Source: Lachnospiraceae bacterium
GTDB lineage: Bacteria; Bacillota; Clostridia; Lachnospirales; Lachnospiraceae
Direction of reading: 5' to 3'
Assembly: GCA_017503735.1 (NCBI GenBank)
Contig: JAFVSN010000053.1
Coordinates: 1 to 64,000 of the forward strand
Length of the DNA: 64,000 nt
Under the pieces are notes generated by a model, which had not been told where the DNA came from, did no database searches, and saw only the letters and a list, made by a program, of their open reading frames with translations. The translations under genes and the position numbers were made by a program. Every line of letters starts with the position of its first letter. Positions within the stretch are counted from its first letter, which is position 1. This document shows, piece after piece, positions 1 through 64,000 of the stretch.

Positions 1-2
1 AT

Positions 3-2735
3 GGCGGAAAATCGCTTGCTGACCTGATAAAAGACAAGATAGGCGGTGGAGAAAAGGAAGTAGCGATAGCAACTACTCCGGCAGTTGCTCCGGGCACATC
101 AAGCGGCGACTGGGGAACTGCTTCGGACAAAAAGGACAAGGTAATCAAAGTTATGTCCTATTCGGATGAACTTCCGAGTATGGTACAACGGTATCTGGAC
201 ATGCATCCGGAACTTGGGTATACCATGGATACTACCATCGTGTCAGCAACGTACGGAGAGTATCAACCGGCGCTGGATGAGATGTTGATGAGCGGATCCA
301 ATGCTCCGGATATTTATGCGGCAGAGGCGGCTTTTGTGTATGAGTACACAAAGGGAGAATCATCGGGATTTGCCGCAACTTACGATGATTTGGGAATCCG
401 GACGGATAAAATGATGCGTGAGTCCATGACGGCACCGTATGCGGCTGAAGTAGGAACCAGACCGATGGATAACAAAGTGGTAGGACTTCCTTATGAGTCC
501 GGAGCAGGATGCTTTATCTATCGACGTTCAATTGCAAAGGCGACCTGGGGAACCGATAATCCGGCAGAGATTCAGCGTATTATCGGAGGCGGAAGCGGTA
601 ACTGGGATAGATTCTGGCAGGCGGCAGAAGATTTAAAAGCAAGAGGTTACGGGATTGTTTCAGGTGACGGCGATATGTGGCATGCGCTTGAAAACAGTGC
701 CGATCAGGGATGGATTGTAGACGGCGAACTGTATCTTGACCCGAAGCGAGAAGCGTTACTTGATGTTTCCAAAAAAATGAAGGATAATAACTACTACAAT
801 AATAGCTGGGAGTGGCAGGATTCGTGGTTTGCGGATATGATGGGATACGGTGAGAAACCGATTCTCGGTTTCTTCGGTCCGGCGTGGCTTGTGAATTACA
901 CCTTACAAGACAATTGTGGTGGTACATATGGAGACTGGGCAGTATGTAATTCCCCGGTAGGATTTTGGTGGGGCGGTGCCTGGGTGCTTGCAAGTAACAA
1001 TGTGGTAGGTACGAAAAAGCAGGATGTGGTTGCCGATATTATTCAGTGGATTACGTTGGACTATGATGTAAACAGTTTTCAATACATGTATGCAAACGGC
1101 ATTTTCGGAAGCAGTGTGCCGGATGCGGTAGTAAGCGGTGCTGTAATGAGAGTGTCCGACGGAAGACTTGAGTTTCTTGGCGGGCAGAACATGTTTGACT
1201 ATTATATTACCGCAAATGAGATGGCTACCGGACGAAATATATCTCCGTATGATGAGGAGATTAATTATTGCTGGAAAGATGCGGTTCGGGAGTATGTTGC
1301 CGGAAAAGTGACTCGCGATGAGGCAATCAAGATGTTTTCCGAAGCTGTGGCAAGCAGAACAGGGCTTGCGATTCCGGATTTGTTTTATGAGTATGACGAT
1401 GACGATCGGTGGTACGAAGACGAGGGTGCATGGGGGCCGACTCCGATTCCTTCAAGAGATTTGGGTGGTGCCCACTACATTATCGGGAACTGGTATTCCC
1501 CGGAGGAACCATCGGCACCGAGAACTGCATATGAAGAGGCAACCGAAAAGTATCGTCAGGAAATTTTCGCAAAATATAATTTTACAATGCAGTCTAAAGC
1601 GGTGTCTGATTGGGGCGGTATGATGGATGAGTGTGTAAACTCTATTACAAATGCAAATCCATCGTGGGGAGTGTATCCGTCTGCAGATATTTACGAGCTT
1701 GATTACAGATTTGTAGCTAAACCGATGAGTAACGGACTTTTCTATGACCTTGCAACGTTAGATGAGTTTGATTTTTCCGAAGAAAAGTGGAATAAGCGTG
1801 TTACCACATTAATGACAAAGGGTGATAGTATCTACGGTATGAAAGTAGGTGCATCAATTCCGAGAGGCGGTGTCATCTGGAATAAGAGATTGATGGAAGA
1901 GGCAGGATTTGATCCGAATTATATTTATGATTTGCAGGCAAGCGGGGAATGGTCCTGGTCTATGTTTGAGGCACTTTGCGATAGATTAACCCGAGACTTG
2001 GACGGGGATGGAATGACGGATGTTTACGCACTTGCCAGTCAGGACAGCGTCTATTTGACTACGCTTGTAGCTTCCACCGGTTCTGACTTCTTTGTTCAGG
2101 AAGAAGACGGTTATGTGTATAATAACATGAATTCTCAAGGCGTGATTGATGCGTATAATTTTGCTCTTTCGCTTTACAATGCCGGATATGAGATGCCGAT
2201 GCCGGAGGATGCCGATTGGACTTGGTTTATGGATGCATTTAGAGAAAGAAAAGCAGTCATGACTTTTGGTGAAGAGTATATGCTACAGCCGAGTGCCGAC
2301 TATGGTTGGATGGAGGATGAACTTGGATTTGTAATGCCGCCGAAGCCGGACTGGGCTACGGATTATCATTCTTACGTTTGTGATAACATTGCTATCATTC
2401 CGGCTTGCTTTGATGAAGAAGAAGCAGGAAACATTGCATTTGCTTACAATGTGTATACCATGACTACGCCGGGATGGTATGAGGATTGGGCTTGGATGGA
2501 GCCTTATTATGACTACATGGATTACAGAGCGGTTGAGGAGACCCTTCCGTATTTCCAAAACGAGGAAAATGCTCATTTCTTGTTGGAAACCATAGTAGAT
2601 GTAACGGGGGGCACGGATCTTTCAACAGATATCCATTGGTGCTATCCGGGATTTAACGGAGTTACTCCGGCAGAACAGATTGCATCTGTCGGGGACAAAT
2701 GGGATTCGATTTGTGCAGATGCAAATCAGTGGTAA
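3..2735 (+). CDS. Tandem extracellular solute-binding protein (two SBP domains), 5' partial
   Basis: The frame is open from the first bases of the window, so the gene starts upstream and 910 residues are visible; the ATG at 153 lies inside the protein. It looks like two complete carbohydrate-type ABC solute-binding domains joined head to tail. The first runs from about base 130 (VIKVMSYSDELPSMVQRY, a typical mature SBP start) to about 1390. The second begins near 1455 with SRDLGGAHYIIGNWYS, the usual opening of the same fold, and runs to the stop. An acidic linker (YEYDDDDRWYEDEG) separates them. The product should be extracellular and membrane-anchored, delivering sugars or oligosaccharides to an ABC permease; anchor and permease lie outside the window. 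Ligand unknown. The family is secure; the double arrangement is read directly from the sequence. Confidence 0.85.
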   Translation, partial: GGKSLADLIKDKIGGGEKEVAIATTPAVAPGTSSGDWGTASDKKDKVIKVMSYSDELPSMVQRYLDMHPELGYTMDTTIVSATYGEYQPALDEMLMSGSNAPDIYAAEAAFVYEYTKGESSGFAATYDDLGIRTDKMMRESMTAPYAAEVGTRPMDNKVVGLPYESGAGCFIYRRSIAKATWGTDNPAEIQRIIGGGSGNWDRFWQAAEDLKARGYGIVSGDGDMWHALENSADQGWIVDGELYLDPKREALLDVSKKMKDNNYYNNSWEWQDSWFADMMGYGEKPILGFFGPAWLVNYTLQDNCGGTYGDWAVCNSPVGFWWGGAWVLASNNVVGTKKQDVVADIIQWITLDYDVNSFQYMYANGIFGSSVPDAVVSGAVMRVSDGRLEFLGGQNMFDYYITANEMATGRNISPYDEEINYCWKDAVREYVAGKVTRDEAIKMFSEAVASRTGLAIPDLFYEYDDDDRWYEDEGAWGPTPIPSRDLGGAHYIIGNWYSPEEPSAPRTAYEEATEKYRQEIFAKYNFTMQSKAVSDWGGMMDECVNSITNANPSWGVYPSADIYELDYRFVAKPMSNGLFYDLATLDEFDFSEEKWNKRVTTLMTKGDSIYGMKVGASIPRGGVIWNKRLMEEAGFDPNYIYDLQASGEWSWSMFEALCDRLTRDLDGDGMTDVYALASQDSVYLTTLVASTGSDFFVQEEDGYVYNNMNSQGVIDAYNFALSLYNAGYEMPMPEDADWTWFMDAFRERKAVMTFGEEYMLQPSADYGWMEDELGFVMPPKPDWATDYHSYVCDNIAIIPACFDEEEAGNIAFAYNVYTMTTPGWYEDWAWMEPYYDYMDYRAVEETLPYFQNEENAHFLLETIVDVTGGTDLSTDIHWCYPGFNGVTPAEQIASVGDKWDSICADANQW

Positions 2736-2758
2736 TCACAGCTACATAGAAACGTTTT

Positions 2759-2784
2759 TAAGGGGCGGTAGTGACCGCCCCTTA
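2759..2784 (+). terminator. Intrinsic terminator after the solute-binding protein
   Basis: A perfect 11-bp stem (TAAGGGGCGGT / ACCGCCCCTTA) with a 4-nt loop lies 23 bases after the stop codon, followed by a T-rich stretch. It may also stop the converging TraX gene. Confidence 0.8.
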
Positions 2785-2831
2785 GTTATTTGTATTTGCA
2801 GATAAAACAGTACCGTTTCAAACGGAAGGTG

Positions 2832-3680
2832 TTACATTAATAAAGAAATCAAGAATAAAATCAGTAAATGTGCCGGATAGAAAATATAGAAGAAATAACG
2901 GAATTTCTTTGAAGGAATCTGAGTTCCGTTATACAGGGCAATCGGAATAAAAGCAAGCAAGGATGCGATGTTAATTCCGAGGAATAAAATACAACCGCAG
3001 AGAATTTGCATTTTCTTTTGATGACGGAAAAAATAGAATACCGCAATCAGAAGAATTCCGAGGTAGCTGTAGTCGGTTCTGGCAAGGATGGCTACGGCAC
3101 ATGCTGCCACAACACACAGTAATTGACCGAACAGTTGACGGCAGGCAGCCTTCGGGGTAGGTTCTGCGGATTCGAAATGCTTCATGCCGTAGAGCATCAG
3201 TAGTGCGATAAAGAAAGTAAATACTGTATTCTGATACTGTGGATAGAACAGGGATGTTTTGACATCCGCTATGCCGTAAATCGGTGCAGATGCGGATACA
3301 ACCAGATTAAACGGAATTTCAGCTACAAGGGCACAAATACCGACTCTCATGAGATACTTCTTAATGTCGGAAGTATGCATGAAGCCTTCAAAAAGAAGAA
3401 ATGCAAACAAAGGAAAAGCAATCCGTCCCACAAGTCGCATAATGGAATAAGTGGAATAGAGACTGAGAAAATCGGCAGATATGGTGGCAACTTCTTCCGC
3501 GGTGGAATCGACAGAAAATGCGATTTTTACAAAGTCGGGATACTTTGCCATTTTTGCAAACAACAGAGTGACGGCCGCATGGTCTACTACCATGGTAAGT
3601 GCCGCAAATATTTTTAAAAAGTTAGCCGGGAATCCGGACCGCATAGTAGAATTGTTTGTAGTTGTAGTTTGATTTATCAT
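2832..3680 (-). CDS. TraX family integral membrane protein
   Basis: This 282-residue hydrophobic protein has about seven to eight predicted membrane segments. It resembles the TraX/acyltransferase-like family, with the early motif LKIFAALTMVVDHAA followed by RLVGRIAFPLFAFLLFEG. The F-plasmid founder acetylates pilin, but chromosomal Firmicute members have no proven role, so the substrate is left open. The start is supported by a strong ribosome site (GAGGAGG, 7-8 nt before the ATG). It is divergent from the AI-2E family gene, with about 90 bases between them. Confidence 0.75.
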   Translation of the reverse strand: MINQTTTTNNSTMRSGFPANFLKIFAALTMVVDHAAVTLLFAKMAKYPDFVKIAFSVDSTAEEVATISADFLSLYSTYSIMRLVGRIAFPLFAFLLFEGFMHTSDIKKYLMRVGICALVAEIPFNLVVSASAPIYGIADVKTSLFYPQYQNTVFTFFIALLMLYGMKHFESAEPTPKAACRQLFGQLLCVVAACAVAILARTDYSYLGILLIAVFYFFRHQKKMQILCGCILFLGINIASLLAFIPIALYNGTQIPSKKFRYFFYIFYPAHLLILFLISLLM

Positions 3681-3772
3681 TGATGTTTCCTCCTCTTTAT
3701 GTTATGATTATATAGTGGGATGGAAAGAATTTCAAGTCAGTATTTTCTTTTTGTGGGTAAAGGAGGAGCGGA

Positions 3773-5011
3773 ATGGGACGAAAGCGTTTTTGGAGCGTAT
3801 TTTGGGCGGCGGCAGGGCTGATTGTTTTATATTGTCTGTTACAGAAACTGTCCGTTGTGGGAATCGGAATAAGATGGATACTGGATATTTTTTCACCGAT
3901 TTTTACCGGCTTTATCATTGCATTCGTTTTGAATCTTCCGATGCGCGGCTTAGAAAAAGTGTGGAATAACAGTGAATTGGGGCTAAAGCGTTTGTGCATG
4001 AAAAAGAAGAAGAAAAAAGATGGAAAAGGTGCATCGAAAGGTGTAAACAGCGAAGAAATCAAGACCGGAAAAATCAGCGGTATTTTGCGTCGTCCGCTGT
4101 GCTTGTTGTTCTCTATTTTACTTATTTTTGCGATTCTTTCCGCCGTGGTGTCGTTGGTGTTACCGGAAATCGGAAAAGCAGTTATGCTTATGGTGGACGG
4201 AGTACCGGAATGGTTGGAAAATGTGAAAAAATGGTGCATTCAATATGCCAAAGACTATCCGTTGGTTTACGAAACCATTATGGAACTGGATATTGACTGG
4301 GAAGCAACGGCAAAGAGTCTGCTTAACGTAATCGGAACCGGAACCATCGGTGTGGTAGGAAATACGGTAAGCGGAATCATTGGTGCTTTCGGTGGCATTG
4401 TGGATTTTGTAATTGCATTAATTTTTGCGATTTATGTATTGTTAAGCAAGGAAACACTGGCAGAACAAATGAGAAAGATATTGAAGGCTTTTTTGCCGGA
4501 ACGGGCAAAAGGGACAATCCTTCATATCGCAGAGACAGCACATCGGATGTTCTCTGCATTTATTACCGGTCAGTGTATTGAAGCAGTTATACTGGGAAGC
4601 CTCTGTGCGGTGGGAATGTTGATTTTCCGTTTCCCGTACGCGGCAATGATCGGTGTTTTGGTAGGAGTAACCGCATTGATTCCGGTGGTGGGAGCATTTA
4701 TCGGAGCCGGTGTGGGCGGTTTCCTGATTTTGATGAATGATCCGTTTCAGGCATTGATGTTTGTGATTTTTATTGTAGTATTACAACAGATTGAAGGAAA
4801 TGTGATTTATCCGAAGGTGGTAGGAAGTTCTGTGGGACTTCCGGCAATGTGGGTATTGGCCGCTGTTACGGTAGGCGGTGGTTTGGGAGGCATCATGGGA
4901 ATGCTCTTTGCGGTACCGACGGCTTCGGTTTTGTATACGTTACTTCGTGAAGCAACGGAGAAACGGTTGGAAAAGAAGAAAAAGACGGAGGGGGACTTAC
5001 AGAATGAGTAA
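3773..5011 (+). CDS. AI-2E family transporter (YdiK/TqsA-like permease)
   Basis: A 412-residue polytopic membrane protein. The C-terminal half carries the family signature: a glycine-rich stretch (TALIPVVGAFIGAGVGG) followed by QQIEGNVIYPKVVGSSVGLP and a final AVPTASVLYTLLRE segment. A very lysine-rich cytoplasmic loop (MKKKKKKDGKGASKG) follows the first two membrane segments. The family is named for autoinducer-2 export, but many members move other solutes, including ions, so no substrate is assigned. The ribosome site AAAGGAGG precedes the ATG. The 3' end overlaps the signal peptidase gene by 8 bases, so the two are probably co-transcribed. Confidence 0.85.
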   Translation: MGRKRFWSVFWAAAGLIVLYCLLQKLSVVGIGIRWILDIFSPIFTGFIIAFVLNLPMRGLEKVWNNSELGLKRLCMKKKKKKDGKGASKGVNSEEIKTGKISGILRRPLCLLFSILLIFAILSAVVSLVLPEIGKAVMLMVDGVPEWLENVKKWCIQYAKDYPLVYETIMELDIDWEATAKSLLNVIGTGTIGVVGNTVSGIIGAFGGIVDFVIALIFAIYVLLSKETLAEQMRKILKAFLPERAKGTILHIAETAHRMFSAFITGQCIEAVILGSLCAVGMLIFRFPYAAMIGVLVGVTALIPVVGAFIGAGVGGFLILMNDPFQALMFVIFIVVLQQIEGNVIYPKVVGSSVGLPAMWVLAAVTVGGGLGGIMGMLFAVPTASVLYTLLREATEKRLEKKKKTEGDLQNE

Positions 5012-5582
5012 GGAAAATAAAGAAGGAAAGAAAAAGAGTGTATGGAAGGAAATCATCAGTTGGGTGGTGATTTTGGTGTTGGCTTTTGTGATCGGAACAG
5101 GAATCAACAATTACGTGTTATTGAAGGCGGTAATCCCGTCCGGTTCCATGGAAAATACGTTGCAAATCGGAGATTGTTTATTCGGGTTTCGTCTTGCTTA
5201 TCTGTTTTCCGAGCCCGAGAGAGGCGATATTGTAATGTTCGATTATCCGGATGACGAGGAAACACTGTATGTGAAGCGTATTATCGGTTTGCCGGGAGAA
5301 ACCGTAGAGATTATCGATGGGAAAGTCTATATTTGGGAGGATGAAACCGGAGAGGATAAGATGTTGTTGGAAGAGCCGTACTTGAAGGAAGAACCGAATG
5401 CGGAATCTTACGGACCGTTCGAAGTTCCGGAAGGATGTTATTTTATGTTAGGGGATAACCGTAACAGTTCCTGGGATTCCAGAAAATGGACCAACAAGTA
5501 TGTAGAAAAAGAAAAAATCCGGTCTAAAGCGTGGTTACGCTATAAACCGGAGATTGGATTTATAGAACACTATAACGACTAA
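5004..5582 (+). CDS. lepB: Signal peptidase I
   Basis: Type I signal peptidase of 192 residues that removes signal peptides from secreted pre-proteins at the outer face of the membrane. One N-terminal membrane anchor (about residues 17-40) precedes the catalytic box PSGSMENTL, nucleophile Ser48. The general base is Lys91 in LYVKRIIGLPGE, and the conserved box GDNRNSSWDSR follows. The start at 5004 was preferred over a longer frame because it has a GGAGGGGG ribosome site and gives the normal length. It overlaps the AI-2E gene by 8 bases. The stop overlaps the stop of the converging comFB-like gene. Confidence 0.95.
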   Translation: MSKENKEGKKKSVWKEIISWVVILVLAFVIGTGINNYVLLKAVIPSGSMENTLQIGDCLFGFRLAYLFSEPERGDIVMFDYPDDEETLYVKRIIGLPGETVEIIDGKVYIWEDETGEDKMLLEEPYLKEEPNAESYGPFEVPEGCYFMLGDNRNSSWDSRKWTNKYVEKEKIRSKAWLRYKPEIGFIEHYND

Positions 5583-5845
5583 TGACGCGGATGCTTGCTG
5601 ATAACAGAGTGAGCCTGCGTGATTTCTGCCATAATGGAAGCTTTGAACTGATTATCGAACTCACAGAGGCGAGACATCAGTTCTCCTTGTGTGGTAGCTA
5701 CATATTTCGGCTTTACACGATTTAGTGTGTAAGAAGCGATATCAAGGCGGCAACGTTCGCATTTGCAACCGTCCAAAAACGGTAACATTTCATCTAAAGT
5801 AAGGATAACATATTCTTCCATGATATTTCGTAGAATTAACTGCAT
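5579..5845 (-). CDS. ComFB family late competence protein
   Basis: This 88-residue protein matches the ComFB family: a short N-terminal helix region, a Cys-rich motif (Cys27-x-Cys29-x-x-Cys32), then RLDIASYTLNRVKPKYVAT. In Bacillus subtilis ComFB is encoded in the comF competence operon but its role is unknown; related domains elsewhere bind cyclic dinucleotides or act in signalling. Here the gene stands alone, convergent with signal peptidase I, sharing overlapping stop codons. The start is supported by GGAGG about 10 nt upstream; Met9 is an alternative. Confidence 0.8.
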   Translation of the reverse strand: MQLILRNIMEEYVILTLDEMLPFLDGCKCERCRLDIASYTLNRVKPKYVATTQGELMSRLCEFDNQFKASIMAEITQAHSVISKHPRH

Positions 5846-5940
5846 AGGGGGAGAACCTCCGTATTTTCATTGGTATAGATTTATGGTAACATTTTTTTTA
5901 CGGAATGTAAAGAAGAAAAAGAAAAAAGGAAGTAAATTGA

Positions 5941-6996
5941 ATGAATAACCGGAAACAGGTAGCCGATAAGCTGATAAATCAGCATACCTTATCGGCGAAG
6001 GAGTGGGCGTGTTTATTGAATTCGCCGACACCGGAACTTACAGACTATTTGAAAAAGAGTGCAAGGGACACCACGGACCGCATATTCGGACGACAGGTAT
6101 ATGTCAGGGGTCTGATTGAATTTACGAATATTTGTAAAAAGGACTGTTATTACTGCGGCATAAGAAAGAGTAATTCCTGTGTGGAACGATATCGCCTGAC
6201 CGAGGAAGAAATTTTAAGTTGTTGCAAAGAAGGGTATGAAGCGGGACTTCGGACCTTTGTGTTACAAGGCGGAGAGGACGGTTATTTTACGGAGGGGCGG
6301 ATATGCTCTTTGGTAAAAGAGATACATAAAAAATATCCGGATTGCGCGATTACTTTATCGGTGGGAGAATGGGAAAAAGAAAGCTATGAGAGATTTTATG
6401 AAGCAGGAGCGGAACGCTTTTTGTTACGGCAGGAGACTGCCAACGCGGAGCATTACGGAAGACTTCATCCGGAGAATCAAAGGCATTCTACAAGAATAGA
6501 ATGCCTTGAAAACCTGAAAAAAATCGGATATCAGACCGGTTGCGGATTTTTGGTTGGGTCTCCTTATCAGACAATGGATTGTATCATAGAGGATTTGTTG
6601 TTTTTAGAACGGTTCCGTCCGCAAATGGTGGGAATCGGACCGTTTTTGCCGGCTAAAAATACGCCCTTTGCGTCGGAACCGGCCGGGAGCAGTGAGATGA
6701 CGTTATTTCTTCTTTCTGCAATCCGCCTGATGTTGCCGGAGGTGTTATTACCTGCCACAACGGCATTGGGAACGGCACGAAATGATGGTCGCATGCAAGG
6801 ACTTTTGCACGGTGCCAATGTGATTATGCCGAATCTTTCTCCTGTAAGAGTGCGGGAGAAATATACGTTGTATGATAACAAGATTCATAGAGGAAATGAA
6901 GCGGCGGAGCATTTGGATGCTTTGCGAAACGAACTTGCAAAAGAAAACTTTACAGTGGCAATTTCCCGTGGTGATGCACCCGGGTTTGCAAAATAA
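5941..6996 (+). CDS. hydE: [FeFe]-hydrogenase H-cluster radical SAM maturase HydE
   Basis: Radical SAM enzyme of 351 residues needed to build the H-cluster of [FeFe]-hydrogenases; it converts an organometallic iron-cysteine intermediate delivered by HydG. The [4Fe-4S]/SAM site is visible as NICKKDCYYCGIR, with Cys65, Cys69 and Cys72. The rest aligns with the biotin synthase-like BATS barrel, including LVGSPYQTMDCIIEDLLFL and the C-terminal PATTALGTARNDGR. The ribosome site is AAGGAAG before the ATG. It is first in a hydE-hydG-hydF group, 54 bases ahead of hydG. The hydrogenase structural genes are not in the window. Confidence 0.95.
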   Translation: MNNRKQVADKLINQHTLSAKEWACLLNSPTPELTDYLKKSARDTTDRIFGRQVYVRGLIEFTNICKKDCYYCGIRKSNSCVERYRLTEEEILSCCKEGYEAGLRTFVLQGGEDGYFTEGRICSLVKEIHKKYPDCAITLSVGEWEKESYERFYEAGAERFLLRQETANAEHYGRLHPENQRHSTRIECLENLKKIGYQTGCGFLVGSPYQTMDCIIEDLLFLERFRPQMVGIGPFLPAKNTPFASEPAGSSEMTLFLLSAIRLMLPEVLLPATTALGTARNDGRMQGLLHGANVIMPNLSPVRVREKYTLYDNKIHRGNEAAEHLDALRNELAKENFTVAISRGDAPGFAK

Positions 6997-7050
6997 ATTA
7001 TTTTACTAACGGGAAAGACGTTTCTGACCCGAAAGAAAGGACAAAAGAAT

Positions 7051-8469
7051 ATGTACAACAAAGCATCTTTGAAAGCAGAGGAGTTTATTTCCCATGAGGA
7101 AATCACTGCAACCCTTGCGTATGCTGAGGAGAACAAGGAGAATTTCGCCCTGATTGACGAAATCCTTGCGAAAGCAGAGCTGTGTAAGGGACTGAGTCAC
7201 AGGGAGGCCTCGGTGCTTCTTGCCTGTGAGGAACCGACAAGAGTAGCCAGAATGTATACCATGGCGGAGGAACTGAAAAAGAAGTTTTACGGGAATCGTA
7301 TTGTGATGTTTGCTCCGTTGTATCTTTCCAACTACTGCATTAACGGCTGTGTGTATTGTCCGTATCACATGAAGAATAAGCACATTGCCCGTAAGAAGCT
7401 GACACAGGAAGAGATTGTGCGGGAAGTAACCGCACTGCAGGATATGGGACATAAACGTCTTGCATTGGAAGCCGGCGAAGACCCGGTAAACAACCCGATT
7501 GAGTACATTTTGGAGTGTATTGATACCATTTACAGCATCAAGCACAAGAACGGTGCCATTCGTCGCGTGAATGTGAATATTGCGGCTACTACGGTAGAGA
7601 ACTATCGAAAATTAAAGGATGCCGGTATCGGTACCTATATTTTGTTTCAGGAGACCTATCATAAGGAGAGTTATGAAAAACTTCATCCGACGGGACCGAA
7701 ACATGATTATGCATATCATACCGAAGCCATGGACCGTGCCATGGAAGGCGGTATTGATGATGTGGGACTCGGCGTGTTGTTCGGTTTGGAGCTGTATAAG
7801 TATGAGTTTGCCGGACTGTTGATGCATGCGGAGCATCTGGAGGCGGTGCACGGCGTAGGACCGCATACCATCAGCGTGCCGCGAATTAAGCGTGCGGATG
7901 ATATTGATCCGACGGTATTTGATAACGGTATCAGCGACGATATTTTTGCAAAATTATGTGCATTGATTCGTATTTCCGTACCGTATACCGGTATGATTAT
8001 TTCTACAAGAGAAAGCAAGGAAGTCAGAGAAAAGGTAATCCGTCTCGGTGTTTCCCAAATCAGTGGGGCCTCCAGAACAAGCGTAGGCGGTTATTGTGAG
8101 CCGGAGCCGGAGGAGGAGAATTCCGAGCAGTTTGATGTCAGTGATAAGCGTACGTTAGATGAAGTGGTTCGCTGGCTCATGGAGTTCGGCTATATACCGT
8201 CTTTCTGTACCGCATGTTATCGTGAAGGGAGAACCGGCGACCGTTTTATGAGTCTTTGTAAGAGCGGACAGATTCAAAACTGTTGTCATCCGAATGCACT
8301 GATGACTTTAAAGGAATATCTGATGGACTATGCTTCCGAGGAAACGAAGAGAATCGGTGAAGCCTTAATTCAAGCGGAACTTAACAATATTCCGAAGGAA
8401 AAGGTAAGAGAGGTCTGTGAGGATCACTTAAAGAAGATTGAAGAAGGAATCCGGGATTTTCGATTCTAG
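7051..8469 (+). CDS. hydG: [FeFe]-hydrogenase H-cluster radical SAM maturase HydG
   Basis: Radical SAM tyrosine lyase of 472 residues that cleaves tyrosine to supply the CO and cyanide ligands, bound to iron, for the H-cluster. The N-terminal SAM cluster is Cys96-x3-Cys100-x2-Cys103 (YCINGCVYCPYH). The C-terminal auxiliary cluster is visible as FCTACYREGRTGDRFM followed by the CKSGQIQNCCHPN region, which separates HydG from the thiamine enzyme ThiH. Length is normal for the family. It is in tandem with hydE and is followed after 69 bases by hydF; a stable stem-loop lies between them. Confidence 0.96.
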   Translation: MYNKASLKAEEFISHEEITATLAYAEENKENFALIDEILAKAELCKGLSHREASVLLACEEPTRVARMYTMAEELKKKFYGNRIVMFAPLYLSNYCINGCVYCPYHMKNKHIARKKLTQEEIVREVTALQDMGHKRLALEAGEDPVNNPIEYILECIDTIYSIKHKNGAIRRVNVNIAATTVENYRKLKDAGIGTYILFQETYHKESYEKLHPTGPKHDYAYHTEAMDRAMEGGIDDVGLGVLFGLELYKYEFAGLLMHAEHLEAVHGVGPHTISVPRIKRADDIDPTVFDNGISDDIFAKLCALIRISVPYTGMIISTRESKEVREKVIRLGVSQISGASRTSVGGYCEPEPEEENSEQFDVSDKRTLDEVVRWLMEFGYIPSFCTACYREGRTGDRFMSLCKSGQIQNCCHPNALMTLKEYLMDYASEETKRIGEALIQAELNNIPKEKVREVCEDHLKKIEEGIRDFRF

Positions 8470-8486
8470 GATGTGATAGATGATGC

Positions 8487-8522
8487 GCATTCGGGCTCCG
8501 CAAAAATGCGGAACTCGGATGC
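8487..8522 (+). promoter_or_regulatory. Stem-loop between hydG and hydF (possible attenuator or processing site)
   Basis: A 15-bp stem (GCATTCGGGCTCCGC with GCGGAACTCGGATGC; two G-U pairs and one mismatch) closes a 6-nt A-rich loop and is followed by GTTTTAAGGAGG, the hydF ribosome site. The T run is only four bases, so it is a weak terminator at most. It could set the HydF to HydE/HydG ratio or protect upstream mRNA. Confidence 0.45.
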
Positions 8523-8538
8523 GTTTTAAGGAGGAACT

Positions 8539-9786
8539 ATGGGAATGAATACGACACCTGCCTCCGAGCGGGTACATATCGCATTCTTCGGACGCCGGAA
8601 TGCCGGAAAATCCAGTTTGATCAATGCGATGACAGGACAAGAACTTTCGGTGGTATCCGAGGTGAAGGGGACAACAACGGATCCGGTGTATAAAACGATG
8701 GAACTGCTTCCCATCGGACCGGTAGTGATGATTGATACCCCCGGCTATGATGATGAGGGAGACTTGGGAGAACTTCGTGTAAAAAAGACACGTCAGGTAT
8801 TGAATCGCACCGACTGCGGTATTTTAGTAGTAGATGCCACTGTGGGAATGGGAGAGTGTGAAAGGGTTTTGGTGGCTTTGTTTGAAGAACGGAACCTTCC
8901 TTATTTGGTGGTGTGGAATAAGGCAGATGCCGAACCGGTACGAAAGGCCGACGGAAATCAGTCGGAACGGGAAGAAAAAAACGTATCCGGGGAAGTTCGG
9001 GCGCCTTTCTTTGTCAGTGCAAAAACAGGTGCCGGAATTCATGAATTAAAAGAGCGTATCGGTGTTTTGCTTCATAGGGAAGAGGAGAAGCGAAGCCTCA
9101 TTGCAGATAAGATAACTCCGGGAGATGTGGCGGTATTGGTGGTACCGATTGATGAAGCGGCACCGAAGGGGAGATTGATTTTGCCGCAACAGCAGACCAT
9201 TCGTGATATTTTGGATGCAGAGGGCATGCCTTTTGTGGTAAAGGATACCGGATTACAGGAAGCTTTTTCTGTACTAAGTAAGAAACCGGCCATGGTGATT
9301 ACCGACAGTCAGGTATTCGGGAAAGTAGCAAAGCAGGTGCCGGCAGATGTGCCGTTAACGTCTTTCTCGATTCTGATGGCACGTTATAAAGGTTTTTTAT
9401 CCGCAGCTGTTGAGGGAGTCCGGACGCTGGAAACTTTACGAGACGGAGATAAAGTGCTGATTTCCGAAGGCTGTACCCATCACAGACAATGCGGGGATAT
9501 CGGTACGGTAAAGTTACCGGCCATGATTCGGAAGTTTACCGGAACGGAGCCGGAGTTTGTGTTTACTTCCGGAAAAGACTTTCCGGAAGATTTGACAGGA
9601 ATACGTCTGGTAATACATTGCGGCGGTTGTATGTTGACGGAACGGGAACTTTCGTACCGAAAAAAAACTGCGGAGGATGAAGGTGTGCCGTTTACCAATT
9701 ACGGAATAGCCATGGCATTTATGAACGGAATCCTTGCCCGGAGTGTGGCGATATTTCCGGAGGTGGCAAATTTATTGCGTCGATAA
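8539..9786 (+). CDS. hydF: [FeFe]-hydrogenase maturation GTPase HydF
   Basis: GTPase and scaffold of 415 residues on which the diiron subcluster is assembled before transfer to the hydrogenase. The N-terminal Era/TrmE-like G domain has the P-loop GRRNAGKSSLINAM, the G3 motif DTPGYDD and G4 NKAD. The C-terminal cluster domain shows the HydF ligand set: CTHH (Cys-x-His) near residue 312 and HCGGC near residue 359. It completes the maturase trio. Ribosome site AAGGAGG, 6-7 nt before the ATG. Confidence 0.96.
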   Translation: MGMNTTPASERVHIAFFGRRNAGKSSLINAMTGQELSVVSEVKGTTTDPVYKTMELLPIGPVVMIDTPGYDDEGDLGELRVKKTRQVLNRTDCGILVVDATVGMGECERVLVALFEERNLPYLVVWNKADAEPVRKADGNQSEREEKNVSGEVRAPFFVSAKTGAGIHELKERIGVLLHREEEKRSLIADKITPGDVAVLVVPIDEAAPKGRLILPQQQTIRDILDAEGMPFVVKDTGLQEAFSVLSKKPAMVITDSQVFGKVAKQVPADVPLTSFSILMARYKGFLSAAVEGVRTLETLRDGDKVLISEGCTHHRQCGDIGTVKLPAMIRKFTGTEPEFVFTSGKDFPEDLTGIRLVIHCGGCMLTERELSYRKKTAEDEGVPFTNYGIAMAFMNGILARSVAIFPEVANLLRR

Positions 9787-9880
9787 AATAGCGGAAACGT
9801 AGAGGGCTTACGAATGCTCTGTCGGATGATTCATTCGAAAAAATAATTTAGTCAGAAAAGAAAACGGAAGGAAATGAAGT

Positions 9881-10840
9881 ATGAATATCGTTGTATTGGA
9901 ACGAAACAGTGTGGGACCGGATATCCCGGTGGATTGTTTTAGCGAGCTCGGAACCGTGACCTATTACAGAAATACCGTGACGATGGAAGAAGTCAGGGAA
10001 CGTGTAAAGGATGCGGATATCATTGTGGCAAACAAGTCACCTATGTGTGAGGAGAGCTTAAAGGAGGCACCCAATGTAAAATTGATATGTGAATTTGCTA
10101 CGGGTTATGATAACTGTGATTTGGCATACTGTAAGTCCAGAGGCATTCGTGTGACCAACGTAGTGGATTATTGTTCTGCCATGGTGGCGCAGCATACCTT
10201 TGCGTTGGTGTTGGCACTTTGCCAGAAGCTTCCTCACTACGATAACTATGTAAAATCCGGTACCTATAGTGCTCAGGACCGTTTTTCCAACTTTGATATT
10301 CCGTTTTATGAACTGGAAGGAAAGACATGGGGAATTGTAGGAATGGGAAATATCGGAAAGCGGGTGGCAAAGATTGCTACAGCTTTCGGCTGTAGAGTGA
10401 TATTCCATTCCGTTACGGGGAAGAGTACCGTGACGGAATATCCGCAGGTGGATAAAGACACCTTGCTTCATGAAAGCGATTTTCTTTCTCTCCATTGTCC
10501 GCTCAGTGATTTGTCCCGGAACTTTATCGACAAAGATGCTTTGGCAAAAATGAAACCGACGGCATATTTAATAAATGTAGCGAGAGGACCGGTGGTTAAT
10601 AATACGGATTTATACGAGGCACTGGAGGCAGGACAAATTTCCGGCGCGGGATTGGATGTACTGGAAAAAGAGCCGTTACAGCTTACTAATCCGCTCAGTA
10701 AAATAAAAGACAGCAACAAACTGATTATTACGCCGCACTTGGCATGGGGCAGTGTAGAAGCTCGTATGCGCTGCGTAGAAGGTGTATATGAGAACATTAA
10801 GGCATTCCAACGAGGCGAAGAGCGGAACGTGGTGATTTAA
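9881..10840 (+). CDS. D-isomer-specific 2-hydroxyacid dehydrogenase
   Basis: NAD-dependent 2-hydroxyacid dehydrogenase of 319 residues. The Rossmann nucleotide site is GIVGMGNIGKRVA. Catalytic residues are visible as Arg in NVARGPVVNN, Glu in LDVLEKEP and His in ITPHLAWGS, the standard Arg-Glu-His set. The sequence is closest in style to glycerate/hydroxypyruvate or phosphoglycerate-type dehydrogenases without an ACT domain; the substrate cannot be fixed from sequence alone. It is monocistronic, with a terminator 35 bases downstream. Ribosome site GGAAGGAAATGA before the ATG. Confidence 0.88.
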   Translation: MNIVVLERNSVGPDIPVDCFSELGTVTYYRNTVTMEEVRERVKDADIIVANKSPMCEESLKEAPNVKLICEFATGYDNCDLAYCKSRGIRVTNVVDYCSAMVAQHTFALVLALCQKLPHYDNYVKSGTYSAQDRFSNFDIPFYELEGKTWGIVGMGNIGKRVAKIATAFGCRVIFHSVTGKSTVTEYPQVDKDTLLHESDFLSLHCPLSDLSRNFIDKDALAKMKPTAYLINVARGPVVNNTDLYEALEAGQISGAGLDVLEKEPLQLTNPLSKIKDSNKLIITPHLAWGSVEARMRCVEGVYENIKAFQRGEERNVVI

Positions 10841-10874
10841 GCATTCAAAGGTAAAATACAAGAATCGGAAGAAA

Positions 10875-10919
10875 AAAACGGTATTTCAATGACGTACAGA
10901 GTCAGTGAGGTACCGTTTT
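10875..10919 (+). terminator. Intrinsic terminator between converging genes
   Basis: An outer stem AAACGGTA / TACCGTTT encloses an inner TGAC/GTCA hairpin and is followed by TTTATTTG. It serves the dehydrogenase gene and, read from the minus strand (A run upstream), possibly the glycosylase gene. Confidence 0.7.
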
Positions 10920-10950
10920 ATTTGTGTTTAAAAGAAGTGATGTGATAGTC

Positions 10951-11442
10951 TTAATTTTCGATGGAAACAGGTTTGATTTGTATCCAGGACGCTACTAATC
11001 GTTCCGCCGACCAGGCTGCATTAGCGGGAGAGGTGGAAGGCAGACAAACAGCTTCACGTCCGATTGTATCTTTTATATACTTGTTATAAAACTTTTCTGC
11101 GGTCTTTCCGTTTACGAAAATCGTCCGGATATCAGCAACGGATAAAATCTTCGTCAAGTCATTCGGAACCACATTTTTGATGGAACTGTCGGAACTCCCT
11201 TCAATATCGCAGGAAGCAATGACATCCCAAACCGCAATGCCGTGGGAGAGAAGAAAACACTTCTTTTCTTCAATCGTGCGCGGTTCCGGTACACCGAATA
11301 CCTTTGATGTCACCTTCCAAAAACGATTCTGCGGATGCCCGTAGAAAAACTGTGCTTCTCTGGATTTCACAGACGGAAAACTTCCGAGAATCAAAACCTT
11401 TGATTGCCGGTCAAACACCGGCGGAATCGGATGCGTAACCAT
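10951..11442 (-). CDS. DNA-deoxyinosine glycosylase / uracil-DNA glycosylase superfamily
   Basis: A 163-residue DNA repair glycosylase of the uracil-DNA glycosylase fold, closest to the DNA-deoxyinosine glycosylase (hypoxanthine-DNA glycosylase) group. Motif 1 is LILGSFPSVKSREAQFFYGH, the helix region HPQNRFWKV follows, and the C-terminal DNA-intercalating motif is STSPANA. These enzymes remove deaminated bases by hydrolysing the N-glycosidic bond. The start is set at 11442, where AAAGGAG lies 6 nt upstream; a longer frame to 11502 lacks a ribosome site and adds a non-homologous tail. Confidence 0.85.
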   Translation of the reverse strand: MVTHPIPPVFDRQSKVLILGSFPSVKSREAQFFYGHPQNRFWKVTSKVFGVPEPRTIEEKKCFLLSHGIAVWDVIASCDIEGSSDSSIKNVVPNDLTKILSVADIRTIFVNGKTAEKFYNKYIKDTIGREAVCLPSTSPANAAWSAERLVASWIQIKPVSIEN

Positions 11443-11519
11443 GGGGAGCTCCTTTCTGTGTGGTGATGTAGTGTATTGGAATGGAGGTGCTTTTATACAC
11501 AACAGTTTTAGTGCAAAAG

Positions 11520-12050
11520 TTAGAATTGTATGCCGAGCAGATTGCTGACATCTACAGAAATACGGATATATTTTTGGGTGAAGGTAACAGTATATTTTCC
11601 GTGTTTCGCAGTGCGAGGAATTGCACTTGTGTCAGTAATCTTAAAACCTTGCTTTTTCATGAGCTTATCAAACTCCTTATGAGAGGAATTCAAAGAAATA
11701 CCGTAAAACTCTACAGACGGGTCTGTAATATAAATGCTTGTAACTGCTTTTTTGGGGCTGGAATAATCGGGGAAAGCGGTGACCGTATAAATCACACAAT
11801 GTTCCGGGTCAATTGTCATTCCGTCTTCATCAAATGTCGGAACATAGCCCGTACCGTAATACTCTCTGCCTCCAAACAAACCGTACTTCTCCTGATAGCC
11901 GGAAAAATCAAAATCGTCAACATTCTCCCCAATCCAAAATTCCAGATTGGTTACAGGAAGATTCGGCTTGCGGTTCACAAAAACCAAAATACCGATGAGA
12001 ACGACAACAAGAGCCGAAACAAGAATAAGAATTTTCGTTGATTTCTTCAT
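11520..12050 (-). CDS. Membrane-anchored protein of unknown function
   Basis: A 176-residue protein, not recognised. One N-terminal membrane segment (about residues 7-25, ILILVSALVVVLIGILVFV) after a basic start (MKKSTK) indicates an anchor with a mostly extracellular, acidic and aromatic-rich domain. No lipobox cysteine, sortase motif or catalytic signature is seen. It follows the glycosylase gene in the upstream direction, on the same strand, with about 80 bases between them. It could be a small exported or stress-related protein. Confidence 0.6.
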   Translation of the reverse strand: MKKSTKILILVSALVVVLIGILVFVNRKPNLPVTNLEFWIGENVDDFDFSGYQEKYGLFGGREYYGTGYVPTFDEDGMTIDPEHCVIYTVTAFPDYSSPKKAVTSIYITDPSVEFYGISLNSSHKEFDKLMKKQGFKITDTSAIPRTAKHGKYTVTFTQKYIRISVDVSNLLGIQF

Positions 12051-12130
12051 AAACAGACCCCCTATAGTAATCGGTAAAACAGTATAACTTATTCTAACAT
12101 AGGGTAGAAGTGAAGTAAATAAAAAGATTC

Positions 12131-12195
12131 AGCGGGTACTGGGACGACGGTCGCGGAGCGGAGACCTTGGACCGTGGGCTAAGTCCTCATCCGCT
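12131..12195. other. GC-rich self-complementary element beside tRNA-Leu
   Basis: A GC-rich patch folds as nested arms: AGCGG/CCGCT (12131/12191), GGAC/GTCC (12142/12183) and ACGGTC/GACCGT (12147/12170), around a 17-base loop. No reading frame here has a ribosome site. It sits just beyond the tRNA terminator and could be a relic of a mobile element or a small structured RNA. Confidence 0.35.
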
Positions 12196-12200
12196 TCGGG

Positions 12201-12246
12201 AAAAAAGAAAATCCCCTGACAAATGTCAGAGGATTTTCTTTTTTCT
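12201..12246 (-). terminator. Intrinsic terminator of tRNA-Leu
   Basis: A long near-perfect stem: AAAAAAGAAAATCC and TGACA arms pair with TGTCA and GGATTTTCTTTTTT. It lies 5 bases beyond the 3' end of the tRNA on the minus strand; T and A runs on both sides make it bidirectional. Confidence 0.85.
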
Positions 12247-12250
12247 CCAA

Positions 12251-12333
12251 TGCGGATGGTGGGACTTGAACCCACACGATCGTGAAACCGGCAGATTTTG
12301 AGTCTGCTGCGTCTGCCATTCCGCCACATCCGC
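12251..12333 (-). tRNA. tRNA-Leu (anticodon CAA)
   Basis: Read on the minus strand, the acceptor arm GCGGATG pairs with CATCCGC. The D arm is GCGGAATGGCAGACGC. The anticodon stem-loop is GCAGA-CTCAAAA-TCTGC, so the anticodon is CAA, which reads UUG. A long class II variable arm with CACGATCGTG pairing and a GTGGG-TTCAAGT-CCCAC T arm complete the fold. The discriminator base is A (12251). CCA is not encoded, so it must be added enzymatically. Confidence 0.97.
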
Positions 12334-12435
12334 ATATCAACGATATTACCTCGCCGAACAGGAAATAGTTTACCATACTTTTTCCTGTTTGGCAAGATGT
12401 ATTTTCAAATTTTTGAGAAAAATTTATACAAATAA

Positions 12436-14283
12436 CTATTCATTCCCGGCATTCAGGTCAATATGGAAGAACTCCTCCAAATAGCGGGTGATGTATTCCG
12501 GACGTTGTTTTGCAAAGGAACGGATTCGTTCAAGATGTTCATCGGTTCTGGAAGCTCTGCCGTAAACATCGGGAACACCGGCGGTTTTCAGTTTCTTAAG
12601 GTGTTCAAAGTAGTATGATAGCTCGGCGTCCCGTTCACTGCACATGGTATCAAGCATGGCACATACCGCTTCATACGAAAAAGAGACATTCATATATTCC
12701 AGCATGTTATTGATAAAATATTGTTTGCAGTCCTCCCGTTTTAACAGAGCGGCAAGCAAAGGAGAGTAACGTTTATGGGAAGAGTCGCCTATCACTTCTA
12801 TGATATCATTTCGGATGGCACCTGCATCGTCGGTGGACTGGTAGGTGCCAAAGCCGATATCCGAATCGTGAAGAAGGAATCTCCATCGACCATCCATCTC
12901 GCCTTTACCGTATTCTTCCCCTTCTCCGGCGTAGTAACGGAAACAACGGTAATTTCCCTGAGGCCAGTCGTAGTTTGCAATATACATATTTATGGACATA
13001 TAATCAATGTAACTTTCCACATCCATAAGAGAGCAGAGTGCTTCGTAATTTTCATCTTTTGTTAAATCCAGTTTGGAATATTTTTTGTATAGTGTGTTGA
13101 ATTCTTTCGCTGCGTTTTTTTCAATCTCTTCGCCGGAAACGGATTTATAGGTATCGGAGCCTTCCAGTACCACGTATTCACCGTCACTTTTTCCGTTCCG
13201 GTTTTGAAAATATTTGTCGCAGTAGGCTTCATGAAGCCAATAAAATCCGTAGTATTCCCCGTTGATGTAAGCGAGGGCAGGAACTACAGCTTCATACCCT
13301 TGAAAACCGGATGCGGCCGCTAAACGCTGTACCAGCTCATCCCGGAGAAAGGCATTTTGAAAATCGTCACCGCCGTTACGGAGTACAAGCTTATCGTATT
13401 TGGTAATCGGTTTTGTACCATCTACTGTTGTAGAGCCGAAAACATCGGTAGAAAAAGAACCTTTCCCTGTTTCGTACTCTTTTCTGGCATAGAGTTTTAA
13501 GGACTTGACAGCACGTTTTCTGGAACTGCCGCCAAAGACCCGGGCTCCCGCGTGTTGTTCAAAAAGCAGAGAGCCGTCCGGAGAAAGTGCCTCGATATGT
13601 ACGGCACGCTCAGAGGTACGTCCACGTTGTTCATAATTGGTTCCGTATAAAATGCCGTCGGGACCGTCGGTTAACTCTGAGGGATTGCCGTTGATAGAAA
13701 AGACGATGGTGGAATAACGGGTATCAATGGATTTACTGAGGAAATAAGTATGAACATAGGTTTTCGAAGATGTTCCGTCATCATACCAAACCTTTGCACG
13801 AATGGAATAGACATTCGGCGTAACTTCTTCGGTGGTGGTAAGGAGAATCGGTTCGGAATAAAGTGTGTCGGTTTCGGTTGGTTCCGTTCCGTCTAAGGTA
13901 TAAGTAATGTATCCTTTTTTTCTTTCGGAGGAGACCGACAGTTCGATAGAAGTTGTATCGGTAAGAAAGTACCCGGCTTCGGAAAAACGCACTTCACCTA
14001 AGGTTCCGGCAGGAGGCGGAATCGGGGTTGGCGTGGAAGTCGGTGTAGGGGGTGGAGCAGATGTTGGTGCAGGAGTAAGAGTAACTTCTGTAACTAAAGG
14101 CAGCTCTTTTGTCGGAACCGGTTCCAGAGTGGTTACATAGGAAATGTTCGAGTGGACTACCGGGTATTTGGCTGGGGGCTCATTGGTTACAGGCACAACA
14201 TTACAACCCGCAGCCAATAAAAGGCTGCAGGCAAATGCCGGAAGCCACCGGAGAACTCTCTTTTTTGTGAGCTGTTGTAGCAT
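12436..14283 (-). CDS. CotH family lipoprotein with chitobiase-like N-terminal domain
   Basis: This 615-residue protein has a lipoprotein signal (FACSLLLAAGC, predicted lipidated Cys27), so it should be anchored outside the membrane. A Pro/Thr/Ser-rich linker (to about residue 94) leads to a beta-sandwich repeat of the chitobiase C-terminal type (ITYTLDGTEPTETDT). The rest is a CotH domain with LVLRNGGDDFQNAFLRDELV, GEYYGFYWLHEAY and LLHDSDIGFG. CotH in Bacillus is a spore-coat protein kinase with an atypical kinase fold; lipoprotein CotH proteins are also common in gut Clostridia, where they are thought to act at the cell surface. Kinase activity here is inference. It follows trkH by 31 bases on the same strand. 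Confidence 0.85.
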   Translation of the reverse strand: MLQQLTKKRVLRWLPAFACSLLLAAGCNVVPVTNEPPAKYPVVHSNISYVTTLEPVPTKELPLVTEVTLTPAPTSAPPPTPTSTPTPIPPPAGTLGEVRFSEAGYFLTDTTSIELSVSSERKKGYITYTLDGTEPTETDTLYSEPILLTTTEEVTPNVYSIRAKVWYDDGTSSKTYVHTYFLSKSIDTRYSTIVFSINGNPSELTDGPDGILYGTNYEQRGRTSERAVHIEALSPDGSLLFEQHAGARVFGGSSRKRAVKSLKLYARKEYETGKGSFSTDVFGSTTVDGTKPITKYDKLVLRNGGDDFQNAFLRDELVQRLAAASGFQGYEAVVPALAYINGEYYGFYWLHEAYCDKYFQNRNGKSDGEYVVLEGSDTYKSVSGEEIEKNAAKEFNTLYKKYSKLDLTKDENYEALCSLMDVESYIDYMSINMYIANYDWPQGNYRCFRYYAGEGEEYGKGEMDGRWRFLLHDSDIGFGTYQSTDDAGAIRNDIIEVIGDSSHKRYSPLLAALLKREDCKQYFINNMLEYMNVSFSYEAVCAMLDTMCSERDAELSYYFEHLKKLKTAGVPDVYGRASRTDEHLERIRSFAKQRPEYITRYLEEFFHIDLNAGNE

Positions 14284-14314
14284 GAGACAACACCCTTTCT
14301 CCCAGTATATTTTG

Positions 14315-15754
14315 TTATTTTTTCCAAGTGGCAGGATGGAACAGTACCATCATCGGAATGATTTCCAAGCGGCCTGCCAGCATGTCAAACATCAAGACAA
14401 ATTTAGACAGGGTAGAAAACTCCGAAAAGTTTCCGGTAGGACCCACTACATTAAGCCCTGGACCGATGTTATTTAAGGTGGCGGCAATAGATGTGAAATT
14501 TGTTGTCATATCAAAGCCGTCCAGACAAATCAACAGTAAAGAAACGATAAAAACAACAATGTATGCCATCAACAAGGTGTTACAGGAATGTACAACGGAA
14601 TGTTCTAAAACTTTGTTATCCATCTTCAGGACACGGATGCGCTTTGGATGAATCTGTTGCATCAGTTCTTTGCGCACCTGTTTTAAGTAAATCATAATAC
14701 GGGATACTTTGATACCGCCACCGGTAGAACCTGCGCAGGCACCGACAAACATAAGAACTACCATCAGACCTTTGGCAAATTGCGGCCAGAGGTTAAAATC
14801 GGCGGTAGCGTAACCGGTAGTTGTCATGATGGAAGCTACCTGAAATGCAACAGTCTGGATGCTTTCTCCTAACTTCCCTCCATCAGCCACAAGGGAAGTG
14901 GTAATTAGGACAACGGCACCAAGGAAAATAAAGAAATACCAACGGACTTCTTCCATGCGAAACGCATCCTTCACTTTTTTAATTAGGATGTAGTAGTAGA
15001 AGGAGAAGTTTACACCGAATAAAAACATGGAAACGGTAATTACGTTCTGCAAATAGGTGGAATAGCCTGCAAGGCTGTCATTCTTAATACCGAAACCACC
15101 GGTACCTGCTGCTCCGAAAGCGTGACATAAAGAGTCAAACAAAGGCATTCCGCCGCAAAGGAGGAAAATAACCGTAATAATCGTCATTACAAAGTAGATG
15201 GCATAAAGCAAAAATGCGGTTTGTTGCATTTTCGGAACCAGTTTGCCTACGGACGGCCCCGGGCTTTCCGCTTTCATCAGGTTCATGGTGGAACCTCCGG
15301 TCATCGGCAAAATCGCAAGAATAAAGACAAGTACACCCATACCGCCGATCCAATGGCTGAAACTTCTCCATAGTAAATTGGCGTGGGAGAGAGCCTCCAC
15401 ATCGGTCAGAATGCTGGAACCGGTGGTGGTAAGACCGGAAATAATTTCAAACAATGCATCCGGATAGGATGGGATATCGCCGGTCAGTACAAACGGAAAT
15501 GCGCCGATAGCACCCATAACAATCCAGCTTAAGGCAACCGCAATAAAGCCTTCCTTTGCAAAAAAAGTGTTTTTTTCGCTTTTGTGCATACGAAGCAGAC
15601 CGCCCCAAAGGATACAGACGGCACCCAGTGCGAGATAGATCAGGGCATCTTTTATTTCACCGTAAATAAATCCGGTCAGGGCAGGGGGAAGAAAGAATAT
15701 ACCTTCCAGTTGGACGACCCAGCCGATGATTTTTAAAATAATTGAATAGTTCAT
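14315..15754 (-). CDS. trkH: Trk/Ktr potassium uptake membrane subunit TrkH
   Basis: A 479-residue polytopic K+ translocating subunit built from four pore-helix repeats. Filter-like segments are visible as GLTTTGSS (LFEIISGLTTTGSSIL), GAAGTGGFGIKN, ATADFNL after MTTTGYA, and NNIGPGLNVVGPTGNF. It works with the cytoplasmic NAD/nucleotide-binding subunit TrkA encoded 22 bases upstream on the same strand, so the two form an operon. Ribosome site AGGAG lies 8 nt before the ATG. Confidence 0.95.
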   Translation of the reverse strand: MNYSIILKIIGWVVQLEGIFFLPPALTGFIYGEIKDALIYLALGAVCILWGGLLRMHKSEKNTFFAKEGFIAVALSWIVMGAIGAFPFVLTGDIPSYPDALFEIISGLTTTGSSILTDVEALSHANLLWRSFSHWIGGMGVLVFILAILPMTGGSTMNLMKAESPGPSVGKLVPKMQQTAFLLYAIYFVMTIITVIFLLCGGMPLFDSLCHAFGAAGTGGFGIKNDSLAGYSTYLQNVITVSMFLFGVNFSFYYYILIKKVKDAFRMEEVRWYFFIFLGAVVLITTSLVADGGKLGESIQTVAFQVASIMTTTGYATADFNLWPQFAKGLMVVLMFVGACAGSTGGGIKVSRIMIYLKQVRKELMQQIHPKRIRVLKMDNKVLEHSVVHSCNTLLMAYIVVFIVSLLLICLDGFDMTTNFTSIAATLNNIGPGLNVVGPTGNFSEFSTLSKFVLMFDMLAGRLEIIPMMVLFHPATWKK

Positions 15755-15776
15755 AGTCGAAACTCCTGTTTTAAAC

Positions 15777-17150
15777 CTATTTTAGCGGGTCATCCATAAT
15801 ATCCGAAATGTCCTGCAGTCCCATGTGTGTGGTAACAACAATCACTTTGTCGCCTTTTTGGATAAAATCGCGACCGGACGGGGTGATGATACGCCCTTTT
15901 CGCACGATACAACAAATTAAAAGATTTTTCTTTAAGTTTAGGTTGATGAAAGGGATATCCGTTACGGCACAATCGTCCTTTACAAGAAACTCCAAAGCTT
16001 CTACCTGATTATCCATAAGGCGGTACAAAGCTTCTACATTACTGCCGTAGGAATTGTTCTGGGAACGGACATACTGGAGAATGTACTCCGTGGTAATGTT
16101 TTTCGGAGAAATAATACTCCCAATCGGAAGGTCACTTATGATTTCATCCAGTTCCAGACGATTTACTTTGGTGATTTTTTTACAGTTTGTATTTACTTTA
16201 TTTGCATAGAGGGAAAGGAAGATGTTCTCTTCGTCTCCGTTGGTCAGGGAAACAAAAGCATCGGTTTGTTCGATGCCTTCCTCCAAAAGCATATCATGAT
16301 CCGTTGCATCGGAGTGGATAATTGTGGCCTTCGGCAGTGCTTCGCTTAAGAAATTGCAGCGATCGCGATTCCGCTCAATGAGTTTGACTTCAATTCCGGA
16401 GCGGAGCAACAATTGTGCAAGATAGTACGGAATCATACCGCCCCCGGCAATCATAACGTCACGGATTTCACGGATGGTAGCCAGTTTGCTTAAACGATAG
16501 AAACTGTTAATCTTTTCCCTTGGCAGAATAATGGAAATCGTATCACCTGCCATTAAGACGGAATTACCGTTTGGGATGCAAACCTGATGGTCATGTACTA
16601 GGATACAAATCAAAATCTCATGGTTGAATTTACGGGAAAAGTCCTGCACCTTCATGTTGTGAAGAGGAGAGTCCTCCGTAATGACAACCTGCATCAAATC
16701 TACTTTGCCGTTGGCAAAGGAGTCGATATCCATGGCATCCGGCACCTGAATAAGTTGTGCGATTTCGTGAGCAGCTGCAGATTCCGGGTTAATAATCATG
16801 GAAATGTCCATACACTCCTTTAAGTAGTTGATTTCGCGGAAATATTCCGGATTTCGTACTCTTGCGATGGTACGGCATTTGCTGGCTTTTTTAGCAAGCA
16901 GACAAGAGATGAGATTAATCTCATCCTGACCGGTAACCGCAATTAGAAGGTCTGCATGCTCGATATCTGCTTCGAGCAGTGTTAAAAAGCTGGATGCGTT
17001 TCCGACAACACCCTGTAAGTCCAAATTGGAAAGGGCCGGTTGTAAACGCTCCGCGGAATTATCAATCAGTGTAAGGTCATGTCCTTCTTCGTTTAACTGC
17101 TGGGCAAGAGCGTAACCTACTTTGCCGCAACCGGCAATAATGATTTTCAT
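15777..17150 (-). CDS. trkA: Trk system potassium transporter regulatory subunit TrkA
   Basis: A 457-residue peripheral membrane protein that gates TrkH in response to nucleotides. It is a tandem of two RCK-N/RCK-C units: the first nucleotide site is GCGKVG at residues 7-12 and the second is IAGGGMIPYYLAQLL at about residue 230. Each is followed by an RCK-C half (VDLMQVVITEDSPL and VEALEFLVKDDCAV). The start at 17150 has a perfect GGAAGGAG ribosome site; a longer frame to 17198 would add residues that precede the Rossmann strand without need. Confidence 0.95.
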   Translation of the reverse strand: MKIIIAGCGKVGYALAQQLNEEGHDLTLIDNSAERLQPALSNLDLQGVVGNASSFLTLLEADIEHADLLIAVTGQDEINLISCLLAKKASKCRTIARVRNPEYFREINYLKECMDISMIINPESAAAHEIAQLIQVPDAMDIDSFANGKVDLMQVVITEDSPLHNMKVQDFSRKFNHEILICILVHDHQVCIPNGNSVLMAGDTISIILPREKINSFYRLSKLATIREIRDVMIAGGGMIPYYLAQLLLRSGIEVKLIERNRDRCNFLSEALPKATIIHSDATDHDMLLEEGIEQTDAFVSLTNGDEENIFLSLYANKVNTNCKKITKVNRLELDEIISDLPIGSIISPKNITTEYILQYVRSQNNSYGSNVEALYRLMDNQVEALEFLVKDDCAVTDIPFINLNLKKNLLICCIVRKGRIITPSGRDFIQKGDKVIVVTTHMGLQDISDIMDDPLK

Positions 17151-17259
17151 AGAAAACTCCTTCCGTGTGTAAAATGTATTACTTCTACAGTGTACCATGA
17201 AACAGAGAAAATGTCACTAAGGAGATACCTTATATTTACAATGTATTAATAGAAGTTCA

Positions 17260-18009
17260 TCATTTCTTTATGCATTCCAAACGATGTCGTTGCGGCTGCA
17301 TGGTGATTTCGGTCAGATTAAGCCCTTCTCTTGCGGTAAGAGCTAACAAAGCATACAAAGCCACGTCTTCCGGAACAAGGGAAGCATCCGTATCTTTTGA
17401 AGCACAGAAGGAAGCATTTCGATATAAATCGGTTTGCGTCATGTCAGGAGCGAGTACTGTGACACGGACACCGTATTTACGGACTTCCTCAAACAAACTT
17501 TTGGCAAAATTAGAAACACCTGCTTTTGTAGCTCCGTAGGCACAGCCGTGAGTATTATTGGTTTTTGTTGCGGTAACGGAAGAGACAAAAAGAAGATGTC
17601 CCTTGTTTTTCTTTAAGTCTCGCAAAAACAAATTGGTCAGAAGAAGGGGAGCTGTAAAATTAACCGCGGTTAACTCTGCAATGTCTTTTGCGGATAATTC
17701 TTCGTGAGGGCCGTAAAAGCCTACTCCGGCATTTAGAATCAGAATGTCCGGGGAACAGTGAAGCTTATGCATGTCCTGCGCAAAGGCTTCGATTTCCGAT
17801 GTTTTCCTTAAATCGCATACATGAATGGTAATTCGTGAAAAAGCGTCCGAGGAGAGCAAAGCGGAAAGCTCCGTTTCCAGACTTTTCTTTTTTTCTTCGG
17901 ATTTTACAATACCGTGAATGATACAACCTTCTTTTTGTAATGTCAGTAAAAGTGCTTTTCCGATGCCGGAAGAAACACCGGTAATGACAACGAGTTTATC
18001 GGTTAACAT
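17260..18009 (-). CDS. Short-chain dehydrogenase/reductase
   Basis: A 249-residue classical SDR. The cofactor motif TGVSSGIG is at residues 10-17, LNAGVGFYG follows strand 4, and the catalytic Tyr-x3-Lys is in YGATKAG (about Tyr158, Lys162), with a Ser in LLFVSSVTAT. Substrate unknown; the layout resembles the DltE/YqjQ-like oxidoreductases. The gene starts 12 bases after the stop of the nucleosidase/SPL gene, so the two are probably one transcript. Ribosome site AAGGAGG. Confidence 0.88.
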   Translation of the reverse strand: MLTDKLVVITGVSSGIGKALLLTLQKEGCIIHGIVKSEEKKKSLETELSALLSSDAFSRITIHVCDLRKTSEIEAFAQDMHKLHCSPDILILNAGVGFYGPHEELSAKDIAELTAVNFTAPLLLTNLFLRDLKKNKGHLLFVSSVTATKTNNTHGCAYGATKAGVSNFAKSLFEEVRKYGVRVTVLAPDMTQTDLYRNASFCASKDTDASLVPEDVALYALLALTAREGLNLTEITMQPQRHRLECIKK

Positions 18010-18021
18010 AGAAACCTCCTT

Positions 18022-19929
18022 TTAAGACTCCTCGGGAGTCCAGATGAATATTTGGTCATCGGATATCTTATGACGATGCAGTGCCTGCTGTACGGAAGTA
18101 AGTAATTGTTCACAGCGCATGGCAGAATAATGACATACACCATTGGTGACTTCATAAGGGTAGTGGGACAGAGCACAAGCCGGTTTTGCTTTTTTTAATT
18201 GTTTTAAATAGTCTTTTGACAAACGGAAGACACCCAGACTGATGTCGGTGATTTCCTCCGGTGTCAACACTTCAAAGACTTGTTCTACAAGCGTGGAATA
18301 CATGGCTTCCGCATTGGGAACATCCAAAACCGGGTCGAAGCAAAGACGTAAGGAAAACCCTTTTTGCGCCGCTTCCTTTGCCGTGTTCAGTCGTGCCCGC
18401 AAAGAAGGGGTATAATGCTCGTACCGGGAAATGATTTCCTGGGGAGAGAAGGTAAACGCCATAATAATATTTTTTGCGGCCGGAAGCTGTCGGAGAAAGG
18501 GCAGAGCCGCGCTTTTTGTACGGAGTTCCAAACGTAAAGTCGGATGCTCCAGAGCATAGCGGCAAAAAGCTTCCGCATGGGGGAGGATTCCGGAAAGGGC
18601 TGTTAAGTCCGAATCATAGGAACAGCAAAGGTAAACCGGATGCTTTTTTAGCAGTGCATCCAGTTCCGCAAAATAATCCTCCAGATTTACGAAGACCACC
18701 GGGGTTTTGCCGGGATACATTCCTTGTAAATAGCAGTAGTCACAATTATAAATACAATTCATGATACAAGAGGTGTACATAAAATGCGTTTCATTAAAGT
18801 TTTGGCAGACCGGTGCACCGGGATAAATCAGAGTGCCGTGATTGGATGCCAGAATCAAAGAAGGCTCGTTTTCTTGTGCTTGTACATCTTGTTTGCTGCG
18901 ATTAAATACATCCTTATAGTGGGTAATCGGAATGACCGATGCCGATGGAAAACGGGCAAGCACTCCCCGAGTAACCGGATGTTGCAGAACTTCCCGTTCT
19001 ACATAAATGTGACGGAACGGCCGGTGTAATGTTTTTTTGGGTTTGGTACTAAGGGAGTAAGAGTCTTCCTTAGGTGCCGTAAGTAAAAAATTCTCCAAGG
19101 CCTGTAATCGCATCAGGGCTTCTTTCTTTTTATGAGGAGTATCACTTCGCTTGGGAAGTGCATCAAAAATTGCTTCTTTTGTAAATCCGGACCGGATTGC
19201 ATAAGTAAGGAGCCCGGTCAACTTTCGTTCCATTGTGGCGGAAAAGGAAACTCCGGACATAAAATCCTTCGTCATTGTTTGAATACGGGAAGTGAAGTCT
19301 GTTTGCTCGGTTGTGCGCTTTTTCAGGATTTGTTCCGCTTCTTTTAAAAAAGAAAGCAATAACGGGAGAGTCTTCTTAATAAGGGCAGTAACCGCTTCCG
19401 GAGAAGGGAAGTTCCCGTCACAGACATCCGAAACTACTTTATAAAAGAAACAACGGGAGGGCAGAACCTGACGGAATAATGCGGTGGCGACACCATAGGC
19501 TTCCATGTCGTAAAGAAGCGGAAGCGTTGTCTCGTGTTTGTAATTGTCAGAAAGGACCGTAACCGGTACATCCGAGGTAATCAGCCTTGCTTCCGGAAAC
19601 GGATGGGAATACAGTTCCGGATATAAGCTTTTCTCTGTAGTTGCTTCCGTGACGGAAGCACACAGATAGCCTTCGCCTAACGGGGTATCGGAAGAACCGC
19701 CACAGATCCCCAGGTTGCAAAAGAGATCTTCGTCGGAAACCGGATACCGGGTCAGATATTCCGTAACCGCCATTGCGGCAGAAAGCTTTCCGGGACCGGT
19801 AACCAAAAGTCGTAGCGTTTCCTGTTCGGATTCATACAGGCATAAGCTTCCATGTGCTATTTTTTTCATGGAATATCCGTCCAGTACGGCGTTGGCTTCC
19901 GGTGTAATTGCTGTGATCAGTAGTATCAT
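18022..19929 (-). CDS. Fusion of nucleoside phosphorylase-type domain with spore photoproduct lyase-like radical SAM enzyme
   Basis: A 635-residue protein with two parts. Residues 1 to about 205 resemble the MTA/SAH nucleosidase or futalosine hydrolase branch of the purine nucleoside phosphorylase fold: ITAITPEANAVL, TGPGKLSAAMAV, NLGICGG and YDMEAYGVATALFR, the last carrying the substrate-binding Met-Glu. From about residue 215 it resembles spore photoproduct lyase: SHYKDVF-type spacing, then the radical SAM cluster Cys392-x3-Cys396-x2-Cys399 (CIYNCDYCYL). SPL repairs the UV lesion 5-thyminyl-5,6-dihydrothymine during spore germination. The nucleosidase may clear 5'-deoxyadenosine; that is inference. 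The start at 19929 has AGGAGG upstream; the longer frame does not. Confidence 0.82.
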   Translation of the reverse strand: MILLITAITPEANAVLDGYSMKKIAHGSLCLYESEQETLRLLVTGPGKLSAAMAVTEYLTRYPVSDEDLFCNLGICGGSSDTPLGEGYLCASVTEATTEKSLYPELYSHPFPEARLITSDVPVTVLSDNYKHETTLPLLYDMEAYGVATALFRQVLPSRCFFYKVVSDVCDGNFPSPEAVTALIKKTLPLLLSFLKEAEQILKKRTTEQTDFTSRIQTMTKDFMSGVSFSATMERKLTGLLTYAIRSGFTKEAIFDALPKRSDTPHKKKEALMRLQALENFLLTAPKEDSYSLSTKPKKTLHRPFRHIYVEREVLQHPVTRGVLARFPSASVIPITHYKDVFNRSKQDVQAQENEPSLILASNHGTLIYPGAPVCQNFNETHFMYTSCIMNCIYNCDYCYLQGMYPGKTPVVFVNLEDYFAELDALLKKHPVYLCCSYDSDLTALSGILPHAEAFCRYALEHPTLRLELRTKSAALPFLRQLPAAKNIIMAFTFSPQEIISRYEHYTPSLRARLNTAKEAAQKGFSLRLCFDPVLDVPNAEAMYSTLVEQVFEVLTPEEITDISLGVFRLSKDYLKQLKKAKPACALSHYPYEVTNGVCHYSAMRCEQLLTSVQQALHRHKISDDQIFIWTPEES

Positions 19930-20155
19930 AAATGCCTCCTGTTTCGGCAAAAGAATGTTTCGTATCATGGGGTCTGTTTCTATTATATCGAAGGAGCGAC
20001 GAGTTTACAAGATGAAACGGGGCAGAACTGCAGAAAAGGCAATGTTTTTCCATTTTTTTTCGAAAACATACTTGAAAATTTTTCGAAAGTGTGAGAAACT
20101 ATGTAAGGATTTCAAAGGAGATTGTTAAAAAATTTTCATAAAAGGAGAAAGCAAA

Positions 20156-21685
20156 ATGAGTAAGAAGACAACGGTTCTGATGATTTTGGACGGTTACGGT
20201 GTAGAGAATAAGGCAGAAGGAAATGCCATCGCTTTGGCAAAGAAGCCGGTGATGGATAAGTTGACTTCCATGTATCCGACGGTACAGGGTGAGGCAAGCG
20301 GTCTGTTTGTAGGACTTCCGGACGGTCAGATGGGAAATTCCGAAGTGGGACATACCAATATGGGCGCGGGAAGAATCGTATATCAGATGTTAGTTAAGAT
20401 TTCCAAGTCCATTAAAGACGGTGACTTCTTTGAAAATAAGGCCCTGGTGGCAGCAATGGAAAATTGTAAGAAAAACGGTTCCGCCCTTCATCTGATGGGC
20501 TTGTTATCTCCGGGCGGTGTACACAGCCATACGGAGCATATGTATGGCTTGGTAGAGATGGCAAAGAGAAACGGCATCGAGAAGGTTTATGTGCATTGTT
20601 TCCTTGACGGACGTGACGTTCCACCGGCTTCCGCTGCAGAGTATATGGAAGAAGCGGCTGCAAAGCTTTCTGAAATCGGTGTAGGAAAAATTGCTACGAT
20701 AGCAGGACGTTTCTATGCAATGGACCGTGATAATGCATGGGATCGTGTAGAAAAGGCATACAATGCCCTTGTGTTCGGTGAGGGTGTAGAAGAGAAGGAC
20801 CCGGTTGAGGCAGTAAAGAACTCTTATGCAAACGGTGTAACCGACGAGTTCATGCTTCCGACCGTAATCGAGAAGGAAGGTATGATAAAAGAAAACGACA
20901 GCATCGTGTTCTTCAATTTCCGTCCGGACCGTGCAAGACAGATTACCAGAGCGTTTGTAGATCCGAATTTCGCAGGTTTTGCCAGAAAGAACGGGTTCTT
21001 TACGACTACGTTTGTATGTATGGCACAGTACGATGCAGAGATGCCGAATGTATTGGTTGCTTTCCCTCCGGAAGAATTGACCATGACCTTCGGTGAGTTC
21101 CTTGCAAAGAATCATAAGACCCAGCTTCGTCTGGCAGAGACCCAGAAGTATGCACACGTTACCTTCTTCTTTAACGGTGGGGAAGAGAAGCAGTTTGAGG
21201 GAGAGGACAGAATTCTTGTAAATTCCCCGAAGGTAGCTACCTTTGATTTACAGCCGGAAATGAGTGCTTACGAAGTTGCGGATAATTTAGTAGATGCAAT
21301 CAAGTCCGAGAAGTATGATGTGATTGTTGTGAACTTTGCAAATCCGGACATGGTTGGGCATACCGGTATTATGGAAGCTGCGGTTAAAGCAATCGAAGCA
21401 GTGGATGAGTGTGTAGGAAAGGCTTACGATGCTTTGATGGAAAAGAACGGTCAGATGTTCATTTGTGCGGACCACGGGAATGCAGAGAAGCTTGTGGATA
21501 CCGACGGTTCTCCGTTTACGGCACATACCACCAATCCGGTTCCGTTTGTTCTTGTTAATTATGATGAGGCGTATACGCTTCGTGAGGGCGGTTGTCTTGC
21601 GGATATCGTACCGACTTTAATTGAAATGATGGGGATGGAACAGCCGAAGGAAATGACCGGTAAGTCCCTCTTAATAAAAAAATAG
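20156..21685 (+). CDS. gpmI: 2,3-bisphosphoglycerate-independent phosphoglycerate mutase
   Basis: A 509-residue glycolytic enzyme that interconverts 3- and 2-phosphoglycerate using two Mn ions and a phosphoserine. The metal-binding start LMILDGYG and the nucleophile Ser62 in GNSEVGHTNMGAGR are visible. Downstream are the substrate motif DGRDVPP, the GRFYAMDRD stretch and the C-terminal metal sites MVGHTG and CADHGNAE. Length is normal. Ribosome site AAAGGAG before the ATG. No clear terminator precedes secG. Confidence 0.97.
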   Translation: MSKKTTVLMILDGYGVENKAEGNAIALAKKPVMDKLTSMYPTVQGEASGLFVGLPDGQMGNSEVGHTNMGAGRIVYQMLVKISKSIKDGDFFENKALVAAMENCKKNGSALHLMGLLSPGGVHSHTEHMYGLVEMAKRNGIEKVYVHCFLDGRDVPPASAAEYMEEAAAKLSEIGVGKIATIAGRFYAMDRDNAWDRVEKAYNALVFGEGVEEKDPVEAVKNSYANGVTDEFMLPTVIEKEGMIKENDSIVFFNFRPDRARQITRAFVDPNFAGFARKNGFFTTTFVCMAQYDAEMPNVLVAFPPEELTMTFGEFLAKNHKTQLRLAETQKYAHVTFFFNGGEEKQFEGEDRILVNSPKVATFDLQPEMSAYEVADNLVDAIKSEKYDVIVVNFANPDMVGHTGIMEAAVKAIEAVDECVGKAYDALMEKNGQMFICADHGNAEKLVDTDGSPFTAHTTNPVPFVLVNYDEAYTLREGGCLADIVPTLIEMMGMEQPKEMTGKSLLIKK

Positions 21686-21736
21686 GTGATTTCGCAGGTA
21701 AAGTATGTGAAATTATAACAATTTAAAAAATAAGTC

Positions 21737-21765
21737 TTTACAAAGCCGACAAAATATTTTATAAT
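21737..21765 (+). promoter_or_regulatory. Sigma-A promoter for secG-rnr-smpB
   Basis: TTTACA (21737-21742), 17-base spacer, TATAAT (21760-21765). It lies 57 bases before the secG start codon. Confidence 0.7.
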
Positions 21766-21821
21766 AAGCTTTGCGTTATTCTTTGTAAAAAAGGAAATAC
21801 TCGGTATTGGAGGTGTGATAA

Positions 21822-22058
21822 GTGGACGCATTAAGAGTAATTGTGACAGCATTATATGTATTGATTTGTATCGCGTTAATCATCGTGGTTATTATGCAGG
21901 AAGGTAAGTCTGCCGGACTTGGTGCAATCAGCGGTATGGCTGAGACTTACTGGGGAAAGAATAAAGGTCGTTCCATTGAAGGTAAGCTGGAATTAGCAAC
22001 GAAGATTCTTGCTACATTATTCATTGTGATTTCGTTTGTATTGAATATGAATTGGTAA
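21822..22058 (+). CDS. secG: Preprotein translocase subunit SecG
   Basis: A 78-residue accessory subunit of the SecYEG channel. Two membrane segments (about 5-25 and 55-75) flank the conserved cytoplasmic loop with QEGKSAGLGAISG. It starts with GTG; GGAGGTG lies 7 nt upstream, which decides the start. The secG-rnr-smpB order is conserved in many Firmicutes. A terminator-like hairpin sits 15 bases after the stop. Confidence 0.93.
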   Translation: MDALRVIVTALYVLICIALIIVVIMQEGKSAGLGAISGMAETYWGKNKGRSIEGKLELATKILATLFIVISFVLNMNW

Positions 22059-22073
22059 TTCAAGAACGAAAAC

Positions 22074-22117
22074 GCCCGAAGGACATTGCATAACATGCGG
22101 TTCTTCGGGCTTTCTCT
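22074..22117 (+). terminator. Terminator or attenuator between secG and rnr
   Basis: Stem GCCCGAAG / CTTCGGGC with an inner GCAT/ATGC pairing, followed by TTTCTCT. It would reduce readthrough into rnr. Confidence 0.7.
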
Positions 22118-22144
22118 ATCTATAGGAAGGAGTAGAAACATCGG

Positions 22145-24289
22145 ATGACAGAGAAGGAAATAAAAAAAAGAAAAGAACAGATATTGAAATTTATGAAGGA
22201 GCCGGGCTATGTACCTATGAGAAAGCGGGACATTGCCGCATTGTTCCGGGTGCCGGCGGAAGAAAAAGAAGATTTGGCATATGTGCTGGAGCTTTTGTTG
22301 CAAGACGGCAGTCTTACCATGGATACAAGGGGACGTTACCATGTGGAGGATGCGTTGGTTTTGCAGGGAGAGTTTCGCGGAACTTCCCGGGAATTCGGAT
22401 TTTTGGCTCCGGAAGACGGAAGCGCCGACATCTATATCGAAGGAGGCGCTACCTTAGGTGCGTTAAACGGTGATATTGTACAGGCGGTTATTTTTGAAGA
22501 CACCGGAAAATATAGCGGAAAAAGCCGTGTGGGCCGAGTGGTAAAAATCGTAAAGCGGGCCAATGAATATGTAGTCGGAACGTTTTTTAAGAAAAAAGAC
22601 TATGGTTTTGTGGTGGCAGAGGACAAACGTCTGGGCAGCGATATTTTTATTGACGGAAAGTATTGTAAGGGTGCCGTAAGCGGTCATAAGGTGGCGGTAC
22701 AGATAACGGATTTCGGAAACGGAAAGCAAAACCCTATGGGAAAAATTGTAGAGATTCTCGGACATATCAATGATCCGGGGAGTGATATTGTAACGGTACT
22801 GCGGGCCTTCGGAATTCCGGAAACATTCCCGGAGGAGGTTATGACGGCCACGGAATCCGTTCCGGAGGAAATTACCGAAAAGGAATGTATGGGACGTCTG
22901 GATTTGCGTACGGAGCTGATGATTACCATTGACGGAGAAGACGCAAAGGATTTGGATGATGCGGTTTCTTTGCGGAAAATAAAAAAAGGATATATTCTTG
23001 GTGTGCATATTGCGGATGTAACGGAGTATGTAAAAGAAGGAAGTGCGCTGGATGCAGAGGCAAAAAAGAGAGGGACAAGCGTGTATTTAATCAATCGCGT
23101 GGTTCCGATGTTGCCGCACCGGCTTTCCAACGGGATTTGTTCCTTAAATGCGGGGGAAGATCGTCTTGCCCTCAGTTGTATCATGGAACTTGATGAAAAC
23201 GGCACGATTGTAGGACATCGGCTGGCAGAAAGCGTGATTCATGTAAATCGCAGAACTTCTTATACGGAAGTGAACGAAATCATATCCGCAACAGCGGAGA
23301 TGGATGAAGAGCTGGAACATGAATACGGCGAAATTTATCCGATGATTCTTATGATGGCAGAGGTATCAAAACTGTTGCGGGAAAAGAGAAAGGCCAGAGG
23401 GGCCATTGATTTTGATTTCCCGGAAAGCAAGATTATTTTGGACGAATCCGGTAAACCGGCGGAAATCAGGCCTTATGAGCGAAATGTTGCCACAAGAATG
23501 ATTGAGGATTTTATGTTGGCGGCAAACGAGACGGTGGCAGAAGACTTTTTCTGGCAGGAAATTCCGTTTGTGTATCGTGTGCACGAGAGTCCGGATGAAG
23601 AGAAAATCAAGCGTTTGGGAGTATTGATCCAGAATTTCGGTTACAATCTGAGAGGCTCTAAAACGGCACCGCATCCGAAAGTGTTGCAGGCGTTGCTGGA
23701 AAAGTCCGACGGAAGTCCGGAGGAGGCTTTGATTGCAAGACTGACACTGCGTTCCATGAAGCAGGCAAAGTATATGGTAGATTGTGAAGGACACTTCGGT
23801 CTTGCTACGAAGTATTATTGTCATTTTACGTCACCGATTCGTCGGTATCCGGATTTGCAGATTCACCGGATTATTAAGGAAAATCTGCGTGGAGAACTGG
23901 ATGAGAGAAGACGAGGACATTACAGTTCGATTCTGCCGGAGGTGGCACAGCATTCCTCCAAGACCGAGCGTACGGCGGAAGAAGCGGAACGGGAATTGGA
24001 GAAGATGAAAAAGTGTGAGTTTGCCGAAGAACATCTGGGAGAAGAAGCGGAAGGAATTATTTCGGGGATTACCAATTACGGAATGTATGTAGAGCTTCCG
24101 AACACAGTGGAAGGCATGATTCGTCTTTCCGACCTGACGGATGATTACTATCGGTTTGATGAAGAAAACTATCGTCTGGTGGGAGAACGGACTTATGGGG
24201 AATTTCAATTGGGACAGAACGTAAAAATTATGATTCACAGGGTGGATAAATTGTTAAAGACTATTGATTTTTTACTTGTTTCGCGGTAA
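22145..24289 (+). CDS. rnr: Ribonuclease R
   Basis: A 714-residue 3'-5' exoribonuclease of the RNase II/RNB family, which degrades structured RNA and helps tmRNA quality control. It has an N-terminal winged-helix region, cold-shock domains ([15 protein letters not shown] and [17 protein letters not shown]), the RNB catalytic domain with the Asp cluster [13 protein letters not shown], and a C-terminal S1 domain ([20 protein letters not shown]). It lacks the long basic tail of the E. coli enzyme. The start codon is 12 nt after AGGAAGGAG. It is followed after 31 bases by smpB, its functional partner. Confidence 0.96.
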
Positions 24290-24320
24290 ACTAAAAGTAG
24301 TGAGAATTAAGGGGATTTGT

Positions 24321-24794
24321 ATGGCAGAAAAGAAACAGGCTGTCAAATTGATAGCAAATAATAAAAAGGCATATTTCGATTATTTTATCGAAGAGAAATA
24401 CGAAGCCGGAATTGAATTGTTCGGTACGGAGGTAAAATCCCTTCGTATGGGAAAGTGCAGTATTAAGGAGTCGTTCATCCGAATCGAGCGGGGTGAGGTT
24501 TATGTGTACGGTATGCATATCAGCCCCTACGAAAAAGGGAATATTTTTAATAAAGATCCTCTCCGGGTACGGAAGCTGTTGTTACACAAACGTGAGATTA
24601 TGAAGCTTTCCGGAGAGATTGCACAGAAGGGGTATACACTGGTTCCGTTGTCCGTTTATTTAAAAGGGAGTTTGGTTAAGGTAGAAGTAGGACTTGCCAA
24701 AGGTAAAAAGTTGTACGATAAGCGAGAGACTTTAGCAAAGAAGGATCAAAGACGGGAAGCAGAGAAAGAATTTAAAGTAAAGATGTCTTATTGA
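24321..24794 (+). CDS. smpB: SsrA-binding protein SmpB
   Basis: A 157-residue tmRNA-binding protein required for rescue of stalled ribosomes. The OB-fold core has the conserved [20 protein letters not shown] and [19 protein letters not shown], and the basic C-terminal tail ([20 protein letters not shown]) mimics an mRNA helix in the decoding centre. The start at 24321 follows AAGGGG and gives the usual length; the longer frame overlaps rnr. The tmRNA gene is not next to it here. Confidence 0.96.
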
Positions 24795-24823
24795 TTGTGG
24801 GTTACGAAGGAGGAGGTAGTTCG

Positions 24824-25906
24824 GTGAGAAGAGTTAAGACAGCACTTTTAGTACCGGGAATGGTGGTTGCAAAGGATGTTCATAATGCAAACAATATTCT
24901 TGTTATGGGCAAAAACACAGTATTGACGGATGAGAGCATTACGAAACTGACATTCCATAGTATTTACTCTGTCTATATTAAGGACGAAGTAGTAGAGCTG
25001 CCGAAAAAGCCTACTTACGAGCGGACATATGTTCCTTCAAAAATCAAGGAAACCGAGGAATTCAAAGCATTTAAGGAAAGCTATGACAGAGAAGTAAAAC
25101 AGCTGGAAGCTACGTTTGAGGATATTATTTCCATGCAAGCACAGAAAATCGGCATTTCCGATTTGTGTCAGAAAGCAACGTGTATGTTAGATGATACAAG
25201 AGGCGGAATTCATGTGTTTGATATTCTGCATAACATGCGTGACTATGATGACAGTACCTTTAACCATTCCATGAATGTTGCATTGATTTGTAATGTGTTT
25301 GCGGACTGGATGCATATGTCTGCGATGGAAAAGGAGATTGCTACCGTGTGCGGATTGCTTCACGATATTGGCAAGCTTCGTATTCCGGAACGTATCGTTA
25401 AGAAGGCATCCCGTCTTACGGATGAAGAGTATGACCTGATTAAGACCCATCCGATGGAAGGATATAATATTTTATTCGAGTCCCGCTTTATTTCCAGTGT
25501 TCAGAATGCGGCGTTGATGCATCATGAGCGGAGTGACGGTTCCGGATATCCGCTGGGCTTAAAGGGAAATCAGATTGATAAGTTTGCAAAGATGGTAGCA
25601 ATTGCGGATGTATATGATGCCATGACGGCGGCGAGAGTGTACCGCGGCGCGTTGTGTCCGTTTAAGGTAATCGAGATGTTCGAACAGGAAGGTCTCAGCA
25701 TGTTTGATCCGGAATACATTCTTGTATTTTTGGAGAATATTGTACAGACCTATATCAGAAACTGGGTTCGTCTCAGCAACGGCAAGGAAGGCGAGATCGT
25801 TATGTTAAACAAACAGAGACTGTCCCGTCCGGTTGTGTTGTGCGGAACGGAGTTTATTAATCTTGCGGACCATCCGGAGATTTCCATTGATGAAATTTTA
25901 ATTTAA
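24824..25906 (+). CDS. HD-GYP domain protein (putative cyclic di-GMP phosphodiesterase)
   Basis: A 360-residue protein. The N-terminal region (LLVPGMVVAKDVHNAN, NTVLTDESI) resembles the leader domain found before many HD-GYP domains. The HD-GYP core shows NHSMNVA, LLHDIGKLRIPERIV, THPMEGY, MHHERSDGSGYP and IADVYDAMTA, so the metal ligands and the GYP motif are intact. Family members hydrolyse cyclic di-GMP. The start is a GTG at 24824, set by AGGAGGAGG 7-9 nt upstream; an in-frame TTG at 24791 has no ribosome site and overlaps smpB. A hairpin follows the stop. Confidence 0.88.
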   Translation: MRRVKTALLVPGMVVAKDVHNANNILVMGKNTVLTDESITKLTFHSIYSVYIKDEVVELPKKPTYERTYVPSKIKETEEFKAFKESYDREVKQLEATFEDIISMQAQKIGISDLCQKATCMLDDTRGGIHVFDILHNMRDYDDSTFNHSMNVALICNVFADWMHMSAMEKEIATVCGLLHDIGKLRIPERIVKKASRLTDEEYDLIKTHPMEGYNILFESRFISSVQNAALMHHERSDGSGYPLGLKGNQIDKFAKMVAIADVYDAMTAARVYRGALCPFKVIEMFEQEGLSMFDPEYILVFLENIVQTYIRNWVRLSNGKEGEIVMLNKQRLSRPVVLCGTEFINLADHPEISIDEILI

Positions 25907-25907
25907 C

Positions 25908-25930
25908 AGAAAAAGTGCTTTACTTTTTCT
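25908..25930 (+). terminator. AT-rich terminator after the HD-GYP gene
   Basis: A perfect 9-bp stem (AGAAAAAGT / ACTTTTTCT) with a 5-nt loop begins 2 bases after the stop. It overlaps the -35 box of the rpsO promoter. Confidence 0.5.
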
Positions 25931-25947
25931 ACGTGATGTGTTACAAT
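25919..25947 (+). promoter_or_regulatory. Sigma-A promoter for rpsO
   Basis: TTTACT (25919-25924), 17-base spacer, TACAAT (25942-25947), leaving a leader of about 88 bases before rpsO. Confidence 0.6.
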
Positions 25948-25954
25948 TGAGAAG

Positions 25955-26041
25955 CTTTCGGGCGAGCCACCACTCAGAGGACGGATACTCCAACCCCTTT
26001 CTTAGTGGCAGGCGATTATAAACTATTAGGAGGTTGCTATT
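25955..26041 (+). promoter_or_regulatory. rpsO leader, candidate S15 autoregulatory RNA
   Basis: The leader can fold with a closing helix GCCAC/GTGGC (25966/26005), an alternative register CCACT/AGTGG, and an inner GAG/CTC pairing, ahead of AGGAGG. S15 is known to repress its own mRNA through structured leaders in several bacteria. No match to a specific class can be proven here. Confidence 0.35.
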
Positions 26042-26308
26042 ATGATTAGCAAGGAAAAGAAGGCTGAAATTATTGCAGCATACGGAAGAAATGCAAATGA
26101 CACCGGATCTCCGGAGGTTCAGATTGCGATTCTTACCGCAAGAATCAACGAGCTCACTGAGCATTTAAAGGCAAACCAGAAGGATCACCACTCTCGTCGT
26201 GGTCTCTTAAAGATGGTTGGTCAGAGACGTGGCATGTTAGAGTACTTAAAGAAGAACGACCTGGAGGGATATCGTTCTTTGATTGAGCGTTTGGGCTTGA
26301 GAAAGTAG
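26042..26308 (+). CDS. rpsO: 30S ribosomal protein S15
   Basis: An 88-residue small-subunit protein that binds 16S rRNA early in assembly. The conserved signature is complete: [37 protein letters not shown] and [18 protein letters not shown] lies 7 nt before the ATG. In many Firmicutes rpsO is followed by pnp; here pnp is 11 kb away. Confidence 0.98.
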
Positions 26309-26320
26309 TATTCAGAGGAG

Positions 26321-26360
26321 AAACAGGGCATCTTCGTAAGAAGATGCCCTGTTTGTTTCT
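26321..26360 (+). terminator. Strong bidirectional terminator between rpsO and pyrI
   Basis: A perfect 15-bp stem (AAACAGGGCATCTTC / GAAGATGCCCTGTTT) with a GTAA loop is followed by GTTTCTTTAT. Confidence 0.9.
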
Positions 26361-26381
26361 TTATAGGAAATACGTGTATGC

Positions 26382-26807
26382 CTAGTTTCTTTTAAATTTC
26401 TGTTCGCAGTATTCACAACGATATACCGCATGTGCCCGGTCGGTCAGCTTGAAGCGATGCGGAAGTTCCTGCTCGATGGAAGTGATACAACGCGGGTTCT
26501 TACACTGGATAATGTTGGTAACACGTTCCGGTAAGTTTAATTTTCTCTTTTCTACGATAACGCCGTCTTTGATAATGTTGATAGTGATGTTCGGGTCGAT
26601 AACACCCAGAACATCAAAGTCGAAATCGGCATATCCTTCAATCTTTATGATGTCTTTCTTTCCCATCACATTACTTTTCGCATTTTTAATAATGGCTACG
26701 GTGGCATCCGATTTATCTAATTCCAGATAGTGGTAGATGTCCATGGCACAACCGGCAACGATATGGTCCATAACAACACCTTGGTTAATTCCTCCGATAT
26801 TTAACAT
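26382..26807 (-). CDS. pyrI: Aspartate carbamoyltransferase regulatory subunit
   Basis: A 141-residue regulatory chain of aspartate transcarbamoylase. The N-terminal nucleotide-binding domain starts MLNIGGINQGVVMDHI. The C-terminal zinc domain shows four Cys: CKNPRC and CEYCEQKF. It binds allosteric nucleotides and the catalytic trimers made by pyrB, encoded 24 bases upstream on the same strand. Ribosome site AAAGGAG. Confidence 0.96.
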   Translation of the reverse strand: MLNIGGINQGVVMDHIVAGCAMDIYHYLELDKSDATVAIIKNAKSNVMGKKDIIKIEGYADFDFDVLGVIDPNITINIIKDGVIVEKRKLNLPERVTNIIQCKNPRCITSIEQELPHRFKLTDRAHAVYRCEYCEQKFKRN

Positions 26808-26831
26808 GGGTATTCTCCTTTCTGCGTAAGC

Positions 26832-27752
26832 TTAGTCCAATTTGATTCCGAGTAAAGTCATAATGAGTGCCATACGAACATAAACACCGAAGTTTGCCTG
26901 TTTGAAATATACGGCACGCGGGTCGTCGTCCACATCGGTGGAAATCTCATTTACACGCGGAAGCGGGTGGAGCACCAGCATGTCCTCTTTTGCCAGTTGC
27001 ATTTTCTGCTTATCTAAAATAAAGGTATCTTTTAAGCGGATGTAATCTTCTTCGTTGAAGAAACGTTCCTTTTGGACACGGGTCATGTAGAGGATGTCGA
27101 GCTCCGGAAGTGCCGCCTCAAGATTGGTGGTTTCTTCGTACGGAACATTTAACGGGTCCAGAGTTTCTTCTTTGATGTAGGCCGGAACCTGTAATTCCTT
27201 TGGAGAAATCAAGACGAATTTGGTATTCGGATAACGTACCATGGCATTGATTAAAGAATGTACGGTACGACCGAACTTTAAGTCACCGCAAAAGCCTACG
27301 GTGAGACCGTCCAAATGTCCCTTTAAGCTCTTAATGGTAAGCAGGTCGGTCAAGGTCTGGGTCGGGTGGTTGTGACCGCCGTCGCCGGCATTAATCACCG
27401 GGATGGAAGAGTGCATGGAAGCGACTAACGGTGCACCTTCCTTCGGATGACGCATGGCACAGATGTCCGCATAGAAGGACATGACACGAATGGTGTCTGC
27501 CACGCTTTCTCCTTTCGCCGCAGAGGACGAATCGGCAGAAGAAAAACCAAGAACACTACCTCCGAGATTTAACATCGCTGCTTCAAAACTGAGGCGGGTA
27601 CGTGTGCTTGGTTCGTAAAATAAAGTCGCTAATTTTTTGCCGGAGCAACAATGGGAATACTTCTCCGGGGAGGAATAAATATCCTCGGCAAGTGCGAGCA
27701 AATCAGAAAGCTCGTCCGGCGATAAATCTAACGGGCTGATTAAATGTTTCAT
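26832..27752 (-). CDS. pyrB: Aspartate carbamoyltransferase catalytic subunit
   Basis: A 306-residue enzyme that makes N-carbamoyl-aspartate, the first committed pyrimidine step. The carbamoyl phosphate site is [17 protein letters not shown], and the aspartate side carries [12 protein letters not shown] and [11 protein letters not shown]. The start at 27752 follows GGAGG by 5 nt; an upstream in-frame Met at 27764 is less well placed. It forms an operon with pyrI; no PyrR-type attenuator is visible in the roughly 45-base leader. Confidence 0.96.
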
Positions 27753-27799
27753 AGATACCTCCATAAGTCATTGGTGATTGTGAAGTTATATTTTCAATT

Positions 27800-27828
27800 A
27801 TTATACAGTATTTGGACTTTGTTGACAA
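27800..27828 (-). promoter_or_regulatory. Sigma-A promoter for pyrB-pyrI
   Basis: On the minus strand: TTGTCA (27828-27823), 17-base spacer, TATAAT (27805-27800). Confidence 0.7.
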
Positions 27829-27872
27829 GACCTAAAAAGAACCAAATATGACTTTTTTTCGGTTAATAGTTG

Positions 27873-27881
27873 TGGTATAAT
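27873..27881 (+). promoter_or_regulatory. Extended -10 promoter of the secreted protein gene
   Basis: TGGTATAAT (27873-27881) lies 25 bases before the start codon, with no good -35 box. Confidence 0.5.
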
Positions 27882-27905
27882 TAGTTTAGACAAGGAGGTG
27901 CAATT

Positions 27906-28784
27906 ATGAAAAGAAAAGCAGGTTTACTGGTTGTATTGTTACTTTCGTTTGTAATATTCTCTTGTACAATGACGGTATATGCCGATGAAGATAAAAATGA
28001 TTCATCGGATGTGTTTCAATTAACATTGTACGCGGATGATTCTCTTGCTACCGGACCGGATGGAGTTGATTTGTCGGGAATTAAGATTGATGTATATTCT
28101 TCGGAATTAACCGACTACAATGCGGAGCCTAATGGTTCCACATTTACACATAACGAGGCTTTTTCCGTATATACGGATGCGGAAGGAAAGGTGCAGTTTT
28201 CCCGTCCCTCGGAAGAGTACTTGATTTTTGTTGATGTTTCTACACTTCCCAGGAATACAGGTATTGCAATTCCTTTAAAGTTTTACAGGAAAGAGATTAC
28301 ACAGGACGCGTTGGCGATTTCTAAAGTGGATCATATTGTGATTGATAAGATAGAAACATCCGAGGATGATTTTTATGTGAATGCATATAACAGGGAAGGA
28401 ACCCGTATCAATGTGGATTATACGCTTACTGAAATAAGCAATGATATATCAGGAGATACAAAGACGGTATGTTTGGAAGCTCGTGTGGGAGATATTACGG
28501 AAACTGGTGTGTATTCCATTCCGGTTAGTGAACAGAAAGAGAGTGAGATACATTGCGTAGAGGATGCTGATGATATGCTTGCGTATGCCGAAGATATAGA
28601 GAAAGGGGAGAATGATACGTCAGAAGAGATGAAGCAAAATGAAGAAGTAATAACAGGAAAGAGCGGGTACGATAGGAAGAATGTGTGGAAAGTGTTTATT
28701 CCGGTTGCAGTGTCTTTTTTGCTGGTGGGGGGGATTATTTTCGGATGGCAGTATCATAAAAAGAGAGTAAAGAAAGAAAAATAA
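27906..28784 (+). CDS. Secreted, C-terminally anchored protein of unknown function
   Basis: A 292-residue protein, not recognised. It has a Sec signal peptide (basic start, hydrophobic core LLVVLLLSFVIFSC, likely cleavage after VYA). The extracellular part is rich in Asp, Glu, Thr and Ser and looks like a beta-strand domain. A single C-terminal membrane segment (WKVFIPVAVSFLLVGGIIFGW) is followed by a basic tail (HKKRVKKEK), so the topology is type I. No LPxTG is present, so it is held by its own helix. Base composition is more AT-rich than the neighbouring housekeeping genes. A Prealbumin- or SpaA-like adhesion role is possible but unproven. Confidence 0.65.
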   Translation: MKRKAGLLVVLLLSFVIFSCTMTVYADEDKNDSSDVFQLTLYADDSLATGPDGVDLSGIKIDVYSSELTDYNAEPNGSTFTHNEAFSVYTDAEGKVQFSRPSEEYLIFVDVSTLPRNTGIAIPLKFYRKEITQDALAISKVDHIVIDKIETSEDDFYVNAYNREGTRINVDYTLTEISNDISGDTKTVCLEARVGDITETGVYSIPVSEQKESEIHCVEDADDMLAYAEDIEKGENDTSEEMKQNEEVITGKSGYDRKNVWKVFIPVAVSFLLVGGIIFGWQYHKKRVKKEK

Positions 28785-28794
28785 GAAAGAAAAG

Positions 28795-28845
28795 AAGGTC
28801 ATCTTTCAAGCTGTTCTGCGACTTGAAGGATGACCTCCTTTTCAT
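28795..28845. terminator. Shared terminator between converging genes
   Basis: Stem AAGGTCATC-TTCAAG / CTTGAA-GATGACCT with an 11-nt loop, T-rich downstream on both strands, between the secreted protein gene and uxaC. Confidence 0.85.
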
Positions 28846-28864
28846 GAGGGGGTATATAAACAAA

Positions 28865-30265
28865 CTAGAAATGAAAATAGCGTAAACAGTTGTTGTAGGA
28901 AATGTCCTGTACCATTTTTCCTAAATAGTCCATGTCAGCCGGGTATTCGCCGTTTTCTACCCAGGTACCGATGAGGTTACATAGGATGCGACGGAAGTAC
29001 TCGTGTCTTGTATAGGAGAGGAAGCTTCTGGAATCGGTCAGCATACCGATGAAGTTTGCCAAAAGTCCTAAGTTTGCTAAAGAAGTTATTTGCTCGGTCA
29101 TACCGGTTTTGTTATCGTTGAACCACCATGCGGAGCCTTGCTGAATCTTACCTACTGCGGAAGCATCTTGGAAGCAACCGATAATGGTGCCGATGGCTGC
29201 ATTGTCAATCGGGTTGAGGGAGTACAGGATGGTACGCGGCAGTTCGTCCGTTTGTGCCAGGGCATCCAAGAAGGCTGCAAGCTGTTCGGAACAGTTAACG
29301 GAATTAATACAGTCAAAGCCGGTATCCGGTCCGATGGCCTTAAAAATTCTTGTGTTATTGTCGCGCCGTACACCGTAGTGAAGCTGCATTGCCCAGTCAA
29401 GACGGTTGTATTCTTTGCCCATAAATAACAGGAATGCGTATTTGAACTTTATCTGTTCTGCCGGAGACGGCATTTCACCGGATAATCTCTTGGAAAAAAC
29501 AGCGGCAACTTCTTCTTCGGAAGCAGGAGCGTACATCACGTATTCCAAACCGTGGTCGGAAATACGGCAGCCCATGGAAGCAAAGAAATCAAGGCGTACC
29601 CGAAGGGCTTCTTTTAAGTCTGCAAAAGATTTGATGTTCACACCGCTGACAGCGGAGAGTTTCGTGAGATAATCAAGGTAATCCGGCTTTTCTAAGTTCA
29701 TGGCTTTGTCCGGACGCCATGCCGGAAGTACCTGTACATCAAAAGAGGTATCTTCGGCAATCAGTTTATGCCAGGCAAGGGAATCCACCGGGTCATCTGT
29801 GGTGCAGATGGTGGTAACGTTGGACATCTTAATCAGATTCCGGGCAGAAAAACGGGCTTCCGCAAGCTTTGCGTTACAAATATCCCAGACTTCCTTTGCA
29901 GTTTCAGGAGAGAGGGTACCGTAATAACCGAAGTAACGCTGAAGTTCCAGGTGACTCCAGTGGTAGAGTGGGTTACCGATGGCTTTCTGCAGAGTACCGG
30001 CCCAGGCAACAAATTTCTCGTAATCGGAAGCGTCACCGGTAATATACTTTTCTTCCACGCCGTTAGAACGCATCTGACGCCATTTGTAATGGTCGCCGCC
30101 AAGCCATACCTGGGTGATGTTTTCAAATTTACGGTCTTCCGCGATTTCCTGCGGATTGATGTGACAGTGGTAGTCGATAATCGGCATCTTTGCCGCATAA
30201 TCGTGATACAAACGTTTTGCGGTGTCATTGGAAAGTAAAAAATCTTTGTCCATAAACGGTGTCAT
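28865..30265 (-). CDS. uxaC: Glucuronate (uronate) isomerase
   Basis: A 466-residue isomerase of the amidohydrolase-type barrel that converts glucuronate to fructuronate and galacturonate to tagaturonate. The start of the barrel carries the metal-binding IIDYHCHINPQEI; LGGDHYKWRQMRSNGV, TTDDPVD and WWFNDNKTGM are also family-typical. Length matches. The start at 30265 follows AAGGATTTT; the longer frame reaches toward the upstream regulator without a ribosome site. It lies 74 bases after a LacI-type regulator on the same strand, and kdgK is divergent from that pair, so this is a hexuronate utilisation locus. Confidence 0.95.
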   Translation of the reverse strand: MTPFMDKDFLLSNDTAKRLYHDYAAKMPIIDYHCHINPQEIAEDRKFENITQVWLGGDHYKWRQMRSNGVEEKYITGDASDYEKFVAWAGTLQKAIGNPLYHWSHLELQRYFGYYGTLSPETAKEVWDICNAKLAEARFSARNLIKMSNVTTICTTDDPVDSLAWHKLIAEDTSFDVQVLPAWRPDKAMNLEKPDYLDYLTKLSAVSGVNIKSFADLKEALRVRLDFFASMGCRISDHGLEYVMYAPASEEEVAAVFSKRLSGEMPSPAEQIKFKYAFLLFMGKEYNRLDWAMQLHYGVRRDNNTRIFKAIGPDTGFDCINSVNCSEQLAAFLDALAQTDELPRTILYSLNPIDNAAIGTIIGCFQDASAVGKIQQGSAWWFNDNKTGMTEQITSLANLGLLANFIGMLTDSRSFLSYTRHEYFRRILCNLIGTWVENGEYPADMDYLGKMVQDISYNNCLRYFHF

Positions 30266-30339
30266 AGTAAAATCCTTCTTTCTTATAATGAAATGTATGA
30301 AAGTCTGTCTTCGTAGTTTGACAGAGGAGGGCAAGGAAC

Positions 30340-31338
30340 TTAGTATGCGGTGCCTCTGGCAATAAAATCATTCGATATCATGGTTTTGTTCGGGACATCT
30401 GCGCCCTGAAGTACCCGCATTAACGTATTGACGGTAGTAATGCTTAAGGTCTCTACGTGATTGTCTAATGTGGACAGTTCCGGTTGTGTACAAATACAAA
30501 GAAGAGAATTATTGTATCCTACAATTTCCAAATCTTCCGGAACACGGAGGCCGGAAGAACCGGCAAATTTAACTGCGGCTACCGCTAAAGTGTCCTCAGC
30601 GGTCAGAATGGCGTCGTAAGAAATCCCTTCCGCGTACAATCCGGTTAATATTTCTTTTGTACGAAGGATATCGTTGGGACACAGCTTTATCGCGTCTTCG
30701 GAAATGGTAAGACCTGCGGCAACGATACCGTCTTTGAATCCTTTGATTTTGGTACGGCTGCTGCTGCTGTCGGAACGATATAAAAATGCAAAGTTTTTTC
30801 TGCCATGAGAAGCAATTCGCTCGACGGTGTCATAAACGGCTTGATAATCGTCACAAAGTGTACAGTAAATGTTCGGATGATTCAAATATCCGTTAATCAT
30901 CATGACCGGAACCTCGTTTGCGGCAGAAAGAATGTAATCATTGTCGCTTTTATTGGATTCCAAATAGTGGGAGCCTACCATGATAATGGCATCTACCCGT
31001 TTGGAAAGCAGAAGACGAAGGGAGCTTTTTTTGTTTTCCAGTTCATAACCGGTACAACAAAGAAAAGATTCATACCCGTTTTTTCGAAGGGTTTGTTCGA
31101 TATAGTATACAGCGTTTGCCAAAAAAGCATCCGAAGAATCGGAACAAAGAATACCGATGGTGTGCATCGTGTTGAGACCGAGTCCTCTGGCAAAAACATT
31201 CGGGGTATATCCCAGTTCTTCCATTACGGACAGAACTTTTTCTTTTGTCTTGTCACTGACATTTTGATTTCCGTTTAATACACGGGAGACAGTGGCAATG
31301 GATACTCCCGCTTTTTTTGATACGTCGTAAATATTCAT
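30340..31338 (-). CDS. LacI family transcriptional regulator of the hexuronate locus
   Basis: A 332-residue repressor-type protein. The N-terminal HTH and hinge are intact: MNIYDVSKKAGVSIATVSRV then LNGNQNVSDKTKEKVL. The rest is a periplasmic-binding-like effector domain (TIGILCSDSSDAF, ILTAEDTLAVAAVKF, IVGYNNS). Its neighbours uxaC and kdgK suggest a hexuronate pathway intermediate as effector. A LacI-type palindrome lies over the kdgK transcription start in the shared intergenic region and is its likely target, unless that site is used by CcpA. Confidence 0.9.
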   Translation of the reverse strand: MNIYDVSKKAGVSIATVSRVLNGNQNVSDKTKEKVLSVMEELGYTPNVFARGLGLNTMHTIGILCSDSSDAFLANAVYYIEQTLRKNGYESFLCCTGYELENKKSSLRLLLSKRVDAIIMVGSHYLESNKSDNDYILSAANEVPVMMINGYLNHPNIYCTLCDDYQAVYDTVERIASHGRKNFAFLYRSDSSSSRTKIKGFKDGIVAAGLTISEDAIKLCPNDILRTKEILTGLYAEGISYDAILTAEDTLAVAAVKFAGSSGLRVPEDLEIVGYNNSLLCICTQPELSTLDNHVETLSITTVNTLMRVLQGADVPNKTMISNDFIARGTAY

Positions 31339-31386
31339 TTTGAAAGCCCTTACAAATAATCATAAAAAAATAAAGTTACATGATTT

Positions 31387-31415
31387 ATTATACAACAGTC
31401 ACCGAATGGAAGCAA
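31387..31415 (-). promoter_or_regulatory. Sigma-A promoter for the regulator and uxaC
   Basis: On the minus strand: TTGCTT (31415-31410), 17-base spacer, TATAAT (31392-31387). Confidence 0.55.
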
Positions 31416-31452
31416 GAGCTTTTTTGGCTTTTTAAAAAAGAAAGAAAAGCGA

Positions 31453-31481
31453 TTGACAGTTTCAAGAAAAATGTGTACAAT
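31453..31481 (+). promoter_or_regulatory. Sigma-A promoter for kdgK
   Basis: TTGACA (31453-31458), 17-base spacer, TACAAT (31476-31481), followed immediately by a palindromic operator. Confidence 0.8.
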
Positions 31482-31487
31482 CAAATG

Positions 31488-31501
31488 TGTAAACGCTTAC
31501 A
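31488..31501. promoter_or_regulatory. LacI-family / cre-type operator at the kdgK start point
   Basis: TGTAAACGCTTACA is a near-perfect palindrome centred on CG. It fits both the general LacI-family operator and the CcpA cre consensus TGWAANCGNTNWCA at every position. It spans about +1 to +14 of the kdgK transcript, so binding would block initiation. Confidence 0.8.
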
Positions 31502-31616
31502 TATATAGGCGTGATAATGCATGAGATACGGATCGGGGAGAGATTCCCTGGTTCGGAGAATAGTGTCAGTAAAAACAGGAAACTATAAACAAAAAAGAAT
31601 AAAGGAGAATAAGATT

Positions 31617-32648
31617 ATGGCAAAAGTGGTAACGATGGGCGAAATCATGTTAAGACTTTCTACTCCGGGAAACGAAAAGTTTATTCAGGCAGACGAGTTT
31701 GATGTGTGTTACGGCGGCGGCGAGGCTAATGTAGCGGTTTCTTTGGCAAACTACGGCCATGATGCACAGTTTGTAACCAAGGTTCCGAAGAACCCGATCG
31801 GAGAGTGCGCGGTTGCGGCACTTCGTAAGATGAATGTAGGAACGGAACATATTGCTTACGGTGGAGAGCGTCTCGGTATTTATTTTCTTGAAACCGGTGC
31901 GGCAATGCGTGCTTCCAACGTAGTCTACGACAGAGCCCATTCCTCGATTTCTACCGCAGTTGCGGCTGATTTTGATTTTGATAAGATTTTTGAAGGTGTG
32001 GATTGGTTCCACTTTACCGGAATTACTCCGGCGGTTTCCGATGCGGCGGCAGAACTGACCGAGGAGGCATTAAAGGCTGCAAAGAAGGCGGGGGTAAAGG
32101 TTTCTGTAGACCTTAATTTCCGTAAGAAGCTGTGGACCTCCGAGAAGGCACAGAAGGTTATGAGTAATCTGATGCAGTATGTGGATGTTTGCATCGGGAA
32201 CGAAGAGGATGCAGAGAAAGTTCTGGGCTTTAAGCCGGGAAACACCGATGTTACCAGTGGCGAGTTAGAGCTTGCGGGCTACAAGGATATTTTTGAACAG
32301 ATGGTAGCAAAGTACAACTTTGAATATGTCATCAGTTCTCTGCGTGTCAGTCATTCCGCATCCGACAACGGTTGGTCCGCTTGTATCTATTCCAGAGATA
32401 CCAAAGAGTTCTATCACTCCAGAGAGTACAGAATCGCTCCGATTGTAGACCGTGTGGGCGGCGGTGATTCTTTCGCAGGCGGCACCATCTGTGGTTTCCT
32501 TGACGGAAAGAACTTTAAGGATGCCTTAGAGTTTGGCGTGGCAGCTTCTGCATTAAAGCATACCATTCCGGGTGACTTTAATTTGGTTTCCAGAGCAGAT
32601 GTTGACAATTTGGTCGGCGGCGACGGAAGCGGAAGAGTGCAAAGATAA
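31617..32648 (+). CDS. kdgK: 2-dehydro-3-deoxygluconate kinase (PfkB family)
   Basis: A 343-residue sugar kinase of the ribokinase/PfkB family. GGGEANVAVSLANYG is the N-terminal substrate loop and DRVGGGDSFAGGTICG is the C-terminal signature with the catalytic Asp and anion hole. The context (uxaC and a LacI-type regulator, divergent) points to 2-keto-3-deoxygluconate as substrate. The start at 31617 follows AAAGGAG by 8-9 nt; upstream in-frame codons from 31521 are in the leader. No terminator is seen before the ABC gene. Confidence 0.88.
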   Translation: MAKVVTMGEIMLRLSTPGNEKFIQADEFDVCYGGGEANVAVSLANYGHDAQFVTKVPKNPIGECAVAALRKMNVGTEHIAYGGERLGIYFLETGAAMRASNVVYDRAHSSISTAVAADFDFDKIFEGVDWFHFTGITPAVSDAAAELTEEALKAAKKAGVKVSVDLNFRKKLWTSEKAQKVMSNLMQYVDVCIGNEEDAEKVLGFKPGNTDVTSGELELAGYKDIFEQMVAKYNFEYVISSLRVSHSASDNGWSACIYSRDTKEFYHSREYRIAPIVDRVGGGDSFAGGTICGFLDGKNFKDALEFGVAASALKHTIPGDFNLVSRADVDNLVGGDGSGRVQR

Positions 32649-32677
32649 GAAATTAAGAAATTCATAAGAAATAACGA

Positions 32678-32706
32678 TTGACAAATGGAAACCTCTGTTG
32701 TATTCT
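32678..32706 (+). promoter_or_regulatory. Sigma-A promoter for the ABC-2 exporter genes
   Basis: TTGACA (32678-32683), 17-base spacer, TATTCT (32701-32706), 45 bases before the start codon of the ATPase gene. Confidence 0.7.
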
Positions 32707-32736
32707 TGTATTAAGCAGTTAGTACAATCATACAAG
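32705..32736. promoter_or_regulatory. Inverted repeat over the ABC exporter transcription start
   Basis: CTTGTAT (32705-32711) and ATACAAG (32730-32736) are perfect inverted repeats separated by 18 bases, starting at the -10 box. This is a candidate operator; no regulator gene is adjacent. Confidence 0.4.
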
Positions 32737-32751
32737 GGAGGTTTTTCTTTT

Positions 32752-33465
32752 ATGTTAAAAATCGAGGGTTATACAAAGCGCTACGGAGAGAAGGTAGCGG
32801 TGAACAATTTGAATCTGCATATTGCGCCGGGAGAGATTTACGGTTTCATCGGTCATAACGGTGCCGGTAAGACCACCACGTTAAAGGCATGTAGCGGACT
32901 TTTACAGTTTACGGAAGGCACCATTACCGTAAACGGAAAATCGATTCAGAAAGAGCCTCTCGCATGTAAGAAGGAGATGGCCTATATCCCGGATAACCCG
33001 GATTTGTATGACTTTTTGACCGGATATGATTATTTAAATTTTGTTGCGGATGTATATGAAGTATCGAAAGAAGATCGTAACAAGCGAATTGATGAATACG
33101 GAGAGCTGCTTGGAATTACGGACGCACTGGCACTTCCGATTTCCGAGTATTCCCACGGTATGAAGCAGAAGGTGGCAATTATTTCTGCGTTGGTACATGC
33201 ACCGAAGCTGATTTTAATGGATGAGCCGTTTGTGGGTCTGGACCCGCTGGCGTCCCATCAGTTAAAGCAGTTGATGGCAAAGCATTGTGCGGAGGGCGGT
33301 GCGATTTTCTTCTCCACCCATGTACTTGAAGTGGCGGAAAAGCTTTGTCATAAAGTAGCAATTATTAAGGGTGGTAACCTGATTGCCTCCGGTACCATGG
33401 AGGAAGTAAAGGGTAATTCTTCCTTAGAAAATGTATTCCTGGAATTGGAGGAGAAGACAGAATGA
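32752..33465 (+). CDS. ABC transporter ATP-binding protein
   Basis: A 237-residue ATPase of an ABC-2 type exporter. Walker A is GHNGAGKTTTLKA, the signature region reads EYSHGMKQKVAIISAL (SHGMKQ in place of LSGGQ, common in this subfamily), and Walker B is ILMDEPFVGLDP. The start at 32752 follows GGGAGG; the longer frame starts inside the promoter. The stop overlaps the permease start by 4 bases (ATGA), so they are translationally coupled. Substrate unknown. Confidence 0.92.
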   Translation: MLKIEGYTKRYGEKVAVNNLNLHIAPGEIYGFIGHNGAGKTTTLKACSGLLQFTEGTITVNGKSIQKEPLACKKEMAYIPDNPDLYDFLTGYDYLNFVADVYEVSKEDRNKRIDEYGELLGITDALALPISEYSHGMKQKVAIISALVHAPKLILMDEPFVGLDPLASHQLKQLMAKHCAEGGAIFFSTHVLEVAEKLCHKVAIIKGGNLIASGTMEEVKGNSSLENVFLELEEKTE

Positions 33466-35057
33466 GTTTATTGCTAAAAATTCGTTTTAAAGCCTTATTT
33501 GCCGGAATCAAAAAATCCATCGGGGCGAAATCGGCAGCCATGCTGGCATTGTTCGGTGTTTTGATGGGAATAGCAGCCCTTTCGATTATGGTAATATTGT
33601 TCAGTCTTTGGTTTCTATTCGGAATGTATTTAGAGTCAGATTATCCGTGGTTATATTTTGCCATGGCGGGTATTTTAGCCTTTGCCCTCGGTATTTTCGG
33701 TACGGTGTTTACTACCCAGAGCCAGATGTATGAAGCAAAAGACAATGAATTGTTATTGGCAATGCCGCTGAAACCGTCTCAAATTATCGGAAGCCGTGTA
33801 TTGATGCTGTATTTGCTTACCTTTTTGTTCTCGGCGATTATTATGCTTCCGGCTGCGGCGGTATATTGTATTTTGCGCGGTCCGTCTATAACGTTTATAC
33901 TTATATTCCTGATTGTGATGGGACTGATTTCCATGGTGACCCAGACGGTGACTTGTTTACTGGGTTGGGTATTACATTTCCTGTTGGCGAAGTTTAAGTA
34001 TAAGGCACTGCTTGCGTCCCTTTTTATGGCTATCGTAATGCTTCTGTATTTTGTGGGAATCGGTAACTTAGATAATTTGACTGTGGTATTAACCCAGAGC
34101 GGTGGAAAGATTGCAAATGCGGTGCAGAGCTTTGCTTGGCCGTTTTATGCACTGGGGAGGGCTTGTACGGGAGATATCCTGCAGTTTGCGCTGTTTGCAC
34201 TGTTTTCTTTCGGTGTGTTTGGTCTGGTGATGTGGATATTAACGAAGACCTTTATCAAAGCCATGTTGGTGGGAGGTAAGACAAAGTCCGCGACAAAGCA
34301 GAAGAGAGACCGGAAAATCCGTACCCCGGAGGCATCCCTTTGCAGAAAAGAATCCAAACGTTTTTTCAGCAGTACCGCTTATTTGGTAAATACAGGGTTA
34401 GGGCTGTTTATGATGATGGCACTGATCATTGCAGGTATCATTTTTAGGGGAAAAATCATGGAGTTACTTCGGTCTCAGGATCTGTTGGAAGGTTTGGAGA
34501 GTTTTATTCCGGCGATAATCGTGGGAATCATGGCTTTTATTACATTCATGGCACCGATTTCCGCACCGTCGGTATCTTTGGAGGGAAATCATCTTTGGAT
34601 TTTACGTTCCATGCCGATTTCCGGTGCAAAGGTATTACGGGGAAAACTCCGGTTCCATTGCATAGCAATGGTGCCGGCTGCCTTTATCGGAACGATAGTA
34701 CTTTGTCTTGTCTACGGTTGCCCGATTTTAGATACGTTGCTTGCTGCTGTTTGTTCCGGATTACTTCACGTACTTTGTGGTGTATTGGGCCTTGTGTTTA
34801 ATATGTGCTTCCCGCGTATGGACTGGCCGACGGAGGCAGCACCTTGTAAGCAGTCCGGAGCTGTCGTATGTATTATGTTTGCCATGATGTTCGTTTCTTT
34901 CCTTGTATTTGGAGGCGGACTTGTGGGTACCGGAGTTATGGGACCGGAGAAAAGTGCACTGGTATTGGGCATTATGGCTGCGGTACTTGCGTTGATTACC
35001 TATCTGTTCTATCTGTTGTTGATGAAGTGGGGCGGAAAGAAGTTTGAGGCGTTGTAA
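33462..35057 (+). CDS. ABC-2 type transporter permease
   Basis: A 531-residue polytopic membrane protein with about 12 hydrophobic segments. A charged central loop (KSATKQKRDRKIRTPEASLC) divides two halves. Motifs such as ELLLAMPLKPSQIIGSRVL and LEGNHLWILRSMPISGAKVL are typical of the large ABC-2 exporter permeases found with EcsA-like ATPases. It overlaps the ATPase gene by 4 bases. The exported substrate is unknown. Confidence 0.85.
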   Translation: MSLLLKIRFKALFAGIKKSIGAKSAAMLALFGVLMGIAALSIMVILFSLWFLFGMYLESDYPWLYFAMAGILAFALGIFGTVFTTQSQMYEAKDNELLLAMPLKPSQIIGSRVLMLYLLTFLFSAIIMLPAAAVYCILRGPSITFILIFLIVMGLISMVTQTVTCLLGWVLHFLLAKFKYKALLASLFMAIVMLLYFVGIGNLDNLTVVLTQSGGKIANAVQSFAWPFYALGRACTGDILQFALFALFSFGVFGLVMWILTKTFIKAMLVGGKTKSATKQKRDRKIRTPEASLCRKESKRFFSSTAYLVNTGLGLFMMMALIIAGIIFRGKIMELLRSQDLLEGLESFIPAIIVGIMAFITFMAPISAPSVSLEGNHLWILRSMPISGAKVLRGKLRFHCIAMVPAAFIGTIVLCLVYGCPILDTLLAAVCSGLLHVLCGVLGLVFNMCFPRMDWPTEAAPCKQSGAVVCIMFAMMFVSFLVFGGGLVGTGVMGPEKSALVLGIMAAVLALITYLFYLLLMKWGGKKFEAL

Positions 35058-35089
35058 GTGATTAAGCATATGTAGATGGGAGATTGTTT

Positions 35090-35257
35090 ATGGATTTAAA
35101 GGATTTTATTGTGGTGGGAATCGGGCTCGTGTTAATTGTAATCGGGCTGATTGCAAAGAAAAAGGGAAAAGAGGAGTGGAAAGAGTTTGTAATACGGTTT
35201 GCTGGATTTGCAGTAATGGCGTGGGTGGTCATTGCGGTAGTGAGCCGGTTGGGGTAG
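35090..35257 (+). CDS. Small membrane protein (55 aa)
   Basis: A short gene 32 bases after the permease stop, with GGGAG 7-8 nt before the ATG. The product has two hydrophobic helices: FIVVGIGLVLIVIGLIA, then a basic/acidic turn KKKGKEEWKEF, then AGFAVMAWVVIAVV. It ends ahead of a good terminator, so it is the last gene of the exporter transcript. It may be a small accessory subunit; not recognised as a named family. Confidence 0.6.
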   Translation: MDLKDFIVVGIGLVLIVIGLIAKKKGKEEWKEFVIRFAGFAVMAWVVIAVVSRLG

Positions 35258-35278
35258 GAGAAAAGAGTAGAAGAGAAG

Positions 35279-35325
35279 AAAGTCGCTGTTTCGGTTGTTG
35301 GAGACCGGAACGGCGACTTTTTTTA
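35279..35325 (+). terminator. Intrinsic terminator of the ABC exporter operon
   Basis: Stem AGTCGC-TTTCGGT / ACCGGAA-GCGACT with an 8-nt loop, followed by seven T residues. Confidence 0.85.
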
Positions 35326-35360
35326 CTCAATAGGATATTATAAAAAGAGTTATGTACTTC

Positions 35361-36056
35361 TCATTTCCACGGCCGATTTTTGTTAAGCCATCCGTTTTCT
35401 TCCCAGTAGGTTTTCTCTATAGGAGAGGAACCCATTCCGCCGGCCTGCATCTTGCTCATGACAAAGAATATGAAGCGGGTCTTGAAACCTGTAAAAGGCT
35501 TTTTGTTGTTTGAAAGTTTTTTTGCTAATTTTGTTGTAATCGTATCTAGCTTTTTCTTTTTCTTTGCGGAAACCATATCCCAGTGCATGGCCTGCAGGGC
35601 GACACCGAGTGTCTTTATGTAAGGAACTCCCCAGTAAAACAGTGCGGTGGAAATATCCTTGGTGGCAGATTTTGCACCGGCACCGGCAGCAGTGGAGACT
35701 ACAACGGCTTTTTTTGAAAACATACAAGCACGAGGACGGTGCGACATCCAGTAGGTGAAGGTTAAATCAAGAAAAGATTTCATCGGTGCGGAGGCTCTCA
35801 GACAATAAGTCGGAGTAGTAAAGATAAGCAAATCAGCGGCCTCCATCGCATCCATGATTTTCTTTTTTTCTCCGTAAAACGGACAGTTTTGGTCTCCTTC
35901 GATGCACTGATAACATCCCAGACAGAAGTGATTCAGGTCTTTCGGAAGAAAGAATTCCGTGATTTCTTTTTCTACAGTTACTTTTTCTGCTATCATACGT
36001 CCGATATGATAGGTGCTTCCTTTGTGGTTTTGTCCGTGAATCAATACGATATTCAT
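35361..36056 (-). CDS. NADPH-dependent FMN reductase / iron-sulfur flavoprotein-type oxidoreductase
   Basis: A 231-residue flavodoxin-fold protein. The N-terminal FMN phosphate loop is LIHGQNHKGSTYHIGRMIA. A Cys cluster follows (CLGCYQCIEGDQNC), like that of iron-sulfur flavoproteins, then LLIFTTPTYCLRASAPMKSF. It probably transfers electrons to an unknown acceptor such as a quinone, disulfide or drug. Its start overlaps the stop of the TetR gene by 4 bases, so the two are coupled and the flavoprotein is probably the regulated output of the repressor. Confidence 0.8.
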   Translation of the reverse strand: MNIVLIHGQNHKGSTYHIGRMIAEKVTVEKEITEFFLPKDLNHFCLGCYQCIEGDQNCPFYGEKKKIMDAMEAADLLIFTTPTYCLRASAPMKSFLDLTFTYWMSHRPRACMFSKKAVVVSTAAGAGAKSATKDISTALFYWGVPYIKTLGVALQAMHWDMVSAKKKKKLDTITTKLAKKLSNNKKPFTGFKTRFIFFVMSKMQAGGMGSSPIEKTYWEENGWLNKNRPWK

Positions 36057-36676
36057 TGTGTGTTCTCCTTTTTGTAAATTAGATTGAATTGCTTGATATG
36101 TTGTTCCAAAAGCCGTAGTGCTTCCGGTTCCCGTTCCGGCTCTCGGTCACAAAGCGTCAGCAGGAGGTAAAGGGGTGCATAGAAATGAAGTGCCATAACA
36201 TCGGCATTGACAGGACGGAACAGTCCGCAAGCACCGAGCATGGACAATATCCGGCTTTGATAGGAGAGCGGGTCATCGGTATACTGCTTTGTGTAGAGTG
36301 CGCCCAGTTCTGCATCATGAAACTGTTCAATGGTTAACATTTTACGGAAGCGGCACACGTAGTCATCATGTAAAAAGTAGGTAAACAAACCGATACCCAT
36401 TTGTATCAGGGCATCCTCCGAGACAGAAGAGAAGATACCGGCGTCAACGGTGGGATTGCTTCCGTTCATTTGTAGTGTTGCGGTTTGTTTGTCGTATCTT
36501 GTTTGCATTTCCGCAAGAATGCCGTTAAAAATGTCCCGTTTGCTTTTGTAGTGTTTGTAAAGGGACGGAGCTTTGATGCCTACCGCATCCGCGATTTCGG
36601 CGACGGAGACGGCGTGATACCCTTTTTCTGAGAATAGTGTCAGGGAAGCGTCTAAAATTCGTGATTTGGTGTTCAT
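36053..36676 (-). CDS. TetR/AcrR family transcriptional regulator
   Basis: A 207-residue regulator with an N-terminal HTH (ILDASLTLFSEKGYHAVSVA, then EIADAVGIKAPSLYKHYKSK) and a variable C-terminal ligand domain. The start at 36676 is preferred: it has GAGGT upstream and gives the usual distance to the HTH, whereas the Met at 36706 has no ribosome site. Twin palindromic operators lie in its own promoter, so autorepression together with the coupled flavoprotein gene is strongly suggested. Inducer unknown. Confidence 0.9.
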   Translation of the reverse strand: MNTKSRILDASLTLFSEKGYHAVSVAEIADAVGIKAPSLYKHYKSKRDIFNGILAEMQTRYDKQTATLQMNGSNPTVDAGIFSSVSEDALIQMGIGLFTYFLHDDYVCRFRKMLTIEQFHDAELGALYTKQYTDDPLSYQSRILSMLGACGLFRPVNADVMALHFYAPLYLLLTLCDREPEREPEALRLLEQHIKQFNLIYKKENTQ

Positions 36677-36720
36677 GGAGACCTCGCTTGCTAAAAGATT
36701 ATTCATTTGCTTTTAATATT

Positions 36721-36771
36721 GGCTAATAAATATTAGCTATTATGATGATTATAGGCTAATATTTATTAGCT
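36721..36771. promoter_or_regulatory. Promoter with twin TetR-type operators
   Basis: On the minus strand, TTGACA (36776-36771) and TATAAT (36753-36748) are separated by exactly 17 bases. GGCTAATATTTATTAGCT (36754-36771) occupies that spacer. Its exact reverse complement, GGCTAATAAATATTAGCT, is at 36721-36738, just past the start point. Each copy is itself almost palindromic (GCTAATA/TATTAGC). Centres are 33 bp apart, about three helical turns, so two dimers could bind one face. Confidence 0.85.
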
Positions 36772-36828
36772 GTCAAGCTGGTTTTTATATATTGAATAAG
36801 TGAAAGATTGAAAAATATTAAACAGAAC

Positions 36829-36857
36829 TTGTGTTCTGCGTGAGATTATGGTATAAT
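36829..36857 (+). promoter_or_regulatory. Promoter of the holin-like toxin gene
   Basis: TTGTGT (36829-36834), 17-base spacer, extended -10 TGGTATAAT with the hexamer at 36852-36857. Confidence 0.65.
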
Positions 36858-36919
36858 AATATCAGTAGCCGACAGGCTACCGGCAATCGTGTACATACCG
36901 TATGGTAAAGGGTGGGTGA

Positions 36920-36942
36920 CCTTCATTCGGACGGAATGGAGG
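36920..36942 (+). promoter_or_regulatory. Hairpin sequestering the toxin ribosome site
   Basis: CCTTCATTC (36920-36928) pairs with GAATGGAGG (36934-36942; one G-U pair) around a 5-nt loop. The 3' arm contains the GGAGG of the toxin gene. Known type I toxins such as BsrG use similar occlusion. Confidence 0.65.
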
Positions 36943-36950
36943 TGATGCCG

Positions 36951-37040
36951 ATGAAGAATCGTTTTGAATTTAAGGATTTAATGTCCTTCGGAATGTTCCT
37001 TCTGGCATTATTGACATTCATATATTTGATTTGTCAGTAA
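36951..37040 (+). CDS. Holin-like type I toxin (29 aa)
   Basis: A very short gene with an ideal ribosome site (GGAGGTGAT at 36938-36946) and an ATG at 36951; in-frame ATGs at 36936 and 36945 overlap that site. The product MKNRFEFKDL... is a basic/acidic start followed by one membrane helix (FGMFLLALLTFIYLI). This fits the small family annotated as putative holin-like toxin (Hol_Tox), related to TxpA/BsrG type toxins that damage the membrane. A long structured leader, a terminator shared by both strands and a facing promoter make this a type I toxin-antitoxin locus. Confidence 0.75.
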   Translation: MKNRFEFKDLMSFGMFLLALLTFIYLICQ

Positions 37041-37049
37041 CAGAAACAT

Positions 37050-37137
37050 AAAACAAAGCCTCCCCTGTACTTTGGCGAGTTAGGGAAGGCTTTTTCACTT
37101 AACTAAGGTCAACCACTCTGTGGCGATTGCCTTTTCT
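37050..37137 (-). ncRNA. Candidate antisense antitoxin RNA
   Basis: A minus-strand promoter is visible: TTGCAT (37171-37166), 16-base spacer, extended -10 TGGTATAAT (37152-37144). Transcription would start near 37137 and end after the shared stem, giving about 85-90 nt. It contains a CCAC-AGA-GTGG hairpin and then overlaps the 3' end of the toxin mRNA by about 45 bases. This is the TxpA/RatA-type convergent arrangement. Start and end points are inferred. Confidence 0.6.
37055..37095. terminator. Bidirectional terminator shared by toxin mRNA and antisense RNA
   Basis: AAAGCCT-CCCT pairs with AGGG-AGGCTTT (one mismatch), with TTTTT on the plus side and GTTTTATG on the minus side. Confidence 0.8.
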
Positions 37138-37224
37138 AAGTTTATTATACCATAGTTTTGACAAGATGCAAGTGTTTTTATTTGGAATAGCAAAGTATGG
37201 ATACACGGATTTCGAAAAAAGTGC

Positions 37225-37253
37225 TTTCCTTTTTGGACATATTGTGGTATGAT
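37225..37253 (+). promoter_or_regulatory. Extended -10 promoter of pnp
   Basis: TGGTATGAT (hexamer 37248-37253) with a weak TTTCCT at 37225-37230 and a 17-base spacer; about 105 bases of leader follow. Confidence 0.5.
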
Positions 37254-37262
37254 ATATATTTA

Positions 37263-37337
37263 GCGGAGATATATCCCGAGACTTCTGAAAAGCATATCGG
37301 TTGCGGTGTGTTTTCCAGTTGTTTCGGCAATCTCCGC
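37263..37337 (+). promoter_or_regulatory. Long-range stem in the pnp leader
   Basis: GCGGAGAT (37263-37270) is perfectly complementary to ATCTCCGC (37330-37337), closing a 59-base loop that ends 28 bases before the start codon. E. coli pnp is autoregulated through a leader stem cut by RNase III and digested by PNPase; a similar role here is inference. Confidence 0.5.
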
Positions 37338-37365
37338 AAGAAAATAATACAAAAGGAGATTAGTT

Positions 37366-39453
37366 ATGGCATTCAAGAGTTTTTCTATGGAACTCGCAGG
37401 CAGAACTTTGACCGTAGATATCGGCAGAGTTGCCGCACAGGCAAACGGTGCAGCTTTCATGCACTATGGTAACACCACGGTTCTTTCCACCGCAACGGCT
37501 TCCGAGAAGCCGCGTGACGGTATCGATTTCTTCCCGCTCAGCGTTGAGTACGAGGAGAAGTTGTACGCAGTAGGTAAGATTCCGGGAGGTTTCAACCGCA
37601 GAGAGGGTAAGGCTTCCGAGAACGCTATCCTTACTTCCCGTGTAATCGACCGTCCGATGCGTCCGTTATTCCCGAAGGATTACAGAAACGACGTTACCTT
37701 AAACAACATGGTTATGTCCGTAGACCCGGAGTGTAGCCCGGAGCTTACCGCTATGTTAGGTTCCGCAATCGCAGTAGCGATTTCTGATATTCCGTTTGAC
37801 GGTCCGTGCGCTACTACCCAGGTTGGTATGATTAACGGAGAGTTCGTATTTAACCCGAATTCTTCCCAGAACAAGGTTTCCGACTTAAAGCTTACCGTAG
37901 CTTCTACCCGTGATAAGGTTATCATGATTGAAGCAGGTGCAAACGAAGTACCGGAAGCAAAGATGATTGAGGCAATTTATGCCGCTCACGAGATTAACCA
38001 GCAGGTAATCGCATTCATCGATAAGATTGTTGCTGAGTGCGGTAAGGAAAAGCACACCTACACCAGTTGTGCGGTTCCGGAAGAGTTATTCGCGGCTATT
38101 AAGGAAATCGTTCCAACCGCAGAGATGGAAGAGGCTGTATTTACTGATGAGAAGCAGGTTCGTGAGGAAAATATCCGTCAGATTACCGCAAAGCTGGAAG
38201 AGGCTTTTGCTGATAACGAAGAGTGGCTTGCAGTGCTTGGTGAGGCAATTTACCAGTATCAGAAGAAGACCGTTCGTAAGATGATCTTAAAGGATCACAA
38301 GCGTCCGGACGGCAGAGAGCTTACCCAGATTCGTAAGTTGGCTGCAGAAGTAGATATTATCCCGCGTGTACATGGTTCCGCTATGTTCACCAGAGGTCAG
38401 ACCCAGATTTGTAACGTAACCACTTTGGCTCCGCTTTCCGATGCACAGAAGCTTGATGGACTTGATGAGAACGAAGTATCCAAGCGTTACATGCATCACT
38501 ACAACTTCCCGGCTTACTCCGTAGGTGAGACCAAGGTTTCCAGAGGTCCGGGACGTCGTGAAATCGGTCACGGTGCATTGGCTGAGAGAGCACTCCTTCC
38601 GGTTCTTCCGACTGAGGATGTATTCCCGTACGCAATCCGTACCGTATCCGAAACCTTCGAGTCCAACGGTTCTACCTCCATGGCATCTACCTGTGCTTCC
38701 TGTATGTCTCTTATGGCTGCAGGTGTTCCGATTCGTAAGATGGTTGCAGGTATTTCCTGTGGTCTTGTAACCGGCGATACCGACGATGATTATGTATTGT
38801 TAACCGATATTCAGGGTCTTGAGGACTTTTTCGGCGATATGGACTTTAAGGTAACCGGTACTGACGAAGGTATTACTGCAATCCAGATGGATATTAAGAT
38901 TCACGGTTTGACCAGAAGCATCGTTGAGGGTGCTATCGCAAGATGTCGTGAAGCAAGAATGTTCATTATGGAGAACTGCATGAAGCCGGCTATCGCAGAG
39001 CCGAGACCGGAAGTAAATGAGTTTGCTCCGAAGATTATTCAGATTCAGATCGACCCGTCCAAGATCGGTGAGGTTGTAGGTCAGAGAGGTAAGACCATCA
39101 ACGCTATCATCGAAGAGTGCGGTGTTAAGATTGATATTACCGATGACGGTGCGGTTTCCGTATGCGGAACCGACCCGGCAGGTATGCAGCGTGCCATCGA
39201 CCTGATCCAGATTATTGTTACCGATTTCGAAGAGGGACAGGTTCTGGAAGGTAAGGTTGTCAGCATTAAGGAGTTCGGTGCATTCCTTGAGTTCGCACCG
39301 GGCAAGGAAGCTATGGTTCACATCTCCAAGATTTCCAAGGAGCGCATCAACCACGTAGAAGATGTTCTGACCCTTGGCGATGTTGTAAAGGCAGTTTGCC
39401 TTGGCAAGGACAAGATGGGCAGAATCAGCTTCAGTATTAAGGATGTAAAGTAA
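37366..39453 (+). CDS. pnp: Polyribonucleotide nucleotidyltransferase (PNPase)
   Basis: A 695-residue phosphorolytic 3'-5' exoribonuclease acting as a trimer. Two RNase PH-like cores are visible: the first has GRVAAQANGAAF and NRREGKASE with DRPMRPLFP, the second has GSAMFTRGQTQ, SRGPGRREIGHGALAERALL and SNGSTSMAS. The C-terminal KH domain (IIQIQIDPSKIGEVVGQRGK) and S1 domain (VSIKEFGAFLEFAPGKEAMV) follow. Codon use is strongly biased, as in highly expressed genes. AAAGGAG lies 8 nt before the ATG. The stop is only 12 bases before a large palindromic element. Confidence 0.98.
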   Translation: MAFKSFSMELAGRTLTVDIGRVAAQANGAAFMHYGNTTVLSTATASEKPRDGIDFFPLSVEYEEKLYAVGKIPGGFNRREGKASENAILTSRVIDRPMRPLFPKDYRNDVTLNNMVMSVDPECSPELTAMLGSAIAVAISDIPFDGPCATTQVGMINGEFVFNPNSSQNKVSDLKLTVASTRDKVIMIEAGANEVPEAKMIEAIYAAHEINQQVIAFIDKIVAECGKEKHTYTSCAVPEELFAAIKEIVPTAEMEEAVFTDEKQVREENIRQITAKLEEAFADNEEWLAVLGEAIYQYQKKTVRKMILKDHKRPDGRELTQIRKLAAEVDIIPRVHGSAMFTRGQTQICNVTTLAPLSDAQKLDGLDENEVSKRYMHHYNFPAYSVGETKVSRGPGRREIGHGALAERALLPVLPTEDVFPYAIRTVSETFESNGSTSMASTCASCMSLMAAGVPIRKMVAGISCGLVTGDTDDDYVLLTDIQGLEDFFGDMDFKVTGTDEGITAIQMDIKIHGLTRSIVEGAIARCREARMFIMENCMKPAIAEPRPEVNEFAPKIIQIQIDPSKIGEVVGQRGKTINAIIEECGVKIDITDDGAVSVCGTDPAGMQRAIDLIQIIVTDFEEGQVLEGKVVSIKEFGAFLEFAPGKEAMVHISKISKERINHVEDVLTLGDVVKAVCLGKDKMGRISFSIKDVK

Positions 39454-39465
39454 AGGCAAAAGTTC

Positions 39466-39660
39466 GCTCTTTCGCATGAGAGGGTATTGAAACCAGTCGA
39501 AAAATGAAATAGTTTCACGGGAACCCGCTCTCGCTCTTGCACAAACGCAGCGGATACTAGGCTCAAAAATACTTCGCCAAGTACCGGCGTTTGCTTAAGG
39601 TTCCCTACTGAAACTTTTCATTTTTCGACTTTTGTTTTAGTGCTTTATATGCGAAAGAGC
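39466..39660 (+). repeat. Palindromic intergenic element, copy A
   Basis: A nested inverted repeat of 195 bases. Outer arms GCTCTTTCGCAT / ATGCGAAAGAGC (39466-39477 and 39649-39660) are perfect. Inner arms of about 30 bases (39495-39525 and 39599-39630), beginning AGTCGAAAAATGAA, are nearly perfect. Between them is a core (39521-39583) that matches copy B at 50 of 63 positions without gaps. A further AAACGC/GCGTTT pairing lies in the core. It begins 12 bases after the pnp stop codon, in the same orientation, and probably also ends the pnp transcript. Confidence 0.8.
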
Positions 39661-39732
39661 CAGTGTGATTACTTGATAGGAGATTAGGTCCAATGAGTTT
39701 GCTGTAATTTTATAGTTAATGGAGGATATGGA

Positions 39733-40296
39733 GTGCAGGATAAAATTGTCACAATAGAAAAGGCGGCTAAAGAATTATTATACGGCAAAATAGAAGATGC
39801 TTGCCATATTATTCAACAAGAATATCCTTTTGAGAGGTATGAGGTATTCCATAGAACCTATACACTTAAGCAAAAGATGAAAAAGTTTAAGGAAGATGGA
39901 TTTATAGATAGATATACAGGTGAAAAATTGATTAATCCGGGAATATTAAAAATATTTTCGTTTTATTTTCCAAATGATTTTCCATATCATCCACATGGGA
40001 AAATGACAGAGGGACACATTGCTTATTGGGAGTTATTTCCGACAATTGACCATATTTATCCAATTGCAATGGGGGGAATAGATGAACCGGAAAATTGGGC
40101 TACAACATCTATGCTAAATAACGCTGTAAAAAGTAATTGGTCGCTAAAACAACTTCGTTGGGAATTACATCCAGCTGGTAAGTTTGAAGAATGGGACGGA
40201 TTAACGAAATTGTTTGTTGATATTGTGGATAATGATAAGAATCTAATGGATGATAAATATATTAAAACATGGTACAATGCAAGTAAGGATATTTAA
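39733..40296 (+). CDS. HNH endonuclease family protein
   Basis: A 187-residue protein with an HNH-type motif: PTIDHIYPIAMGGIDEPENW followed by ATTSMLNNAVKSN, giving the Asp-His, Asn and Asn/Lys positions of the beta-beta-alpha metal fold. The N-terminal 90 residues are charged and unassigned. It starts with GTG, set by GGAGG 7 nt upstream. Codon use is much more AT-rich than pnp or the M16 gene on either side, which suggests recent acquisition. It sits directly after palindromic element A and splits what is often a pnp-peptidase neighbourhood. Host function could be defence, homing or restriction-like; not known. Confidence 0.75.
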   Translation: MQDKIVTIEKAAKELLYGKIEDACHIIQQEYPFERYEVFHRTYTLKQKMKKFKEDGFIDRYTGEKLINPGILKIFSFYFPNDFPYHPHGKMTEGHIAYWELFPTIDHIYPIAMGGIDEPENWATTSMLNNAVKSNWSLKQLRWELHPAGKFEEWDGLTKLFVDIVDNDKNLMDDKYIKTWYNASKDI

Positions 40297-40366
40297 AAAA
40301 ATTAAAGGTTGTTCTAAATCTAAAAATTGTTAGATTTATTCTGAAATAACAGAAAGGTTTATTTCT

Positions 40367-41740
40367 ATGGATCAAATCGAGTTAATCAGCCTACCAAACG
40401 GTATCCGGGTTGTATTAGAGCCTATGCCGTATGTGAAAACGGCGGCGTTCGGCGTGTTTGTGGGCGTCGGCTCCGTGTGTGAGACAAAAGAGAATAACGG
40501 AATCTCCCATATGATTGAACATATGTTGTTTAAGGGAACGGAAAGCCGGAGCGCCAAGGAGTTAGCAGATATTACGGCGCGTCTCGGTGATACAGCAAAT
40601 GCCTATACCGGTAAGGAGTATACGGCTTATTACGGGGTGACGGTTGCGGAAGAGTTATCGAAACTGATGGAAGTGCTGTCTGATATGTTACTTCATTCCG
40701 TGTTTGAAACAAAGGCGCTTTCTAAAGAAAAGGGCGTGATTTGCGAAGAGATAGATATGTATAACAATTCTCCGGACGATTTGGTGCACGAACTGGCGCA
40801 GAAGCGTGCCTGGCAGGGACATCCCCTTAGTTTTCAGATTTCCGGCACCAAGGGCATTGTGCGGGGAATGACAAGAGAGAAAATATTGACCTTTTATAAG
40901 CGGGAGTATCGACCGGATCGGATGGTGCTTTCCGTGGCAGGAGCTTTTGATAAAAAGGAAGTTATTGAGTCTTTGAGGTCGTTTTTTTGTCCGGGAGGAC
41001 AGAGCGCGGCGGCAGGGATTAAGAAGGATGACTTGGCACCGGATAAGCGGTATGGGAAATATTACGGAGAAAACCGGTCGGAGAGGAAAATGTCTGAACT
41101 GGTGGAAACGCCGGTACAGAACCGCCCGGCAGCCGAATATACCCGAAACTTCTCCAAGTCCTATCAGGATACGTCACAGCTTCATATGAATCTGGTTTTC
41201 CCGGGGATTTCTTATCTGGATGAGAAACGGCATATTGCGACAGTATTTCAGTCGGTGTTCGGTGGAAGTAACAATTCCTTGTTGTTCCAAAAGATTCGTG
41301 AAGAAGAAGGATTGGCTTATGCGGTGTATTCTTACGGTTGTCCGTATGCAAAGGAAGGTCTGGTACATATTGATGCGGTGACGGCACCGAATCAGGCAGA
41401 GTCGGTGTTTGATTATGCGTTAGAGGTGTGTGACATTATGCGGAATCAGTCGGTGTCGGAGGAGACTCTTGTGACACACAAGGCACTCATTCGTACCGAG
41501 GCGATTTTGTCCAAGGAAAGTGTGCAAAGCCGTATGGAAGGTAACGGTAGAAGTGTTCTGCTTCGGGGAAGAGTGGTTTCCCAGGAGGAAGAACTGAAAC
41601 ATATTGAAAATGTTACGGCAGAGGATATACGAGAGTTTGCAAGACAAGTGCTTTGTCCGGAGAAGATGAGTGTGTGTCTTGTGGGCGAAACAAGAAGCGC
41701 AGGGCAGAAGCTTATGAGGAAATTTGAACAGCTCGGTTAA
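40367..41740 (+). CDS. M16 family zinc metallopeptidase (processing peptidase-like)
   Basis: A 457-residue insulinase/pitrilysin-type peptidase. The inverted zinc motif HxxEH is at His48-Met-Ile-Glu51-His52, within ISHMIEHMLFKGTESR, and the distal Glu is in the GVICEEIDMYNN helix. The C-terminal M16 half has FGGSNNSLLFQKIREEEGLA with the conserved Arg-x-Tyr-like region. It resembles the Bacillus MlpA/YmxG peptidase, which is encoded close to pnp; here it is 0.9 kb from pnp, separated by the element and the HNH gene. A role in protein turnover at the cell surface or cytoplasm is not settled. Confidence 0.9.
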   Translation: MDQIELISLPNGIRVVLEPMPYVKTAAFGVFVGVGSVCETKENNGISHMIEHMLFKGTESRSAKELADITARLGDTANAYTGKEYTAYYGVTVAEELSKLMEVLSDMLLHSVFETKALSKEKGVICEEIDMYNNSPDDLVHELAQKRAWQGHPLSFQISGTKGIVRGMTREKILTFYKREYRPDRMVLSVAGAFDKKEVIESLRSFFCPGGQSAAAGIKKDDLAPDKRYGKYYGENRSERKMSELVETPVQNRPAAEYTRNFSKSYQDTSQLHMNLVFPGISYLDEKRHIATVFQSVFGGSNNSLLFQKIREEEGLAYAVYSYGCPYAKEGLVHIDAVTAPNQAESVFDYALEVCDIMRNQSVSEETLVTHKALIRTEAILSKESVQSRMEGNGRSVLLRGRVVSQEEELKHIENVTAEDIREFARQVLCPEKMSVCLVGETRSAGQKLMRKFEQLG

Positions 41741-41830
41741 GAAGAAACAATTTGTAGGAATGAGTAAAATTGACGAGTAATATATTTGGGCCTCAAAACA
41801 GGCGCTTATGTAGAAAGGCAGGTGCGGAAG

Positions 41831-42733
41831 ATGACACTACAACAGCTTCGTTATGTGGTAACGGTGGCAGAAACGGCAAATATTACGGAGGCGGCAAAAC
41901 GGCTGTTTATTTCACAGCCGAGCCTGACCAGTGCCATCCGTGAACTGGAAAAGGAAATGCAGATTACGATTTTTCACCGTACCAATAAGGGGGTGGCGGT
42001 ATCCAATGAAGGTGAATTGTTCTTGTCCTATGCAAGACAGGTATTGGAGCAGACCAGCCTTTTGGAGGAAAAGTTCCTGCATAAAAGGGAGCAGAGACCG
42101 AGGTTTTCCGTGTCATGCCAGCATTATTCCTTTGCGGTGGATGCCTTTGCGGCGGTGATTCGTGAGTTCGGAGAAGACCGATACGACTTTACCCTCCGTG
42201 AGACCCAGACCTATGAGATTATCGAAGATGTAAGCCGATTAAAGAGCGAAATCGGCATTCTGTATACCTCCTCCAAAAACGAGGAAGTGATACTAAAGCT
42301 GCTGAAACAAAACGGGCTGAAGTTTGAACCGCTGGTAACGGCAAAGCCTCACGTTTCTATTTGTACGGACCATCCGTTGGCGAAAAAGAATGTGATTACT
42401 TTGGAAGAACTGGAGGAGTATCCGTACCTTTCCTTCGAGCAGGGCGAGTACAATTCCTTCTACTTTTCGGAGGAAATCCTAAGCACTCTGGATCGCAGTA
42501 AAAACGTCCGGGTCAAGGACCGGGCGACGCTGTCAAACCTGATTGTGCGACTGAACGGTTATACCGTCAGCACCGGTATGCTCAGCAAAGAGTTAAACGG
42601 CGAGAACATTATCGCAAAGCCTTTGGCAGTGGATGAGTCCATGCAGATAGGTATTATTATGCAGAAGGAGATGCCGTTGAGCCGATACGGGGCGGCGTAT
42701 GTGGAGTATTTGAAGGGGTATGTTGGGAAATAG
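41831..42733 (+). CDS. LysR family transcriptional regulator
   Basis: A 300-residue LysR-type regulator. The HTH is MTLQQLRYVVTVAETANITE, then AAKRLFISQPSLTSAIRELE. The effector domain follows from about residue 90 (FSVSCQHYSFAVDAFAAVIR). The start at 41831 puts the HTH at the N-terminus as usual; upstream in-frame codons from 41786 would add 15 residues. Target genes are not evident: neither neighbour is divergent from it. A terminator follows. Confidence 0.9.
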   Translation: MTLQQLRYVVTVAETANITEAAKRLFISQPSLTSAIRELEKEMQITIFHRTNKGVAVSNEGELFLSYARQVLEQTSLLEEKFLHKREQRPRFSVSCQHYSFAVDAFAAVIREFGEDRYDFTLRETQTYEIIEDVSRLKSEIGILYTSSKNEEVILKLLKQNGLKFEPLVTAKPHVSICTDHPLAKKNVITLEELEEYPYLSFEQGEYNSFYFSEEILSTLDRSKNVRVKDRATLSNLIVRLNGYTVSTGMLSKELNGENIIAKPLAVDESMQIGIIMQKEMPLSRYGAAYVEYLKGYVGK

Positions 42734-42743
42734 AAAACAACAC

Positions 42744-42785
42744 ACGGTTGAGCGTAAAGTGCGCTCAACCGTTGTTTGCTTTTTG
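42744..42785 (+). terminator. Intrinsic terminator after the LysR gene
   Basis: Stem ACGGTTGAGCG / CGCTCAACCGT with a 7-nt loop, followed by TGTTTGCTTTTT. Confidence 0.85.
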
Positions 42786-42841
42786 GGGGGTCTTCTGTTA
42801 GGATATCACTAAGAGAAATAAGCAGAAAAGGAGAATTACCA

Positions 42842-43759
42842 ATGAGCTTAGATTTATTCAAAGAACGCCTCGCGGAAGCCAGAAAAGAAAAGGGATTTAC
42901 CCAGGCAGAACTTGCACGTCGTCTTGGCGTAACGGCACAGGCTGTATCGAAATGGGAGCGTGGCAATGCATACCCGGATATTGAATTGTTGGACGGACTG
43001 TTTACGGTGCTGGATTGCTCGCCGGACTATTTATTTCAATACGAAAAAGGTACAAAATCCTATGTGACACAGGATAATCCGCAGTACCGGGCGCAGATTG
43101 ATGCAGTGCTGTTAAAGGATGCACTGGAAATACGGTTTGGATGCAGGCTGGTGGAGTTATTTTTAGAGGAGCAGAAGCAGGGATTTCCGCAGATTCACGG
43201 CTTGCGGAAGGAGATGGCGGCAAAGTACGGCTTTTGTATTCCGACGATACGGCTGGCGGATGAGGCTACCTGTGCGCCGGAGGAATATAAGTTTATAATT
43301 TACGGTAAGGAAGTGGCTTGCGGAAGAGTAGTTCCGGGGAAGTATTTTGCGGTAAATCAAAAGGCGCGAAGTGAAGGGGATATAGAGGTGACGGAGCCTG
43401 TTTGGAAGTTGCCGGGAATATGGACAGAGCAGGAAAAGGATGCGGTTTCGCCCCTTTGTTTTATGATGATTCACTTAGAACAGTGCATTATGGAGCATTT
43501 GCGGTCGTTGTTTCACTGTCAGATGGTGGCGGAGCTGGTGGAAACGGTGGAACGGAAGTATCCGAAGGTGGTACAGGGTGTGGTGCCGGAAAGAGTGTCC
43601 TATTCTTTCTTGAAGAGGGTACTTCTGGTGTTGCTTTGTGAGAAGAAGCAGCCGATTCATCCGCTACATCGAATCATTGAGCTGTTAGATGAGATGATAG
43701 ACGAGAAGCTGACGGTAACGGAGGCTGCGGAACGGGTGGCGAAAGCATTGGGAGCGTAG
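42842..43759 (+). CDS. XRE family transcriptional regulator
   Basis: A 305-residue protein with an N-terminal Cro/C1-type HTH (LAEARKEKGFTQAELARRLG then VTAQAVSKWERGNAYPDIEL) and a large C-terminal region of about 230 residues that is not recognised. That region includes a stretch with an FHIA-like membrane-free pattern (LRKEMAAKYGFCIPTIRLAD, FIIYGKEVACGRVVPGKYFA) recalling the linker domain of FlhA-type proteins; this resemblance is weak. The start at 42842 follows AAAGGAG. Ligand and targets unknown. Confidence 0.8.
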   Translation: MSLDLFKERLAEARKEKGFTQAELARRLGVTAQAVSKWERGNAYPDIELLDGLFTVLDCSPDYLFQYEKGTKSYVTQDNPQYRAQIDAVLLKDALEIRFGCRLVELFLEEQKQGFPQIHGLRKEMAAKYGFCIPTIRLADEATCAPEEYKFIIYGKEVACGRVVPGKYFAVNQKARSEGDIEVTEPVWKLPGIWTEQEKDAVSPLCFMMIHLEQCIMEHLRSLFHCQMVAELVETVERKYPKVVQGVVPERVSYSFLKRVLLVLLCEKKQPIHPLHRIIELLDEMIDEKLTVTEAAERVAKALGA

Positions 43760-43900
43760 AGAAAGCAACGGGTGAGGATTGACGTGGAAAAACGCGTAGG
43801 TGATTTTTGAAAAATGATTGAAATCTATTGTGATATTTTATCCTGTAACTTCGTTTTATGAATAGAAAGGCCTTTCGAAACAGAAACAGGAGGAATGAGT

Positions 43901-44371
43901 TTGGATACGAAGGAGTATGAGCGTTTGACCACACTTTTCTTGGACTGTATTTACCGGGTGGCATGGAACGGATGCCGGAATTATGCGGATACGGAGGATG
44001 TGGTTCAAAATACGTTTTTGAAGCTATTAGAGCGGAGCGAAGGGTTCCCGGAGGATGTCCAGGCGAAGTACTGGTTGATTCGGGTGGCCATGAATGAATG
44101 TAAAAGCTTATGGAGAGCACCGTGGAGACAACGGGTAACTTCTACGGAGGAGTTATTTTCCGAACCGGCTTTTGAAACACCGGAACAGAGTGATTTATAT
44201 TACGCGGTACGGGAACTTCCTGTAAAATACCGGCAGGTGGTGCATTTATATTATTTTGAAGACTTCAGCGTAAAAGAAATTGCCGGGATTCTTACGCTTT
44301 CCGAGACCGCAGTCCAAACGAGATTGCTCCGGGCAAGACAGAAATTGAAGGAAAAGTTAAGGGAGGCATGA
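43901..44371 (+). CDS. RNA polymerase sigma factor, ECF / sigma-70 family
   Basis: A 156-residue extracytoplasmic-function sigma factor. Region 2 is visible as NYADTEDVVQNTFLKLL and region 4 as PVKYRQVVHLYYFEDFSVKE with IAGILTLSETAVQTRLLRAR. The start is a TTG at 43901, because AGGAGG (43888-43893) is 7 nt upstream; the in-frame ATG at 43895 is only one base from that ribosome site. It is followed after 6 bases by a gene for a membrane protein that is the likely anti-sigma factor. Confidence 0.88.
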   Translation: MDTKEYERLTTLFLDCIYRVAWNGCRNYADTEDVVQNTFLKLLERSEGFPEDVQAKYWLIRVAMNECKSLWRAPWRQRVTSTEELFSEPAFETPEQSDLYYAVRELPVKYRQVVHLYYFEDFSVKEIAGILTLSETAVQTRLLRARQKLKEKLREA

Positions 44372-44377
44372 AGCGGT

Positions 44378-44968
44378 ATGAAGGATGAAATAACAATAAA
44401 AAAAGAATATAAAGAAGTATTTACAAAACTGTATGCGCCGGAGAATTTGCGCCGGAAGATACGGGAGTTATCAGATGAGGGGATACGGAAGAAAAAAGCG
44501 CCTTTGATGAGGAAGCTTGCCATTGCCGCAGCGGTAATTATTGCGTTGTTTTTGGGAAGCAACGGAATTGTGTATGCATCCACCGGGAAGACCTGGATGG
44601 GGTATTTAATTAAACCGGGAACCGAGGAGTGGGTAAAGCTCGGAACGGTGCAAAATAAAAGAGAAGCATGCCGGATTCCGAAGGAAACACTGGAACAAAT
44701 GTCCAATGCCGAACTGATAGAAGCGATATTGGATTATCCGTTTTTGGTGGATCTTTTCTTGTCCGGGAAGCCAGGAGAGCCATCTCGTACTGCTGTGAAA
44801 AGTGTTTATGAGGGCTGCGATGCGCTACGGGAGTTGTTATCCAGGCGTGACGGAGAAGAGGCACTCAGAACTTTTTGGGAAGAACGTACGAAAAAAACGC
44901 CTGTAACCGCCAGGGAAGAAGTTGAGAATGATGCTATCGGAGCTTTGCTTAAGGAGTTGTGCGAGTAA
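44378..44968 (+). CDS. Putative anti-sigma factor, single-pass membrane protein
   Basis: A 196-residue protein with a charged cytoplasmic N-terminus (about 45 residues, rich in Lys/Arg/Glu), one membrane segment (LAIAAAVIIALFLGSNGIVYA, about residues 47-67) and an extracellular domain of about 125 residues. It starts 6 bases after the ECF sigma gene, and this size, topology and coupling are typical of anti-sigma partners in Clostridia. No zinc-binding anti-sigma Cys/His motif is seen, so the assignment rests on context. Confidence 0.6.
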   Translation: MKDEITIKKEYKEVFTKLYAPENLRRKIRELSDEGIRKKKAPLMRKLAIAAAVIIALFLGSNGIVYASTGKTWMGYLIKPGTEEWVKLGTVQNKREACRIPKETLEQMSNAELIEAILDYPFLVDLFLSGKPGEPSRTAVKSVYEGCDALRELLSRRDGEEALRTFWEERTKKTPVTAREEVENDAIGALLKELCE

Positions 44969-44994
44969 GAGATGTTTAAGCGGAAAAAAATAAA

Positions 44995-45017
44995 GGGGAA
45001 CTCACTTGTAGTTCCCC
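44995..45017. terminator. Hairpin after the anti-sigma gene
   Basis: GGGGAACT / AGTTCCCC with a 7-nt loop; an outer AAGCG/CGCTT pairing (44978/45018) extends it. There is no T run on the plus side, but an A-rich run precedes it, so it may terminate minus-strand transcription better. Confidence 0.55.
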
Positions 45018-45097
45018 TCGCTTGAAAAACGATACGGATGCCCCACTCGTGAGCACCTTTCTTGTATCTTTATATTAGCACAAGGTTTTTGATTTGT

Positions 45098-45232
45098 CTA
45101 TCTGTTTGCTAGAGCATTTTCTAAAAATGTTGTTAGAGATTTTAAATCAGTAAAGTGATATGTATTAAGTAATTTTTGAATTTCATCCACCAGTTGCTGC
45201 TTAGAGTCGAGTTCGGACTGTAATTGTATATT
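45098..45232 (-). pseudogene. Possible gene remnant (C-terminal fragment)
   Basis: A minus-strand frame of about 44 codons runs between stops at 45235 and 45098. It reads like a protein end (LDSKQQLVDEIQKLLNTY, then DLKSLTTFLENALANR), helical and low in rare codons, but it has no start codon or ribosome site. The rest of the 343-base stretch from 44969 to 45311 holds only the hairpin above and the Nudix promoter. Confidence 0.3.
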
Positions 45233-45244
45233 TTATAATTCCAC

Positions 45245-45275
45245 TTGACCTTGCCCCGAGGGCAAGGATTATAAT
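45245..45275 (+). promoter_or_regulatory. MerR-type promoter of the Nudix gene
   Basis: TTGACC (45245-45250) and TATAAT (45270-45275) are separated by 19 bases, two more than normal. The spacer holds a perfect palindrome, CCTTGCCC-CGA-GGGCAAGG (45249-45267). An overlong spacer with a central dyad is the hallmark of MerR-family activated promoters. Confidence 0.75.
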
Positions 45276-45311
45276 TGTCTCATCGAAAGGATAAAGCGGA
45301 GGAAACAGAAG

Positions 45312-45773
45312 ATGGGACAGAGTCGGGATTATATACGCTGGTTGCGTGGTAAGGTCGGACATGAGAAAGTTATACTGGTTTTCGCAGGCGGTTGTATGTT
45401 TAACGAAAAAGGAGAGGTGCTTCTTCAACGGCGTGGAGACAGCAACAAGTGGGGATTCCCCGGTGGAGCAATCGAATTGGGAGAAACGCCGGAGATGGCA
45501 GCAATTAGAGAAGCTAGAGAAGAAACCGGACTGGATGTAGAGGTAGGTCGATTCATAGGCCTTTATACGGATTGTGATATGCGCTATCCAAATGGTGATA
45601 TGGCACAAAGTATTCTTGTTGCATATGAATTGAATATTGTGGGAGGAGAACTTTATTGTGATAAGAAAGAAACACTGGAGTTGCAATGGTTTTCTCAGGA
45701 GAACATGCCGGAGCTGTTTTGTAAGCAACACGAAGATCTGTTAAACGATATCAGGTGCAGAAGAGAGAACTAG
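45312..45773 (+). CDS. Nudix hydrolase
   Basis: A 153-residue Nudix-fold pyrophosphohydrolase. The Nudix box is complete: GGAIELGETPEMAAIREA then REETGLD (G-x5-E-x7-REUxEExGU). The substrate could be a nucleotide sugar, an oxidised nucleotide or another nucleoside diphosphate derivative. The start follows AAGCGGAGGAAACAG. The promoter upstream has MerR-family architecture, so expression is likely induced by a small molecule or stress. It is followed by its own terminator. Confidence 0.9.
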   Translation: MGQSRDYIRWLRGKVGHEKVILVFAGGCMFNEKGEVLLQRRGDSNKWGFPGGAIELGETPEMAAIREAREETGLDVEVGRFIGLYTDCDMRYPNGDMAQSILVAYELNIVGGELYCDKKETLELQWFSQENMPELFCKQHEDLLNDIRCRREN

Positions 45774-45818
45774 GTATTATAGGTTGTTCTTTACAGAAAT
45801 ATGGTTTTATGTTAAAAT

Positions 45819-45860
45819 ACAGCTTGTTATAGCTTTGGACTATAGCAAGCTGTTTGTTTT
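45819..45860 (+). terminator. Intrinsic terminator after the Nudix gene
   Basis: Stem ACAGCTTG-TATAG / CTATA-CAAGCTGT with a 7-nt loop, followed by TTGTTTT. Confidence 0.85.
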
Positions 45861-45949
45861 ATGTATTTTTCAATACAAGTATCTTGTTGTATACTTAGTA
45901 CATCAGAAGAACATAACAGGCAATAGAGCCTGACAGAAAGGAGATTTTT

Positions 45950-47227
45950 ATGAACTCTAATATCGAAACCAAATGTATCCACGAGGGCTGGAAGCCGAGC
46001 CAGGGTGAGCCGAGACAGCTTCCGATTTACCAGAGCACTACCTTTAAGTATGACACCAGTGATGCTATGGGTAAGCTCTTTGACTTAGAGGCAGACGGAT
46101 ATTTCTATACGAGACTGCAGAACCCGACCAACGATGCGGTTGCAGCAAAGATTTGCGCCATGGAGGGTGGTGTAGCGGCGATGCTGACTTCCTCCGGTCA
46201 GGCAGCAAATTTTTATGCGATTTTCAATATTTGTGAGGCGGGCGACCACTTTATTGCTTCCTCCTCTATTTACGGCGGTACCTACAACCTGTTCGGTGTT
46301 TCCATGAAGAAGATGGGCATTGAGTGTACTTTCGTTGACCAGACATTACCGGCAGAGGAACTTGAAAAGTACTTTAAGCCGAATACCAAGGCTGTGTTCG
46401 GTGAGACCATTACCAATCCGACGGTAGGCATTTTTGATTTTGAAAAGTTTGCGAAGCTGGCACATGACCATGGTGTTCCGCTTATCGTAGATAATACCTT
46501 TGCAACTCCGGTAAACTGCAGACCGTTTGAGTGGGGTGCGGATATCGTTACCCATTCCACTACCAAGTACATGGACGGTCATGGCGTTGCTGTTGGCGGC
46601 TGCATCGTAGACAGCGGTAACTTCGACTGGATGGCTCATGCAGAGAAATTCCCGGGGCTGACCACACCGGATGATTCTTACCATGGAATTACTTATGCGG
46701 AGCGTTTCGGTAAGGGCGCTTACATTACCAAGGCTACCGCACAGCTTATGAGAGACTTCGGTTCCATTCAGTCTCCGCAGAACGCATTTTATCTGAACTT
46801 AGGATTAGAGTCCCTGCACCTTCGTATGGAGCGTCACTGCCAGAATGCTCTGGCTGTGGCAAAGTTCTTAAAGGCACAGGAGAAGGTAGCTTGGGTTCAC
46901 TATGCGGATCTTGAAGGTGATGAGTACCATGAGCTTGCAAAGAAGTATTGTCCGAAGGGGACCTGTGGTGTTCTTGCGTTTGGTGTAAAGGGTGGAAGAG
47001 AGACTTCCATTAAGTTTATGGATTCCTTAAAGTTTGCGTCCATCGTTACTCATGTGGCAGATGCAAAGACTTGTCTTCTTCATCCGGCAAGCCATACCCA
47101 TCGTCAGCTCACCGACGAACAGCTTGAGGAAGCAGGTGTAGCAACTGACCTCATCCGTTTGTCTGTAGGTATTGAGAATGTGGAAGACCTGATTGCGGAT
47201 TTACAGCAGGCTTTGGATCGGATTTAA
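45950..47227 (+). CDS. metY: O-acetylhomoserine aminocarboxypropyltransferase (sulfhydrylase)
   Basis: A 425-residue PLP enzyme of the Cys/Met metabolism family. It makes homocysteine from O-acetylhomoserine and sulfide and may also act on O-acetylserine. Visible motifs are the N-terminal QSTTFKYD and LQNPTNDAVAAKI, the cofactor contact SSSIYGGTYNLF, DNTFATPVNC, and the Schiff-base Lys206 in THSTTKYMDGHG. The C-terminal SHTHRQL and RLSVGIENVEDLI are typical. AAAGGAG precedes the ATG. No SAM riboswitch or T-box is visible in the short leader. Confidence 0.95.
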   Translation: MNSNIETKCIHEGWKPSQGEPRQLPIYQSTTFKYDTSDAMGKLFDLEADGYFYTRLQNPTNDAVAAKICAMEGGVAAMLTSSGQAANFYAIFNICEAGDHFIASSSIYGGTYNLFGVSMKKMGIECTFVDQTLPAEELEKYFKPNTKAVFGETITNPTVGIFDFEKFAKLAHDHGVPLIVDNTFATPVNCRPFEWGADIVTHSTTKYMDGHGVAVGGCIVDSGNFDWMAHAEKFPGLTTPDDSYHGITYAERFGKGAYITKATAQLMRDFGSIQSPQNAFYLNLGLESLHLRMERHCQNALAVAKFLKAQEKVAWVHYADLEGDEYHELAKKYCPKGTCGVLAFGVKGGRETSIKFMDSLKFASIVTHVADAKTCLLHPASHTHRQLTDEQLEEAGVATDLIRLSVGIENVEDLIADLQQALDRI

Positions 47228-47254
47228 TATTTGATTGAAACTAATAGTATGATG

Positions 47255-47299
47255 AAAGAACCAACTTTGGTACGAACTCGGTCAAGGTTGGTTCTTTTT
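47255..47299 (+). terminator. Intrinsic terminator after metY
   Basis: Stem AAAGAACCAAC / GTTGGTTCTTT with a 21-nt loop that has its own weak pairing, then TTTTTA. Confidence 0.85.
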
Positions 47300-47379
47300 A
47301 TGGTCTGTTTATAACCTTGAATAAATTGTTCAGAATGTTCAGATTAGGAATGTGAGAAGGAAAACAAAATAAAAGTGCC

Positions 47380-47408
47380 TTGATATTTTGGTGAATGAGT
47401 GTTATAAT
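47380..47408 (+). promoter_or_regulatory. Sigma-A promoter for hicAB
   Basis: TTGATA (47380-47385), 17-base spacer, TATAAT (47403-47408), about 50 bases before hicA. Confidence 0.7.
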
Positions 47409-47458
47409 AAAAAGTAACTAGATAATAGTTGCAAAAAACGGAAAGGATAAGGTGGATA

Positions 47459-47719
47459 GTGCCAAAGAAAAAGGAGTTAATTGAGAAGTTATGTAGAAAG
47501 CCGGCTCCGAAGAATTTTACAAAACGGGAGTTGGACACTTTAATGGGGAAATGTGATTGTACAAAGTTTTCGGGAGGACGAGGTTCCGGAATCGGATTTG
47601 TGCATAATAAGACAAAGCGGATATTACAGTTTGATGAACCGCATCCGGGGAATGAGTTGTATGGTTACCAAGTGAAAAAAACAATACAATTTTTAAAGGA
47701 TATCGGAGAGGTAAAATAA
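47459..47719 (+). CDS. hicA: HicA family toxin (type II toxin-antitoxin)
   Basis: An 86-residue protein of the HicA/YcfA double-stranded-RNA-binding-like family, whose members are mRNA interferases. Recognisable blocks are PAPKNFTKRELDTLMGKC, FSGGRGSGIGFVHNK and FDEPHPGNELYGYQVKKTI. In classical HicA the glycine-rich loop reads GSH with a catalytic His; here the position is Gly, although a His follows four residues later (GFVHN). It starts with GTG at 47459, with AAGGTGG 5-6 nt upstream. hicB follows 1 base after the stop. Confidence 0.82.
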   Translation: MPKKKELIEKLCRKPAPKNFTKRELDTLMGKCDCTKFSGGRGSGIGFVHNKTKRILQFDEPHPGNELYGYQVKKTIQFLKDIGEVK

Positions 47720-47720
47720 T

Positions 47721-48104
47721 ATGAATGGAGTGAAGATTATGAATTCAATGCTAGAGTATAAGGGATATCATGCTACAATTGAATTTGACGCAGATGATGA
47801 CATTTTTGTTGGGAAGGTGTTTGGTATCGCGGATTCTTTGAATTTTCATGGAAGTTCTATTCCTGAATTGAAAGAGATGTTTGAACAGTGCATTGATAAT
47901 TATTTAGATTTTTGTGAAAAGATAGGGAAGGTTCCAGAAAAGGAGTTTAAAGGAAGTTTCAATGTTAGAATATCGCCGGAACTTCACAGAAAGGCGGCAT
48001 TGGCGGCAGCAAATCAAAAGATAACATTAAACCAATATATTGTGAACGCAATTACGGAATCTTTTGAAAAGGTTTCGAAACCGGAAAATGTAGTACAGGT
48101 TTGA
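47721..48104 (+). CDS. hicB: HicB family antitoxin
   Basis: A 127-residue antitoxin. The N-terminal degenerate RNase H-like HicB domain is seen in LEYKGYHATIEFDADDDIFV then GKVFGIADSLNFHG. The C-terminal ribbon-helix-helix DNA-binding domain is FNVRISPELHRKAALAAANQ then KITLNQYIVNAIT. It neutralises HicA and probably represses the operon. The start at 47721 has GGAGAGG 9 nt upstream; an alternative ATG at 47739 also has a GGAG and would remove six residues. Confidence 0.85.
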   Translation: MNGVKIMNSMLEYKGYHATIEFDADDDIFVGKVFGIADSLNFHGSSIPELKEMFEQCIDNYLDFCEKIGKVPEKEFKGSFNVRISPELHRKAALAAANQKITLNQYIVNAITESFEKVSKPENVVQV

Positions 48105-48112
48105 ATTTTATC

Positions 48113-48142
48113 AGACACGGTGATAAGCCGTGTCTTTTTTTG
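48113..48142 (+). terminator. Intrinsic terminator after hicAB
   Basis: Perfect stem AGACACGG / CCGTGTCT with a 7-nt loop, then seven T residues. Confidence 0.88.
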
Positions 48143-48205
48143 TATGGAAATCATAGGTTTCGGACATACTGTTACCAAAAAACAGGAGGGAAACGGCAAC
48201 GAAAC

Positions 48206-48958
48206 ATGAATCATAACAGAATCGATCATAACAAGGCAGAAGACGTAAACAATACAGATAATAAGAAAAACAATTCCACTGATGACAGAGCAGAAAAGAG
48301 AGAAGCAGAGAAACAACGGGATGAAAAAATCTCCGAATACGGACAGACGGTTTTAAATACGGAGGAACCGGGGAAACGGATTCATTTACTGTCCATCATC
48401 GGAGAAATCGAAGGCCATGAATGTGCCAACCAGAATATGAAGACCACAAAGTATGAGCATGTACTTCCGCAACTGGCGCAGATTGAAGATGATAAGAATA
48501 TCGGAGGACTATTGATTTTACTCAATACGGTAGGCGGTGATGTGGAGAGCGGTCTTGCTATTGCGGAAATGATTGCTTCTTTAAGTAAACCGACGGTGTC
48601 GCTGGTGCTTGGCGGCGGTCATTCCATCGGCGTCCCGCTTGCGGTGTCTACGGATTATTCCTTTATCGTTCCCACAGGAACCATGATTGTACATCCGGTA
48701 CGTATGAGTGGTATGGTCATCGGAGCTCCCCAGACGTATGAATATTTTCGCCGAATTCAGGACCGTATCACCGGATTTGTGGCATCCCACAGTAAGGTAA
48801 AGAAAGAGCGCATCGAAGAAATGATGTTAAAGGAAGGGGAATTAACCAAGGATTTGGGAACGATTTTGGTTGGAGAAGACGCGGTAAGGGAAGGTTTTAT
48901 CGACGAAGTAGGCGGCATACAGGCGGCGATGAAAAAAATAAAGGAAATGATGGGATAA
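48206..48958 (+). CDS. ClpP-like serine protease (TepA/YmfB family)
   Basis: A 250-residue ClpP-class protease. After a charged, Asn/Asp/Lys-rich N-terminal tail of about 45 residues, the ClpP fold begins (IHLLSIIGEIEGHE). The nucleophile is Ser140 in GGGHSIGVPLAVS and the His is in GTMIVHPVRMSG. In Bacillus the relative TepA was linked to protein translocation and later to degradation of spore proteins, and it lies near spoIIIE. An ftsK gene is 6 kb downstream here. The ATG at 48206 is 15 nt from AGGAGGG, an unusually long distance, so a nearer non-standard start cannot be excluded. Confidence 0.85.
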   Translation: MNHNRIDHNKAEDVNNTDNKKNNSTDDRAEKREAEKQRDEKISEYGQTVLNTEEPGKRIHLLSIIGEIEGHECANQNMKTTKYEHVLPQLAQIEDDKNIGGLLILLNTVGGDVESGLAIAEMIASLSKPTVSLVLGGGHSIGVPLAVSTDYSFIVPTGTMIVHPVRMSGMVIGAPQTYEYFRRIQDRITGFVASHSKVKKERIEEMMLKEGELTKDLGTILVGEDAVREGFIDEVGGIQAAMKKIKEMMG

Positions 48959-48963
48959 ATCAA

Positions 48964-48999
48964 AGAGTGTCATGTTGAAAAATATGGCACTCTTATTTT
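48964..48999 (+). terminator. Intrinsic terminator after the ClpP-like gene
   Basis: Stem AGAGTG-CAT / ATG-CACTCT with a T-rich tail (TATTTTG). Confidence 0.75.
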
Positions 49000-49041
49000 G
49001 TGAGAAAATGAAGGTTAATAAGGAAATTTGAATTATTTGTA

Positions 49042-49070
49042 TTGACGCAGAAGGAAGAATGGGATATAAT
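49042..49070 (+). promoter_or_regulatory. Sigma-A promoter for the esterase gene
   Basis: TTGACG (49042-49047), 17-base spacer, TATAAT (49065-49070). Confidence 0.7.
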
Positions 49071-49142
49071 TGACATCGAGTAAGTTTGAATTCTAAGAAA
49101 CAACGCGAAGCGGATTGTTTCACGGAAAGAAGGGGAAGAAAA

Positions 49143-50276
49143 ATGAGAAGAATTTTAAAAAGAAGTATCGTTGTTTTAGGCGTATGCGGTATGTTGTTCG
49201 GACTTATGGCATGTGGGAATGAGGCGGACACGGATGTGAAACCGACCACGGAAGTAAGTGATACCGCCACTACGGATGCGGACACAACAGTAACGCCGGA
49301 GGCGACAGTAACCCCGGAGGCAACCGCGACACCGGAACCGACGGCAACACCGAAACCGACCGTGACACCGAGACCGACGGCGACACCGGTGCCGGTATTT
49401 GCAGGAGAAGCATGGTTTGAGTTTGGAGAGGGAGAACCGATGAAAGAATTGATGACAGAAGTATCTGTTAAGGCACCGACGGAATATTTGAATATGAAAT
49501 CGGAGGTAACATACGGAGAGATTATCACTACCACCTATTATTCCACCACCTGCGGAAGAGATAAGAATGTGATTATCGCACTTCCGGCAGGGTACACGGA
49601 AGAAAAGGAATATCCGGTAACTTATGTGTTGCACGGTGTGGGTGGTTCGGAAAAGGATATGATCGGAAACGGTAGCAGCGGTGTCCGTGTAATTGCGGCC
49701 AATCTGGCGGCAAAGGGCGAAGCAGAAGAGATGATTTTAGTGTTTCCGAACATGTTTTCCAGTGCCACAAAACCAAGCTTTACCGCAATTGACCATGAGA
49801 ATATGGCTGCCTACGATAATTTTGTAAATGATATGGCAAATGATTTGATGCCATTTATAAAAGATAATTATTCTGTAGCTACGGGTCGCGAGAATACGGC
49901 AGTTGTGGGCTTTTCCATGGGAGGCCGTGAGTCTCTTTGTCTCGGATTTTCCAGACCGGATTTATTCGGTTATGTGGGAGCTATCGCTCCGGCACCGGGA
50001 CTTACACCGGGAAAGGATATGTTCCTTGACCATATCGGAACCTTCAAGGAAGACGAGCTTGTATTTGAAAAAGAGAGTCCGTTTCTGCTTATGATTTGCA
50101 GCGGCGACAAGGATAGTGTAGTAGGCAAGTTCCCGCTTAGTTATCACAATATTCTGACCACCAATGAAGTAAGTCATATCTGGTGGGAGATTCCGGGTTC
50201 CAATCACGGCGACCCTGCAATTTCCAGCGGGTTGTATAATTTCTGTAAGGCTGCTTTTCAAAAGAATGCGGAGTAG
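49143..50276 (+). CDS. Esterase lipoprotein (alpha/beta hydrolase, putative esterase family)
   Basis: A 377-residue surface lipoprotein: signal with lipobox GLMACG (predicted lipidated Cys21), then a long Thr-Pro repeat linker (about residues 38-82, units like TPEATATPEPT), then an esterase-D-like alpha/beta hydrolase. The nucleophile is Ser258 in VGFSMGGRE, the oxyanion region is VTYVLHGVGG, the acid is probably in CSGDKDS, and the His is in GSNHGD. The family includes feruloyl and acetylxylan esterases, so a role in plant polysaccharide de-esterification is plausible. The start follows AAGGGG; upstream in-frame codons lack a ribosome site. Confidence 0.88.
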   Translation: MRRILKRSIVVLGVCGMLFGLMACGNEADTDVKPTTEVSDTATTDADTTVTPEATVTPEATATPEPTATPKPTVTPRPTATPVPVFAGEAWFEFGEGEPMKELMTEVSVKAPTEYLNMKSEVTYGEIITTTYYSTTCGRDKNVIIALPAGYTEEKEYPVTYVLHGVGGSEKDMIGNGSSGVRVIAANLAAKGEAEEMILVFPNMFSSATKPSFTAIDHENMAAYDNFVNDMANDLMPFIKDNYSVATGRENTAVVGFSMGGRESLCLGFSRPDLFGYVGAIAPAPGLTPGKDMFLDHIGTFKEDELVFEKESPFLLMICSGDKDSVVGKFPLSYHNILTTNEVSHIWWEIPGSNHGDPAISSGLYNFCKAAFQKNAE

Positions 50277-50317
50277 AGATTCAGAAAATAACGGAATAAA
50301 GAATTTATTTTTAGGGA

Positions 50318-50346
50318 TTGACAAGATATGACAGTAAGACTATAAT
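50318..50346 (+). promoter_or_regulatory. Strong promoter of the ABC exporter leader
   Basis: TTGACA (50318-50323), 17-base spacer, TATAAT (50341-50346): a consensus sigma-A promoter. The leader to the first ABC gene is about 250 bases. Confidence 0.88.
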
Positions 50347-50410
50347 ACAACTGTTGTTAAGAAAAGGAAATCGGTAAGACCGAAATATGAAAGAAAGTGA
50401 GGAATGCGAT

Positions 50411-50506
50411 ATGAACAACAAAGGAATGATGCTTGTAACCGTAACAAACGAATATAGTTTATTTGTGCAAAGAACATATGGTATTACCTCATCTTGCCCG
50501 CAATAA
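50411..50506 (+). CDS. Leader peptide of the heterodimeric ABC exporter (31 aa)
   Basis: A short frame (MNNKGMMLVTVTNEYSLFVQ...) begins 8 nt after a GAGG ribosome site and ends in CPQ-stop, 30 bases before an intrinsic terminator. It has no membrane helix. Its codons 24-28 contain GGTATTACCTCAT, which can pair with the 5' half of the terminator. This is the layout of Bacillus bmrB, a leader peptide controlling bmrCD by ribosome-mediated attenuation. A second frame starting at 50404 (17 codons) overlaps it and cannot be excluded. Confidence 0.65.
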   Translation: MNNKGMMLVTVTNEYSLFVQRTYGITSSCPQ

Positions 50507-50550
50507 AGAACGAGTATTTTATATGCGAATACATGAGACCCTGTAATGCT
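50480..50550 (+). promoter_or_regulatory. Candidate antiterminator helix in the exporter leader
   Basis: GGTATTACCTCAT (50480-50492) can pair with ATGAG (50533-50537) and GTAATGCT (50543-50550), giving 5 plus 8 pairs (two G-U) around a 5-nt bulge. The 3' partner is the 5' half of the terminator, so the two structures exclude each other. Confidence 0.55.
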
Positions 50551-50573
50551 GTAGCACTACGGGGTCTTTTTTT
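50536..50573 (+). terminator. Attenuator terminator before the ABC exporter genes
   Basis: Stem AGACCC-GTA-TGCT / AGCA-TAC-GGGTCT, 2-nt loop, followed by seven T residues. It ends 28 bases before the first exporter gene. Confidence 0.88.
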
Positions 50574-50601
50574 GTAGGCAAAATGAGGTTTAGGAGGAGT
50601 T

Positions 50602-52368
50602 ATGAAGAAAGTAAGTTTTTATTTGAAAAAGTATTGGTTTGCATATCTGATCGCGTTTTCCTGTATGGTAGCGCAGATTACCATTGATATGTTAAATCCG
50701 AATGTGACAGTGCGGATTATCGATGATGTTATCGGAAAGGGAGAACGTTCTCTTTTGAAATATTCTCTTTTGATGATGCTGGTGTTTGCACTGGGAAGAG
50801 TGGTGTTCGGATACGCGAAAGAGTATTTGTTTGATATCACCAGTTTTAAAATCAGTGTGGATATTCGGAAAAATTTATTCCGGCACATCCAGAAACTTTC
50901 CGTGAATTACTTTGATAAAAGTAATACCGGTGAAATCATGTCCCGTGTAAAGGATGACGTGGATCGTATTCAGGCAGCCTTCGGCTATATCGGTATGCTG
51001 ATTATTACGGTTATTATCCATATGTCTATGGTAATATTCTGTATGGTACGCATCAGTTTTAAATTGTCCATTATTCCGCTGATTGCGATTCCGATTTGTG
51101 CGGTGTTAGCGATTGTTCTGGAACGGAAGTTGGATAAGGTATACGAAGACATCAGCGAAGAAAATGCGGAAATGAATACGGTAGCGGAAGAAAATCTTGC
51201 GGGTGTCCGTACGGTAAAGGCCTTTGCCAGAGAGAAGTTTGAGATAAAGAAGTTCATGCGGCATAATAAAAAGTATTATGACTTAAATATGCGACAGTCC
51301 AAACTATGGATTCGGTATTATCCGTTCTTTCAAATGATTTCCAAGGTATTACCGATTAGCGCTATTATCATCGGCGGTGTTATGGTAATGAACGGAGAAA
51401 TTACATTGGGTAAGCTGGGTGCGTTTATTGAGTATTGTAATAACGTGGTATGGCCTCTTGAGATGTTAGGGTGGCTTTCCAACGAATTGGCGGCGGCCTT
51501 TGCTTCCAGAAAGAAGATTGATAAGATTTACAATGAGACTTCCATGATAAATAATCCGGACAATCCGGTGGTTTTAGAGAAGGTGAACGGTTCGATTTCT
51601 TTTCACAAGGTTGACTTTGCCATTGAAGGAAAGCGGATTTTAAAGGATGTTTCGTTCCATGTGCCGGCAGGAAATACTTTGGGTATTATCGGTGCCACCG
51701 GCTCCGGAAAAAGCTCCATAATCAACCTTTTGCTCCGGTTGTATGATGCGGACGGCGGTGCGGTTTGTTTGGACGGTGTGGATGTAAAGGAGCTTTCTTT
51801 GGGGCAGTTACGAGAGAGTATTTCTCTCGTAATGCAGGATGTTTTCCTATTTTCCGACACGGTCAGCGAAAACGTAAAGCTGGGCAAAAAAAGCAGTCTT
51901 ACCGGAACAGAAGTGTCGGAAGCTTTGGAAAAGGCGCAGGCGGCCGGATTTGTAAATCGGTTGGAGGAAGGAGCGGATACGGTCATCGGAGAACGGGGCG
52001 TCGGTCTTTCCGGTGGTCAGAAGCAAAGAATCAGTATGGCAAGAGCCTTTGCAAAGGACACGCCGATTTTGGTGTTGGATGATTCCACCTCGGCCCTTGA
52101 TATGGAAACCGAGCGTATGATTCAAAAGACCTTAAAGGAGATTACGGGGATTACAAAGTTAATTATTGCACACCGTATTTCTTCCGTGCGTCATGCGGAT
52201 GAAATTATTGTACTGGAAGAAGGCCGGATTTGTGAGCGGGGAACCCATGAAGAACTGCTTGCAAAGAGAGGGTATTATTACAAAACCTATCAGGCACAGT
52301 ACGGAGAATATATGGGTGATTTGCCGGTAGATTCCGTGGTGGCGGAAGTGGCAACGGCAACAGAATAG
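50602..52368 (+). CDS. ABC multidrug-type exporter, BmrC-like half
   Basis: A 588-residue half transporter: six membrane segments (residues about 10-300), then a nucleotide-binding domain. Walker A is GATGSGKSS (from residue 364), the signature is LSGGQKQR (469) and Walker B is ILVLDDSTSALD. The residue after the Walker B Asp is Asp494 where active ATPases have Glu, the mark of the degenerate half in heterodimers such as BmrCD and LmrCD. It is followed after 12 bases by its partner. AGGAGG precedes the ATG. Substrates may be drugs or amphiphiles; this is inferred from the family. Confidence 0.92.
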   Translation: MKKVSFYLKKYWFAYLIAFSCMVAQITIDMLNPNVTVRIIDDVIGKGERSLLKYSLLMMLVFALGRVVFGYAKEYLFDITSFKISVDIRKNLFRHIQKLSVNYFDKSNTGEIMSRVKDDVDRIQAAFGYIGMLIITVIIHMSMVIFCMVRISFKLSIIPLIAIPICAVLAIVLERKLDKVYEDISEENAEMNTVAEENLAGVRTVKAFAREKFEIKKFMRHNKKYYDLNMRQSKLWIRYYPFFQMISKVLPISAIIIGGVMVMNGEITLGKLGAFIEYCNNVVWPLEMLGWLSNELAAAFASRKKIDKIYNETSMINNPDNPVVLEKVNGSISFHKVDFAIEGKRILKDVSFHVPAGNTLGIIGATGSGKSSIINLLLRLYDADGGAVCLDGVDVKELSLGQLRESISLVMQDVFLFSDTVSENVKLGKKSSLTGTEVSEALEKAQAAGFVNRLEEGADTVIGERGVGLSGGQKQRISMARAFAKDTPILVLDDSTSALDMETERMIQKTLKEITGITKLIIAHRISSVRHADEIIVLEEGRICERGTHEELLAKRGYYYKTYQAQYGEYMGDLPVDSVVAEVATATE

Positions 52369-52380
52369 AGGTGAGTTTTT

Positions 52381-54153
52381 ATGGCTAGAAATGCGACAAA
52401 ACAAGACGAACAGATTGTGGCAAAGACCAAACGGGAAACCTTGTTTCGGTTGTTCCGCTATCTGTTCGGATATAAAAAGACCATTGTGGTTGTATTGCTT
52501 TTGATGGCGGCTTCCACAACGATTGTGTTATTGAACCCGATTATTTTGGAACGGGCGATTGACGTACATATCGCAAACAAAGATGAGACAGGTCTTGTAA
52601 AGTTAGGACTGATCGGCATCGGGTTGAATGTATTGCTGATTTTGTTGATTAAACTTCGCATGTATTTGATGGCGAAGGTATCCAATGATGTTTTGGTAAA
52701 TATCAGACGGGAATTGTATGAGCATATCCAGACTTTGGGATTTCAGTTTTTTGATAGCAGACCGACGGGAAAAATTCTGGCCCGTTTGATGGGAGATGTA
52801 AATTCCTTAAAGGATGTACTGGCAAATTGTGTTACTACGTTTATTCCGGAAGCGGTAACGCTTATTGCGGTAATTGTGATTATGATTGTAAAAAACGGAA
52901 AGCTTGGTCTGGCATCCATGAGCGCCATGCCGTTAATGGCAATCGGTGTATGGTTTGTGCAAAGCAAATCCCATAAACGCTGGCAGGTATTCCGGAAGAA
53001 GAATTCCAACTTAAACGCATTCTTACACGAGGATGTGGCAGGAATCCGTGTCATTCAGAGTTTCCATGCGGAAGAAGAAACGGAGGAAACCTTTGATGAT
53101 TTATTAAAGCAACATTACGATTCTTTCGATATGGCGGTTCGTTTTGCGGATGCCTTCGGTCCGGTGGTGGACATCTGTTGGGGAATTGCGGGTATGATGA
53201 TGTACTGGGTCGGTGTAGTGTTAATCGGAAAGGGAGAAGTACAGGTGGGGGCTTTGGTTTCTTTCGGAAGTTACATTGCAATGTTCTGGCAACCGTTAAT
53301 GAATCTCAGTAACTTCTATAACCAGCTTGTAACCAATATTACAGGTGCGGAGCGTATCTTTGAAATCTTAGATACGGAAGCGGAGATTACGGATGCAACG
53401 AATGCGGTAGAGTTGCCGACGATAAAGGGGGAAGTGACGTTTTCCCATGTGTCTTTCCATTATGATGACGACCCGGATGTATTATCCGATGTAAGCTTCA
53501 CGGTAAAACCGGGAGAAACAATTGCCCTTGTGGGCCCGACCGGAGCCGGAAAGTCAACGATTGTCAATTTGTTGTCCCGTTTCTACGATGTACAAAAAGG
53601 AGAAGTCAAGATAGACGGATATAACATTAAGGATGTATCCATTTCCAGTCTTCGCGAGCAGATGGGAGTAATGACTCAGGAAAATTTCCTGTTCTCCGGT
53701 ACGGTAAGGGACAACATCCGTTACGGAAAATTGGATGCCACCGATGAGGAAATCGAAGCTGCAGCAAAAGCGGTAAATGCCCATGAATTTATTATGAAGA
53801 TGGAAGACGGATATGACACAAAAATTAAGGAGCGTGGAGCGGGCCTTTCCATCGGACAAAGACAGTTGCTTGCCTTTGCCAGAACCATGGTTTCGGCGCC
53901 GCGGATTCTGATACTGGATGAAGCAACCTCCAGTATCGATACCCATACGGAATTGTTGGTACAGCAGGGAATCGAAACCTTGCTTGCGGGGCGTACTTCC
54001 TTTGTTGTGGCACACCGTTTGTCCACGATTCAAAAGGCAGACCGTATTTTTGTTGTGGATAAAGGCGGCATTATGGAATCCGGAAGTCCGGCAGAACTTA
54101 TGGCGAAAAAAGGCGAATATTATAAGCTTTACATGGCTCAGTTTGAAAATTAA
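52381..54153 (+). CDS. ABC multidrug-type exporter, BmrD-like half
   Basis: A 590-residue half transporter with an N-terminal six-helix domain (about residues 35-320) and a nucleotide-binding domain. Walker A is GPTGAGKST (385-393), the signature is LSIGQ (489-493; Ile in place of Gly) and Walker B is ILILDEATSSID with catalytic Glu514. The altered signature pairs with the degenerate site of the upstream half, while its own Glu completes the active site, so the two genes encode one asymmetric heterodimer. Ribosome site GAGGTGAG. Confidence 0.92.
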   Translation: MARNATKQDEQIVAKTKRETLFRLFRYLFGYKKTIVVVLLLMAASTTIVLLNPIILERAIDVHIANKDETGLVKLGLIGIGLNVLLILLIKLRMYLMAKVSNDVLVNIRRELYEHIQTLGFQFFDSRPTGKILARLMGDVNSLKDVLANCVTTFIPEAVTLIAVIVIMIVKNGKLGLASMSAMPLMAIGVWFVQSKSHKRWQVFRKKNSNLNAFLHEDVAGIRVIQSFHAEEETEETFDDLLKQHYDSFDMAVRFADAFGPVVDICWGIAGMMMYWVGVVLIGKGEVQVGALVSFGSYIAMFWQPLMNLSNFYNQLVTNITGAERIFEILDTEAEITDATNAVELPTIKGEVTFSHVSFHYDDDPDVLSDVSFTVKPGETIALVGPTGAGKSTIVNLLSRFYDVQKGEVKIDGYNIKDVSISSLREQMGVMTQENFLFSGTVRDNIRYGKLDATDEEIEAAAKAVNAHEFIMKMEDGYDTKIKERGAGLSIGQRQLLAFARTMVSAPRILILDEATSSIDTHTELLVQQGIETLLAGRTSFVVAHRLSTIQKADRIFVVDKGGIMESGSPAELMAKKGEYYKLYMAQFEN

Positions 54154-54168
54154 AATATGGAGTCTGAT

Positions 54169-54218
54169 TTCAACCCTTTCGGGAAAAGTTTTTACCCGAA
54201 AGGGTTGAGTTTTTTTTG
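54169..54218 (+). terminator. Intrinsic terminator of the ABC exporter operon
   Basis: A long stem TTCAACCCTTTCGGG / CCCGAAAGGGTTGA with a 10-nt loop and a run of eight T residues. Confidence 0.92.
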
Positions 54219-54233
54219 TTAATCTTATATAAT
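54205..54233 (+). promoter_or_regulatory. Candidate promoter of uppP-ftsK
   Basis: TTGAGT (54205-54210) at the edge of the terminator, 17-base spacer, TATAAT (54228-54233). Confidence 0.5.
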
Positions 54234-54266
54234 TATAAGATAGGAAATGAAAAGAGGGAATCGAAA

Positions 54267-55127
54267 ATGGAGTTATTAAAAGCGATTATTTTAGGGTTGA
54301 TTCAAGGAATTGCGGAGTTCTTACCAATCAGCAGTTCCGGACATCTGGCTATTTTTAAACATGTCCTTGGATTTAATACGGATACGGGACTTTTGTTTGA
54401 TGTTTTGTTACACATAGGAACGTTAGTGGCGGTTTTTGTAGCCTTTTATAAAGATATTTTTGAATTGATAAAAGAGGGCTTTTCTATTATCGGGCAGTTC
54501 TTTAAAAGTTTATTCGGTTGTTTCTTTAAAAAAGCAAAGTGGCAACCGGTGGTGACGACTCCTTATCGTCGTTTTGTGATGTTGGTGATTGTTTCCACCA
54601 TACCGACCGGAATTATGGGGATTTTGTTAAGTGACGCAATCGATGCGGCTTCGGCAACGCTCATTGTACCGGGAATTCTACTTTTGGTAAACGGAATACA
54701 GCTTCTTGTTTCCGACCGTTTACCGGACGGTATACTGACGGAAGCGGACGCTTCTTATACAAAAGCAGCAGTAGTAGGTGTGGCACAGGGCGTAGCGACT
54801 TTTCCGGGAATTTCCCGTTCCGGAACGACGATTACCGCATGTCTTGCCTGCGGTTTTTCAAGAGAATTTGCGGTAAAGTATTCTTTTATTATGTCTATTC
54901 CGGCAATTTTGGGTGCTCTGTTACTGGAACTTTTGGATTTTGCACCGGAACTGTTATCGGCTTCCGACTGGATGAATTATCTGGTAGGTACGGTGATTGC
55001 CGGTGTGGTAGGATATGTTTGCATTAAAACGATGTTGGTAATTGTAAGAGGAAAGAAATTTAAATATTTTGCTTATTACTGCTTTGCTATGGGAGCATTT
55101 GCGGTGATATTCAACTTTTTGGCATAA
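54267..55127 (+). CDS. uppP: Undecaprenyl-diphosphate phosphatase
   Basis: A 286-residue membrane enzyme of the BacA/UppP family that dephosphorylates undecaprenyl diphosphate so the lipid carrier can be reused in wall synthesis. The active-site motifs are GLIQGIAEFLPISSSGHLAI (conserved Glu and Ser) and QGVATFPGISRSGTTI (Arg). Higher dosage gives bacitracin resistance in other species. The start at 54267 follows AGAGGGAA; the longer frame begins inside the promoter. ftsK follows after 18 bases. Confidence 0.95.
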   Translation: MELLKAIILGLIQGIAEFLPISSSGHLAIFKHVLGFNTDTGLLFDVLLHIGTLVAVFVAFYKDIFELIKEGFSIIGQFFKSLFGCFFKKAKWQPVVTTPYRRFVMLVIVSTIPTGIMGILLSDAIDAASATLIVPGILLLVNGIQLLVSDRLPDGILTEADASYTKAAVVGVAQGVATFPGISRSGTTITACLACGFSREFAVKYSFIMSIPAILGALLLELLDFAPELLSASDWMNYLVGTVIAGVVGYVCIKTMLVIVRGKKFKYFAYYCFAMGAFAVIFNFLA

Positions 55128-55145
55128 GCTTAAGGGAGGATAAGG

Positions 55146-58037
55146 ATGGCATCCGGAAGCAAAGGAACAGGTACAAGACGAACAACCGGTACAAATACGT
55201 CCCGTAACCGTTCGGGAAACGGTACAAGGAAAACTACGGGAACGAGGACTTCAAGTACAAGAACTTCAAGGACTACCGGGAACTCCGCAAGGAGAAGTTC
55301 GACAACACAAAAGAAAAATCAAAAGAGAACCGCATCCAACGAGATTCAAAATGAAGTGATTTTGATGATTACGCTGGTGGTTGCGGTACTGTTATTGTTG
55401 AGCCATTTCAATCTCGGCGGAGTGGTGGGAAGCACCATTAACGGGATTATGTTTGGGTTGTTCGGACTGGTGGCTTATGTATTTCCGTTTCTTTTGTTTT
55501 TGGGAACGGCCTTTTATTTGGCAAACCGTGGAAGTAGGACGTTGACGGCAAAGATGCTGTATGTCTTGGGAATGCTGTTTATGCTGACGGCGGTAATTCA
55601 GCTTCTTACCACGTATCTTCCGGAGCAACTGAGTGTAGTCGGAGAGGGAAAGAAGATTTCACTGGGACAGTATTATACCCTTGCCAGAGATTATAAAAAA
55701 GGTGGCGGTATTTTCGGCGGTTTAATTTGTTATTTCTTTGAACCGTTGTTCGGAAAAGCCGGTTCCTATGTTGTTACCATTGCGTTGTTTTTAGTGTTCT
55801 TTATGTTGTTTTCCAGAAAGGCGATTTTTGCATGGATTGCAAAACGCAGTAACGAGCGTTATGCGCTTCACAAGGTGCATGCCATGGAACGCAGAGAACT
55901 TTACGAGGAGCGACAGGCTGAGCGAGCACGTCTGGTAGAAGAAAAGAGAAGAGAAGTAGGAGAGCGTAGAGCAAAAACCTTCCTGTTGTCGGAAGAAGAG
56001 AAGGCAAAGATGGAACAAAACGGTGGTTCTACAACTGTAGCAAGAACAGAAACGCCGATTGTTACACCGCCTCCTGCGGAACCGGTTCGTCCAAAGAAGG
56101 AGAAACGGAATTTCTTCGGTGGAAAAACACCGACCGGAGAATATATGATGAATATGAATAATCAATATACCTTGCCGAAGGAAACAATTTCCGAAGTAAA
56201 TGCATTGTACGGAGAAGAAAAAAAAGCGCAGAATGCAGGGTTACATATGTTGGAAATTTCTCCGGAAACAGGGGAGTATAAGGAAACTACCTATACACCT
56301 CGTAAGGGTACAACCGTAGCGGACATGTTAAATTCCATGGAGGATGACGGAATCCGTCAGACTTCCGGGGGACAGACCTTCCGTAGAACTCCGATGACAG
56401 AAGCAAGAAACGTCGATGCAGAGGAACAGATAAAAACAGATTCTACAGATGTAGAGCAAACGACAGCAGACGCTCCTGTACGAAAAACCAGAGTAAAAAC
56501 TGCCGGAGACAGTGCGCCGGCGGAGCCTCTTGTAATTGAAGAAAGCGAACCGGTGAAAAAGTATGAATTCCCACCGGTGGATTTACTTACGAAGCCGAAG
56601 GGAACCAAGGGAGTATCCGAGCGGGATTTACAAGAAACTGCCATGAAATTACAGAGTACTTTAGACAGCTTTGGTGTAAGAGTGACCGTAACCAATGTAA
56701 GTTGCGGACCAGCGGTTACCAGATACGAGCTTCAGCCGGAGCAGGGCGTGAAAGTCAGCAAGATAACCAGTCTTGCTGACGATATTAAGCTTAACCTGGC
56801 GGCTGCGGATGTGCGTATCGAAGCACCGATTCCGGGAAAAGCGGCGGTGGGGATCGAAGTGCCGAATAAGGAGAACTCCACCGTATTACTTCGTGAATTG
56901 TTAGAGTCTTCCGAATTTACCGGTCACGGCTCCAATGTAGCCTTTGCGGTAGGTAAGGATATCGGAGGGCAGACCGTGGTGACGGATATTGCGAAGATGC
57001 CGCATCTTCTCATTGCGGGAGCTACCGGTTCCGGTAAGTCCGTATGTATCAATACGCTGATTATGAGTATTTTGTATAAAGCAGACCCTTCTGAGGTGAA
57101 ACTTATCATGGTTGACCCGAAGGTGGTAGAACTTTCTGTTTACAACGGAATCCCGCATTTGATGATTCCGGTGGTGACCGATCCGAAGAAAGCAAGCGCG
57201 GCACTGAACTGGGCTGTCATCGAAATGACCGAGCGTTATCAGAAGTTTGCGGAGTTGGGTGTCCGTGATTTGAAGGGCTACAATGAGAGAGTGGCGGATG
57301 CGAAAAAACAAGGTCTCGAAGAAGAAAAGTACAAGCATCTTCCGCAGATTGTCATTATCGTGGACGAGCTTGCGGACCTTATGATGGTGGCACCGGGAGA
57401 GGTAGAAGATTCCATATGTCGTTTGGCTCAGCTTGCCCGTGCGGCCGGACTGCACCTGGTAATCGCAACCCAGCGTCCGTCGGTTAACGTTATTACCGGT
57501 CTCATTAAGGCAAATATTCCGTCCCGTATTGCCTTTGCGGTTTCTTCCGCGATTGACTCCAGAACGATTTTAGACGGTTCGGGTGCGGAAAAGCTTCTCG
57601 GTAAGGGCGATATGTTATTCTTCCCGTCCGGTTATTCCAAACCGGTACGTGTACAGGGTGCCTTTGTGTCTGACAGAGAGGTAAGCGCAGTGGTAGACTT
57701 CTTAAAGGCAAATAACGAAGGTAGTGCCTACAACATGGAAGTGTCCGAAAAGATTACCAGTATGCCGACCGGTGGCGGAGACGCAGGAGGCGGTAATTCC
57801 GGAAATGCAAACGGATATGATGAATATTTTGCGGATGCGGGGAAACTGATTATCGAAAAGGATAAGGCTTCTATCGGTATGTTGCAGCGTGCCTATAAAA
57901 TCGGTTTTAACCGTGCAGCCCGGATTATGGACCAATTGGCAGAAGCCGGTGTGGTAGGTCCGGAGGAAGGTACGAAACCTCGTAAGGTATTGATGTCTGC
58001 GGAGGAGTTCGAGCAGTATATCGGGGAGTATGTGTAG
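55146..58037 (+). CDS. ftsK: DNA translocase FtsK/SpoIIIE
   Basis: A 963-residue septal DNA pump for chromosome segregation. It opens with a low-complexity Thr/Arg/Ser/Gly tail of about 65 residues ([20 protein letters not shown]), then four membrane segments (about 72-230), a long charged linker, and the motor. Walker A is GATGSGKSV near residue 625, Walker B is [13 protein letters not shown] near 735, and the gamma winged-helix that reads DNA polarity is at about 892-960 ([20 protein letters not shown]). The basic tail is longer than in Bacillus SpoIIIE. Sporulation or vegetative role cannot be separated from sequence. Confidence 0.95.
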
Positions 58038-58056
58038 CGTTTGAGAGGATAGAATC

Positions 58057-58542
58057 ATGACGGAACAAATGTATGATGAGAAAGAGGTTCTTGTATCCGA
58101 AAACAATGGTGTATACACAATCGATATATGGGTAGCCGAGATTCGGGAGAAAATTATTTTCGAAATTATTATGATGATGTTGCTATGGCCTGTTGCGATA
58201 ATAGCGGCAGTGATAGTTCTTGTAAATATGCCGGAAGAGTATTTGGCAATTACGGGTTCTGTGTTGGTGTTGTCCTTTTGTTTGATTATTCCGATTGCTC
58301 TCAGGGTACGTAAGCTGGCAAAAAAGTATCATCAGGATTCCGATTATAAAAATATAGTTGTGCCGATTGAGGTTAGGAAGAACACGGTATATATGGATGG
58401 CAAAAAAGTAAAAATCAAATACAATTTTGATGAGGATGGATTTGACATATATACAAGCAAATTGAAAGGATATGCTGTGGACGGCGGAGTTACAGAGGAG
58501 TTTAGAACATTCTTGGAGAATAAAAGGATTCCATACAACTAA
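58057..58542 (+). CDS. Membrane protein of unknown function
   Basis: A 161-residue protein, not recognised. Two adjacent membrane segments (about residues 31-56 and 64-88; FEIIMMMLLWPVAIIAAVIV and ITGSVLVLSFCLIIPIAL) are followed by a cytoplasmic-type domain with beta-strand character (VVPIEVRKNTVYMDGKKVKI). The shape recalls YcxB-like proteins, but similarity is not strong. It lies 19 bases after ftsK on the same strand, so it may share its transcript. GAGAGG precedes the ATG. Confidence 0.6.
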   Translation: MTEQMYDEKEVLVSENNGVYTIDIWVAEIREKIIFEIIMMMLLWPVAIIAAVIVLVNMPEEYLAITGSVLVLSFCLIIPIALRVRKLAKKYHQDSDYKNIVVPIEVRKNTVYMDGKKVKIKYNFDEDGFDIYTSKLKGYAVDGGVTEEFRTFLENKRIPYN

Positions 58543-58590
58543 ACAAAGCAGGAAGCTTTGAAAACGTAAACAAGATAAGGAGGATAGCAG

Positions 58591-58986
58591 ATGAATGTGC
58601 TGGAGCTGTTGCATGAAGTGATGCAAATTGTAGTGGAAATTGCGATTCTTATCTTTGAATTTATCGGAATCGGTGTCATTATCTGCTCCGGTATCAAGGG
58701 GTTTGTGTACTATATCAGAAAGAATCCGAATGTGAAGCTGACGTTGGCACATGGCCTTGAAATCGGTTTGGAGTTCAAACTTGGCAGTGAGATTTTAAAA
58801 ACGGTAATCGTCAGAGAGTGGGAGGAGATACTGACAGTTGGTGCGATTATTGCATTAAGGGCAGCTTTGACCTTCCTGATTCATTGGGAAATCAAAGAAG
58901 AAAATAAACATAAAAGCGAGCAGGAAGAAAAACTGCAAAGAAGTCATTTGCTGGGAGGAAAAGGGAGCAATAAGAGTAAAGAATAG
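58591..58986 (+). CDS. DUF1622 family membrane protein
   Basis: A 131-residue protein matching the DUF1622 pattern: an N-terminal membrane helix (IVVEIAILIFEFIGIGVIIC), then LAHGLEIGLEFKLGSEILKT and a second helix in ILTVGAIIALRAALTFLIHW, ending in a charged tail. The conserved Glu and Arg within the membrane parts are typical, but no function is known. AAGGAGG precedes the ATG. It lies 42 bases before fhs. Confidence 0.8.
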   Translation: MNVLELLHEVMQIVVEIAILIFEFIGIGVIICSGIKGFVYYIRKNPNVKLTLAHGLEIGLEFKLGSEILKTVIVREWEEILTVGAIIALRAALTFLIHWEIKEENKHKSEQEEKLQRSHLLGGKGSNKSKE

Positions 58987-59028
58987 GGGTGTTTGAGACA
59001 CCACCGTAAAAATAAGGAGGACGGTCAA

Positions 59029-60699
59029 ATGAAGACTGATATTGAAATTGCACAGGAAGCGGTGATGCAACCGATTAAAGAGGTTGCGGCGCAACTTGGA
59101 ATCACAGAGGATGAGCTTGATTTTTACGGCAAGTACAAGGCAAAGTTTACGGATGAACTTTGGGACAGAGTAAAAGGCAATCCGAACGGTAAGCTTGTGC
59201 TTGTAACTGCAATTAATCCGACTCCGGCAGGAGAGGGTAAGACTACCACTACCGTTGGTCTCGGTCAAGCCTTCGGAAAACTGGGGAAGAAGGCGGTTAT
59301 CGCACTTCGTGAGCCTTCTCTCGGCCCGTGTTTCGGTGTAAAGGGCGGTGCTGCAGGCGGCGGTTATGCTCAGGTAGTTCCGATGGAGGATTTGAACCTT
59401 CATTTTACCGGAGATTTCCACGCAATTACCTCCGCAAACAACTTACTTGCGGCTATGTTAGATAATCACATCCAGCAGGGAAATGCTCTTCGAATTGACA
59501 CGAAGCAGGTGATTTGGAAGCGTTGTCTGGATATGAATGACCGTGCGCTTCGTAACATCATCATCGGTATGGGCAAGAAGGCCGATGGTGTGGTAAGAGA
59601 AGATCACTTCATCATTACCGTTGCTTCCGAGATTATGGCGATTCTTTGTCTTGCTGCCGATATGGAGGATTTAAAGGCACGTCTGGGGCGTATTATTGTT
59701 GCATATGATTATGACGGAAAGCCGGTTACGGCGGCACAGTTAAATGCGGTAGGTTCTATGGCGGCTCTTTTAAAAGATGCTCTTCGCCCGAACCTTATCC
59801 AGACTCTGGAACATACTCCGGCCATCGTTCACGGCGGTCCGTTTGCGAATATCGCTCACGGCTGTAACAGTGTTCGTGCAACCAGAACCGCATTAAAGCT
59901 TGCGGATTATGTGATTACCGAGGCCGGCTTCGGCGCAGACCTGGGTGCCGAAAAGTTCCTTGACATCAAGTGCCGTATGGCAGGTCTTAAGCCGGATGCG
60001 GTGGTACTTGTGGCTACGGTACGAGCCCTTAAGTATAACGGTGGTGTGGCTAAGGCAGACCTTGGTGCAGAGAACGTGGAGGCATTAAAGAAGGGTATCG
60101 TAAACTTAGAAAAGCATATTGAGAATTTACAGAAGTACAAGGTGCCGGTAGTGGTAACCTTGAACCGCTTCATTACCGATTCCCCGGCAGAGCTTGCATT
60201 TGTGAAGGAGTTCTGTGAGGCAAGAGGTGCAGAGTTCGCTCTTTCCGATGTATGGGAAAAGGGTGGCGACGGCGGCGTAGAGCTTGCCAACAAGGTACTT
60301 GAGACCTTAGAAACCAAGGAAAGCTTTTTTGAGCCGATTTATAAGGATGAGCTTTCCTTAAAGGAAAAGATTGAAACCATCGCAAAGGAAATTTACGGTG
60401 CAGGCAGTGTGACTTACGATCCGTCTGCGGAAAAGGCTATTGCAAAGATTGAGGCGATGGGCTTCGGTAACGTGCCGGTATGTATGGCAAAGAACCAGTA
60501 TTCCTTATCCGATGATCAGACAAAGCTGGGACGTCCGGAAGGCTTTAACGTAAATATCCGTGAAGCGTATATTTCTGCCGGCGCAGGATTTATGGTTGCT
60601 ATTACCGGTACTATTATGACCATGCCGGGACTTCCAAAGACTCCGGCTGCGGAGCGCATCGATGTGGACGAATCCGGCAAAATCACCGGGTTGTTCTAG
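59029..60699 (+). CDS. fhs: Formate-tetrahydrofolate ligase
   Basis: A 556-residue enzyme that makes 10-formyl-tetrahydrofolate from formate, THF and ATP, a key one-carbon step in purine synthesis and in acetogenic or formate-using Clostridia. The P-loop is [20 protein letters not shown], followed by [20 protein letters not shown] and the conserved RFVTDT-type segment [14 protein letters not shown]. The C-terminal [19 protein letters not shown] and [16 protein letters not shown] are typical. Codon use is biased toward high expression. The start at 59029 follows AAGGAGG; the longer frame has none. A palindromic element begins 4 bases after the stop. Confidence 0.97.
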
Positions 60700-60703
60700 G
60701 GAT

Positions 60704-61006
60704 GTATCATTCCGCTTATGCAAATACAGGCCAAATGTTAGAGTTTTCCTACGAGAACCCGCTCTCGCTCATGCGGAGACGTAGCAGATACTAGGTTCGA
60801 AAGAACTTCATAAAGTAAAGTTTCGCTTGCGAAACTTTTGCGCCGAGCGCAGTCGCTTGCGACAAATACAGTTTGCGCGAGTGCGCATCCTACGGAGTAA
60901 AAAGGCGGAACGTTGTGTTCCGCCTTTTCCAACATTTCCTTATGGTTCTCTTTAGGAAAATCTAACATTTGGCCTTTCTGGTTTTTGAAAAGGGGCGGAA
61001 TGATAC
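60704..61006 (+). repeat. Palindromic intergenic element, copy B
   Basis: A 303-base nested inverted repeat filling most of a 387-base gap. Outer arms GTATCATTCCGC / GCGGAATGATAC (60704-60715 and 60995-61006) are perfect. Inner arms start GGCCAAATGTTAGA (60729-60751) and end TCTAACATTTGGCC (60953-60974). The core at 60755-60817 aligns without gaps to copy A. Beyond the core are hairpins AAGTTTCGC/GCGAAACTT, TGCGC/GCGCA and a terminator-like AAAAGGCGGAAC/GTTCCGCCTTTT (60901-60928). The arms share no sequence with those of copy A. Confidence 0.8.
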
Positions 61007-61086
61007 TGAATACCTAGAGGGCAGGAGTGATTTTGCACGGAGTTGTAGAAAAATAAAGATTTTTGTTTTTAGAGAGGAAATAAAAC

Positions 61087-61566
61087 ATGGACATTTTATT
61101 TCGTACAGAGGAATATGTGTTTTCGTACCGGGTTGCGGGTATTTGCATGTATAACGGGAAGGTGTTGTTGCAAAAAACTACCAACGATACAGCGTTTGCT
61201 TTTCCGGGTGGACATGTTGTCTTTGGAGAAACCAATGCACAGACGCTTGCAAGAGAGTTTCAAGAGGAAATTGGTGTTGATATTTCAGTAGGTGATTTGA
61301 AATGGGTGGCAGAGATTTTTTTCCCATGGGGCAATAAACCATGCCATCAAATCTGTCTTTACTATATGGTGGAGGTTACAACCGATAACATTCCGTTTGA
61401 TGGTATGTTTTTGGGAAAGGAAAAATTAGAAGGAAGAAACTTCGATTTGGAATTTCACTGGGTTCCGGTATCGGAATTGGGGAATATAGAGATTTACCCA
61501 ACCAATGTGGTGGAACTTATGAATCAGATTAATCAAGGAGTACAGCATTTTATTTACCGGGAGTAA
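61087..61566 (+). CDS. Nudix hydrolase
   Basis: A 159-residue Nudix protein, distinct from the one at 45.3 kb. The Nudix box is GGHVVFGETNAQTLAREFQE then EIGVD. A typical oligomerisation tail with FHWVPVSELGNIEIYP follows. The substrate is open; a house-cleaning role on damaged nucleotides would fit the neighbouring Ham1-family gene 52 bases downstream. AGAGAGGAA precedes the ATG. The upstream 80 bases after element B show no clear promoter. Confidence 0.88.
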   Translation: MDILFRTEEYVFSYRVAGICMYNGKVLLQKTTNDTAFAFPGGHVVFGETNAQTLAREFQEEIGVDISVGDLKWVAEIFFPWGNKPCHQICLYYMVEVTTDNIPFDGMFLGKEKLEGRNFDLEFHWVPVSELGNIEIYPTNVVELMNQINQGVQHFIYRE

Positions 61567-61618
61567 AACGAAGCCAATAAAGAACAGGGAATAACACGGA
61601 ATTCGGGGAAGAAAACAA

Positions 61619-62500
61619 ATGAAACTATTATACGGTACCACAAATAACGGCAAGCTTCAGGCAATGAAGAATGCCCTGAAGGATTTTGATATAGAACTTA
61701 TCGGTTTGAATGATATGAAAGGGAAACTTCCGAAGATTATGGAAGACGGAACTACGCCATTGGAAAATGCGGAGCTTAAAGCCAGAGCATATTTTGAGGC
61801 GTTTCATATGCCGGTGTTTTCTTGCGATAGCGGTTTGTATTTTGAGGAACTGTCGGAGGAAGAACAGCCGGGGCTTCAGGTGCGGAGAATCGGTGGGAAT
61901 GAGCTGACGGACGAGGAAATGATAGAGCATTATGCCGCTTTGGCAAAGAAGCATGGAGGGAAAATTACCGGGAGGTATCGGAATGCGATTTACTTTATTC
62001 TGGACGAGAACCGACACTATTCCGGTATGGATATGTCCATTGCCACGGAACCCTTTGTTTTGGTGGCAGAACCGCATCCGAAACGTGTGAAAGGCTTTCC
62101 CTTGGATTCCTTGTCGGTGGATATCGCCACAGGAAAGTATTACTACGATTTGGAAGTAAAGGATGTCAGTACATCGGTGGACGACGGGGTGAGAGCGTTC
62201 TTTAGCGGGGCACTTGGAGGGAGACGAAAGAACAGCATGGATGAAATTATAGAACAAATGAAATTGTTATCTTCGACTGTTACGGAAGAAGAGTATGGCG
62301 CTAAACTTGAACAAGGATATGAACTACTGGTGAGATTGCATGATTTGGGCGCAGATAAAGACAGTGTGTACCAACCGTTGCTTGCGTATCTTAACAGTTT
62401 AGAAGACGGTATATCATACAATTTTATTGCAGATACGTTAGACTTTGTGGCTGGGTGGTGTTCCCCGGGAAAAAGCATTTGGAAAGAGAACATGAAATAA
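61619..62500 (+). CDS. Ham1/RdgB-family NTP pyrophosphatase with C-terminal extension
   Basis: A 293-residue protein. Residues 1 to about 200 match the Ham1/RdgB family, which hydrolyses inosine and xanthosine triphosphates: LLYGTTNNGKLQAMKNAL, TTPLENAELKARAYFE, FSCDSGLYFEEL and KGFPLDSLSVDI. The last 85-90 residues (from about GGRRKNSMDEI) form a helical extension absent from the usual 190-200 residue enzyme and not recognised; it contains LVRLHDLGADKDSVYQPLLA. The start follows GGGGAAG. The next gene begins 17 bases later. Confidence 0.82.
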   Translation: MKLLYGTTNNGKLQAMKNALKDFDIELIGLNDMKGKLPKIMEDGTTPLENAELKARAYFEAFHMPVFSCDSGLYFEELSEEEQPGLQVRRIGGNELTDEEMIEHYAALAKKHGGKITGRYRNAIYFILDENRHYSGMDMSIATEPFVLVAEPHPKRVKGFPLDSLSVDIATGKYYYDLEVKDVSTSVDDGVRAFFSGALGGRRKNSMDEIIEQMKLLSSTVTEEEYGAKLEQGYELLVRLHDLGADKDSVYQPLLAYLNSLEDGISYNFIADTLDFVAGWCSPGKSIWKENMK

Positions 62501-62517
62501 AAAAGGGAGTTTTTACA

Positions 62518-63249
62518 ATGGATAACGAGTTTGAAACAAAGAATCCGAAGAAAAGAGAATCACTGCTAAAAGTGTTTGTAGACAGTTTTCTTACTTTGGT
62601 AGTTATTGTACTTATTGTAGGATTTTTGTTTACCTTAAAAAAGCATATGTATTGGCTTACGGTAATTATTGGGGGCGCATTTCTTTTGGTGATTGCTATC
62701 ATAATGTTTGCGAGAGAGTTTGAGAAAGACCGAAAGCGAAATTTTTTGTTACCGATTATCACTTGTCTTATCGGTAGCGTTACGGTTTTTTGCGGGGTGA
62801 TGTTAAAAAAAGACCCTGAGATGGTGAAAGCGTTTGTTTTGAAGTATGCGCTGCTTTTCGCGATGATTCTGATTTTGAGTGTAGGTGTCGGATTCCTTTT
62901 CTACGCAATTACCGAACAGCGCAGAAAAAGGCGATACTGTACCGTAAGAGTATTTGGTGAGTGTTGTGGGTTCGCAACAAAATTTTCTTCTTCCCGGGGA
63001 GGACACAGGGTACATGCTCCGATTTATAAATTTTACTTTGGAGAAGAGGAGTACTGTGTTGCGGAAAAATCCTTTTCCAGATTTTTTAATCCGTTGGAAG
63101 GGGAAAAGCGTGAACTTTATGTGGATACGGAAACCATGGACGAGATTTATGAGCCGATACGTTCCGGGAAGCTTAGAAAATTTACTTACGGACTAGGATT
63201 TTGTATTACCGTACTTTCAATGCTTGGATTGCTTATGATGTACTATTGA
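62518..63249 (+). CDS. DUF3592-like membrane protein
   Basis: A 243-residue protein with four N-terminal membrane segments (about residues 20-45, 48-65, 80-100 and 108-130), then a beta-rich domain (TVRVFGECCGFATKFSSSRG, HRVHAPIYKFYFGEEEYCVA) like the DUF3592 fold, and a last membrane helix (FCITVLSMLGLLMMYY). Function unknown. The start at 62518 has AAAAGGGAG 8 nt upstream. Confidence 0.65.
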   Translation: MDNEFETKNPKKRESLLKVFVDSFLTLVVIVLIVGFLFTLKKHMYWLTVIIGGAFLLVIAIIMFAREFEKDRKRNFLLPIITCLIGSVTVFCGVMLKKDPEMVKAFVLKYALLFAMILILSVGVGFLFYAITEQRRKRRYCTVRVFGECCGFATKFSSSRGGHRVHAPIYKFYFGEEEYCVAEKSFSRFFNPLEGEKRELYVDTETMDEIYEPIRSGKLRKFTYGLGFCITVLSMLGLLMMYY

Positions 63250-63302
63250 GAGATAAAAGAAAAATCATAAGATTCAAAATAGATAAGAACAGGAGAAGGA
63301 TA

Positions 63303-64000
63303 ATGGAAAAAGACGATATTATTATCAGAGAAGCGGTGATTCATATTTTGGATTCCATGGTAGGGATGCCAGTGTTGTCAGATTCCTTACTTGAAATGGG
63401 ACCGGATTTGTGTGATTTTTTACGGAATCATATTTATAAGTTGCTGTCCGGGGATGAGTTGAAGAATTGTGTATTTGATACGGAAAGTTCCGAAGTGTAT
63501 GCGGTTTTGCGGGATTTTAAGAAAGAGAATCTGATTCCGGTCAGCAAGCAGTTGGCAGGAAAGCTTTATGAGATTATGAACTCCAATATAGACATTCCGG
63601 CGGGGGATGTGTTTTTTGTAACTTTCCAGGTGGAGTCAAGACAACATCTGGCGATCCTTAAAATGAATTATAAAGAAGTGTATGTGCATTACACGTCTCT
63701 CGGGGAGCAGGATGAGAATATCAATGAGGTGATGAAGCAGACAGCGGCTTTGCCGCTGGCAGGAGGAAAGCTTTCCGAGGCTGTATTAATTGACCTTGAA
63801 GGGGATGCGGTACGACTGGTGGAAAAGAAGTTCCCGGTAAACGGAGAGAAAATCAATTACCTGTCGGAGCTTTTCTTACACTGTCATGCAAGAATGTCCC
63901 AGAAAACAAAGCTTGACCTTGTAACCAAGGCTGTGGAGCAGATTAATAAAAAGTATTATGATGATGACTTTGAACAGAAGATGAAGACGAAAAGTGTGCT
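63303..64000 (+). CDS. Nucleoid-associated protein (37-kDa NdpA/YejK-like family), 3' partial
   Basis: The frame opens at an ATG preceded by GGAGAAGGA and remains open to the end of the window (232 codons visible). The sequence IIIREAVIHILDSMVGMPVL, then FFVTFQVESRQHLAILKMNY and RLVEKKFPVNGEKINYLSEL, matches the nucleoid-associated protein family with the typical opening about a C-terminal-conserved beta sheet. In E. coli YejK binds DNA and topoisomerases; the role in Clostridia is unknown. The stop lies outside the window. Confidence 0.8.
   Translation, partial: MEKDDIIIREAVIHILDSMVGMPVLSDSLLEMGPDLCDFLRNHIYKLLSGDELKNCVFDTESSEVYAVLRDFKKENLIPVSKQLAGKLYEIMNSNIDIPAGDVFFVTFQVESRQHLAILKMNYKEVYVHYTSLGEQDENINEVMKQTAALPLAGGKLSEAVLIDLEGDAVRLVEKKFPVNGEKINYLSELFLHCHARMSQKTKLDLVTKAVEQINKKYYDDDFEQKMKTKSV

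Follow-up and report, generated by a model that had tools for sequence, protein, structure and literature searches.

The stretch of DNA analysed here (the window) comprises 64,000 nucleotides of a Lachnospiraceae bacterium contig (JAFVSN010000053.1) and contains a pair of ABC exporter genes preceded by a compact leader region (Table 1). An earlier note on this DNA had described a consensus promoter, a 31-codon ORF with a ribosome site, a terminator and a two-gene ABC exporter, and all of these are present. The ribosome site of the leader ORF, GAGG, occupies positions 50399-50402, and the predicted 31-residue peptide is MNNKGMMLVTVTNEYSLFVQRTYGITSSCPQ. Codons 24-28 of the ORF read GGTATTACCTCAT (50480-50492) and fall within arm 2, which lies about 20 nt upstream of the ORF stop, and the terminator begins 28 nt past that stop. 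A simple terminator scan of the window did not list the hairpin at 50535-50568. Folding of the whole window leader beats 200 of 200 shuffles (z -3.7). A corresponding short ORF was found with 9 of 9 exporters of the genus, and in the eight genus leaders that were folded the small 5' UTR hairpin is a stem of 4-5 pairs with paired changes among the leaders (for example GGT/ACC, GAC/GTC and GGC/GCC).

Table 1. Features of the leader and exporter genes, with positions counted from the first nucleotide of the window.
Feature	Position	Strand	Basis or remark
Sigma-70-type promoter, TTGACA-17-TATAAT	50318..50346	+	12/12 consensus bases; counterpart in 8 genus leaders
Small 5' UTR hairpin, TCGGT-aag-ACCGA	50371..50383	+	8 folded genus leaders
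Arm 1 (R1), GTGAGG ribosome site and leader start codon	50397..50413	+	Pairs with R2; covaries in relatives
Leader ORF, 31 codons and stop	50411..50506	+	ATG 50411, stop 50504-50506
Arm 2 (R2), ACATATGGTATTACCTCATCTTG, ORF tail, partner of arm 1 or arm 3	50474..50496	+	Pairing comparisons and folding
Arm 3 (R3), 5' side of terminator, antiterminator partner of arm 2	50532..50553	+	Duplex and relatives
Intrinsic terminator (arms 3 and 4) and U run	50535..50573	+	Hairpin 50535-50568, -20.1 kcal/mol, then T run
ABC exporter subunit 1 (ABC_membrane and ABC_tran)	50602..52368	+	Walker B ends LDD: degenerate catalytic site
ABC exporter subunit 2	52381..54153	+	Walker B LDE, signature LSIGQ

The Walker B motifs of the two subunits and the signature of subunit 2 suggest that the exporter is a heterodimer. 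Relatives of subunit 1 with a solved structure include TM287/288, and matches to subunit 2 include TM_0288 and YheH, which we take to be BmrD. The label BmrCD-like given to the pair earlier thus fits the architecture, two half-exporters with one degenerate ATP site, but the nearest Bacilli homologues found in the plasmid collection are AraC-linked exporter pairs rather than established bmrCD orthologues. Among the plasmid matches listed, the nearest Bacilli pairs, from Enterococcus (L133) and Listeria (L138), adjoin AraC regulator genes. The best-scoring 5000 records of the plasmid collection all fall below 60% identity, and an ORF scan upstream of plasmid loci L139 and L140 found no such leader.

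The earlier note had also proposed that codons 24-28 are complementary to ATGAG and GTAATGCT of the 5' side of the terminator and that this pairing is the antiterminator of a transcription attenuator. The duplex of arms 2 and 3 (R2:R3) was recovered at -13.0 kcal/mol and is mutually exclusive with the terminator, as expected of an attenuator. When R3 was dinucleotide-shuffled, 14 of 200 versions paired as well, so the window duplex by itself is only mildly above chance, and it is the comparison of relatives that demonstrates the helix. Across 75 leaders, own partners averaged -11.6 kcal/mol and the best of 10,000 permutations reached -9.9 (0/10,000), which supports attenuation with an R2:R3 antiterminator; within groups, the counts were 0/10,000 for GAGGT leaders and 7/10,000 for GAGGC leaders. 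R2:R3 ranks in the best 5% of shuffles for 25 of the 75 leaders and outside it for the other 50, and it is weak at several loci (e.g., L025, -6.1 kcal/mol, with 153 of 200 shuffles as good). These figures use the nearest hairpin, a choice made after the result for the strongest terminator was known; that earlier version was weaker, with 15 of 67 leaders in the best 5%, and 9 of 67 in the best 5% when ranked against non-own partners. The set excludes L101, which has no GAGG, and the hairpin-less L042, L061, L069, L080, L098, L105 and L116.

Arm 2 has a second partner in arm 1. This pairing of the ribosome site and start codon with the ORF tail (R1:R2) was absent from the earlier note and is stronger than the R2:R3 pairing described there. 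In the window, the R1:R2 duplex reaches -20.0 kcal/mol, and 0 of 200 shuffles are as good. Comparison of 83 leaders demonstrates this helix as well, with a mean of -16.2 kcal/mol for own partners versus a best permuted mean of -13.4 (0/10,000 partner permutations). The count is still 0/10,000 after removal of seven close relatives (76 leaders remaining) and inside the GAGGT (n=49) and GAGGC (n=24) leaders taken separately. The permutations were run on whole ORF tails, since R2 pieces cut to fit would introduce bias. R1:R2 lies in the best 5% of its own shuffles in 69 of 76 leaders versus 1 of 49 control starts, the latter being SD-preceded starts of open frames of at least 150 codons in all six frames of the window, not all of which are real genes. 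Because the leader at each locus was taken as the best R1:R2 pairer among a few candidate ORFs, the strength of R1:R2 is somewhat inflated. One locus with chance-level pairing (L091, 110/200) was excluded from the R1:R2 and R2:R3 tests and another near chance (L067, 79/200) was retained in all counts.

The column adjoining GAGG is T-A, C-G or T-G in 80 of 82 leaders; the ungapped counts for this base and its partner (n=82) are TA 43, CG 25, TG 12, AT 1 and AA 1. A tree-based test for independent compensatory change in this column found 7 pairs, 3.5 changing the same way, 3.5 showing no difference and none opposite, a sample too small for significance (median p 0.25), and in the second column 4 pairs with 2.0 the same and 0.1 opposite. 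Across the relatives, conservation of R1:R2 exceeds that of R2:R3. Leaders of trp operons also pair the ribosome site with a distal segment.

The layout recurs at related exporters. Of 68 family exporters examined, 62 have a candidate leader upstream and 6 have none, and among nine from other Clostridia families the numbers are 8 and 1; a hairpin with a T run was counted at 54 of the 68 family loci. Family matches numbered 74, with four left out of retrieval. No leader was assigned to L052, L056, L059, L066, L070 or L085 (upstream DNA of 394 nt at L066 and 7 nt at L085), L091 is counted within the 62, and the leaders of L041, L042, L051, L061, L080, L098, L105 and ten class loci were picked by hand with no terminator required. 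The distance from leader end to matched exporter start is 532 nt at L120 and 341 nt at L117. Of the weak DNA matches, L020 was found on inspection not to be a leader, L021 lies outside the examined loci, L009-L011 received an ORF scan only, and L012 belongs to the G004 locus. As a specificity control, the regions upstream of nine further exporter-type genes were drawn from the 15 other PF00664 matches in this genome, several of them second genes, and an ORF scan of the nine found no leader of the GAGGTAA or GAGGCAG type. Two of the control regions do contain ORFs with strong pairing: at L129 a 73-codon TTG ORF, which stops 144 nt short of the end of the retrieved sequence, pairs through its start region at -17.6 kcal/mol, and at L125 a distant ORF pairs at -18.8 kcal/mol.

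One might suppose that the hairpin after the ORF, whether terminator or 3' end, is unregulated and that the ORF is untranslated or encodes a small functional protein. An ORF of merely 31 codons would suit this, but neither the preference of R1:R2 and R2:R3 for their own partners nor the presence of this layout before 62 of the 68 exporters in the family would be expected, and a functional protein is hard to reconcile with a peptide that is not conserved across genera. We regard this explanation as scarcely credible.

What is conserved is the RNA rather than one peptide, since each of the three frames is used to read arm 2 in some leaders (51, 15 and 9 of 75). The leader ORFs range from 22 to 58 residues (76 leaders), and the peptide is not conserved outside the genus. 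Within the genus the tails are similar, FVQRTYG[IM]TSS, with exceptions in L024 (YGSSSS) and L025 (LMQRTYG). This similarity might reflect peptide-specific arrest in response to a single drug class, analogous to the erm leaders, but the use of all three frames, the lack of peptide conservation beyond the genus, and the expectation that a ribosome arrested at the tail would sit on R2 and promote terminator formation make such an arrest very improbable. The primary sequence of this region is bound to the genus and the pairing alone is wider: a 26-nt genus pattern of R2 allowing at most one mismatch was searched for in 397 family genomes and matched two, each belonging to that genus. Searches against Rfam returned no family at or above the gathering score for the window and nothing for eight further leader loci; nine matches below gathering scores were treated as chance.

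Folding with a modelled ribosome indicates which ribosome positions may free arm 2. Among 75 leaders, R2:R3 is predicted in 57 with the ribosome at codon 1, 42 at codon 3, 21 at mid-ORF, 18 with no ribosome, and 7 with the stop codon in the A site. Thus, the leader is probably a three-state attenuator that reads start-site occupancy, and the formation of R2:R3 in 18 and 21 of 75 leaders with no ribosome and with a mid-ORF ribosome, respectively, means that start-site specificity is not uniform. In the window, R2:R3 is predicted for a ribosome on the first or third codon and, in part, on codon 5. With the ribosome at codons 7-17, R1:R2 persists in the model and R2:R3 does not form, and stalling there should therefore keep the switch OFF. 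R2 is thus not simply freed by any slowed ribosome, because it has the rival partner R1. For the full window RNA at equilibrium, the terminator is favoured in every modelled state, and antitermination must therefore be kinetic.

Another reading is the mid-ORF stalling of the earlier note, a classical attenuator of the bmrB or trp style in which any ribosome slowed before codon 24 frees R2; R1:R2 would then have a minor role, such as limiting re-initiation on old transcripts. It would agree with the conservation of R2:R3 and with the mid-ORF predictions in 21 of 75 leaders, and ribosomes following a stalled one could cover R1 behind it. The stronger conservation of R1:R2 and the behaviour of the window with a ribosome at codons 7-17 argue against this mid-ORF reading, which we consider rather unlikely.

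We favour a transcription attenuator in which three mutually exclusive helices report the position of the first ribosome on the short leader ORF, and consider this very probable. With no ribosome, arms 1 and 2 would form an anti-antiterminator and arms 3 and 4 the terminator, leaving the exporter OFF. A ribosome that translates the ORF to its end would cover arm 2 or let it re-pair with arm 1, so that the 3:4 hairpin forms and the exporter again stays OFF. A ribosome held at or just past the start codon, for instance by a drug acting on ribosomes early in translation, would cover arm 1 and leave arm 2 free; the 2:3 helix would presumably form before arm 4 is synthesized, the terminator would be avoided, and the exporter pair, which may remove the inducing drug, would be transcribed. 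A start-site device of this kind would also respond to other held initiation complexes, and it is possible that the leader senses amino-acid shortage or general initiation stress rather than antibiotics. Residues 2-8 of 76 leaders have no single dominant amino acid, though Asn is frequent, and the controlled genes are exporters, like bmrCD and lmo1652, making a sensor of shortage or general stress improbable.

If the attenuator works as proposed, many gut anaerobes would sense ribosome-targeting drugs by one recurring RNA device placed before a multidrug-type exporter, which could partly account for inducible tolerance among commensals. Because arm 1 is coupled to the start codon, the proposal makes a sharp prediction, namely that initiation-trapping drugs induce the exporter and mid-ORF arrest does not. 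There is about an even chance that these leaders form a distinct, unnamed, Clostridia-wide attenuator class that measures its own start-codon occupancy, with the ribosome site/start and last codons as the anti-antiterminator strands and the whole ORF as the loop, and that is dedicated to sensing initiation-trapping drugs and guards a heterodimeric ABC exporter in most Lachnospiraceae having it. The model is backed by paired changes and could become a new Rfam family.

The switching logic is already known from bmrB, Rli53/Rli59, vmlR and cplR, while the present layout and the Clostridia-wide set seem to be undescribed in the open-access literature searched and in Rfam. Premature-terminator searches in the style of Naville and Gautheret reported attenuators before ABC transporter operons, the "ABC-leaders", including one that precedes an operon for multidrug export in Lactobacillus gasseri and L. 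johnsonii (PMC2965389, Figure 4b legend); for this lactobacillus attenuator, set beside the window by description only, the available text mentions no leader ORF or ribosome-site helix. The available part of a 26-genome RNA survey contained no attenuator before an exporter (PMC8632094).

The bmrCD genes of Bacillus subtilis are induced by lincomycin, erythromycin and chloramphenicol in a leader-dependent manner, and the bmrB leader requires translation and has a terminator, an antiterminator and a predicted anti-antiterminator (PMC4191407). The window has in common with bmrB the leader ORF, this set of structures and, inferred from motifs, control of a heterodimeric ABC exporter. In bmrB (53 aa), the three predicted structures lie at nt 60-162 with the terminator within the ORF (PMC4191407), whereas in the window the ribosome site and start codon serve as arm 1 and the terminator lies past the stop, so that its terminator and alternative stems are not confined to the leader ORF. 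Rli59 (RF01484), located before lmo1652 of Listeria monocytogenes, likewise combines a small ORF, a terminator and an ABC exporter (PMC8079631, PMC7154746), and according to a review it responds to lincomycin, erythromycin and chloramphenicol (PMC8079631); the ORF sequence differs from that of the window. The RF01484 covariance model has no match in the window and scores 226.3 at L155. In this single Rli59 copy examined, the ribosome site of the ORF can pair with the ORF tail at -15.0 kcal/mol, a value equalled or bettered by 25 of 1000 shuffles, and the tail pairs weakly downstream (-3.7 kcal/mol).

In vmlR of B. subtilis, an anti-antiterminator hairpin contains the uORF (MIN), and the antiterminator is released when drugs stall ribosomes at initiation (PMC9226507). 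A ribosome-occupied uORF that frees an antiterminator is what the window is predicted to share with vmlR. The vmlR uORF has three codons within the hairpin, a single-stranded SD upstream and an ABCF protein under its control, whereas the 31-codon ORF of the window forms the loop between the arms and precedes an exporter. Ribosome-mediated attenuation by a terminator, with a 5' hairpin or anti-antiterminator that overlaps the uORF, is also described for cplR of Clostridia, where the uORF is MRI (PMC10201436), and for Rli53 of lmo0919 (PMC8079631, PMC7154746), whose product, Lmo0919/VgaL, is aligned with CplR as an ABCF protein (PMC10201436). Both leaders have three-residue ORFs and control ABCF genes, whereas the window leader, with 31 codons rather than about three inside an anti-antiterminator, stands before a putative heterodimeric exporter.

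All the elements that the earlier note had described, a promoter, a 31-codon ORF, a terminator and two exporter genes, are present in the window, and this part of its account is confirmed (see the table). The Walker B motif is LDD in the first exporter versus LDE in the second, which also carries the signature LSIGQ; this pattern marks heterodimeric exporters in which one ATP site is degenerate. Relatives with a solved structure include TM287/288 and YheH. A small hairpin lies in the 5' UTR, and its stem is kept, with paired base changes, in the eight genus leaders that were folded. About 110 nt past the exporter genes begins a BacA/UppP gene (Pfam PF02673; 54264-55127), preceded by a promoter-like site at 54205-54233.

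Features of the leader and exporter genes in the window
Feature	Position	Strand	Basis
Promoter, 12/12 consensus match	50318-50346	+	promoter scan
Small hairpin in 5' UTR, before ribosome site	50371-50383	+	folding
Ribosome site GTGAGG	GAGG at 50399-50402	+	sequence
Leader ORF, 31 codons	50411 to stop 50504-50506	+	
Arm 1: ribosome site and start codon of leader ORF			
Arm 2: ORF tail	50474-50496	+	
Terminator, hairpin -20.1 kcal/mol; sides are arms 3 and 4	50535-50573	+	
ABC exporter, half-size, first gene	50602-52368	+	
ABC exporter, half-size, second gene	52381-54153	+	

In the minimum-energy fold of the window leader, a helix that the earlier note overlooked joins the ribosome site and start codon to the ORF tail, the same arm 2 that the note had used in its own pairing (-20.0 kcal/mol; 0/200 shuffles as good for this helix). 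Over 83 leaders, the mean energy of a leader's own arm 1:arm 2 pairing was -16.2 kcal/mol, whereas permuting the ORF tails 10,000 times gave a mean of -13.4 kcal/mol at best, and the result was still 0/10,000 when seven close relatives were removed and within each of the groups with T or C after GAGG of the ribosome site (GAGGT and GAGGC). The helix was in the best 5% of shuffles in 69/76 leaders versus 1/49 control starts (starts with an SD ahead of long open frames, drawn from all six frames of the window rather than from a curated gene list). The arm 1:arm 2 figures carry a selection bias, in that the leader ORF at each locus had been chosen from a few candidates for the strongest such pairing. 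In an ungapped register of 82 leaders, the nucleotide following GAGG and the one opposite it were TA in 43, CG in 25, TG in 12, AT in one and AA in one; two columns on, the pairs were AT (38), GC (28), GT (3) and TG (1), with 12 unpaired, and columns still further out paired less (48/82, then 23/82). The GAGG-adjacent column changed 13 times on the exporter tree, and in seven independent pairs the partner followed the same way in 3.5, did not differ in 3.5 and went the opposite way in none, which alone is not significant. Arm 2 occurs in all three reading frames of the ORF (frame 1, 51/75; frame 2, 15/75; frame 0, 9/75), and it is therefore RNA pairing, rather than one peptide, that is kept; the surplus of one frame may reflect shared descent.

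The earlier note had paired GGTATTACCTCAT with the 5' side of the terminator. This putative antiterminator has an energy of -13.0 kcal/mol, which 14/200 shuffled partners equal in the window alone, and its support comes from the relatives whose leaders the note had suggested aligning. In 75 leaders, with arm 3 taken from the hairpin closest downstream of the stop, the mean for own arms was -11.6 kcal/mol; permuted partners averaged -8.6 and reached -9.9 at best, so that own arms surpassed all 10,000 permutations; the count was 0/10,000 inside the GAGGT group (n=45) and 7/10,000 inside the GAGGC group (n=21). The pairing fell in the best 5% of shuffles in 25/75 leaders (15/67 in a prior version using the strongest hairpin), and it may look weak in single loci. 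In three of the fetched loci (L104, L106 and L112), arms 2 and 3 pair over 11-14 bp with one mismatch (TTTACCTCGGG with CCCTAGGTAAA). Thus, both predicted switching helices are supported by comparison, but the antiterminator is kept less tightly than arm 1:arm 2.

How might a ribosome choose between them? We folded the RNA up to the terminator loop with the ribosome as an unpaired block; loss of arm 1:arm 2 on blocking arm 1 follows by construction, and the informative outcome is arm 3 replacing arm 1. In the window model, arm 1:arm 2 formed without a ribosome and with one at codons 7-17, whereas placing it on codon 1 or codon 3 gave arm 2:arm 3, which formed in part with the ribosome at codon 5. 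Among the 75 leaders, arm 2:arm 3 formed in 57 with the ribosome at codon 1, 42 at codon 3, 21 mid-ORF, 18 with none and seven at the stop. A ribosome on the start region would thus cover arm 1 and let arm 2 pair with arm 3, while arm 1:arm 2 would hold with no ribosome or one at codons 7-17. The earlier proposal that a slowed ribosome frees the antiterminator is therefore partly supported and sharpened to the first codons. Its proposal that a ribosome at the ORF end disfavors the antiterminator agrees with the window model, which shows no arm 2:arm 3 once the stop occupies the A site. When the full-length window RNA is folded to equilibrium, every modelled state ends in the terminator, and the decision would therefore have to be kinetic, as in known attenuators.

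Relatives in GTDB are mostly Lachnospiraceae MAGs, several from herbivore guts. Leader DNA matched in 8/10 genus genomes, the window's own included; the exporter of another, G008, taken as the same locus as L031 given identical contig coordinates, also has a leader, and no exporter was found in G002 at E<=1e-20. All nine exporters found in the genus thus have one. At E<=1e-30 the exporter occurs in 74/397 family genomes, and upstream DNA was read for 68 of the 72 remaining after the window and G001 were set aside. A candidate leader precedes 62 of these (61 if L091, with chance-level pairing, is left out), with arm 1:arm 2 in the best 5% of shuffles at 57/68, a counted hairpin and T run at 54/68, and both at 50/68. 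Class-wide, the exporter occurs in 16/391 genomes, of which seven, counting that of the window, belong to the window's family and nine to four others; eight of these nine have a hand-picked candidate leader, seven in the best 5% of shuffles. Four genus relatives (L003, L005, L006 and L007) have extra GC-rich stretches between terminator and exporter start, absent from the window; judged by eye, these contain inverted repeats and resemble intergenic repeat insertions. Of the Bacilli homologues found, those closest to the exporter pair (L133 and L138) adjoin an AraC-family regulator gene, and the mode of control of such pumps may therefore have changed between lineages.

The window's genome has 15 other ABC_membrane matches, and in the nine upstream regions read, an ORF scan found neither a GAGGTAA-type nor a GAGGCAG-type leader. 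By the same measure, however, ORF starts in two of these regions, L129 and L125, pair at -17.6 and -18.8 kcal/mol, that in L125 lying far upstream.

The bmrB-bmrCD system is an established case of a heterodimeric exporter under ribosome-mediated attenuation (PMC4191407), and Rli59-lmo1652 is a reported one (PMC8079631). Anti-antiterminators over a uORF are known from vmlR (PMC9226507) and rli53 (PMC8079631, PMC7154746), a 5' hairpin sequesters the uORF of cplR (PMC10201436), and a survey of premature terminators placed an attenuator ahead of a multidrug export operon in lactobacilli (PMC2965389). The leader here would be a variant of such systems, with antibiotics that hold up ribosomes as its putative inducing signal. 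We found no description of a Clostridia-wide set of such leaders in the open-access literature or Rfam; new, as far as these searches tell, are leaders across the Clostridia in which ribosome site and start codon would form one strand of the anti-antiterminator, and the whole ORF, of 22-58 codons, its loop. In the Rli59 copy of Listeria monocytogenes (L155, NZ_CP030101.1; Rfam, 226.3 bits), as in the window, the ribosome site can pair with its own ORF tail (-15.0 kcal/mol; 25/1000 shuffles as good), a pairing absent from the available text of review descriptions of Rli59 (PMC8079631, PMC7154746), and this likeness hints that the layout may extend to the Bacilli.
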